35,091 nucleotides of DNA from the NCBI GenBank assembly GCA_012728365.1, contig JAAYFE010000221.1:1-35091 (forward strand). The letters run 5' to 3'. The notes beneath the pieces were generated by a model, which ran no database searches, was not told where the DNA came from, and saw only the letters and a program-made list of their open reading frames with translations. The DNA is from Tissierellia bacterium. GTDB lineage: Bacteria; Bacillota; Clostridia; Tissierellales; Tepidimicrobiaceae. Shown here one piece after another: positions 1 through 35,091 of the stretch. Made by a program: the position numbers and the translations under genes. How positions within the stretch are numbered: the stretch's first letter is position 1; each line of letters opens with the position of its first letter.

Positions 1-1
1 G

Positions 2-112
2 CATGCTGGATACGGACTAGGCTTTGAAAGGGCAATAATGTATTTAACAGGAATGAAAAATATCAGGGATGTTATCCCCTTCCCAAGAACTGTTGGTTCA
101 GCAGAATTTTAA
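2..112 (+). CDS. asnS: Asparaginyl-tRNA synthetase, C-terminal end (5' part outside window)
   Basis: Only the last 36 codons are present. They read [17 protein letters not shown] and end ...[15 protein letters not shown] before TAA. The glycine-rich G-x-G-x-G-x-E-R segment is class II motif 3, whose arginine contacts ATP, and the VIPFPR ending is typical of AsnRS and close relatives. The enzyme charges tRNA-Asn in the cytoplasm. AspRS and LysRS share motif 3, but the GxAEF ending favours AsnRS. The frame is open from the window edge. The leuS promoter and T-box follow the stop within 10 bases. Confidence 0.88.
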
Positions 113-121
113 TGGAAAATC

Positions 122-150
122 TTGAACAAGTTATACATTTTTGCTATAAT
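122..150 (+). promoter_or_regulatory. Sigma-A-type promoter of the leuS T-box transcript
   Basis: TTGAAC (122-127) and a perfect TATAAT (145-150) are separated by exactly 17 bases. Transcription would start near 157, at the beginning of the T-box leader. The elements are seen directly; use by the housekeeping sigma factor is inferred. Confidence 0.85.
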
Positions 151-156
151 ACAACG

Positions 157-397
157 TAAAATGAGGTAAAACTATGAAGGGAAGTAGTAGGCCTGATATT
201 AGTTTAAGAGAGCTGTTGGTTGGTGCAAAACAGTACTAATTAGGGCTGAACTCGTCCTGGAGTTGTTAAGGCGAAATTTAGTAGCTTTAACCGGTTATAG
301 CCGTTATTATTTTGAGAGGGTAGCTTAAGCTACCAATTAGAGTGGTACCGCGGAATACACCTTTCGTCTCTATTTTTTGACGGAAGGTTTTATTTTT
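157..397 (+). ncRNA. T-box riboswitch leader, leucine-specific
   Basis: The leader carries the usual T-box landmarks. Stem I has AGAGAGCTG near 207 and GGTTGGTGCAAAACAG near 218. The specifier region GAA-CTC-GTCC-TGGAG places CTC (Leu) at 251-253. The T-box AGTGGTACCGCGG lies at 341-353. The UGGU bulge (343-346) is complementary to an ACCA tRNA end, as expected for tRNA-Leu with discriminator A. Uncharged tRNA-Leu should stabilise the antiterminator and allow leuS transcription. A Leu codon in the specifier and leuS downstream agree with each other. Confidence 0.93.
360..397 (+). terminator. T-box intrinsic terminator (attenuator) of leuS
   Basis: CCTTTCGTC (360-368) pairs with GACGGAAGG (379-387) with one G-U pair, followed by a T-rich run (388-397). 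The 5' arm follows the T-box sequence directly, so it competes with the antiterminator, as in classical T-box attenuation. Confidence 0.88.
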
Positions 398-420
398 ATA
401 AAGTTTAAGGAGGAGTAGAT

Positions 421-2832
421 ATGAAAGAGTACAATCCAAGGGAGATAGAAAGAAAATGGCAGAAAATTTGGGAAGAGAAGAGGGTATTTGAAGCCAATGA
501 TGATAAATCTAAGAAAAAATTTTATGCTTTAATAGAGTTCCCATACCCATCAGGGGAAGGCTTGCATGTTGGCCATCCAAGACCCTATACAGCCCTTGAT
601 ATAGTTGCAAGAAAAAGAAGGCTGGAAGGATACAATGTCTTGTTCCCTATTGGGTGGGATGCCTTTGGTTTGCCAACAGAAAACTACGCTATAAAAAATA
701 AAATTCATCCTAAAATAGTAACGGAAAATAATGTGAGAAGATTTAAGGAACAATTAAAATCTATAGGATTTTCCTTTGACTGGTCCAGGGAAATAAATAC
801 AACAGACCCTAATTATTATAAATGGACCCAGTGGATATTTTTAAAGCTATATGAAAAAGGCTTAGCCTATAAAAAAGAGATGCCAATAAATTGGTGTACT
901 TCCTGTAAAGTAGGCTTGGCAAATGAAGAGGTAGTAGGCGGTAAGTGTGAACGCTGCGGAGGGGAAGTTGTTAGGAAGGTAAAAAACCAATGGATGCTTA
1001 AGATTACAGAATATGCGGATAGATTAATTGATGACTTGGAGACTGTTGATTATGCTGAAAAAATTAAAGCACAACAGATAAATTGGATTGGGCGTTCAGA
1101 AGGAATGGAAGTAGAGTTTAAAATAGCAGGTAAAGAAGATCGCTTAAGAGTATTTACAACAAGACCAGATACCCTATATGGTGTAACCTATATGGTAATT
1201 GCTCCAGAACATCCTCTTATTGAAAAATATAAGGATCAAATTCAGAACTATGATGAAATAAATGAATATAGGGAGTTTGTAAGTAAAAAATCTGATTTTG
1301 AAAGAACTGAACTTTCTAAGGAAAAAACTGGAGTAGAAATAAAGGGCTTAAAGGCTATAAATCCTGTGAATGAAAAAGAGATTCCTATTTGGATTTCAGA
1401 TTATGTACTAATGAGTTATGGAACGGGAGCCATCATGGCAGTACCAGGTCATGATAGCAGGGACTGGGAGTTTGCTAAAAAGTTTAACCTACCTATCATA
1501 GAAGTTGTGAAGGGTGGAAATGTTGAAGAAGAAGCCTATACAGATACAGAAGATGGAATATTGGTAAACTCCGAACTAATTAATGGATTAAGGGTAAAGG
1601 ATGCTATAAAGAAAATTAGTGACTGGTTGGAAGAAAAAGGATTGGGTAAGAGGACTATTAACTATAAACTACGTGACTGGGTATTTTCCCGCCAAAGATA
1701 TTGGGGAGAGCCCATACCCATGATCCATTGTGAAAAATGTGGCTGGGTACCAGTACCAGAAGAAGATCTACCTGTAGAGCTGCCAGATGTGGAAAATTAT
1801 GAGCCTACAGATACTGGAGAATCACCCCTGGCCAATATTGCAGAATGGGTGGAAGTAGACTGTCCAAAGTGTGGAGAAAGGGCCAGAAGGGAGACAGATA
1901 CAATGCCTCAATGGGCAGGTTCATCCTGGTATTACCTAAGGTATATGGATCCTCACAATGATAAGGAGCTTGCAAGTAAGGACGCCCTTGAATACTGGTC
2001 TCCTGTAGATTGGTATAATGGTGGAATGGAGCATACCACCTTGCATCTATTGTATTCAAGATTTTGGCATAAGTTCTTATATGATTTAGGCATTGTTCCA
2101 ACTGAGGAACCCTATAAGAAGAGGACTTCCCATGGTATGATTTTAGGAGAAAATAATGAAAAAATGTCAAAATCTAGAGGCAATGTAGTGAACCCTGATG
2201 ATATTGTAAATGAATATGGAGCTGATACTTTAAGAACCTATGAAATGTTTATAGGTGACTTTGAAAAGAGTGTGCCCTGGTCTGAAAATGGTGTTAAGGG
2301 CTGTAGAAGATTTTTAGACAGGGTATGGAGGCTGCAGGATATAGTAGTAGACGGAGATGAACATACTAAAGAATTAGAAAGCAAGATCCATAAAACAATT
2401 AAAAAAGTTAGTGAAGATTACGAATCGTTAAAATACAATACAGCCATTGCTGCCCTAATGGCATTATTAAATGACTTCAATGACCATGGAAAGATAACAA
2501 AGGCTGACTTTAAGACCTATTTAATACTTTTAAATCCTGTAGCCCCTCATATAACAGAAGAGTTATGGCAAATTATGGGCTTTGAAGGCATGTTAAATGA
2601 AAGTACTTGGCCAAAATATGATGAGGCAAAGATAAAAGATGATGTTATAGAAATGCCAGTCCAGGTAAATGGAAAGGTAAGGGGTACAATACTACTAAGT
2701 GTAGAGGATGGCCAGGAGCAGGCTAGAGAAAAAGCTAAAGAAAATCAAAATATTATGAAGCATTTAGAAGGAAAAACTATTGTAAAGGAAATATTTGTAA
2801 AAGGAAAGATATATAATATAGTTGTAAAGTAA
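421..2832 (+). CDS. leuS: Leucyl-tRNA synthetase
   Basis: A class I aminoacyl-tRNA synthetase that charges tRNA-Leu in the cytoplasm. At 803 aa it is the usual bacterial length. The HIGH-type motif is HVGH at residues 49-52 and KMSKS is at 581-585. A Zn-ribbon-like insert (CTSC...CERCGG) lies near residues 160-180, followed by the CP1 editing domain with its TTRPDT segment near 240. A second CxxC pair set lies near 440-485, and the C-terminal anticodon-binding region contains [11 protein letters not shown]. The ATG start follows AAGGAGG (408-414) at good spacing. It is controlled by the leucine T-box directly upstream. A 19-bp hairpin follows the stop. Confidence 0.98.
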
Positions 2833-2844
2833 TTTTAAATATGA

Positions 2845-2886
2845 AATAATAGTTTTGCTATAGTTTTCTATAGCAAAACTATTATT
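2845..2886 (+). terminator. Long hairpin between leuS and degV, probable terminator or processing site
   Basis: A perfect 19-bp stem: 2845-2863 pairs with 2868-2886 around a TTTT loop. No real T-run follows, only ATTTAGG, and the degV ribosome site begins about five bases later. It may end leuS transcription, protect the 3' end, or be an RNase target. Confidence 0.6.
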
Positions 2887-2902
2887 ATTTAGGAGGGATT
2901 TT

Positions 2903-3730
2903 GTGAGCAAGATCAAAATAATAACAGATACTACAAGTTATATTGCAAAGGATTTTGCAGAAAAACATAATATATCAGTAGTAAGCCTTAATTATAGCTT
3001 TGATGGTTTAGTAGAAAAAGAAGGCTTTCCTGGAGAATTTGAAAACTTCTTCAACAGGCTTGCCAATTCAAACTTATTTCCAACTACTTCTCAGCCATCA
3101 ACGGGAGAATTTATAGAAGTGTATCAGAAGGCTATTAGTGAAGGGTATGAATCTATAATAGTAATACTTTTGTCTTCTAAACTAAGTGGAACTTACTCCA
3201 ATGCAGTATTGGCTAAAAATATGTTAGGAGATGAAAGGATTACTATTATAGATTCTCAGCAGGTAGCATCTAATTTAAGATTTTTAGTTGAAGATGCATT
3301 AAATATGACACAAAATGGGCATACTAAGGAAGAGATAGTAGCATATATTGAGGAAAAGAAGAAAAAGATGTTTATTTATCTTACAGTTGATACCCTTGAG
3401 TATTTAAAAAGGGGAGGAAGGCTTTCCAGTATACAATCTATAATTGGAGATGCACTAAATATTAAACCTATCATAATGCTTGATGATGGAGAACTAAAAT
3501 TAATAGAAAAGGTAAGGGGAAAGTCAAGAGCCATAACTAGTATGGTTAAAAAAATACCAGAAGATGTAAAAAGAATTAGTATCTGTCATGTATTAAATGA
3601 GGCTGAAGCTGTAAAAATAAAAGAAAGCCTTGAAAAACAGTATAGCTTTGCCCAAATTACCATTGATGAAATTGGTCCTGTAATTGGTTGTCACATAGGG
3701 CCAAAAGCCTTAGGCATATGTTTCTACTAA
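2903..3730 (+). CDS. DegV family protein (fatty-acid-binding)
   Basis: A 275-aa protein of the DegV family. Family members bind a fatty acid and serve as FakB subunits that present it to the FakA kinase, or act as carriers of unknown partner. Family marks are the N-terminal IITDTTSYI, TSQPSTGEF near residue 62, LSSKLSGTYSNA near 90, the IDSQ segment near 115 and the LKRGGRLSS segment near 167. The start is GTG at 2903 behind AGGAGGG; the spacing supports it. No fakA gene is in the window. The gene stands alone between two long hairpins, so it is probably expressed by itself or by read-through from leuS. I cannot tell FakB from other DegV paralogues. Confidence 0.9.
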   Translation: MSKIKIITDTTSYIAKDFAEKHNISVVSLNYSFDGLVEKEGFPGEFENFFNRLANSNLFPTTSQPSTGEFIEVYQKAISEGYESIIVILLSSKLSGTYSNAVLAKNMLGDERITIIDSQQVASNLRFLVEDALNMTQNGHTKEEIVAYIEEKKKKMFIYLTVDTLEYLKRGGRLSSIQSIIGDALNIKPIIMLDDGELKLIEKVRGKSRAITSMVKKIPEDVKRISICHVLNEAEAVKIKESLEKQYSFAQITIDEIGPVIGCHIGPKALGICFY

Positions 3731-3752
3731 TTTATTGCTGTTATAATTACAG

Positions 3753-3794
3753 GTGTGTTATAATAATAACTAACTAGTTATTATTATAACACAC
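3753..3794 (+). terminator. Long hairpin after degV, probable terminator or processing site
   Basis: A perfect 19-bp stem: 3753-3771 pairs with 3776-3794 around an AACT loop. The following TTAAGTTTATTATTTTTTT is T-rich but begins several bases from the stem. It precedes the ribosome site of the next gene. Confidence 0.6.
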
Positions 3795-3825
3795 TTAAGT
3801 TTATTATTTTTTTGGAGGTGTGCTC

Positions 3826-4782
3826 ATGAAAAAAATATTAGTAACAGGAGCTTTAGGACAAATTGGCTCTGAATTAACTATGTTATTGAGAAAAGAATAT
3901 GGTGTCCATAATGTTATTGCTACCAGTAGAAGGATCAAAGAGGGTCATGAGGAATTAATAGAATCTGGCATTTTTGAAATATTGGATGTAACTGATGGAA
4001 AAAGTTTGGCTGAACTAGTTAAAAAGTATAAAGTTAATACTATAATTCATTTGGCAGCTATCCTATCTGCCGTTGGAGAAAAAAATCCTCAAAGAGCATG
4101 GGATATTAATATGAATGGACTTTACAATGTTTTAGAAGTCGCAAGGGAAGAAAATTGTTCAGTATTTACACCTAGTTCAATAGCCGTTTTTGGAGATTCT
4201 ACTCCAAAGGATAATACACCTCAAGATACTATCCAAAGACCTAATACCATATATGGAGTAACAAAGGTAGCGGGAGAACTTTTATGCGACTACTACTACC
4301 ATAAATATGGTGTAGATACTAGAGGGGTACGCTTTCCAGGATTGATTTCATATGAAACCTTACCTGGAGGAGGAACTACAGACTATGCAGTCCATATATA
4401 CTATGACGCCTTAAAGCACAAAAAATATACTTCCTTTATAGCCAAGGGCACTAAGATGGATATGATGTATATGCCAGATGCCCTTAAAGCAATTGTGCAG
4501 CTGATGGAAGCAGACCCATCAAAATTAATCCATAGAAATGCCTTTAATGTGACAGCCATGAGCTTTGATCCAGAAGAAATTGCAGCCTCCATTAGAAAAC
4601 ATATTCCTGAATTTGAACTGGATTATGATGTGGATCCAGTAAGGCAAGCCATTGCAGAATCATGGCCAAATTCCCTTGATGATACTGCAGCTAGAGAAGA
4701 ATGGGGCTGGAATCCAGACTATGATTTAGATGCTATGACTAAGGATATGCTGGAGAAGCTAAGGGTTAAACTGGGATTATAA
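3826..4782 (+). CDS. L-threonine 3-dehydrogenase, SDR type
   Basis: A 318-aa extended short-chain dehydrogenase with an N-terminal Rossmann motif (VTGALGQIGSE, residues about 6-16). The catalytic pair is YGVTK, with an upstream SSIAVFG serine. LPGGGTTDYAV and the late AESWPNSLDD and AREEWGWNP segments are typical of the epimerase-like threonine dehydrogenase found in animals and some bacteria. It would oxidise threonine to 2-amino-3-ketobutyrate with NAD+. The start is ATG 3826, because GGAGGTG (3814-3820) sits five bases before it; the in-frame GTG at 3820 overlaps that site. A partner gene for 2-amino-3-ketobutyrate CoA ligase (kbl) is not adjacent. A general UDP-sugar epimerase is a less likely reading. 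Confidence 0.88.
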   Translation: MKKILVTGALGQIGSELTMLLRKEYGVHNVIATSRRIKEGHEELIESGIFEILDVTDGKSLAELVKKYKVNTIIHLAAILSAVGEKNPQRAWDINMNGLYNVLEVAREENCSVFTPSSIAVFGDSTPKDNTPQDTIQRPNTIYGVTKVAGELLCDYYYHKYGVDTRGVRFPGLISYETLPGGGTTDYAVHIYYDALKHKKYTSFIAKGTKMDMMYMPDALKAIVQLMEADPSKLIHRNAFNVTAMSFDPEEIAASIRKHIPEFELDYDVDPVRQAIAESWPNSLDDTAAREEWGWNPDYDLDAMTKDMLEKLRVKLGL

Positions 4783-4806
4783 AATAGAGGTTTCTTTTCA
4801 TAGGAT

Positions 4807-4856
4807 ACTTCCAAGTAGATATTCTATTTAAAATATCTACTTGGAAGTTTTTATTT
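4807..4856 (+). terminator. Intrinsic terminator after threonine dehydrogenase gene
   Basis: ACTTCCAAGTAGATATT (4807-4823) pairs perfectly with 4832-4848, a 17-bp stem with an 8-base loop, followed by TTTTTATTT. This is a textbook Rho-independent terminator. Confidence 0.92.
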
Positions 4857-4874
4857 AATTATCATTAACTAATT

Positions 4875-4902
4875 ATTATTCCTAACCCCTATACATATAA
4901 TA
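4875..4902 (+). promoter_or_regulatory. Candidate sporulation-type promoter of the nucleotidyltransferase gene
   Basis: CATATAATA (4894-4902) fits the CATAnnnTA -10 form used by mother-cell sigma-E/K factors and also contains TATAAT. An AT-rich ATTATT lies 13 bases upstream. No TTGACA-like -35 is visible at normal spacing. The AT-rich background makes chance matches likely. Confidence 0.35.
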
Positions 4903-4943
4903 GTTTTATCTAGTGGAATTAAATTGTAAAAGGGGGCAATAGA

Positions 4944-6005
4944 TTGAAGGCACTTATATTTTGTGGAAGTGGAGATAAAAATCTTATTCCTATTACCTAT
5001 ACAATTCCTAAAGAGTTAATTCCAATAGGAAACAAGCCACTAGTAGTTTATACTATAGAGCTATTGTTAAAGTCAGGTATAAATGAATTAGCAATTGTGG
5101 TAAATGCATTTAATAGGCCTTTATTTGAAAGGGTCCTTAAATATTATTTAAAAAAGGATTTTCATTATTTAATAGAGAAAGAACCAAAGGGAATAGTACA
5201 TACCTTGCTACTGGCGGAAGAATTTATTAAGGGAGATAAGTTTATCATGCTTTTAGGGGACAATTTTTTTGATTTTGATCTGAAAAGTTTCATAAGAAAT
5301 TTTGAAGGAGAAGAAATGACTTGCAAAATTTTATTGAAGGAAGTAGAAGAACCTGAAAAATTTTCAGTAGCCTATATAGGAAATGGAAGGATCATAGATC
5401 TAGAAGAAAGGCCCAAAATGGCCTTTAGCAACTTAGCTATTGCAGGTCTGTATGCCTTTAATAAAAATATATTTGAAGCCTGTAAGGCTATAAAGGATTT
5501 TAATATGGGCCAATACCAAATTGCCAATGTAGTAAAGTGGCTGATGGGAAATGGATATAAGGTTGGCTATGAAAAGTTAAAGGGTAGGTGGAGGAATATA
5601 GATAGCCCCTCAGAGCTAATAGAGCAAAATATTGATATATTATCTTCCCTGGAGAGAAATATAGCAGGTGAAGTGATTGACTCTAAAGTGTCTGGCAAAA
5701 TAATACTCATGGAGGGATCAACAATTTATAATAGTATAATTAGGGGTCCTATAGTTATTGGACAGAATACCACTATAAAAAATTCCTATATAGGCCCCTA
5801 TACTTCAATAGGTAATGGAGTTACTATAGACAAATCTAATATAGAAAATTCCATTATACTAGATAGATGTAATATATGGGGAGTAGAGGACCCCATTGAT
5901 TCTTCAGTTATTGGAGAAGGTTCTACAATTATGGGTACTAGAAGTATGAGGAAAAGCCATAAAATAATAGTAGGAAGAAACAGCAAGGTATATTTAGGAG
6001 TATAA
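4944..6005 (+). CDS. Sugar-1-phosphate nucleotidyltransferase-like protein (RmlA/SpsI-like with hexapeptide-repeat tail)
   Basis: A 353-aa protein. The first ~235 residues resemble glucose-1-phosphate thymidylyltransferases: PKELIPIGNKPLV near residue 22, LLGDNFFDFDL with the metal-binding Asp near 100, LEERPK, and RWRNIDSPSELIEQN near 215. The tail from about 245 is rich in isoleucine at hexapeptide spacing (IRGPIVIGQNTTIKNSYIG), predicting a left-handed beta-helix. The usual GGxGTRLxPLT loop reads CGSGDKNLIPIT, so Thr-Arg is Asp-Lys. It may use another nucleotide or be weakly active. The start is TTG 4944 behind AAGGGGGC. It heads the spore-surface-like block, so an activated sugar for the spore coat is a plausible role, by inference only. 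Confidence 0.75.
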   Translation: MKALIFCGSGDKNLIPITYTIPKELIPIGNKPLVVYTIELLLKSGINELAIVVNAFNRPLFERVLKYYLKKDFHYLIEKEPKGIVHTLLLAEEFIKGDKFIMLLGDNFFDFDLKSFIRNFEGEEMTCKILLKEVEEPEKFSVAYIGNGRIIDLEERPKMAFSNLAIAGLYAFNKNIFEACKAIKDFNMGQYQIANVVKWLMGNGYKVGYEKLKGRWRNIDSPSELIEQNIDILSSLERNIAGEVIDSKVSGKIILMEGSTIYNSIIRGPIVIGQNTTIKNSYIGPYTSIGNGVTIDKSNIENSIILDRCNIWGVEDPIDSSVIGEGSTIMGTRSMRKSHKIIVGRNSKVYLGV

Positions 6006-6097
6006 TTAATAAACTTTTAGTACTGGCATAGAACATCATCCTAGTCCAATAAATTTGTAAATTTAAACTTAAAAAAGTAACCAAAACTATAGTTTAT

Positions 6098-6128
6098 CAA
6101 TATAATGATAATGCAAAGACATATATAT
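6098..6128 (+). promoter_or_regulatory. Candidate sigma-E/K-type promoter of the DUF4489-like gene
   Basis: CATATATAT (6120-6128) resembles a mother-cell -10, with CAATATA (6098-6104) 15 bases upstream as a possible -35. The ribosome site AGGAGGGAG follows near 6138. TATAAT at 6101-6106 has no good -35. Tentative. Confidence 0.35.
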
Positions 6129-6153
6129 ATTTTTATAGGAGGGAGATGTTTAT

Positions 6154-6690
6154 ATGCCAGTATATTATCAGCCAGGCTATAAGCCAGGTAAGTGTGGAAA
6201 ACATGATTCTGATTGTCATTCACCGATAGATTGCAAGCCTCAATATATTTTAGCCAGATGCAATAACCTAACTGGCGTTAGTGGTTTAGGCGTTGTTGCT
6301 GTTGGTGAAGTTGTTACTCCAAGAACCTTAGGAAACCTAAGCTTATCAGGCTTACACTGCTTCAAGAGACCAGTTGTGAAACTTGACCTTACAGCTGTAA
6401 TTACAGTAAGTGCTGCCCTTGCTCTAGATACAACTATAACATTTAGAATATTTAAGCGCTGTGGAAATGGTGAAGAAACTGAAATTCAATCCTTTGATGT
6501 AAATCCAGGAATAGCCCTTGCAGCTGGAGCATCAATACCAGTAGCCTTCAGCATATGTGACCATAATGAATGCTACGAAAAACACTGCGTATACAGGGTT
6601 ACAGTAGAGGCCACTGCTGCAGTAGCCTTAGCAGCTGCAATAAATGTTAACCAAGGAGCACTATCAGCCCTAGTTTATGACCTTTGCTAG
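6154..6690 (+). CDS. DUF4489-like protein, probable spore-surface protein
   Basis: A 178-aa protein. Residues 1-40 hold several Cys and Pro/Lys/Gly (GYKPGKCGKHDSDCHS, DCKP). The rest looks like a beta-sandwich rich in Val, Ala, Thr and Ile, including RPVVKLDLTAVITVSA, TITFRIFKRCGNGEE, VAFSICDHNECYEKHC and a final ALSALVYDLC. The VKLD...FRIFKxCxNG...FxxCDxxxC pattern matches what I recall of DUF4489, a clostridial family of unknown function. There is no signal peptide, which suits a spore-coat rather than a secreted protein. ATG follows AGGAGGGAG at normal spacing. Neighbours and the CATA-type promoter suggest mother-cell expression. The function is unknown. Confidence 0.65.
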   Translation: MPVYYQPGYKPGKCGKHDSDCHSPIDCKPQYILARCNNLTGVSGLGVVAVGEVVTPRTLGNLSLSGLHCFKRPVVKLDLTAVITVSAALALDTTITFRIFKRCGNGEETEIQSFDVNPGIALAAGASIPVAFSICDHNECYEKHCVYRVTVEATAAVALAAAINVNQGALSALVYDLC

Positions 6691-6770
6691 TTAAATATTT
6701 GTAGTATAAATATTATAATGTTTTTCCAATATTCCCATTATTAATCAAGATAGTTTAATTTAACATTTAC

Positions 6771-6822
6771 AAATTCTCCTTTCTAGGAACTCACAATGAA
6801 ATTTAACTAGAAAGGAGAATTT
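6771..6822. terminator. Bidirectional terminator hairpin between convergent genes
   Basis: AAATTCTCCTTTCTAG (6771-6786) pairs perfectly with CTAGAAAGGAGAATTT (6807-6822), a 16-bp stem with a 20-base loop. It lies between the + gene ending at 6690 and the - gene ending at 6828. T-runs on both sides are weak (TTCTTG on +). Confidence 0.65.
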
Positions 6823-6827
6823 CTTGT

Positions 6828-8066
6828 TTACCACCTAATATTAAAGAATCCTTTCCTATTAAGAGCCTTTTCTTCAATATCTTGTAATTTATCCTTGATC
6901 AAATTCATGTCCTCTTTTATAGCATTTAACTGCTTTTGCATATCAAGTAAAGTATTTTTTAAATTTTCTGTTTCCTTTTCTTCCTCATTTGAGTCAGATT
7001 CTACACCTGGTATGACAGCATTTTCGTCTAATAAATCCCCATGAAAGTTATCAAAGTAAAAGTAGATATTGTCATTATGAATATTTCCATAATAATGATT
7101 TATCTTATTTTCAAACCTTTTTAATGGATGATTATAATATTTAATCAAATAAACTGGGTCCTCCTCTATAGGCCTTTTATTATCTAAGACCCAGGTGATT
7201 CCATAATCCTGGGAAACTAAATTATAAATTTCTTCCTGAGAAATACATATTATGTTTAATTTATTGTACTTTTCAACCATGAGGGCAGGATAATTATAAC
7301 CTAAAATTTTTGGTAGATTTATTTCCTTCCATTGAAATTTACTATCTCCAATGGAAGAATAGCGCTTATAATTAAGTAAATAATCCCTGTTGTTTGAACT
7401 GTACCACAAAATGTGTATATTGTTATGGGAGTCTACAAATAGATATGGGAGTACATTATTAGATAAGGATGATGAAATTTTAGTGGGAGAAGTAGTCCAT
7501 CTTTTTGTAAAAGTATTATAAAATAAATAGTAAATATTATAGCTATTATACTCTTTGCTACTATAAACCAGGTGTATATTTCCAAACTCATCCCTATCGA
7601 TATAAAAAGGATCCATAGACTTTTCTGAATAGATATTAGCTACTATATGTTTTTGCCATTTGTTTTTGTGTTTTATAATATGTTCAATAGACAACAGATT
7701 TAAGTTTATTAAATTTGCACAGGAGTATAAGATGTTGATTACATTGTTGTGTACATAGAGGGTTAAATATTTGTAAGTATTAGACTGGATATCAAATTTT
7801 CCTATTATTTTTTTTTGCCAATTACCATCTGTATATATACAATATACCAGCTCACCCTTCTTATGTATATATAGTAGATGTAATTTGCTATTTTCATCAA
7901 GCGCAGCTGAAAAGTCTAATACATCCTTATCTATTATTGTTGTGCTATTGTCTACACCTACTTTATCAAATATTAAGTTTTTATTATCATCTTTGAAGAA
8001 TACAAAGCTTTGGTTAAAGGAATCTTTTATAAAAATACCTTCTCTTATCCCAAAATTTTTTATCAT
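6828..8066 (-). CDS. Beta-propeller-like (BNR/sialidase-like repeat) protein with C-terminal coiled coil
   Basis: A 412-aa protein with no signal peptide. From residue ~40 to ~330 it holds irregular repeats with recurring pieces such as LHLLYIHKKGELVYC, DEFGNIHLVYSS and DSHNNIHILWYSS, each followed by a short W or Y strand. That is the pattern of a BNR-type beta-propeller. Residues ~345-365 are acidic (SDSNEEEKETEN), and 365-402 form a predicted heptad coiled coil (LLDMQKQLNAIKEDMNLIKD) likely to oligomerise. No catalytic sialidase residues are evident. The ATG at 8066 follows GGGAGGA on the minus strand. It is divergent from the coat-like gene at 8164 and convergent with the DUF4489-like gene. 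A spore-surface role is inferred; I do not recognise a named family. Confidence 0.72.
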   Translation of the reverse strand: MIKNFGIREGIFIKDSFNQSFVFFKDDNKNLIFDKVGVDNSTTIIDKDVLDFSAALDENSKLHLLYIHKKGELVYCIYTDGNWQKKIIGKFDIQSNTYKYLTLYVHNNVINILYSCANLINLNLLSIEHIIKHKNKWQKHIVANIYSEKSMDPFYIDRDEFGNIHLVYSSKEYNSYNIYYLFYNTFTKRWTTSPTKISSSLSNNVLPYLFVDSHNNIHILWYSSNNRDYLLNYKRYSSIGDSKFQWKEINLPKILGYNYPALMVEKYNKLNIICISQEEIYNLVSQDYGITWVLDNKRPIEEDPVYLIKYYNHPLKRFENKINHYYGNIHNDNIYFYFDNFHGDLLDENAVIPGVESDSNEEEKETENLKNTLLDMQKQLNAIKEDMNLIKDKLQDIEEKALNRKGFFNIRW

Positions 8067-8096
8067 TTATATCCTCCCTATTCTTAAAGAAATATC

Positions 8097-8123
8097 ACAA
8101 ATCTTCACCTATTTCATAATATG
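8097..8123. promoter_or_regulatory. Candidate divergent sporulation promoter
   Basis: The near-palindrome TTTCATAATATGAAA spans 8112-8126. On + it offers CATAATATG (8115-8123) with AC at 8097-8098, 16 bases upstream, the sigma-K AC-N16-CATA arrangement. On - the same bases read CATATTATG, close to a sigma-E -10. Both ribosome sites lie at sensible distances (8149 on +, about 8071-8077 on -). Confidence 0.4.
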
Positions 8124-8163
8124 AAAGTAGATATGATTTTATTAAATAAAAGGAGTGAAAAAT

Positions 8164-8796
8164 ATGACAACTGCTCAAAATGTTTATGATTCAGGCGGAA
8201 AGATAGAATTTGATTTAAATAAAATAAGAGAAGTAGATTGTCTAATAGTGGATAAGGTGTATGCACAATATCAATGTAGAGAGTGTTTCACATCAGTGGA
8301 AGCAGAAATTGAAAATGGTACCTTCCGTTCAATAAAGTTTGAACCTGGTTATATTCTGCCTGAAACACTGAGATTAGACAATATACCTAATAAACCAAAT
8401 TTTAAAAGGGCTCGGTTTACAATAAGAATACCATACACTATAATCTTAAAAGATGGAACAACTCTTGAGAGAAACTTACCAGACATAGACAAGGACATTA
8501 TATTATTTATGCCTGAAGCCAGAGATGAGTTCCAACTTAATGTTATTGTAGAAACTAGTTCTAAGGTATTAGGCCAACCAGAAGTTATTGATAATAGAGT
8601 GATCTTTGCAGTGGGAATATTTATAATAATAAAAGTGGTTGGTAGAGTGCAACTTTTAATACCTACCTTTGGCTTCTGCCCTGAACCACCACCATGCCAA
8701 GACTTTATACAGGAAGACATCTGTGATGAATTTGATAATGAGCCATTTCCACTATTTTTCCCACTTCAATACGGAGATATATATGGGGAGGATTAA
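8164..8796 (+). CDS. Spore-coat-like protein, possibly with a SPOCS (DUF3794)-like domain
   Basis: A 210-aa protein. The N-terminal part reads DCLIVDKVYAQYQCRECF, a pattern I associate with clostridial proteins that carry DUF3794/SPOCS domains, the domain of the coat-morphogenesis protein SipL. The middle holds alternating beta strands (FTIRIPYTIIL, FQLNVIVETSS, VGRVQLLIPTFGFCP). The end is Cys/Pro-rich then acidic (PEPPPCQDF, QEDICDEFDNEP). No signal peptide or clear membrane helix is seen. The start is ATG 8164 because AAAGGAG (8149-8155) is eight bases away; the GTG at 8155 overlaps that site. An intrinsic terminator follows. The domain assignment is tentative; the coat-like character is better supported by context. 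Confidence 0.6.
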   Translation: MTTAQNVYDSGGKIEFDLNKIREVDCLIVDKVYAQYQCRECFTSVEAEIENGTFRSIKFEPGYILPETLRLDNIPNKPNFKRARFTIRIPYTIILKDGTTLERNLPDIDKDIILFMPEARDEFQLNVIVETSSKVLGQPEVIDNRVIFAVGIFIIIKVVGRVQLLIPTFGFCPEPPPCQDFIQEDICDEFDNEPFPLFFPLQYGDIYGED

Positions 8797-8799
8797 TGT

Positions 8800-8828
8800 G
8801 AGGAGCTTATGCTCCTTTTTTATTTTAT
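8800..8828 (+). terminator. Intrinsic terminator after the coat-like gene
   Basis: AGGAGC (8801-8806) pairs with GCTCCT (8811-8816) around TTAT, followed by TTTTTATTTTA. Short, GC-rich stem and T-run: a good Rho-independent terminator. Confidence 0.88.
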
Positions 8829-8870
8829 TTAAATCTGTGAAAGTATTAATATGCCAGTAACTTAAGAATG

Positions 8871-8899
8871 TTGACAAAATCACTAGCCTATAATATACT
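8871..8899 (+). promoter_or_regulatory. Sigma-A-type promoter of the isc operon
   Basis: TTGACA (8871-8876) and TATACT (8894-8899) are 17 bases apart. TATAAT at 8889 would be only 12 bases from the -35 and is not preferred. An IscR operator is expected here by analogy with other isc operons, but I cannot point to one with confidence. Confidence 0.82.
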
Positions 8900-8947
8900 T
8901 AAAATGAAAACCTAGTAATGTGGTTGGAATTGAGAAGAGGTGTTGAT

Positions 8948-9394
8948 ATGAAACTTTCTACAAGGGGAAGATATGGGCTTAAAGCCATGTTTCAACTTGC
9001 CCTGCATTTTGGAGAAGGTCCTATTCCTTTAAATGTTATAGCAAGTCAGCAAGAACTTTCTGAAAACTATTTAGAACAGATTTTTTCAGTTTTAAGAAAA
9101 GTAGGCTTGGTTAAAAGTGTTAGAGGTGCTCAGGGTGTGTATATGTTAGCAAAACATCATAAAAATATTACTGTTGGTAATATATTGAGGGTTCTTGAAG
9201 GGGATATGGCCCCTGTATACTGTGTAACAGATGACAACTCTAGCTGTCATAGGGAAGAAAAATGTGTTACTAGGTTAGTATGGAAGAAAATGAAGGATAG
9301 TATCAATAGTGTAATTGATTCAATTACATTACAGGATATGGTAGAAGAACAAAAAGAAATAGAAAAAGCTAATAAGTCTGTTGGGGGGTTTTAA
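8948..9394 (+). CDS. iscR: Rrf2-family Fe-S regulator IscR
   Basis: A 148-aa Rrf2-family transcription regulator. The winged helix occupies residues 1-65 (MKLSTRGRYGLKAM, then ELSENYLEQIFSVLRKVGLV). The cluster-binding loop holds Cys92, Cys100 and Cys106, the three-cysteine layout of IscR that binds [2Fe-2S]; the first gap is x7 rather than the x5 of E. coli. It should repress its own operon when cluster supply is good. The start is ATG 8948, because AGAAGAGGTG precedes it; an upstream in-frame start at 8918 lacks a site. The stop lies one base before the iscS start codon. CymR-type Rrf2 proteins lack these cysteines, which argues against CymR. Confidence 0.92.
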   Translation: MKLSTRGRYGLKAMFQLALHFGEGPIPLNVIASQQELSENYLEQIFSVLRKVGLVKSVRGAQGVYMLAKHHKNITVGNILRVLEGDMAPVYCVTDDNSSCHREEKCVTRLVWKKMKDSINSVIDSITLQDMVEEQKEIEKANKSVGGF

Positions 9395-9395
9395 T

Positions 9396-10574
9396 ATGAA
9401 AAAGTACATTTATATGGATAATGCAGCTACAACTCCTGTAAAACAAGAGGTATTAGATGAAATGCTACCTTATTTTAATGTAAACTATGGCAATCCATCT
9501 AGTATATATACTCTTGGAAGTAAATCAAAAAATGCCATATCAATAGCAAGGGAAAAAATCGCCAAAGCCATTAATGCTGATGCCAGGGAAATTTTTTTTA
9601 CAGCTGGCGGTTCAGAAGCTGACAATTGGGCAATAAAAGGTATTGCTTATGCTAATAAAAATAAGGGTAATCATATAATTACTAGTAAAATTGAGCACCA
9701 TGCTGTATTACATACATGCCAATATTTGGAAAAGCAAGGTTTTAGGGTAACATATCTAGATGTTGATCAATATGGACTTATAGACTTAGAACAATTAAAA
9801 GAGGCTATAACAGATGACACCATATTAATTTCCATTATGTTTGCAAACAACGAAATAGGTACCATACAACCTATTAAAGAAATAGGTGAAATTGCTAAAG
9901 AAAAGGGTATATACTTCCATACTGATGCAGTCCAAGCCATAGGACACATAAAAATAGACGTTGACGAATTAAATATAGATCTATTATCCATGTCAGCCCA
10001 CAAGTTCTATGGACCAAAGGGAATTGGGGCCTTATATGTAAGAAGGGGTGTTAAAATAGATTCTCTAATTGCTGGAGGTGGACAGGAAAGAAATAAGAGG
10101 GCAGGTACAGAAAATGTACCAGGAATAGTTGGTATGGGAAAAGCTATAGAACTTGCCTATGAAAATTTAGAGGAAAAAAACGCTAAACTTATTAAATTAA
10201 GGGATAGATTGATAGAGAAGATTTTTGAAAAAATAGATTATGTAAGGCTAAATGGCCATCCTACAAATAGGCTTCCTGGAAATGTAAATGTATGCTTTGA
10301 ATTTATTGAGGGAGAATCAATACTATTGAGCCTTGACATGGTAGGTATTGCAGCTTCCAGTGGTTCTGCCTGTACTTCAGGTTCATTAGAGCCATCCCAT
10401 GTATTGTTAGCCATTGGACTTTCCCATGAAATTGCCCATGGTTCAGTAAGGTTAACTTTGGGGGATTTTAATACAGAAGAAGAAGTTGATTATGTTGCAG
10501 AAAAGCTTGCAGAAATTGTTTCAAGATTAAGGTCTATGTCACCTTTATATGAAAAGATTAAGGAGGAGAAATAA
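9396..10574 (+). CDS. iscS: Cysteine desulfurase IscS
   Basis: A 392-aa PLP-dependent enzyme that takes sulfur from cysteine, makes alanine and passes persulfide to IscU. Seen: DNAATTP near the N-terminus, GGSEADNWAI, the PLP-binding Lys203 in SAHKFYGPKG, and the catalytic loop SSGSACTSGS with Cys326. SGSACTSGSLEPSHVL and the length place it in the IscS/NifS group, not the SufS group. The ATG at 9396 follows GGGGGG at normal spacing; the frame also runs upstream to 9381, but that overlaps iscR and the ribosome site. Its stop ends directly before the iscU start. Confidence 0.97.
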   Translation: MKKYIYMDNAATTPVKQEVLDEMLPYFNVNYGNPSSIYTLGSKSKNAISIAREKIAKAINADAREIFFTAGGSEADNWAIKGIAYANKNKGNHIITSKIEHHAVLHTCQYLEKQGFRVTYLDVDQYGLIDLEQLKEAITDDTILISIMFANNEIGTIQPIKEIGEIAKEKGIYFHTDAVQAIGHIKIDVDELNIDLLSMSAHKFYGPKGIGALYVRRGVKIDSLIAGGGQERNKRAGTENVPGIVGMGKAIELAYENLEEKNAKLIKLRDRLIEKIFEKIDYVRLNGHPTNRLPGNVNVCFEFIEGESILLSLDMVGIAASSGSACTSGSLEPSHVLLAIGLSHEIAHGSVRLTLGDFNTEEEVDYVAEKLAEIVSRLRSMSPLYEKIKEEK

Positions 10575-11012
10575 ATGTATTCAGAAAAGGTTATGGATCA
10601 CTTTATGAATCCAAGAAATGTAGGAGAAATACAAGATGCAGATGGAATTGGAGAAGTGGGTAATGCAAGATGTGGAGATATAATGAAGATGTATTTAAAG
10701 ATAGAGGATGGAGTAATAGTTGATGTTAAATTTAAGACTTTTGGCTGTGGTTCAGCCATTGCTTCTTCAAGTATGGCAACAGAATTAATCAAGGGTAAGA
10801 CTATAGAAGAAGCTATGGAAGTTACAAATAAGGCTGTGGCTGAGGCATTAGATGGTCTACCACCTATTAAAATGCATTGTTCCTTATTGGCAGAACAGGC
10901 TATAAAGGCAGCCTTATATGATTATGCAAAGAAAAATAATATTGAAATAAAAGGGTTAGAAAATTTTGATCCACAGGCAGATGTACATGACCATGACCAT
11001 GAACATGCCTAA
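10575..11012 (+). CDS. iscU: Fe-S scaffold protein IscU (NifU N-terminal type)
   Basis: A 145-aa scaffold on which IscS sulfur and iron are assembled. The three cluster ligands are Cys33 (ARCGD, with the conserved Asp35), Cys58 (FGCGSAIA) and Cys102 (MHCSLLAEQ). The protein ends in a His/Asp tail (VHDHDHEHA), probably metal-binding, an extension seen in several clostridial homologues. The start ATG adjoins the iscS stop, and the ribosome site AAGGAGG lies inside the end of iscS, so translation is probably coupled. The chaperone genes hscA/hscB and ferredoxin are absent here, as usual in Firmicutes. Confidence 0.95.
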   Translation: MYSEKVMDHFMNPRNVGEIQDADGIGEVGNARCGDIMKMYLKIEDGVIVDVKFKTFGCGSAIASSSMATELIKGKTIEEAMEVTNKAVAEALDGLPPIKMHCSLLAEQAIKAALYDYAKKNNIEIKGLENFDPQADVHDHDHEHA

Positions 11013-11021
11013 TTACACAAG

Positions 11022-11111
11022 TACCCCTTTGGTTGATTAATTGGTTAATTTTGAATTAATAAATTAGCTTTTATCATGGCAAAATAAATTTACAACCAAA
11101 GAAAAGGGGTA
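11022..11111 (+). promoter_or_regulatory. Inverted repeat that can cover the PRC-barrel gene's ribosome site
   Basis: TACCCCTTTGGTTG (11022-11035) pairs with 11093-11111: CAACCAAA, a five-base bulge, then GGGGTA. This gives 14 base pairs around a 57-base loop that holds a small TTAATT/AATTAA hairpin. The 3' arm contains AAAAGGGG (11102-11109), the only good Shine-Dalgarno for the start at 11117. No T-run follows, so it does not look like a terminator. Confidence 0.5.
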
Positions 11112-11116
11112 TAATT

Positions 11117-11599
11117 GTGATAAGATATAAGCAATTGATTACTTTAAATGTGATGGACAAAAATTTAAGCAATACTATTGGTAGAATAAAAGATGTACTC
11201 TATTCAGAAGACTATAGAAAAATAGTTTATATAGTGGTAAAAAACAATAACTTATTAAAAAATAAGATAATTATAGACTATAATAGTTTATCCTTTCAAA
11301 ATAATAATATCATATATAATAAAACTGATTCCATAGGTTATAAAATGGATAAGTACATTGAAAATACTAAAGAAGGGTGTAAACTTATTGATAAAGAAAT
11401 AAGAAATGAATATGGTGAGTGTATAGGTTTTGTAAAAGATGTTGTTATAGATATAGATGATGGAAAGATTGAGGGCTTTATAATTACAGAAGGCATAATA
11501 GAAGACCTTCTAAAGGGTAGAAACTATATTCCTCTCCTAGATACTATTTATATAAAAGAAGATTGTATAAGAATACCTAATAGTGTTTTATATAATTAA
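11117..11599 (+). CDS. Tandem PRC-barrel domain protein
   Basis: A 160-aa soluble protein made of two similar halves. The first (residues 1-70) reads YKQLITLNVMDKN, GRIKDVLYSEDYRKIVYIVV and ends KIIIDYNSLSF. The second (80-160) reads GCKLIDKEIRNEYGECIGFVKDVVIDIDDGKIEGFII and ends YIPLLDTIYI. Each is the strand order of a PRC-barrel: a G-x-(I/F)-x-D turn, then a bulged strand. PRC-barrels act in RNA processing and in binding other proteins; similar twin-domain clostridial and bacillary proteins (YlmC/YrrD-like) have no settled role. The start is GTG 11117 behind AAAAGGGG, which may be masked by a hairpin. Confidence 0.8.
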   Translation: MIRYKQLITLNVMDKNLSNTIGRIKDVLYSEDYRKIVYIVVKNNNLLKNKIIIDYNSLSFQNNNIIYNKTDSIGYKMDKYIENTKEGCKLIDKEIRNEYGECIGFVKDVVIDIDDGKIEGFIITEGIIEDLLKGRNYIPLLDTIYIKEDCIRIPNSVLYN

Positions 11600-11690
11600 C
11601 AATAATATCTAATGCTGTAAAAATTTATATGGAATTAATTAAGTACTAGGTGAAAAAATAATGTATATAATAGTAAAGGAGAGGATATTA

Positions 11691-11864
11691 TTGAACAGAA
11701 ATGGATTTAGAAATGGAACATTATTAGGAAGCATATTAGGGCTTTCCCTTGGTATGGTTGTTGGAACTAAAGTAATAAATAATATTCCAAAAAGGAAGAT
11801 AATGAAAACAGCAAGAAGAGCAAAATCAACTTTGATGAATGGAGTGAATTCATTGTGGGGATAG
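11691..11864 (+). CDS. Small glycine-zipper membrane protein
   Basis: A 57-aa protein. One hydrophobic segment near residues 10-29 is rich in spaced glycines (GTLLGSILGLSLGMVVGTKV), a glycine-zipper-type membrane helix. A basic tail follows (KRKIMKTARRAKS). The start is TTG 11691 behind AAAGGAGAGG (11676-11684); an in-frame ATG at 11661 has no comparable site. YtxH-like small proteins look like this, but I cannot assign it. It lies between the PRC-barrel gene and the permease, and an 11-bp hairpin overlaps its stop codon. Confidence 0.65.
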   Translation: MNRNGFRNGTLLGSILGLSLGMVVGTKVINNIPKRKIMKTARRAKSTLMNGVNSLWG

Positions 11865-11883
11865 GCAGCTTAGCTGCTTATCC
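11859..11883 (+). repeat. 11-bp hairpin over the stop of the small membrane protein gene
   Basis: GGATAGGCAGC (11859-11869) pairs with GCTGCTTATCC (11873-11883) around TTA, with one G-T pair. No T-run follows. It ends eleven bases before the ribosome site of the permease and supports the later start of that gene. Confidence 0.6.
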
Positions 11884-11908
11884 AATATTAAAAATGGAGA
11901 CAAGTATT

Positions 11909-13102
11909 ATGAATGTATATTATCCACATTTAAGTAGAAATTTAATGATATTAATATTTATATTGCTGGCCTTGATAATTTATTATCTCATACATATTGG
12001 AAATAGATTTGTAGAAAGCAATAAAAGAATTAGAATTAGTAAGAAAAAAGGCTTACCCATTATTGGAATTATAATATTTATATATATTTTTGCCCAATTA
12101 TCTCAAGAATTTACTATATTAAAAGATACTTTTTTTACTATAATTGCCTCAATTGTAATAGCTTATTTATTTAATCCTATAATAAATTATTTTGAAAAAC
12201 ATAATATATCTAGAACCTTAGGGATCTTAATATTGTATGTAGTTATTTTGGGTATAATAGTTGGAATTTCTGTATCCATAGTTCCAAGGATTGGAGAGGA
12301 GATAGGAGGGCTTTTATCTATAACTCCTACCTATATAAAAAAATTTTCGGATTTCTTAAATAACTTATATGAAAAGTATTATTCAGAAGTAGAATACATA
12401 CCTTCTATAATGAAAAGCATAGAAGAAGTAGTTATTCAAAATATAGATAGATTGCAAAATTTAATAGTTAATAACATAAGTAAATTTATTGATGGAGTTG
12501 TTAAAGCTTTTAGTAAAATAGTAAGCTTTATACTAATACCTATATTAACTTTTTACTTTTTAAGGGATAAGGACTACTTTAAAAACTTGTTATACTTGAC
12601 TATACCAAAGTCTAAGAGGCAAGATGTAAAAGAGCTATTTGTGGAAATAGATAGGGCATTAAGCCAGTTTATAAGGGGCAGGTTAATTTTAGCAGTATAT
12701 GTTGGCATTGCCACCACAATACTGTTACTTATTTTAGACATTAATTTTGCAATAGTCATAGGTTTGATAACAGGGATTGCAGATATAATTCCATACTTTG
12801 GGCCCTTTTTAGGCTTTCTACCTGCTGTTATATTTGCCTCTTTAGATAGTCTTGTAAAGGGATTTTGGGTTGCCATAGCCTTTGTAATAATACAGTGGAT
12901 AGAAAACAATGTATTAGCACCTAAAATAATAGGGGACAGTACAGGGATGCACCCCATAACAGTGCTATTATCTTTGATTATAGCAGGGGGAATGTTTGGT
13001 GTAATGGGGATGATCTTTTCTGTTCCTGTAGTAGCTGTAGCAAAAATATTAACAGGATTTTTTATAGATAAAATTAAAAAGCGAAATTTAATAAAAAGAT
13101 AG
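11909..13102 (+). CDS. AI-2E family transporter (YdbI/TqsA-like permease)
   Basis: A 397-aa integral membrane protein of the AI-2E exporter family, a group with varied substrates (autoinducer-2 export, Na+ or peptide-like antiport), so the cargo here is unknown. Hydrophobic helices appear near residues 10-30, 45-90, 110-135, then after a hydrophilic central domain (YIPSIMKSIEEVVIQ) at ~195-220 and six more toward the end. Family marks are IPYFGPFLG, QWIENNVLAPKIIG and the IAGGMFGVMGM block near the C-terminus. The start is ATG 11909, with ATGGAGA at 11894-11900 as ribosome site; an earlier GTG at 11855 would overlap the upstream gene and a hairpin. It is followed by the alaS promoter. Confidence 0.88.
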   Translation: MNVYYPHLSRNLMILIFILLALIIYYLIHIGNRFVESNKRIRISKKKGLPIIGIIIFIYIFAQLSQEFTILKDTFFTIIASIVIAYLFNPIINYFEKHNISRTLGILILYVVILGIIVGISVSIVPRIGEEIGGLLSITPTYIKKFSDFLNNLYEKYYSEVEYIPSIMKSIEEVVIQNIDRLQNLIVNNISKFIDGVVKAFSKIVSFILIPILTFYFLRDKDYFKNLLYLTIPKSKRQDVKELFVEIDRALSQFIRGRLILAVYVGIATTILLLILDINFAIVIGLITGIADIIPYFGPFLGFLPAVIFASLDSLVKGFWVAIAFVIIQWIENNVLAPKIIGDSTGMHPITVLLSLIIAGGMFGVMGMIFSVPVVAVAKILTGFFIDKIKKRNLIKR

Positions 13103-13117
13103 AAGAATATTACTGTG

Positions 13118-13146
13118 TTGACAAATATATATCTTTAAATTATAAT
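13118..13146 (+). promoter_or_regulatory. Consensus sigma-A promoter of alaS
   Basis: TTGACA (13118-13123) and TATAAT (13141-13146), both perfect, with a 17-base spacer. Transcription should begin near 13153. Confidence 0.92.
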
Positions 13147-13171
13147 CCAAATATGGATGTATCGAGGATTA

Positions 13172-13201
13172 TCGTCCCTTTAAGGAGGGACGAATTTTTT
13201 T
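13172..13201 (+). terminator. Leader terminator (attenuator) before alaS
   Basis: TCGTCCCT (13172-13179) pairs with AGGGACGA (13186-13193) around TTAAGG, followed by ATTTTTTT. It lies only about 20 bases after the predicted start of transcription and before alaS, so most transcripts would stop at about 50 nt unless read-through is allowed. No T-box is present. Confidence 0.85.
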
Positions 13202-13228
13202 AAAAAACGGCATAAGAGGTGTATGAAT

Positions 13229-15868
13229 ATGAAAAAAATTGGTTTACATGAGATAAGAAAAGAATTTTTGGATTTTTTTGAAGGAAAGGGACATTTAATA
13301 TTACCTTCTTTTTCCTTAGTTCCTCAAAATGACAAGAGCTTATTATTAATAAATGCAGGTATGGCTCCTTTGAAACCTTATTTTACTGGGGAGAAAAAAC
13401 CCCCTAGAGAAAGGGTTGCCACATGTCAGAAATGCATTAGGACAGCAGACATTGAAAATGTAGGGAAGACAGATAGGCATGCAACTTTTTTTGAAATGTT
13501 AGGTAATTTTTCCTTTGGCAATTATTTTAAGAAGGAAGCTATCCAGTGGGCATGGGAATTTTTAACTGTAAATATGGAGATACCAAAGGAGCTACTTTGG
13601 GTATCTATATATGAAGAAGATGATGAAGCTTTTGAAATATGGAAAAATGAAGTAGGAGTACCTGCAGAGAAAATTGTAAGATTGGGTAAAGAAGATAATT
13701 TTTGGGAATTAGAAGTAGGTCCTTGTGGCCCCTGTTCAGAGATATATGTAGATAGGGGAGAAAAATATGGTTGTGGAAAAGAGGACTGCGAGCCTGGCTG
13801 TGATTGTGATAGATATATTGAAGTGTGGAATTTAGTATTTACTCAGTTTGATAAGGATGAAAATGGAAATTATCATCCTTTAGATCATCCAAACATAGAT
13901 ACTGGTATGGGCCTTGAGAGAATAGCCACAGTTATGGAAGGAACAGATAATATCTTTGAAGTTGGAGAAATTAAAAAGATTATAAATATTGTAGAAAGGG
14001 AAGCAGGCAAAAAATATGGGCAAAAGTATGAATGGGATGTTTCAATAAGGGTGATAACAGACCATGCAAGGGCCATGACCTTTTTAGTTTCTGATGGTGT
14101 TATACCTAGTAATGAGGGAAGAGGTTATGTATTAAGAAGGCTTATTAGAAGGGCTGCAAGGCATGGTAAACTACTAGGAATTGAAAAGCCTTTCTTAAGT
14201 TCTGTTGTATCAGGGGTTATTGAATCTTGGAAGGTAACCTATCCTGAAATTGATGTAAATAAAGAGAGAATATTGAAGGTTATAAGGGCAGAAGAAGAAA
14301 AGTTTCAGGAGACAATCCATCAAGGAATACAAATACTAGATAATTATATTGAAGAAATAAAAAATAAGAATCAAAAATATCTTGATGGGGAAAAAGCATT
14401 TAAACTATATGATACCTATGGATTCCCTCTTGACTTAACCCGTGAAATATTAGAAGAAAAAGGCCTAGCAGTAGATGAAGAGGAATTTAATTTCCATATG
14501 GAAGAGCAAAGAAAAAGGGCTAGAAAGGCCAGAGAAAGATCTACAGATGCTGGTTGGAAACATGGGGAAATAATTGATTTTAGCAAAGAAATAGATACAG
14601 AGTTTAAAGGTTATGAAAGTCTTGACACTAATTCAAGGGTAGTTGAGATAATAATTGATGGCAGTTCAACAGGCACAATAAAGGAAGGTATGGAAGGTAT
14701 TATAGTATTAGACCAGACACCTTTTTATGCAGAAAGGGGAGGCCAGGTAGGAGATAAGGGTATTTTTAGGAACAATAACTTTTTAGCCCATGTTGTGGAT
14801 ACCCAATATGCAAAAGATGATATTATTATTCACTATATAAAAGTAGATAAGGGAGTATTAAATATAGGGGATAGTGTTGAAGCACAGGTAGATTATAATT
14901 ACAGGCATGATGTAATGAGGAATCACTCAGCCACCCACCTGCTCCATAGGGCTTTAAAAGATGTATTAGGTGAACATGTAAATCAAGCAGGTTCCATTGT
15001 ATTACCTGATAGGTTAAGATTTGACTTTACCCACTTTGAAGCGGTACAAGAAGAAGAATTAAAAGAAATAGAAAGAATTGTAAATGAAAAAATATTAGAG
15101 GCCCTTGAAGTGAAGACTATAGAAACAAGCCTTGAAAAGGCACAAGCAGCAGGAGTAGTTGGACTATTTGAAGAAAAGTATAAAGATAAGGTTAGGGTAG
15201 TTCAAATGGGTGACTACTCAAAGGAACTTTGTGGAGGAACCCATGTTAACAATACAAGTTTTATAGGAATGTTTAAAATAATTTCAGAATCTAGTATTGC
15301 AGCTGGAGTAAGGAGAATTGAAGCCATTACAGGTAGGGCTGTCTATAATTATTTGTTAGGGCTTGAGGAAGATTTAAATAATATATCACAAATTATGAAG
15401 GTGAATAGAAAAGATCTATCTAGCAAAGTCCAAAATATAATGGAAGAATTAAAATCAAAGGAAAAAGAAATAGAAGCACTGAAAGCAAAGATGGCATCTT
15501 CCATAGTTGACGAAATATTAAATTCTAAGCAAAATATAAATAATATTGATTATATTGCCTGCAAGGTTGAAAATATGGATATGAATAGCTTAAGGAACTT
15601 GGGAGATAAGTTAAAGGATTCCCTAGGTTCTGGTGTTATAGTTCTTTCCAGTGTAGATAACAATAAAATATATTTCTTATGTGCAGTTACAAAAGATTTA
15701 GTAGAAAAGGGAATCCATGCTGGTAATATAATAAAAGAAGTAGCTAAAGTAGCTGGTGGAGGAGGCGGAGGCCGCCCAGATATGGCTCAAGCAGGTGGCA
15801 AGGATGTATCTAAAGTAGATGAGGCCTTAAATAAAGTACCTTCTATACTAGAAGAACAGCTAAAATAA
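13229..15868 (+). CDS. alaS: Alanyl-tRNA synthetase
   Basis: An 879-aa class II synthetase of normal length. In order: the aminoacylation core (INAGMAPLKPYFTG near residue 40, GNFSFGNYFKKEA near 95), the editing domain with zinc-binding His566/His570 (HSATHLLH) and Cys668/His672 (CGGTH), and the C-Ala domain with GGGGGGRPDMAQAGG near residue 850. It charges tRNA-Ala and clears Ser/Gly-tRNA-Ala. Two ATGs are possible (13223, 13229). I chose 13229 because GAGGTG (13216-13221) is seven bases away; from 13223 the spacing would be too short. It is preceded by a promoter and terminator leader and followed by a 21-bp hairpin. Confidence 0.97.
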   Translation: MKKIGLHEIRKEFLDFFEGKGHLILPSFSLVPQNDKSLLLINAGMAPLKPYFTGEKKPPRERVATCQKCIRTADIENVGKTDRHATFFEMLGNFSFGNYFKKEAIQWAWEFLTVNMEIPKELLWVSIYEEDDEAFEIWKNEVGVPAEKIVRLGKEDNFWELEVGPCGPCSEIYVDRGEKYGCGKEDCEPGCDCDRYIEVWNLVFTQFDKDENGNYHPLDHPNIDTGMGLERIATVMEGTDNIFEVGEIKKIINIVEREAGKKYGQKYEWDVSIRVITDHARAMTFLVSDGVIPSNEGRGYVLRRLIRRAARHGKLLGIEKPFLSSVVSGVIESWKVTYPEIDVNKERILKVIRAEEEKFQETIHQGIQILDNYIEEIKNKNQKYLDGEKAFKLYDTYGFPLDLTREILEEKGLAVDEEEFNFHMEEQRKRARKARERSTDAGWKHGEIIDFSKEIDTEFKGYESLDTNSRVVEIIIDGSSTGTIKEGMEGIIVLDQTPFYAERGGQVGDKGIFRNNNFLAHVVDTQYAKDDIIIHYIKVDKGVLNIGDSVEAQVDYNYRHDVMRNHSATHLLHRALKDVLGEHVNQAGSIVLPDRLRFDFTHFEAVQEEELKEIERIVNEKILEALEVKTIETSLEKAQAAGVVGLFEEKYKDKVRVVQMGDYSKELCGGTHVNNTSFIGMFKIISESSIAAGVRRIEAITGRAVYNYLLGLEEDLNNISQIMKVNRKDLSSKVQNIMEELKSKEKEIEALKAKMASSIVDEILNSKQNINNIDYIACKVENMDMNSLRNLGDKLKDSLGSGVIVLSSVDNNKIYFLCAVTKDLVEKGIHAGNIIKEVAKVAGGGGGGRPDMAQAGGKDVSKVDEALNKVPSILEEQLK

Positions 15869-15902
15869 ATATTAGCTATTTATAGCTAATATTTATTTTA
15901 GC
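15859..15902 (+). terminator. 21-bp hairpin at the end of alaS, probable terminator
   Basis: 15859-15879 pairs perfectly with 15882-15902. The arm starts inside the last codons of alaS and includes its TAA. No T-run follows, though the 3' arm itself is T-rich (ATTTATTTTA). Possibly a terminator or a 3'-end protecting element. Confidence 0.55.
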
Positions 15903-15965
15903 ACTGCATATTCTATAAAGGATATGATATAAATATTATAGGGGGCTATAATAGGAGGTGTTATT

Positions 15966-16232
15966 GTGAATAATAATTTTAATGAAACAATGAAATTTGA
16001 AGCCAGCAAGGATATGGCCAGTGAAGTAAAAAAGATTATTTTTACAGTATATAATGCCCTTAAGGAAAAGGGGTATGATCCAATTAATCAAATAATAGGC
16101 TATATTTTATCAGGGGATCCAACCTATATAACTAGCCATAGGGATGCAAGAAGTATTATCAGGAAAGTTGAAAGGGATGAGCTATTAGAAGAAATATTAA
16201 GTAGCTATTTAGAAAAGGAAAAATATATTTAG
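15966..16232 (+). CDS. ireB: IreB family regulatory phosphoprotein (DUF965/UPF0297)
   Basis: An 88-aa small protein matching the IreB family: MKFEASKD, then [41 protein letters not shown] and EEILSSYLE. In Enterococcus, IreB is phosphorylated on N-terminal threonines by the PASTA kinase IreK and affects cephalosporin resistance. Thr9 (NETMKF) sits where a target Thr is expected; that match is an inference. The start is GTG 15966 behind AGGAGGTG. Its usual neighbours in Firmicutes (alaS, ruvX, DUF1292) are here too, with two extra genes between ireB and ruvX. Confidence 0.93.
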
Positions 16233-16245
16233 GGGAGATATATAG

Positions 16246-18396
16246 TTGAAGCATTTAAGAAGCTTTATGATAACTATACTTACCTTATTTGTTCTAATGT
16301 CTACATACCACATTTCTTATGGAATAGAAGGAGAAATAGTTAATAAAAAAGTCTATATGGTTATAGTAAACAAGCTTACCCTTGAAGATATAGAAAAGAT
16401 GCCAAACCTAACAAAAGTAATTGATGAGGCTGGCTTTGCATTAATGAATGTACGTGGCTTAAATAGCTATACAGGAGCAGAGAGCTTTGCTACCATTAAT
16501 TCTTCTGCTAAAACCTATGCAAATAATACTAGCTCCCAATTTTTCAATTTAGAAGGTATATACAAAGAAATATATGAAAATAGACTAGGTAAAATAGAGG
16601 GCAGATATTCTGTTGGAAATATAGAGATTGGTAGGTTATATGTTCAAAATGAAGATAATAGATATAGTCCTCATATAGGTTTATTGGGAGATGTACTTCA
16701 CAATAATGGCTTAAAGACTGCTATATACGGAAATAGCGATACAATAGATTATATCTATAGGTATGCATCCTTTATACCCATGGATTCTAAAGGTTTAATA
16801 GACTACGGAAATGTCGATAACATACTTATTGAGGACGAAAAATACCCTTATGGCTTAAAGACAGATTATAATAAAATAATAAATGAAATACAGGCAATAA
16901 AGGATGAAGCTTCTCTTTTTGTAATTGATACAGGAGACCTATTCAGGCTTCATACTACAAGTAGCTATATAAGCGAAGATAGATTTTTTGAGCAGAGAGG
17001 TAATATTTTAAGTGACATTGATAATTTTATTGGAAATTTAATTGATAATATTAGCAAGGAAGAATCCCTTTTGTTTATATTTAGTCCCAATAGCGGTGAA
17101 GAGAAAGTTAATGGAAGTCGATTATCCCCCTTAATATTATGGGGTAGCAATATAAGTGGAGGTATTCTTAGTTCATCTACGACTAAGTATCCAGGCATTG
17201 TCTCAAATATAGACATTGGTCCAACTGTTGCTGATTTTTTTGATATAAAAATGGAAAAAGCTGCTGGTAATAAAATTACCTGGGAAAAAAGGGAAGATGT
17301 TTTTAGCTTTGTTAAATCAATAAATGGGCGTATTGATTTAACTTCTAAGGTAAGGACCAGATCTTTAACTAGCTATGGAGTTATTTCTATTATAATACTC
17401 TTACTTTCAACTTTTTTCTTAATAATAAAATTTAAAGCAGATTTTAATATTAAGAAAACAATAAAAGTATTACTTCTTTTTCTATATGGAATTCCATTAA
17501 TTTTTATAATAAGCTCCTTGTTAAATATAAACAACATTTATAGATTCTTTCTAGTTATAACAATATTTAGTATTGTATATCTTTTCATTATTAGTAGATA
17601 TAATAATGTAAGTACTTTGTATATCCTTACTTTTTTATATTTTATAGTTATAATATTAGATATATTGCTAAATAATGTCTTTAGTAAATTTTCAGTTTTA
17701 AGCTATGATCCAATTATTGGAGCAAGGTATTATGGAATAGGAAATGAAATGGTTGGCTTACTATTACCAATTGCTATGATTAGTATAAATTTAATATATA
17801 AAAAACTTAAAAATATAGTAGTCTTAAGTTTTCTATTACTTTTAGCAGTAGTATTAGTAGGCCATCCTCAATTAGGTGCCAATGTTGGTGGCATGATTTG
17901 TTTTTTATCTGCCAGCCTTCTATTTTTATTTGAGGCCATGGAAAGGAAGTTTACTTTTAAAAATATAATTCTTATTGCATTGGCAGTGGGCCTATTCTTA
18001 GGAATTTTAGCCTTTATAGATATAAAATTTAATCCAAATCCTACCCATTTAGGTAGAGCCTTAATGAAGGTTGGTAGTGAGGGCTTATATATAGCTAATA
18101 ACATAATCCTTAGAAAACTAATGATGAATATAAAGCTAGTTGGTAATTCTTTCTGGACAAAAGTTTTATTTTCAAATATAATTGTTCAAGGTATATTATC
18201 CTATTTTTATAGAAATGGATACGAACATTTAATAAAAAGGGAAATTAATAAAGGATATATATCTTCTTTATTTGGCAGCATAATAGGGTTTTTAGTTAAT
18301 GACTCAGGTCTAGTACTTGCTGCAATATCTGTAAATATTAGTACAATATTTTTATTATTTCTATTTACTGAAGAAAAAAGAACACATCAAGAATAG
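16246..18396 (+). CDS. Membrane protein with degenerate alkaline-phosphatase-like domain
   Basis: A 716-aa protein. A signal peptide or anchor spans residues 7-25, then an outside domain to ~375, then about ten membrane helices from ~380 to the end (first: SIIILLLSTFFLIIKF; GARYYGIGNEMVG lies near 500). The outer part has the layout of the alkaline phosphatase/sulfatase fold: the first strand VYMVIVN (36-42), PNLTKVIDEAGFALMNVRG, YTGAESFATINSS (75-87) and the late SPLILWGS. But the usual metal-binding Asp after the first strand is Asn42, and the usual Asp-His-Gly reads SPNSGEE (280-286). It may be a non-catalytic pseudo-enzyme. The start is TTG 16246 behind AGGGGAG, 13 bases after ireB, so probably one operon. 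The substrate and function are unknown. Confidence 0.72.
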   Translation: MKHLRSFMITILTLFVLMSTYHISYGIEGEIVNKKVYMVIVNKLTLEDIEKMPNLTKVIDEAGFALMNVRGLNSYTGAESFATINSSAKTYANNTSSQFFNLEGIYKEIYENRLGKIEGRYSVGNIEIGRLYVQNEDNRYSPHIGLLGDVLHNNGLKTAIYGNSDTIDYIYRYASFIPMDSKGLIDYGNVDNILIEDEKYPYGLKTDYNKIINEIQAIKDEASLFVIDTGDLFRLHTTSSYISEDRFFEQRGNILSDIDNFIGNLIDNISKEESLLFIFSPNSGEEKVNGSRLSPLILWGSNISGGILSSSTTKYPGIVSNIDIGPTVADFFDIKMEKAAGNKITWEKREDVFSFVKSINGRIDLTSKVRTRSLTSYGVISIIILLLSTFFLIIKFKADFNIKKTIKVLLLFLYGIPLIFIISSLLNINNIYRFFLVITIFSIVYLFIISRYNNVSTLYILTFLYFIVIILDILLNNVFSKFSVLSYDPIIGARYYGIGNEMVGLLLPIAMISINLIYKKLKNIVVLSFLLLLAVVLVGHPQLGANVGGMICFLSASLLFLFEAMERKFTFKNIILIALAVGLFLGILAFIDIKFNPNPTHLGRALMKVGSEGLYIANNIILRKLMMNIKLVGNSFWTKVLFSNIIVQGILSYFYRNGYEHLIKREINKGYISSLFGSIIGFLVNDSGLVLAAISVNISTIFLLFLFTEEKRTHQE

Positions 18397-18410
18397 GATG
18401 ATGACCCATA

Positions 18411-19358
18411 ATGAAAAGAGTTGTTTTAGGAAATACAGGAATTGAAGTATCTAGACTTTGTTTTGGTTCTTTAACCATGACACCATATCAAGCTAATTTA
18501 TCTATAAAGGATGGTTCTGAATTAATAAAGTATGCCTATAGAAAAGGAATAAATTTTTTAGACACGGCTGAAATATACGACAATTATCAATATATTAGGG
18601 AAGCATTAAAGGAAATAGATAGAAGAGAGTATGTAATAGCAACTAAATGTTATGCCTATACTTATGATATGGCTAAAGAAAGCTTAAAGTTAGCCTTATC
18701 AGAGCTTAATACGGACTATATAGATATATTTATGCTACATGAGCAGGAAAGTATTCATACTATAAGGGGCCATTGGGAGGCCATTGAGTATTTTAAAGAA
18801 GCAAAGAAGAAAGGGAAAATTAGAGCCATAGGGATATCTACCCATAGAATAGATGGAGTTTTAGGTGCTACAAAAGTTGATGATATTGAAATTATCCATC
18901 CAATAGTAAATATGCAAGGTATAGGAATACAGGATGGCTCCATTGATGATATGTTAAAGGCCATTAAGAAGGCCTATGATGTGGGAAAGGGTATTTATGC
19001 TATGAAGCCTCTAGGAGGAGGCCATTTAATAAAGAGGGCAGAAGAGGCTTTAAATTTTGTTAGGGACATTTCCTATATACATTCAATAGCAATTGGAATG
19101 CAATCTAAAGATGAAATAGATTATAATATTAGTTTAATGGAATCAGGCTTTGCATCTGAAACATTAATGAATAAAATAGGCAAGAAAAATAGAAGATTAA
19201 TTGTGGCTGATTACTGTATAGGTTGTGGTAGGTGCGTTAGTACCTGTAAACATAATGGTATTAAACTGGTTAATGGTAAAGCAGTTCCTAATGGAAACTG
19301 CATATTATGTAGCTATTGTGCTAGAAAATGTCCTGAATTTTGTATAAAAGTTATTTAA
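18411..19358 (+). CDS. Aldo/keto reductase with C-terminal 2[4Fe-4S] ferredoxin domain
   Basis: A 315-aa oxidoreductase. Residues 1-250 are an aldo/keto reductase barrel with the catalytic set Asp51 (FLDTAE), Tyr56 (EIYDN), Lys79 (ATKCYAY) and His110 (MLHEQES). Residues ~260-315 hold two ferredoxin-like Cys clusters, [11 protein letters not shown] and [15 protein letters not shown]. Such fusions are common in anaerobes and may couple NADPH-type chemistry to ferredoxin; the substrate is not known. The ATG at 18411 is 14 bases after the previous stop, with AGGATG as a weak ribosome site. ruvX begins ten bases after its end, so it is probably in the same operon. Confidence 0.9.
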
Positions 19359-19368
19359 AGGTGATGAA

Positions 19369-19785
19369 ATGGAACGCATAATGGGTTTAGATGTAGGAGA
19401 TAAGACAATTGGCGTAGCAATTAGTGATCCACTATTAATTACAGCTCAAAGTTTACAAACTATTAAAAGGGAAAATTATAAAAAGGACATAGATACCCTA
19501 ATTGATATTATAAACAAATATAATATAAAAAAAATTGTTGTAGGTATTCCAAAAAATATGAATAATACCATTGGACCTCAAGGAGAAAAGGTCTTGAATT
19601 TCGTGGAAAAACTTAAAAATAAGGTAAATTTAGATATAGTATTAGAAGATGAAAGGCTTACAACTGTTCAAGCTGAAAAACTTCTTATTAAAAGCGATGT
19701 AAAGAGGAAAAACAGAAAAAAAATAATAGATAAGGTAGCAGCTACCTATATATTACAATCTTATTTAGATAGGATGAGAAGGTGA
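19369..19785 (+). CDS. ruvX: Holliday junction resolvase-like protein RuvX/YqgF
   Basis: A 138-aa RNase H-fold protein: [15 protein letters not shown] near residue 6, [15 protein letters not shown] near 61, [10 protein letters not shown] near 93 and [14 protein letters not shown] at the end. The Asp residues in the first, second and last segments are the usual acidic site. Homologues resolve branched DNA or process pre-16S rRNA, and are near-universal in bacteria. The ATG at 19369 follows AAAGGTG, which overlaps the end of the aldo/keto reductase gene. It is four bases before the DUF1292 gene. Confidence 0.95.
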
Positions 19786-19789
19786 TCTT

Positions 19790-20038
19790 ATGCATGAAAA
19801 AATAGTTTTATTAGACGAAATGGGTAATAAGGTGGAATTCCAATTGGTGATGACTTTTGGACTAGATGATTCAAATTATGCTGCTTTAATACCTATGGAT
19901 GATCTAAAAAAAGAGATATTTTTAAGACTGGAATTAGATGAAAATGGTGAAACTATATTAGTCCCTTTAGATAGCCATGAGGAGTTTAAAGATGTAAAAG
20001 AGGCCTATGAAGAGTTTAAAAAAGAAAGGTTACAATAA
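19790..20038 (+). CDS. DUF1292 protein (YrzB-like)
   Basis: An 82-aa acidic protein of the DUF1292 family: KIVLLDEMGNKVEFQLVMTF, then DSNYAALIP and LDENGETILVPLDSHEEFKDV, with a C-terminal EAYEEF. This family almost always sits beside ireB and ruvX in Firmicutes and has no known biochemical role. The ATG at 19790 is four bases after the ruvX stop, with AAGGTG in the ruvX end, so translation is likely coupled. The fur promoter begins right after its stop. Confidence 0.9.
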   Translation: MHEKIVLLDEMGNKVEFQLVMTFGLDDSNYAALIPMDDLKKEIFLRLELDENGETILVPLDSHEEFKDVKEAYEEFKKERLQ

Positions 20039-20047
20039 ATACATAGC

Positions 20048-20076
20048 TTGACAATTGTACTTAATATTAGTATGCT
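20048..20076 (+). promoter_or_regulatory. Sigma-A-type promoter of the fur-family gene
   Basis: TTGACA (20048-20053) and TATGCT (20071-20076), 17-base spacer. A Fur-like operator could lie here for autoregulation, but no clear 7-1-7 repeat is seen. Confidence 0.75.
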
Positions 20077-20105
20077 AGTATAGAGAATTATAAGCAGGTG
20101 AAAGT

Positions 20106-20543
20106 ATGGATATAAATGTTAAGGATGTAAAAGAAATCTTAAAAGAAGAAGGGTATAAATTAACTACTCAAAGAAAAGCAATACTTGATGCTATATTAGA
20201 GAATCATGAAAAACATTTAAATCCGGAAGAAATTTATAATATTGTTAAGATAAAGTATCCAGATATTGGTATAGCTACTGTATATAGGACATTGCAGCTT
20301 TTTGAAAAATTGAACATAGTTTGCAGGGTAAATTTTGATGATGGCTATAATAGATATGAATTAAATTATAATACAGAAGAACATCAGCATCATCATTTAA
20401 TATGCCTAAATTGTGGTAATGTTATAGAGGTAAAAATGGACTTGTTGGAAATATTAGAAAATGAAATTGAAAGGGAGTATGGTTTTAGTATAGTGGATCA
20501 TAATGTAAAATTTTTTGGGTATTGTTCAGACTGCCAAAAATAA
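20106..20543 (+). CDS. fur: Fur family transcription regulator
   Basis: A 145-aa metal-sensing repressor. An N-terminal winged helix (YKLTTQRKAILDAI, PEEIYNIVKI, GIATVYRTLQLFEKLNIV) leads into the dimer/metal domain with HQHHHLICLNCGN and a final GYCSDC, the two CxxC pairs that bind structural zinc. The C-terminal text (MDLLEILENEIEREYGFSIVDH) is closer to Fur than to PerR. It probably controls iron uptake, but Zur or PerR function cannot be ruled out from sequence. It has its own promoter and terminator. Confidence 0.85.
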   Translation: MDINVKDVKEILKEEGYKLTTQRKAILDAILENHEKHLNPEEIYNIVKIKYPDIGIATVYRTLQLFEKLNIVCRVNFDDGYNRYELNYNTEEHQHHHLICLNCGNVIEVKMDLLEILENEIEREYGFSIVDHNVKFFGYCSDCQK

Positions 20544-20567
20544 ACCCTACAAAGGGTTTATTTTTTT
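20538..20567 (+). terminator. Intrinsic terminator of the fur-family gene
   Basis: AAATAAACCCT (20538-20548) pairs with AGGGTTTATTT (20553-20563) around ACAA, ending in TTTTTTT. The stem overlaps the stop codon. Confidence 0.92.
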
Positions 20568-20642
20568 AGAGATATTTTACAGCGGGCAAGTATTCATATA
20601 AATATTAGAAATGGAAAAATTAATACAAAAGGAGATGATAAA

Positions 20643-22307
20643 GTGTCGAGGAAAATAAATAAGCTAAAAATTATACCCTTAGGAGGACTCAGAGAAATAG
20701 GAAAAAATATTACACTTATTGAATATAAAGATGATATTATCGTTATAGACTGTGGTATGCTTTTCCCAGAAGACGACATGTTAGGTATAGATATAGCAAT
20801 TCCAGATATAAGTTATTTAATAAAAAATAGAAATAAATTAAAGGCGGTACTGTTAACCCATGGCCATGAAGATCACATTGGAGGCTTACCCTATTTTTTA
20901 AGAGAACTTAATGTTCCTGTTTATGGTACTAGGCTTACATTAGGATTGTTAGAGAATAAATTAAAGGAACATAATTTAAGTAAGGTTAATTTAATGGAAG
21001 TAAAAGCAGGGGATAAACTAAAACTAGGCTCCTTTTCAATTGAATTTATTAGAACTACCCACAGTATACCTGATAGTGTTGCAATAGCAATAAATACTCC
21101 TGTTGGAATGGTGGTTCACACAGGAGACTTTAAAATAGATTTTACTCCTATAAATGGTGCTCCAATAGATTTGCACAGGTTTGCTGAATTAGGCAGAAAA
21201 GGTGTATTAGTTCTATTAGCAGATAGCACTAACGTTGAAAGACCAGGATATACTATGTCTGAAAAGACTGTGGGAGATACCTTTAACGATATATTTTCAA
21301 AGGCAGAAGAAAGGATAATTGTAGCAACTTTTGCTTCTAATATTCATAGAATCCAACAAGTAATAAATGCTGCAGAAAAGTACGGTAGAAAGGTAACTGT
21401 TTCTGGTAGAAGTATGGTAAATACCATAAATGTAGCCTATGAATTGGGTTATTTAAAAATGCAAGAAGGAACCCTAATAGATATAAATGATATGAATAAA
21501 TATAAAAATAATGAGCTAGTTATTTTAACTACAGGAAGCCAAGGAGAAACAATGTCTGCCCTATCAAGGATGGCTTTTTCTGAACACAGGAAAATTCAAC
21601 TAGTACCGGAAGATACAATTATAGTTTCTGCATCACCAATACCTGGAAACGAAAAAACTGTATTTAAAGTTATAAATAGGCTTATTGAAATAGGTACCAA
21701 AGTTATATATGAATCCTTGGCAGATGTTCATGTATCTGGCCATGCATGTCAAGAAGAACTTAAACTTATGCATACCCTATTAAAACCCAAATTTTTTATA
21801 CCTGTTCATGGTGAATATAGGCATTTAAAAAGGCATTCAGAATTAGCCATGGAATTAGGTATGCCAGAGGAAAATATATTTATAGCCAATAATGGAGATG
21901 TAATTGAATTTACAAAAAATTCTGCAGCCATTACCCAATCTGTTCCTGCAGGCAATATACTGGTTGATGGTTTAGGTGTAGGTGATGTTGGTAATATTGT
22001 ATTAAGGGATAGGAAACACCTATCTGAAGATGGTTTAATGGTAGTAGTGGTTACCATAAGCAAACAAGAAGGAAAGGTAATTGCCGGTCCAGATATAATA
22101 TCTAGAGGATTTGTATATGTTCGAGAATCTGAAGATTTAATGGAAGAAGCAAGAAATGTTGTAAAAGCTGCCCTAAATGAATGTGAAAAAAGGAATATTA
22201 CTGATTGGTCAACCTTAAAATCAAGTATAAGGGATTCCTTAAGAAAGTTCCTATATGAAAAGATTAAGAGAAATCCAATGATCTTACCAATAATAATGGA
22301 AGTTTAA
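20643..22307 (+). CDS. Ribonuclease J
   Basis: A 554-aa metallo-beta-lactamase-fold RNase (beta-CASP). The zinc motif HGHEDH is at residues 73-78, with further ligands in GDFKIDFTPI and ADSTNVERPG. The beta-CASP region holds TVSGRSMVN, and ADVHVSGHACQEELKLM plus PVHGEYRHLKRH give the later His residues. RNase J makes endonucleolytic cuts and degrades RNA 5'-to-3', in partnership with RNase Y. The length matches RNase J1/J2; I cannot say which. The start is GTG 20643 behind AAGGAGATG. A terminator follows, then a ylbF-family gene, a functional partner in B. subtilis. Confidence 0.95.
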   Translation: MSRKINKLKIIPLGGLREIGKNITLIEYKDDIIVIDCGMLFPEDDMLGIDIAIPDISYLIKNRNKLKAVLLTHGHEDHIGGLPYFLRELNVPVYGTRLTLGLLENKLKEHNLSKVNLMEVKAGDKLKLGSFSIEFIRTTHSIPDSVAIAINTPVGMVVHTGDFKIDFTPINGAPIDLHRFAELGRKGVLVLLADSTNVERPGYTMSEKTVGDTFNDIFSKAEERIIVATFASNIHRIQQVINAAEKYGRKVTVSGRSMVNTINVAYELGYLKMQEGTLIDINDMNKYKNNELVILTTGSQGETMSALSRMAFSEHRKIQLVPEDTIIVSASPIPGNEKTVFKVINRLIEIGTKVIYESLADVHVSGHACQEELKLMHTLLKPKFFIPVHGEYRHLKRHSELAMELGMPEENIFIANNGDVIEFTKNSAAITQSVPAGNILVDGLGVGDVGNIVLRDRKHLSEDGLMVVVVTISKQEGKVIAGPDIISRGFVYVRESEDLMEEARNVVKAALNECEKRNITDWSTLKSSIRDSLRKFLYEKIKRNPMILPIIMEV

Positions 22308-22319
22308 TTTAAATTTTAT

Positions 22320-22352
22320 AAAATCCTAACATATTAAATGTTAGGATTTTTC
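22320..22352 (+). terminator. Intrinsic terminator after RNase J gene
   Basis: AAAATCCTAACAT (22320-22332) pairs with ATGTTAGGATTTT (22338-22350) around ATTAA. The T-run is the end of the stem plus TTC. Confidence 0.85.
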
Positions 22353-22499
22353 ATGTTTCTTATATTAATAAATTAATAAAAAACATAAGAGAAATAAGAG
22401 AAAAGTTCACATATAGTATGATATTTGTCCCATATGATGTTATAATAATGTATGGTAGAATACTTGTTTTTCCTATAATTTAATCATGGGAGGGTCAAT

Positions 22500-22853
22500 A
22501 TGAGTAATGTTTATGATTTAGCCCATAAACTAAAAAGAGCAATTATGAATTCAGATGAATACAAGAATTATAAAGAGAAGAAAAAAATTGTTTATAGTAA
22601 TGAAGGGAACAAAAAAATAGTAGAGGACTATAGAAGACAAGTATTAGAGCTACAAATGAAGCAATTATCAGAACAGAAAATAGAGGAAGAAGAACTAGAG
22701 AAAATTAGAAACTTAGAAGAAATATTGCGCCATAATCCATCTATTAATGAATTTCTAATTGCAGAGTATAGATTTTCTCAACTTATACAAGATATAAGTA
22801 AAATAATTGGAGAAGCTATAGATATTGATCTAGGCATGGGTAAACAATTATAG
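22500..22853 (+). CDS. YlbF/YmcA family protein
   Basis: A 117-aa helical protein of the YlbF family (DUF964): VYDLAHKLKRAIMNSDEYKNYKE, a long coiled coil (VEDYRRQVLELQMKQLSEQ), NPSINEFLIAEYRFSQLIQDISKIIGEAI. In B. subtilis YlbF, YmcA and YaaT form a complex that steers RNase Y mRNA processing, competence and sporulation. Its place beside RNase J supports an RNA-turnover role, by inference. The ATG follows GGGAGGGT. No ribonuclease motif of its own is seen. The 146-base stretch upstream, after the terminator, has no promoter I can support. Confidence 0.85.
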   Translation: MSNVYDLAHKLKRAIMNSDEYKNYKEKKKIVYSNEGNKKIVEDYRRQVLELQMKQLSEQKIEEEELEKIRNLEEILRHNPSINEFLIAEYRFSQLIQDISKIIGEAIDIDLGMGKQL

Positions 22854-22866
22854 AGGAGGAATAATA

Positions 22867-23352
22867 ATGAACACTAAATTTTTAACTAAAGCCAGTTTAA
22901 TTGCAGCCATATATATCATATTGGTTTTGATACAAATACCTATGGGAAGTCTAGCCTTTGGTCCCATCCAATTAAGAATAGCTGAAGGCTTAACCCTACT
23001 TCCCTTTATAGAAGCAGCAGCAATCCCAGGCTTATTTGTTGGCTGCCTTGTATCAAATATAATACTTGCAGCTTACTCTTCCTTTGGTTTAGTTGATATA
23101 ATAGGAGGAAGCTTAGTTACTTTAGTTGCTGCTTATTTGACAAGAAAAATGCCTAATAGGTTTATGGCAGCCCTACCACCAATAATATTAAATGGATTAA
23201 TAGTATCCATATGGGTTTCCTACTTTACTAAGGTTCCTTATATGATTACAGTTTTGGGAATTGCTGGCGGAGAAATTGCATCCATTGGAATATTTGGTTT
23301 TACAATGTTATCAGCCTATGAAAAAACAAAACTTTATTTGGAAAAAAGATAA
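22867..23352 (+). CDS. queT: QueT family transporter (ECF S component)
   Basis: A 161-aa membrane protein with about five hydrophobic segments. The N-terminal LTKASLIAAIYIILVL and GPIQLRIAEGLTLLPFIEAAAIPGL match the QueT family, substrate-binding S components of energy-coupling-factor transporters for queuosine precursors. Typical size is ~165 aa. The ATPase and T subunits are not in the window. No preQ1 riboswitch was recognised upstream; the gene follows the ylbF-family gene by 13 bases with AGAGGAGG as ribosome site, suggesting co-transcription. Substrate (preQ1, preQ0 or queuine) is not decidable. Confidence 0.88.
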   Translation: MNTKFLTKASLIAAIYIILVLIQIPMGSLAFGPIQLRIAEGLTLLPFIEAAAIPGLFVGCLVSNIILAAYSSFGLVDIIGGSLVTLVAAYLTRKMPNRFMAALPPIILNGLIVSIWVSYFTKVPYMITVLGIAGGEIASIGIFGFTMLSAYEKTKLYLEKR

Positions 23353-23356
23353 TAGC

Positions 23357-23385
23357 TTGTAATCCAATTAGCAAAAATGTATAAT
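23357..23385 (+). promoter_or_regulatory. Sigma-A-type promoter of the mltG-trmR-trhP-udk run
   Basis: TTGTAA (23357-23362) and a perfect TATAAT (23380-23385) with a 17-base spacer, 36 bases before the mltG start. Confidence 0.75.
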
Positions 23386-23420
23386 AATAAAGATAAAGGT
23401 CTAATAAAGGTGGAGATCCT

Positions 23421-24479
23421 GTGATAAGCACAAAAAAGCAAAAAAAAGGAAGAAAGTATAGAAAATTAAAGATAGCTTTAATTTTCATGATAGTTGTTTT
23501 AATGCTAACTATTGGAATAGCTATATCCTATTACAATAAAGCCACCCTTCCTATGGAAGAAAAAAACCCTAGGGATATTACCATTGAAATACCCTTAGGA
23601 AGTAGTAGCATAGAAATTGCCAAAATATTAAAGGATAGTGGATTAATAAGGGATGAATTGGTATTTAGAATAGCCTTGAAGAGAGAAAAGGCTGAATCCT
23701 CCTTAAAGGCAGGTTCTTATGTATTAAATACATCCATGTCTGTATATGAAATTATAGAATACCTATCCAAGGGAGGCAAAAATACCAATGTAGTTAAATT
23801 TACTATTCCTGAAGGCTATGAGTTAAAGGATATGGCAAAAAAACTATCTGACGAAGGATTAGTTGATGCCAATAGATTTATGGATCTAGTAGCTAATAAG
23901 GATAATTTTGAAGATAAATTCCCATTTTTGAAAGAACTAAAGGAAGGTCAAAGTCTTGAAGGTTATCTATTTCCATCAACTTATGAAATATATATAGGCT
24001 CTACTGAAGAAGAGATAATTGAAAGGATGCTTGCAAAGTTTCAAGAGGTTTATGATGAGACTTTAAAAGGAGAAATGGATAAGGTTGATATGACCTTAAA
24101 TGAAGTAGTTACCTTAGCCTCTATTATTGAAAGGGAAGCTAAAAGGGATGATGAAAGAGTTTTAATATCTGGAGTTTTCCACAATAGGTTAAAAATAGAT
24201 ATGCCTTTGCAATCTTGTGCAACAGTCCAGTATGTTTTAGGTGAAAGGAAAGAAAATCTTTCAACAGAGGATGTGAAGATAGATTCCATTTATAATACCT
24301 ATATACACAAAGGACTACCTCCTGCACCTATTGCTTCACCTGGAGAAAAATCTTTAATTGCAGCTGTAAAGCCAGCTGATGTAGATTATCTTTACTTTAG
24401 GGCAAAGGAAGATGGAACAGGTGGCCATATATTCTCAGTAACCTATGAAGAGCATATAAAGGCAGATCCTAGCAAATAG
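23421..24479 (+). CDS. mltG: Endolytic transglycosylase MltG (YrrL)
   Basis: A 352-aa membrane-anchored YceG-like enzyme that cuts nascent glycan strands and sets their length. A basic N-terminus (KKQKKGRKYRK) precedes one membrane helix (residues ~18-38). The extracellular part has the LysM-like region (ITIEIPLGSSSIEIAKIL, then SLKAGSYVL) and then the catalytic domain: LEGYLFPSTYEI, ASIIEREAK with the catalytic Glu near 237-239, SGVFHNRL, TVQYVLG and GLPPAPIASPGEKSLIAA. The start is GTG 23421 behind GGTGGAG. It is first in the run that continues with trmR, as in B. subtilis yrrL-yrrM. Confidence 0.93.
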   Translation: MISTKKQKKGRKYRKLKIALIFMIVVLMLTIGIAISYYNKATLPMEEKNPRDITIEIPLGSSSIEIAKILKDSGLIRDELVFRIALKREKAESSLKAGSYVLNTSMSVYEIIEYLSKGGKNTNVVKFTIPEGYELKDMAKKLSDEGLVDANRFMDLVANKDNFEDKFPFLKELKEGQSLEGYLFPSTYEIYIGSTEEEIIERMLAKFQEVYDETLKGEMDKVDMTLNEVVTLASIIEREAKRDDERVLISGVFHNRLKIDMPLQSCATVQYVLGERKENLSTEDVKIDSIYNTYIHKGLPPAPIASPGEKSLIAAVKPADVDYLYFRAKEDGTGGHIFSVTYEEHIKADPSK

Positions 24480-24483
24480 CTTT

Positions 24484-24508
24484 TAATACGTGGTAATACC
24501 ACGTATTA
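24484..24508 (+). repeat. Hairpin between mltG and trmR
   Basis: TAATACGTGGT (24484-24494) pairs with ACCACGTATTA (24498-24508) around AAT. No T-run follows. It could be a weak terminator or mRNA-processing site within the operon. Confidence 0.55.
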
Positions 24509-24530
24509 ATTATGTTAAGGAGGTCGTGTA

Positions 24531-25172
24531 TTGATAAAGAAAGAATATGTAGCAAGCTATATAAGAAGTTTATACCCTACCCATGAAGGGATTTTAAAAG
24601 AATTAGAAGTATATGCCTTAGAAAACCATGTACCAATAGTTGAAAGAGAAGTAGCACAGCTTTTGAAAGTTTTATTGAAAATTTATAAGCCAAAAAGAAT
24701 TTTGGAAATAGGAACGGCTATAGGCTATTCTGCTATTCTCATGGCTAGCTCCACAGAGGATAGCTGCACTATAGAAACTATTGAAAGAAGATTAGATATG
24801 GTTGATCTTGCTAAAGAAAATATTAAAAAGGCTAAGTATGACCATAGGATTAGGATCCATTATGGTGAGGCAGAAAGTATACTAAAGGATTTAGAAGACA
24901 AATACGATTTTATCTTTCTAGATGCAGCAAAGGGACAATACTTAGACTTTTTCAATGACTGTGTTAAGCTCCTTAATATTGGTGGAATTATTGTATCAGA
25001 CAATGTACTCTATAAGGGAATGGTAGCATCAGATAAACTAGTTGTAAGGCGTAAGAAAACTATTGTTAAAAGATTAAGGCAGTATCTTAAATATATAAAT
25101 GAATTGGAAAATTTTGAGACCTGTGTTATTCCCATAGGGGACGGAGTGTCTATAACATATAGAGAGGAGTAA
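24531..25172 (+). CDS. trmR: tRNA 5-hydroxyuridine O-methyltransferase TrmR (YrrM-like)
   Basis: A 213-aa SAM-dependent methyltransferase of the class I O-methyltransferase (COMT-like) family: ILEIGTAIGYSAILMA binds SAM, ETIERRLDMVDLAKENIK holds the acidic ribose contact, and DFIFLDAAKGQYLDFF and IIVSDNVLYKGMV carry metal-binding Asp residues. B. subtilis YrrM (TrmR) methylates 5-hydroxyuridine-34 of tRNA to mo5U. The next gene is a U32 protein of the TrhP type, which makes that hydroxyuridine, so the pathway assignment is strong by context. The start is TTG 24531 behind AAGGAGGT. Confidence 0.87.
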   Translation: MIKKEYVASYIRSLYPTHEGILKELEVYALENHVPIVEREVAQLLKVLLKIYKPKRILEIGTAIGYSAILMASSTEDSCTIETIERRLDMVDLAKENIKKAKYDHRIRIHYGEAESILKDLEDKYDFIFLDAAKGQYLDFFNDCVKLLNIGGIIVSDNVLYKGMVASDKLVVRRKKTIVKRLRQYLKYINELENFETCVIPIGDGVSITYREE

Positions 25173-25177
25173 AACAA

Positions 25178-26407
25178 ATGAATAGACCAGAATTATTAGC
25201 ACCAGCTGGAGATATGGAAAAATTTAAAATGGCTATTAATTATGGAGCTGATGCTGTATATTTAGGCGGAGATAGATTTGGTTTAAGAAAAGCATCTAAA
25301 AATTTCACTTTAGAGGAATTAAAAGAAGGTATTGAATATGCCCATGAAAGGGATAAAAAGGTATATGTAACTATGAACATAATACCTCATAATGAAGATC
25401 TAGAGGGTTTAGAGGATTATGTAAGTAAATTATATAGTATAGGTGTAGATGCTGTAATAGTTTCTGACCCAGGAGTTATGACTATTATAAGAAAAACTGT
25501 ACCAGACTTGCCTATTCATTTAAGTACCCAAGCTAGTGTAACCAACTATGAAACGGTAATGTTTTGGTACAATTTAGGAATTAGAAGAATTGTTCTAGCC
25601 AGGGAATTATCTTTAAAAGAAATAAAGGAAATTGTAGATAAGGCACCAAAAGACCTTGAAATTGAAACCTTTGTACATGGTTCCATGTGTATTTCATATT
25701 CTGGAAGATGTTTATTAAGCAATTACATGACAGGCAGAGATGCCAACAGAGGGGACTGTGCCCAGGCCTGCAGATGGAAATATTACTTAATGGAAGAAAA
25801 AAGACCAGGTCAATATTTTCCGGTATATGAAGATGAGAAGGGTACCTATATATTTAACTCTAAGGATTTGTGTATGATAGAGCATATTCCAGAACTAATT
25901 GAAGCAGGAATAAAAAGCTTTAAAATTGAAGGCAGGGTCAAAAGCTCTTATTATGTAGCAACAGTACTTAGATCCTATAGAATGGCAATAGATGAATATC
26001 TTAGGGATCCTAAAAATTATAAATTTAAAGAAGAGTGGCTAAATGAAATAAAAAAAGCAAGCCATAGAGATTTTACTACTGGTTTCTTTTTCAATAAGCC
26101 TACAGAAGAGGGTCAAGTTTATACTTCAAGTACCTATAATAGGGGATATGATTATGTAGGCCTTATATTAGACTATGATCCTGAAACAAAACTTGCTACT
26201 GTTGAACAAAGAAACAGAATCTTTAAAGGTGACCAGGTTGAAATATTTGGCCCAGGAAGAGACTTTTTCTCCCAAACTATAGAAATAATGTTAGATGAAG
26301 AAGGCAATGAAATTAATGTGGTTCCACATCCACAGCAGATATTTAAAATAAAAGTTGAGGAAGCCGTAGAGCCTTGGTATATAATTAGAAAGAAAAGAAA
26401 GGATTGA
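25178..26407 (+). CDS. trhP: U32 peptidase family protein TrhP (tRNA uridine-34 hydroxylation)
   Basis: A 409-aa U32-family protein: [28 protein letters not shown] at the N-terminus, the signature [20 protein letters not shown] near residue 163, [11 protein letters not shown] near 190, [13 protein letters not shown] near 245 and a C-terminal small beta domain. The Cys residues in the signature and CAQAC are thought to hold an Fe-S cluster. TrhP with prephenate makes ho5U34 in tRNA. B. subtilis has two related genes (yrrN, yrrO); here only one is present. The ATG at 25178 is five bases after trmR, so the two are co-translated. Collagenase-like peptidase is the older name and is less likely. 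Confidence 0.88.
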
Positions 26408-26411
26408 TTAT

Positions 26412-27032
26412 ATGCACAAGCCCATATTAATAGGAATAACGGGAGGTACAGGCTCTGGTAAAAGTACTGTATCAAGGGAAATATTAAGGCACATTGGGGA
26501 AACAGATGTTTGCATAATTGAGCAGGATTCATATTATAAAGATCAAAGCCATCTGACTTTTGAAGAAAGGGAAAAAACTAATTATGATCACCCATTGGCT
26601 TTTGATAATGACCTATTGATTAAACACTTAAAGGATTTGCTAAATAATAAGCCCATTGAAAAGCCCATATATGATTTTGAACAGCATAATAGAAAAAAAG
26701 AAACTATAAAAGTATATCCTAAAAGAATTATTATATTAGAAGGAATACTCATATTAAATGATGAGGAAATAAGAAATTTATGTGATATAAAAATATTTGT
26801 CGATACTGACTCTGATGTTAGAGTTATAAGGAGAATACTAAGAGATATAAAGGATAGGGGTAGAACATTAGAATCGGTAATTGAACAATATATGGCTACT
26901 GTAAGGCCTGCCCATCTTCAATTTGTAGAGCCAAGTAAAAAGTATGCAGATATAATCATACCTGAAGGTGGGTACAACAAGGTGGCCATAGATATAATAG
27001 TAACTAAGATAAATTCAATACTAAATAAGTGA
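26412..27032 (+). CDS. udk: Uridine kinase
   Basis: A 206-aa P-loop kinase that phosphorylates uridine and cytidine to UMP and CMP in pyrimidine salvage. The Walker A is GGTGSGKST at residues 11-19. [11 protein letters not shown] and YDHPLAFD form the nucleoside-binding region, ILEGILIL and [21 protein letters not shown] follow, and [23 protein letters not shown] ends the protein. The length is typical (~210 aa). The ATG at 26412 is four bases after trhP. The B. subtilis homologue stands in the same neighbourhood. Confidence 0.96.
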
Positions 27033-27038
27033 TTATTT

Positions 27039-27073
27039 CCCCATTAACTGGTTATACTACATAGTTAATGGGG
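27039..27073 (+). promoter_or_regulatory. Inverted repeat that can cover the PBP gene's ribosome site
   Basis: CCCCATTAACT (27039-27049) pairs perfectly with AGTTAATGGGG (27063-27073), an 11-bp stem with a 13-base loop. The 3' arm ends in the GGGG of GGGGTG, the Shine-Dalgarno for the ATG at 27082. No T-run follows, so it is not an obvious terminator for udk. Confidence 0.6.
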
Positions 27074-27081
27074 TGAATTTT

Positions 27082-28737
27082 ATGGAAAATAAGAAGGTAA
27101 ATTTAACGCATAGAAGGCTAATCCAATTAGCCTTTATAACCTTATTTGCCTTCATGCTACTTGCAGTAAGGCTATATTGGATCCAAATCAAAAGCCATGC
27201 CAGGTATAAAACTGAGGCACTTAGGCAAAGAAGTGAAGAAATTAGCTTATATCCCAATAGGGGAACCATTTATGATAGAAATTTAATCCCTCTAACAAAC
27301 GCTAATAAAAAGAATACCCTATTAGTATTTAGGGAAAAAATTCTCAGCGATAGAAATTTAACAGATTTTATAATGAAAAATACAAACTTAAGCTATTCAG
27401 ATTTAATAGATTATGTATCTTATAATGAAAAAATAATATCAATACCCTTAGACAAAATTGATCATATCCATAATAGTAAGGATATTTTTGTGACTGAAAG
27501 GGTTTATAGATACTCTGACGATAATATACTTTCTCATGTTATTGGCTATATAAATAAAAGTGAAAATAGAGGAGAGTATGGTATAGAAAGGGTATATGAT
27601 GATATACTTGCAAATCAAAATAATAAAAATTCCCTTTATCTAGAAATAGATGATAATCAAAATGTATTTTTAGGAGGAGAATATCAAGTTCATGGTAATG
27701 CTAATTCCTTAGAGCCAAGTGGTGTAAAACTCACAGTGGATTACCACATACAGAAGATAGTGGAAAAAACTATGGACCAATATAATGTAAATGGGGCTGT
27801 TATAGTTGCAGAGGTAGCTTCTGGAGATATAGTAGCCTTAGTAAGTAGGCCTAATTTTGATCAAGATAATATTGGAAAATACTTAGAAAAGGACGATATG
27901 TCCTTTTATAATAAAGCAATACAAGTTGGATATCCTCCAGGATCCCTTTTTAAAATAGTGGTACTTATAGCTGCTTTAGAGGAAAATATGGAATATTTAA
28001 AGGAGACCTTTTACTGTAAAGGCTATGAGGAAATAGGTAATGTAGTCATAAGCTGTAACAAGACTGAAGGTCACGGCTATATAGATATAAAAGAAGCCTT
28101 TTCCTTATCCTGTAATTCTGCCTTTATACAGTTGGGTAAGGCAATTGGAAGTAATAAAATAATAAATATGGCCAAAAAACTAGGCTTTGGAGAAAAAGTA
28201 AATATTGGTTTATTAGAGGAGATTAGAGGAAATTTACCTATGGGTGATGAAATTCAAGGACCAGCCATAGGAAATATATCCATAGGTCAAGGGAGCATTG
28301 AGGTTACTCCATTGCAAATAACAAATTTAATGATGATAATTGCAAATGATGGTATCATGAAGGGCTTATCAATTGTAGATGGTATAACTTCTGAAGATGG
28401 AACTGTTATTAAAGCTTATAATAGACAGGAAGATAGAAATATTTTATCAAGGCCAGTAAGTAAGATTATAAAAGAATTTTTGTTAGATGTAGTAAAGTAT
28501 GGAACTGCTAGAAATTTAGATTTAGACCATATGGGAGGTGCTGCAGGCAAAACTGGCTCTGCCCAGGCTGTTTTAAATGGCAAAGAAACTATTCATGGAT
28601 GGTTTGCTGGCTTTTATCCTGTAGAAAAACCTAAATATGTTATAACTGTTCTAGTAGAAGAAGGGATTTCAGGAACTCAATCGGCTGTTCCAATTTTTGA
28701 TCAATTAGTTAAGGAAATTAATAAAATTAATAGGTAG
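27082..28737 (+). CDS. Class B penicillin-binding protein (PbpI/YrrR-like transpeptidase)
   Basis: A 551-aa membrane-anchored transpeptidase. A single N-terminal helix (LIQLAFITLFAFMLLAVRLYWIQ) is followed by the dimer-type domain (RQRSEEISLYPNRGTIYDRN) and the penicillin-binding domain. Its active-site set is Ser288-x-x-Lys291 (GSLFK), Ser343-Cys-Asn345 and Lys490-Thr-Gly492 (KTGSAQ). It cross-links peptidoglycan outside the membrane. Position after udk parallels yrrR (pbpI) in B. subtilis; a role in sporulation or cell division is possible, and sigK directly follows. The start is ATG 27082 with GGGGTG at 27070-27075; the GTG at 27073 overlaps that site. No PASTA domain is seen. Confidence 0.92.
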   Translation: MENKKVNLTHRRLIQLAFITLFAFMLLAVRLYWIQIKSHARYKTEALRQRSEEISLYPNRGTIYDRNLIPLTNANKKNTLLVFREKILSDRNLTDFIMKNTNLSYSDLIDYVSYNEKIISIPLDKIDHIHNSKDIFVTERVYRYSDDNILSHVIGYINKSENRGEYGIERVYDDILANQNNKNSLYLEIDDNQNVFLGGEYQVHGNANSLEPSGVKLTVDYHIQKIVEKTMDQYNVNGAVIVAEVASGDIVALVSRPNFDQDNIGKYLEKDDMSFYNKAIQVGYPPGSLFKIVVLIAALEENMEYLKETFYCKGYEEIGNVVISCNKTEGHGYIDIKEAFSLSCNSAFIQLGKAIGSNKIINMAKKLGFGEKVNIGLLEEIRGNLPMGDEIQGPAIGNISIGQGSIEVTPLQITNLMMIIANDGIMKGLSIVDGITSEDGTVIKAYNRQEDRNILSRPVSKIIKEFLLDVVKYGTARNLDLDHMGGAAGKTGSAQAVLNGKETIHGWFAGFYPVEKPKYVITVLVEEGISGTQSAVPIFDQLVKEINKINR

Positions 28738-28740
28738 ACT

Positions 28741-28797
28741 GGCACCATAACTACCTTTCAGGCATATACTTTAATATGGAAGGTATGTGGAGGTGCC
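28741..28797 (+). promoter_or_regulatory. Hairpin over the sigK ribosome site, with a sigma-E-like -10 in its loop
   Basis: GGCACC (28741-28746) pairs with GGTGCC (28792-28797), then TACCTTTC (28752-28759) with GGAAGGTA (28778-28785, one G-T pair), across an internal loop. The Shine-Dalgarno GGAGGTG (28789-28795) is half in the stem and half in the internal loop. The 18-base top loop contains CATATACT (28763-28770), which differs by one base from the sigma-E -10 CATACANT. CATAA upstream is a poor -35 at short spacing. Confidence 0.55.
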
Positions 28798-28800
28798 CTT

Positions 28801-29496
28801 ATGCTTAATTTACTAACTATACTTGAAGGGCTTTTAGAGCCTTTTTTAATATGGTCTAGTTATATTTCAAATACAAATTCCTTTCCCAAACCCTTAAGCA
28901 AAGAAGAGGAAGCAGAGTTGTTAAAAGAATATGCCCAAGGAAGTGAAAAGGCTCGCAATATTTTAATAGAGAGAAATTTAAGGCTGGTAGCTCATATAGT
29001 AAAAAAGTATAATAATACAGGCAAAGATGTGGATGATCTGATATCAATAGGAACCATAGGACTAATTAAAGCTATTTCAACCTTTGATGCAAGCAAGGGC
29101 ACAAGACTTGCAACTTATGCAGCTCGTTGTATTGAAAATGAGATCCTTATGACCATTAGGGCTAATAAAAAGTTAAAGGGAGAGGTATATTTACAAGAGC
29201 CTATTGGAATGGACAAGGAAGGAAATGAAATTTCCTTATTAGATATATTGGGAACAGATAGTGAGGATATTTCTGATGAAATCCATTTAAAGTTTCAGGA
29301 AAAAAAACTGCATGAAGCTATTAATAAAGTTTTAAAGGATAGGGAGAAGAAAATACTGGAACTAAGGTATGGCCTTGTGGATGGAGTTTGTATGACCCAA
29401 AGGGAAATAGCATCTATGCTAGGCATATCAAGATCCTATGTTTCAAGGATAGAAAAAAGGGCCATTGATAAGTTAAACAAGGCCCTTAACAGCTAA
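28801..29496 (+). CDS. sigK: Sporulation sigma factor sigma-K (pro-sigma-K)
   Basis: A 231-aa sigma-70 family factor. Region 2 shows ARNILIERNLRLVAHIVKKY and DDLISIGTIGLIKAISTF, then KGTRLATYAARCIENEILM; region 4 ends REIASMLGISRSYVSRIEKRA. This sequence order is characteristic of sigma-K, the late mother-cell factor. The first 20 residues are hydrophobic and precede Ser20-Tyr21, matching in length the B. subtilis pro-sequence removed by SpoIVFB; C. difficile sigma-K is known to lack one. The gene is whole, with no skin-type element inside. The ATG follows GGAGGTG at seven bases. It ends against a shared terminator with the convergent lipoprotein gene. Confidence 0.95.
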   Translation: MLNLLTILEGLLEPFLIWSSYISNTNSFPKPLSKEEEAELLKEYAQGSEKARNILIERNLRLVAHIVKKYNNTGKDVDDLISIGTIGLIKAISTFDASKGTRLATYAARCIENEILMTIRANKKLKGEVYLQEPIGMDKEGNEISLLDILGTDSEDISDEIHLKFQEKKLHEAINKVLKDREKKILELRYGLVDGVCMTQREIASMLGISRSYVSRIEKRAIDKLNKALNS

Positions 29497-29529
29497 AAAA
29501 GATAAATCCGGCTATACCGGATTTATCTT
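29495..29529. terminator. Bidirectional terminator between sigK and the lipoprotein gene
   Basis: AAGATAAATCCGG (29499-29511) pairs with CCGGATTTATCTT (29517-29529) around CTATA. On the minus strand a T-run (the AAAAAA at 29495-29500 on +) follows the stem, a strong terminator for the lipoprotein gene, whose stop lies in the 3' arm. On + only TTATCTTA follows. Confidence 0.85.
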
Positions 29530-30143
29530 ATAGGTGTAATTCTTCTTAATATCTCTTCAAACTGATTAGCAAAGCCTTCAATAGGATTACCTTCATCTAT
29601 ATCTTCAAACATATTTCTAATTCTAGTTAACAGGTCTGGATCAGCAGTTATACTTACATTGTCAATATCATTATCTACCTTTTTAACAACCCTTTCAATT
29701 CTATCTTTTAAATCTCTAGTTATTTGTCCTTCTGCCTCATTATCCATATTCACACCAACTATGGCAGTGTCTCCACTAATTAGTACATAAGCCCTGTTTA
29801 TACCTTCTATATCTTCAACTCTATTTGCTATCTTTCTTGCTAATTCCCTACTATTATTCATATTATTGTTGAAGTCCCTGTCATTTACTATATTATTTCT
29901 AAGCCTATTTCTTTCTACAGTATCTTCTCTACCTAATAAATCATCATCAAGATCCCTCATATTATCATCTAAACCTAGGTTGTTTCTTCTTATGGTGTTA
30001 TTCCTTCTTAAAGCATTATTTCTATTTTCTAAACCTATTCTAGTTTGAGTTCTATCCAGAGTATCTGGCCTTGCTGTACATCCAATTGCTATAAATACTA
30101 GGGCAAGAATTAAGCTAAGGAAAATTAATTTATTTTTTTTCAA
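29523..30143 (-). CDS. YhcN/YlaJ-type sporulation lipoprotein
   Basis: A 206-aa lipoprotein. The signal sequence (LIFLSLILALVFIAIGC) ends in a lipobox with the lipid-carrying Cys. Residues ~25-100 are low-complexity, rich in Asn, Arg and Asp (NALRRNNTIRRNNLGLDD). The last ~100 residues form the YhcN/YlaJ domain: ARKIANRVEDIEGINRAYVL, GDTAIVGVNMDNE and ERVVKKVDNDIDNVSITADPDL. Homologues are spore inner-membrane or coat lipoproteins made in the forespore, with roles in germination not settled. The start is TTG at 30143 because AGGAGGTG lies six bases upstream; the GTG at 30152 overlaps that site. It is convergent with sigK. Confidence 0.85.
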   Translation of the reverse strand: MKKNKLIFLSLILALVFIAIGCTARPDTLDRTQTRIGLENRNNALRRNNTIRRNNLGLDDNMRDLDDDLLGREDTVERNRLRNNIVNDRDFNNNMNNSRELARKIANRVEDIEGINRAYVLISGDTAIVGVNMDNEAEGQITRDLKDRIERVVKKVDNDIDNVSITADPDLLTRIRNMFEDIDEGNPIEGFANQFEEILRRITPIR

Positions 30144-30246
30144 CTTAGTCACCTCCTATATTTATTTTTACATTTAACTTTTTTTTTATTTGGTGTAATT
30201 TTTAATATTTATGTATAAAGAAGGAATAATAATATCATAAAAAATC

Positions 30247-30262
30247 TTATCATAAATGATAA
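30247..30262. repeat. Palindrome in the divergent lipoprotein-pilB intergenic region
   Basis: TTATCAT-AA-ATGATAA is a perfect 7-bp inverted repeat in a 263-base, very AT-rich region between two divergent genes. It could be an operator; the shape recalls Fur-type boxes but the 2-base centre does not match 7-1-7. Nothing else in 30144-30406 could be assigned apart from an orphan AAAGGAGGAA at 30340-30348. Confidence 0.4.
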
Positions 30263-30406
30263 AATATTTATAATTTATATCCTAAATAAATAAAGACATT
30301 TACAATTTGGATTAAATTTTCAAAGAATTTTACTAAATAAAGGAGGAATAGGATAAATTTTGTAGAATTAAGATTAATAATATATAAAAAAAACCAGGTG
30401 ATAAGA

Positions 30407-32098
30407 ATGAGAACGTCTAGTTTTAAGCTAGGGGAACTGTTATTATACAGCGGTAAAATTACAAAGGAACAGTTGGACATGGCTTTAGAGAAACAGAAAA
30501 AGTCTAAAAAGAAAATTGGGCAAATATTAGTTGAAGAAGGGTATGTAACAGATAAGGATATAGTAGAGGTTTTAGAGTTTCAGCTAGGATTTCCCCATGT
30601 AGACTTAAACAAATTTATAATAAATCCTGATGTAATATCCTTAGTACCTGAAAATATTGCAAGGCGTTACGATTTAATTCCAATAGACAAAAAAGGTGAT
30701 TATTTAATAGTAGCCATGGCAGATCCATTAAACATATATGCAATAGATGATTTGAAGCTATACACCAATAGTGAAATTCAACCTGTTATATCAACTAGTG
30801 AAAGCATAAAAAAAAGTATTGATAAATTTTATAGGCAAAAGACTACAGAGAAGGTTTTAAAAGAATTTGTTGAATCCTATGATGAAGATGATAGGGACAA
30901 GAATGAAATCCAAGAACAACAAGAACAATTGGAAGTTGCTAATGCTCCTATTGTAAGGCTAATTAATTCTACAATTCAGCAAGCAGTAGATATGAGGGCA
31001 AGTGACATTCATATTGAACCATATATGGAGGATATACGAATTAGATTTAGAATTGATGGAGACCTACAGGATATAATGAAATTATCAAAAAATATACTTT
31101 CTGCCTTAGTTACAAGAATAAAAATAATAGGAAAGATGAATATTGCAGAAAAAAGGATTCCACAAGATGGCAGGGTTGAATTTAGTTTAAACAATAAGAA
31201 AATTGATATTAGAATATCTACTATTCCAACTATCCATGGGGAAAAAATAGTATTGAGATTATTAGATAGGGAGAATTTCTTATTAACAAAGGATGAGCTA
31301 GGTTTCACACAGAAGAATTTAGAACGTTTTGAAAAGCTTATAAAACAACCCTATGGAATGATACTTATTACTGGTCCAACAGGTAGTGGAAAGACTACTA
31401 CATTGTATGCCATACTTAATGAGTTAAATAGGGTTGAAAAAAATATAATTACTATAGAAGATCCTGTTGAATATAAGATGGAAGGTATAAATCAGATACA
31501 GATTAATCCTAAGGCAGGTTTAACCTTTGCCAATGGTATAAGATCCATTTTAAGGCAGGATCCTGATATAATTATGGTGGGAGAAATAAGGGATGGGGAA
31601 ACTGCACATATAGCTGTTAGGGCAGCAATTACAGGACACCTGGTATTATCTACTTTACATACCAATGATAGCCCTTCGTCAGTTATGAGATTGGTAGATA
31701 TGGGGGTAGAACCATATTTAGTGGCTTCAGCTGTCATAGGTGTAGTTTCACAAAGGCTTGTAAAAAAGCTATGCGATAACTGTAAAGTGGAATATGAAGC
31801 TAGCTATTCAGAAAAACTGCTGTTGGGAAAAAATACTGAAGAGAATGTCATACTATATAAGGCTAAAGGATGTAATAGGTGCAACAATGGTTATTTAGGA
31901 AGAAGGGCAGTTCATGAAATAATGCTGGTAGATGAAGACATGAGAAGGCTTATTATTGAAGGTAAAAGTGTAGATGAGTTAAGGACCATAGCTTTAAATT
32001 CAGGTATGACTACATTATTAGACAATTCCATCCATTTAGCCCTTAAGGGAATAACTTCCCTTGAAGAAATATTAAAGGCTAATTTTACATTAGGCTAG
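30407..32098 (+). CDS. pilB: Type IV pilus assembly ATPase PilB
   Basis: A 563-aa cytoplasmic ATPase that powers pilus extension. The N-terminal GspE/MshE domain covers residues 1-150 (FKLGELLLYSGKITKEQLD, LEFQLGFPHVDL). The motor has Walker A GPTGSGKTTT at 323-332, the Asp box (EDPVEYKMEGINQIQ), Walker B (QDPDIIMVGEIRD) and the His box (STLHTND). A Zn-binding tetracysteine follows: CDNC (near 455) and CNRC (near 487). The start is ATG 30407 with AGGTGAT upstream; the GTG at 30398 overlaps that site. It heads the pil cluster. Confidence 0.96.
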   Translation: MRTSSFKLGELLLYSGKITKEQLDMALEKQKKSKKKIGQILVEEGYVTDKDIVEVLEFQLGFPHVDLNKFIINPDVISLVPENIARRYDLIPIDKKGDYLIVAMADPLNIYAIDDLKLYTNSEIQPVISTSESIKKSIDKFYRQKTTEKVLKEFVESYDEDDRDKNEIQEQQEQLEVANAPIVRLINSTIQQAVDMRASDIHIEPYMEDIRIRFRIDGDLQDIMKLSKNILSALVTRIKIIGKMNIAEKRIPQDGRVEFSLNNKKIDIRISTIPTIHGEKIVLRLLDRENFLLTKDELGFTQKNLERFEKLIKQPYGMILITGPTGSGKTTTLYAILNELNRVEKNIITIEDPVEYKMEGINQIQINPKAGLTFANGIRSILRQDPDIIMVGEIRDGETAHIAVRAAITGHLVLSTLHTNDSPSSVMRLVDMGVEPYLVASAVIGVVSQRLVKKLCDNCKVEYEASYSEKLLLGKNTEENVILYKAKGCNRCNNGYLGRRAVHEIMLVDEDMRRLIIEGKSVDELRTIALNSGMTTLLDNSIHLALKGITSLEEILKANFTLG

Positions 32099-32108
32099 GA
32101 GGATTATA

Positions 32109-33161
32109 GTGGATATTATAGGATTAGTCCAATCTGCAGTAGAAAAAAATGCTTCTGACCTTCATATAACTGTAGGTATACCTCCTATGTTGAGGATAAA
32201 TGGTCAATTAATTAAATATAATGATGAAATCTTGTATTCTGATGATACAGAAAAACTAGTAAGGCAGCTTTTAAGTGAAAAACAGTTTGAGGAGCTTAAT
32301 GAAAAGGGCCAAATAGATACTTCCTATTCCAGGTCTGGTATAGGCCGCTTTAGAGTAAATGCTTATAAACAAAGAGGAAGCTATGCTATGGCAATTAGGG
32401 TCATTCCCTTACTTGTACCAACAATAGATGAACTAGGATTACCATCTATTATAAAGGACATATCTAGAACTAATAGGGGTCTAATACTGGTTACTGGCCC
32501 AACTGGTAGTGGCAAATCAACTACCTTGGCTTCCATGGTAAACTTAATAAATGAAGAGAAAAACTACCATATAATAACCTTGGAAGACCCAATTGAATAT
32601 TTACATAGGCATAATAAAAGCATAGTCAACCAAAGGGAAATAGGAACAGATACAAACAGTTTTTCAGAGGCTTTAAGGGCAGCTCTTAGACAGGATCCAG
32701 ATGTTATATTGGTTGGAGAGATGAGAGATTTAGATACCATAAGCATAGCCTTAACTGCAGCAGAAACTGGCCATCTAGTTTTATCTACCCTCCATACTAT
32801 AGGTGCAGCAAAAACAATAGATAGAATCATAGATGTGTTTCCGCCCTATCAACAACAGCAAATTAGAATTCAGTTATCTACTGTAATACAAGCAATATTG
32901 TCACAACAGCTAGTGCCAAAGGCCGATGGAAGTGGAAGGGTAGCAGCAGTAGAAGTCATGATAGCTACACCAGCCATTAGAAATCTTATTAGGGAAGAAA
33001 AGGTCCACCAAATAGAAAATGCCATACAAACAGGGGGAAAATTTGGCATGAAAACAATGGACAAGGCCCTATTAGAGCTATACAATGGAGGGATAATTAC
33101 TAAAGAGACACTACTAAATCAAGCTGTAAACCTAGATCATGTAAGAAGATTTGTACTATAG
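32109..33161 (+). CDS. pilT: Twitching-motility ATPase PilT
   Basis: A 350-aa ATPase that drives pilus retraction. N-terminal ASDLHITVGIPPMLRINGQ, then Walker A GPTGSGKS at residues 130-137, EDPIEYLH, Walker B (RQDPDVILVGEMRD), the His box (STLHT) and the C-terminal QLVPKADGSGRVAAVEVM. The AIRNLIREEKVHQIENAIQTG segment is a PilT mark. The start is GTG 32109 behind AGGAGGA, which overlaps the pilB stop. Its presence suggests pili that retract, so twitching or DNA uptake are possible. Confidence 0.95.
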   Translation: MDIIGLVQSAVEKNASDLHITVGIPPMLRINGQLIKYNDEILYSDDTEKLVRQLLSEKQFEELNEKGQIDTSYSRSGIGRFRVNAYKQRGSYAMAIRVIPLLVPTIDELGLPSIIKDISRTNRGLILVTGPTGSGKSTTLASMVNLINEEKNYHIITLEDPIEYLHRHNKSIVNQREIGTDTNSFSEALRAALRQDPDVILVGEMRDLDTISIALTAAETGHLVLSTLHTIGAAKTIDRIIDVFPPYQQQQIRIQLSTVIQAILSQQLVPKADGSGRVAAVEVMIATPAIRNLIREEKVHQIENAIQTGGKFGMKTMDKALLELYNGGIITKETLLNQAVNLDHVRRFVL

Positions 33162-33171
33162 GAGTGATTGA

Positions 33172-34380
33172 ATGCCATTATATAGATATAAGGCTATTTC
33201 TCAAAAAGGTGAGGTTCTAGAAGGTTATAAGGAGGCCCAATCTGCATCTGAAATAGTAAGCTTTCTAAAAAACAATAATTATTATCCTGTAAGTGTAAAA
33301 GAGGATGTAGACACATCTACAAGAAAGGTTTTTTTTTCAAAGAAGGTTACTAAAAAAGACCTGTCAGTATTTTGTAGACAATTTTATACCATGCTCAATG
33401 CAGGAATAAGTATTATAAACTGTTTAGATATTTTACAAAGGCAGGTAGAAAATAAGACCCTTAAAAAAGCAATATTAAACCTTTACGAAGATGTTCAAAA
33501 AGGAATGACCTTGTCGGAAGGAATGAATAAGCAAAAAAATGTCTTTCCTATCCTTCTGATTAATATGGTTGAAGCTGGAGAAGTAAGTGGCAGTTTAGAT
33601 GTTTTAATGGAAAGAATGGCCAACCATTATGAAAGGGAATACAAAATTGAAAACAAGGTAAGGAATGCTTTAATTTATCCAGCAGTATTAAGTGTTTTAT
33701 CCATAGCAGTTGTAGTATTTCTAATTGTAGTGGTAATGCCTACTTTTGTTTCCATGTTTCAAACAAGCGGTTCCTTACTGCCAACACCTACAAGAATACT
33801 ATTAGATATAAGTAGTATTATAAAAGAATATTGGTACTTATTAATATCTGGATTGATATTATTAGTATTTGGATTTATGTATTTTTTAAAAACACAGATA
33901 GGCAGATTATTTTTCGATGTATTGAAAATTTCCATACCCGGTATTAAAAAGATCAATATTAAAATTATAACTTCCAGATTTACAAGAACTCTTTCCACAT
34001 TATTATCTAGTGGTATACCCTTATTAGAAGCCTTGGAAGTAGTAAATAGGGTGGTAGGAAATATAGTAATATCAGAAAAATTAGAACTAGTAAAGGAAGA
34101 TACCAGAAGAGGAATACCCATATCCAAAGCTATAAGGGATATAAATATATTTCCACCTATGGTATATTCCATGATTGAAATAGGAGAAGAATCAGGAGCC
34201 TTGGACCACATACTGTATAAAACTGCTGATTACTACGATGAAGAAATTGAAAGTACTATGGAAAAGATGACCACTCTTCTAGAACCAGTGTTAATAGTCT
34301 TAATAGCCTTAGTAATTGGAATTATAGTTCTATCCATGATATTGCCAATGTTTGAGATGATTAGTACCTTGGGAATATAG
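33172..34380 (+). CDS. pilC: Type IV pilus inner-membrane protein PilC
   Basis: A 402-aa GspF-family platform protein. Two repeats of the cytoplasmic domain appear: one near residues 65-165 (FCRQFYTMLNAGISIINCLDIL, LIEAGEVSGSL-type segment) and one near 265-365 (FTRTLSTLLSSGIPLLEALEV, EIGEESGALDHIL). Three membrane helices are at ~168-190, 215-238 and 370-395. It recruits PilB and PilT below the pilus. The N-terminus (PLYRYKAISQKGEVLEGY) is typical. ATG 33172 follows the pilT stop by ten bases with GGAGTGA. Confidence 0.95.
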   Translation: MPLYRYKAISQKGEVLEGYKEAQSASEIVSFLKNNNYYPVSVKEDVDTSTRKVFFSKKVTKKDLSVFCRQFYTMLNAGISIINCLDILQRQVENKTLKKAILNLYEDVQKGMTLSEGMNKQKNVFPILLINMVEAGEVSGSLDVLMERMANHYEREYKIENKVRNALIYPAVLSVLSIAVVVFLIVVVMPTFVSMFQTSGSLLPTPTRILLDISSIIKEYWYLLISGLILLVFGFMYFLKTQIGRLFFDVLKISIPGIKKINIKIITSRFTRTLSTLLSSGIPLLEALEVVNRVVGNIVISEKLELVKEDTRRGIPISKAIRDINIFPPMVYSMIEIGEESGALDHILYKTADYYDEEIESTMEKMTTLLEPVLIVLIALVIGIIVLSMILPMFEMISTLGI

Positions 34381-34466
34381 GAGACTAGCTGAACAAACTA
34401 AAGGAAGTAAATTATCTATTAAAGTCAAAGCTTAAGGAGACCTAAAATATTAAAAAACTATAGTAA

Positions 34467-34505
34467 TTAATGGTATAATATACTATATTATAATTATACC
34501 ATTAA
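34467..34505. repeat. Inverted repeat upstream of the pilin gene
   Basis: TTAATGGTATAAT (34467-34479) pairs perfectly with ATTATACCATTAA (34493-34505), a 13-bp stem with a 13-base loop; the ribosome site GGGGGAT begins at 34521. It contains two TATAAT hexamers (34474-34479, 34489-34494) with no good -35. It could be a terminator-like or protecting hairpin that sets pilin levels apart from pilC, or an operator. Confidence 0.55.
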
Positions 34506-34532
34506 AATAAATACACAAAAGGGGGATAAGAT

Positions 34533-34952
34533 ATGCTTAAATTTTTATTTAAAAAGTTAAGAAAAAACAATAAGGGCTTTACCCTAGTGGAACTTATAGC
34601 TGTAATTGCCATACTAGGTATAATTGCTGCTATAGCAGTACCAAGGTTTTCTGCTTCAAGAAAAAAAGCAGCTATATCTGCCCATAATGCAAATGTAAGG
34701 ACCTTAATGAATGCAGCAAATTTGTATTTTATTGAAAATGAGCAAGGAGCAAATTGGACAGGAGGAGAAAATGAAGATTGGAACAGTTACATACAGGAAT
34801 GGCCAGAAATCCCAAATGGGTTGAGTAAGGAAGACTTTGGTATAAAAAATGATAATTGGGATGAACAGTATAAAGTTAAAATTACAAACGAAGGCGAAGT
34901 TACAGTTACACCAGGTTTTATAGAAGATAGTACAGAAGAAGAAGACAAATAA
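34533..34952 (+). CDS. Type IV prepilin (PilA-like)
   Basis: A 139-aa prepilin. The leader is basic and short (MLKFLFKKLRKNNKG), cut after Gly15 by the prepilin peptidase encoded next. Mature residue 1 is Phe16, with the conserved Glu5 at residue 20, and the hydrophobic core FTLVELIAVIAILGIIAAIAVP follows as the N-terminal helix. The remainder is a small acidic domain (NSYIQEWPEIPNG...) with an acidic tail (EDSTEEED) and no cysteines, so no disulfide-bonded D-region. Major versus minor pilin cannot be told apart. ATG follows GGGGGAT. Confidence 0.93.
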   Translation: MLKFLFKKLRKNNKGFTLVELIAVIAILGIIAAIAVPRFSASRKKAAISAHNANVRTLMNAANLYFIENEQGANWTGGENEDWNSYIQEWPEIPNGLSKEDFGIKNDNWDEQYKVKITNEGEVTVTPGFIEDSTEEEDK

Positions 34953-35010
34953 AATCCTGAGCAAGGTTAACTACTAATCATAAAATATCAATTTTAAAAG
35001 GAGGCTACAT

Positions 35011-35091
35011 ATGTCTATATTCATCTTCCTACTAGGCACCATTATAGGTTCCTTCTTAAATGTATGTATTTATAGAATACCAAATAATAAA
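35011..35091 (+). CDS. pilD: Prepilin peptidase PilD, N-terminal part (cut by window end)
   Basis: The first 27 codons read MSIFIFLLGTIIGSFLNVC then IYRIPNN: the hydrophobic N-terminus with the G-S-F-L-N-V-x-I-Y-R-(I/L)-P signature of A24 prepilin peptidases. This aspartic protease cuts the prepilin leader and N-methylates Phe1. ATG 35011 follows AAAGGAGG at normal spacing. The rest lies outside the window. Confidence 0.9.
   Translation, partial: MSIFIFLLGTIIGSFLNVCIYRIPNNK

Follow-up and report, generated by a model that had tools for sequence, protein, structure and literature searches.

The closest described counterpart of the leader analysed here is the T-box leader of alaS (RF00230), as found in Clostridium acetobutylicum and Bacillus subtilis. 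The alaS leader in the window, by which we mean the whole stretch of 35,091 nucleotides under analysis, has in common with it the gene, the consensus kind of promoter and an end formed by CGTCCC...GGGACG and a T-run, and the start-site segment is similar to that of the T-box leaders in some neighbouring families. The window leader, however, is without Stem I, specifier, Stem III, bulge and antiterminator, and has no means to read tRNA-Ala; it is about 49 nt long, against roughly 200-300 nt for an alaS T-box leader. Promoter-proximal attenuators with a dedicated switch, such as pyrG, the Q sites and B. subtilis trp with TRAP, are a further counterpart. The window leader shares with these, and with the AlpA sites, an early terminator that limits read-through, but neither a conserved antiterminator nor a binding site nor a factor could be found for it.

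Reduced T-boxes have also been described. Natural variants without Stems II and IIA/B occur before glycyl genes and C. acetobutylicum alaS (PMC4695836). These deletion variants are reported to keep Stem I, Stem III, terminator, antiterminator and the response to tRNA, whereas the window leader keeps just the promoter, the start and the terminator end. A degenerated T-box has been reported before MFS-family transporter genes (PMC2494555); it is likewise a decaying T-box, but the passage describing it mentions neither a promoter-terminator remnant nor alaS. No description of the present alaS leader, or of any leader reduced to a promoter and a terminator, was found in the literature searched, which did not cover subscription journals. 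The window leader acts, if at all, as a plain attenuator built from the parts of a T-box leader.

All features described below lie on the forward strand. The gene for alanine--tRNA ligase, alaS, occupies positions 13229-15868 (TIGR00344, 1009.7 bits, E 1.1e-303; Pfam tRNA-synt_2c). The listed open reading frame opens at 13223; a start at 13229 appears more likely, because the spacing of the Shine-Dalgarno sequence GAGGTG (13216-13221; 7 nt to ATG 13229 and 1 nt to ATG 13223) fits it and because the nearest relatives (G001 and G003) open at the second ATG. The upstream neighbour codes for an AI-2E family transporter (11855-13102; PF01594, 229 bits) and its stop lies 15 nt before the alaS promoter. 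The original prediction had named a perfect promoter and, close behind it, a stem with a T-run, and both are present. The promoter is a SigA (sigma-70-type) consensus, TTGACA-17-TATAAT, at 13118-13146 (TTGACA at 13118-13123, TATAAT at 13141-13146; score 12/12). It is followed by the start-site segment CCAAATATGGAT (13147-13158), which is like that of the T-box alaS leaders of families f9 and f16 and is CCAAATATAGAT-like in most relatives. Transcription is predicted to start at about 13153, as deduced from the position of the -10 element. The terminator stem-loop TCGTCCCTTTAAGGAGGGACGA begins 19 nt further on (13172-13193; 9 bp, five of them G-C, with a 4-nt loop), matches the terminator end of T-box alaS leaders, and is separated by a single A from a run of seven T (13195-13201). 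A G+C-rich stem followed by a U-run, as in an intrinsic terminator or attenuator, is thus found between promoter and gene. From the positions of promoter and terminator, the attenuated leader RNA is predicted to be 49 nt long (13153-13201), and this leader alone folds as the terminator (-15.1 kcal/mol; z -2.4 in comparison with shuffles). Elsewhere in the window, an open frame of 716 aa (16246-18396) lies between ireB and an aldo/keto reductase gene, with no Pfam or NCBIfam match at E 0.001.

None of 5000 dinucleotide shuffles of positions 13000-13240 contained a perfect promoter, one contained an equally good terminator (at least 8 bp, 5 G-C, 6 T of 8), and none of the 5000 had a promoter and a terminator within 60 nt. 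By itself the terminator is less impressive, as a generic scan found 3 terminator-like sites in 2.5 kb against 1.4 expected. The genome to which the window belongs (G000) has 40 perfect promoters. The set examined comprised 22 rows, corresponding to 20 distinct sites since two were listed twice, and a terminator followed within 60 nt at two of the 20, alaS and one other. That other promoter (L271; C127:15297) has a terminator-like hairpin (AGCCACATAGGTGGCT, with TTTTT behind it) no more than about 50 nt downstream and sits some 300 bases downstream of a probable selenocysteine tRNA gene, recognised by eye, which is itself behind a perfect promoter (L270). The pattern TATAATN{15,40}CGTCCN{3,16}GGRCG matched in 54 of 150 genomes, and its sole match in G000 was alaS. 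The reversed control pattern matched once in G000 and also in many other genomes, so that matches away from alaS mean little.

The same 150 genomes of relatives were used to assess conservation. An AlaRS match was found in 147 of them and the DNA upstream of alaS was used in 143; of the remaining seven, three had no match, three had a partial or weak match without the gene start, and in one the contig began there. Five of the 143 upstream pieces were shorter than 500 nt (G004, G007, G051, G074 and G097). Alignment of the leaders showed the promoter-proximal terminator to be real and conserved: in the window's own family, f1, all 20 leaders share one plan, consisting of the promoter, a CC and A/T-rich start, a CGTCCC...GGGACG stem (or a mutated form of it), a T-run and alaS. 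The plan recurs in f2 (1/1), f13 (6/6) and f15 (1/1). Among the 28 genomes of f5, six show it with CGTCC, and most of the rest have a different short hairpin. TTGACA-17-TATAAT is present in all 20 f1 leaders and in those of f2 (one), f13 (six) and f15 (one), and part of f5 has TAAAAT or TAGAAT. These five families comprise 56 genomes, of which 54 have promoter-bearing leaders (G103 and G147 fell outside the promoter pattern), and a hairpin with a T-run was found in 51 of the 54, being missing in G088, G106 and G115. Seven f5 leaders were first scored as terminator-less; G094, G097 and G136 gained a terminator under a looser rule, that of G136 being probably unrelated.

Among 24 genus representatives, identity was 83-84% in the stem arms, 68% in the 10-nt T-tail, 49% in the loop and 43-44% in the linker; in the flanks it was 34% in the 15 nt after the tail and 36% in the 20 nt before the promoter. 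The last 8 nt of the promoter's downstream spacer were 75% identical, and the distance from the -10 element to the stem was 23-28 nt in 22 of the 24. Stems with compensated changes, CGTCCC/GGGACG, CCTCCC/GGGAGG, CGTCCT/AGGACG and GCCCC/GGGGC, all pair. With one leader per genus, 166 of 168 stem cells were paired, against a mean of 142.7 and a maximum of 158 in 1000 shuffles; some rows were one position out of register, and the figure is partly a matter of construction because the stems had been picked for pairing. We conclude from the alignments that a hairpin with a T-run is maintained in the short-leader families. In other families, the same scan found a promoter alone or nothing recognisable (f19, f14, 24 of 31 f4 and 2 of 3 f10 genomes). 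A hairpin at nearly the same place, mostly CCTCCC...GGGAGG, was seen in 7 of the 31 f4 genomes and also in several of f5 (e.g. L160 and L151); in f4 and part of f5 the T-run behind the hairpin is shorter. The CCTCCC...GGGAGG hairpin of f4 and f5 may be a descendant that has drifted, or it may have arisen independently. The T-box motif was found in 18 alaS leaders, distributed over f6, f7, f8, f9, f12, f16, f17 and f18. Among 79 of the 80 named loci (L054, with no upstream DNA, was left out), the T-box motif was present in 16, and in 12 a terminator-like hairpin came after a promoter, L065, L078 and L082 being among the chance cases.

A T-box had been predicted to be absent before alaS and the leader to be too short for one, and both statements held. 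No covariance-model match to RF00230 was obtained in 13050-13300 at E up to 10, and Stem I with its specifier codon is absent, just 19 nt separating the predicted start from the stem. The T-box bulge motif (UGGN in AGGGUGGNACCGCG) was absent upstream of alaS in all 56 genomes of f1, f2, f5, f13 and f15, the upstream DNA searched being 141-292 nt in G004, G007 and G097. The leader is therefore not a T-box riboswitch, since the defining sensor parts are absent. This does not reflect a general loss, because the genome keeps about 20 T-box matches (20 by Rfam, 18 of them above the cut-off), including one in the window at 165-374 (160.1 bits in a scan of the whole window), directly before leuS (421-2832). 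What the window leader does have is a T-box-type terminator with a U-run, as judged by the stem, the T-run and a profile match of 6.0 bits (see below).

The original prediction also envisaged a dedicated sensor on the leader, and here the search within the window's lineage gave nothing in its favor: no antiterminator stood out above shuffles (mean z -0.27 over 32 leaders), no ribosome site for a leader peptide was seen, and no G3:U70-type pair. Three candidates were considered. A leader-peptide attenuator is rejected: the ATG at 13153 lies at the extreme 5' end without a ribosome site and opens a frame that has no alanine codon before the stem; in relatives this ATG is not conserved, and any ATG before the stem occurs in just 16 of 54 leaders. 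The identity pair by which AlaRS recognises tRNA-Ala is G3:U70. A minihelix mimic binding AlaRS is not supported by the pairs, since across 51 stems a G-U with the G on the 5' side occurred a single time, at pair 6, and never at pairs 1-5. Lastly, no other known RNA family matched the leader at its gathering score; RprA and snoU31b matched at chance level (E 8-9).

We built a profile from 15 T-box alaS leaders of the order to which the window belongs, with 314 positions, the T-box motif at about 208-221 and CGTCCC at about 230. Among the matches listed, the short leaders align from positions 214-234 onward, and most of these matches start at a position of at least 218, at or after the T-box bulge. 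The window leader aligns from position 214 with 6.0 bits (E 0.016) and beats 40 of 40 of its own shuffles. Scores of at least 0 bits were reached by 30 of 54 short leaders and by 3 of 2160 shuffles, and scores of at least 6 bits by 14 of 54 and by none of 2160; among the 32 leaders whose stem has CGTC, 29 scored higher than every one of their own 40 shuffles. The part matched is the A1 strand and the CGTCCC terminator, and some 200 bases, those of the tRNA reader and the antiterminator, are missing between start and terminator.

The start end was compared as well. By inspection, the T-box alaS leaders of f9 and f16 open with TATAATCC...TATAG, or nearly so, as the short leaders do; they end with ...GGGTGGTACCGCG...CTCGTCCCTAAG...TTTTTT. 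A CC after the -10 element is found in 42 of 54 short leaders and in 8 of 18 T-box alaS leaders (f7, f9 and f16), the other 10 being without it, and at none of 19 other perfect promoters examined in the genome of the window. Some short leaders also align at their start with the first 15-22 positions of the profile, among the matches listed at E of at least 11 and no better than shuffles; start-anchored matches occur in 19 of 54 short leaders and in none of 2160 shuffles, which do not preserve TATAAT. The similarity at the start thus rests mostly on inspection, because the E-values equal those of shuffles and the shuffles lose TATAAT. Individual genomes show further arrangements. In the AlaRS tree described below, G034 is nested among T-box rows, those of f16; its alaS leader is a separate short one, and the terminator matches the profile (E 0.013). 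The leader of G029 (f11) matches the profile at its end (224-311, E 1.7e-6), at its start with just E 5.2, and not in the middle, and has no T-box by Rfam. In L046 (280-489; MAG Clostridia bacterium Tb.RUG.494), a perfect promoter is followed by AAGGGCATTACCGCG before CTTCGTCCCTTT and a CGTCCC terminator; to the eye this looks like a T-box antiterminator that has no Stem I and an altered tRNA-binding UGG, a lead only, and Rfam has no T-box there.

In an AlaRS tree of 93 rows, the short-leader families form one clade (42 rows, support 88/97), and all 16 T-box rows fall in a different clade (23 rows, 97/99). Grouping of the short-leader clade with f4 is weakly supported (75/78), and 4 of 7 outgroup alaS leaders have the T-box motif. 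Labels were set by hand to short leader for G020, where the script had chosen the wrong hairpin, and for G018 and G010, whose stems are mutated. T-box presence on the tree alone fits two losses and two gains alike and does not decide between loss and gain. Since T-box alaS leaders in neighbouring families have a matching terminator end, a T-box with a deleted sensor is the best reading of the leader; an internal deletion of about 200 nt would be the simplest account of a T-box-type terminator without an antiterminator, deletion being the direction of change that we infer. The similarity of the terminator end, the absent middle and the retention of the hairpin with compensated changes are all read from the sequences. 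The original prediction held that such control has no standard model, and in this it overlooked the simplest origin. Loss of a riboswitch is mostly visible as mere absence; here the ends survive, and the missing part can be placed.

We lean towards the view, from sequence comparison, that the alaS leader is a collapsed T-box acting as a fixed attenuator, without sensing of tRNA-Ala. The ancestral alaS T-box leader would have lost about 200 internal nucleotides, comprising Stem I and the remaining sensor stems together with the bulge and the greater part of the antiterminator's 5' strand. It would have kept the consensus promoter, some 10 bases at the start of the transcript, the end of the A1 strand and the terminator. 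Without the antiterminator, the RNA would fold mainly as the terminator. Most RNA polymerases would then stop at about 13195-13201 to give the RNA of about 49 nt, and a fixed fraction would read on into alaS. Dependence of alaS on read-through seems unavoidable, because an essential gene starts 27 nt behind the terminator, a gap too small to hold a promoter. Placed in series, the strong promoter and the leaky terminator may hold AlaRS at about the former non-induced level, and the fraction of read-through would depend on how strong the terminator is and on general factors (NusA, NusG), not on the charging of tRNA-Ala. Termination with a fraction of read-through, a passive mode of action and the start site itself are what we infer from the layout of the leader, and a gene preceded by a strong promoter and a terminator does not necessarily have a working switch. 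The question posed is whether the terminator outlives the sensor through setting the expression level of an essential gene.

The median terminator score was -2.7 for 32 short leaders and 31.2 for the 17 of 18 T-box alaS leaders that were scored (p 3e-5, genomes being counted as independent); G030 (T-box) and G130 could not be scored. The weaker terminators of short leaders are chiefly those of f1 (median -5.8, against 14 elsewhere), in which one or two bases stand between stem and T-run. Compared with the T-box terminators of the window's own genome, of which 10 of 20 could be scored since the motif pattern missed the other 10, the difference was not significant (p 0.15). A weaker promoter where the terminator has been lost was not seen: f10 (G028) and f19 keep 12/12 promoters, which counts against a level-setting role. 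In B. subtilis, an alaS-lacZ fusion rose just two-fold on alanine starvation (PMC4695836), and the alaS sensor may for that reason be cheap to lose. Also in B. subtilis, NusG, alone and with NusA, aids termination at 88% of 1400 intrinsic terminators (PMC8060035). General termination factors could modulate read-through into alaS.

It seems to us unlikely that the leader is instead a regulated minimal attenuator, in which AlaRS, an alanine-responsive protein or a small RNA would bind the hairpin or the nascent RNA and shift read-through. Such binding would be in keeping with a hairpin that is kept in sequence as well as in structure, and at least 4 of the 6 bases of the terminator 5' arm can pair before the 3' arm is made in 15 of 32 leaders. 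These folds are weak, however (mean -2.9 kcal/mol, against -11.0 for the full leader), and, apart from stronger competing folds in L038, L042 and G020, no competing structure stands out over the 32 leaders, as indicated by the mean z given above. The stems are without the G-U of tRNA-Ala at the first five pairs, and loop and linker, where identity falls to 49% and 43-44%, are little conserved.

A distance of 19 nt separates the hairpin from the predicted 5' end, and a hairpin with a shorter T-run is seen in f4 and part of f5. Both observations could be accommodated if the hairpin served chiefly to stabilise the read-through alaS mRNA as a 5' cap, with termination a side effect. We consider this improbable: the T-run, for which a cap has no need, is conserved too, the 10-nt tail being 68% identical against 34% in the bases after it.

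Even less probable, in our estimate, is that the terminator is that of the upstream AI-2E transporter gene, its overlap with the promoter region of alaS being incidental. The AI-2E gene does precede 48 of 54 leaders, with its stop -44 to +30 nt from the promoter. In G142, however, the upstream frame is a different one and the leader is intact. This evidence for independence rests on one genome, because the other five leaders without an AI-2E match are uninformative, three having too little upstream sequence and two (G088 and G106) being also without the hairpin. The fixed distance of 23-28 nt between the -10 element and the stem in 22 of 24 genus representatives argues in the same direction, as does the matching terminator in T-box relatives, which is part of the alaS leader. 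Least probable of all is a processive antitermination of the lambda Q or AlpA kind, in which a promoter-bound factor lets the polymerase pass the terminator: the downstream spacer is conserved, many relatives have a -10-like TATAGA after the start, the terminator is nearby, and AlpA acts at a site of such geometry (PMC9371919), but T-box alaS leaders, which have no need of such a factor, carry similar promoter and start segments, and the window itself has TATGGA, not TATAGA.

The collapsed T-box favored above has a parallel outside the short-leader clade. In the Caldanaerobacter family (G151; NCBI Thermoanaerobacteraceae), a promoter-terminator arrangement precedes alaS in 19 of 20 genomes, 16 of them recognised by pattern and three (G159, G161 and G167) by eye. 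The plan is TTGACT-17-TATAAT or TAAAAT, about 25 nt, CCGTCCC...GGACGG or similar, a T-run and alaS. Among four other genomes of that order, two (G174 and G175) have a long leader with the T-box motif and two have neither form. The same short form appears to have arisen again in a second group, the Thermoanaerobacteraceae. Intact and lost forms within one order, and the same outcome in a second order, make this a testable case of regulatory RNA decay.

Part of the Caldanaerobacter family keeps GCGGG...CCCGT, which is like the A1 helix of a T-box and able to compete with the terminator. Competing folds reach -9.2 kcal/mol in L038 and -8.2 kcal/mol in L042, both of this family, and -8.6 kcal/mol (z -3.8) in G020 of f2. 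We entertain with some doubt the wider possibility that alaS T-boxes repeatedly collapse to the same end point of about 50 nt, a promoter with just a terminator behind it, which selection then preserves in many genera as an independent regulatory element, and that in the Caldanaerobacter family and f2 the A1-like hairpin has perhaps been captured by another signal. The sole Caldanaerobacter-family genome without a short leader, G156 (L372), has unrelated DNA, possibly a mobile element, just before the ribosome site of alaS.
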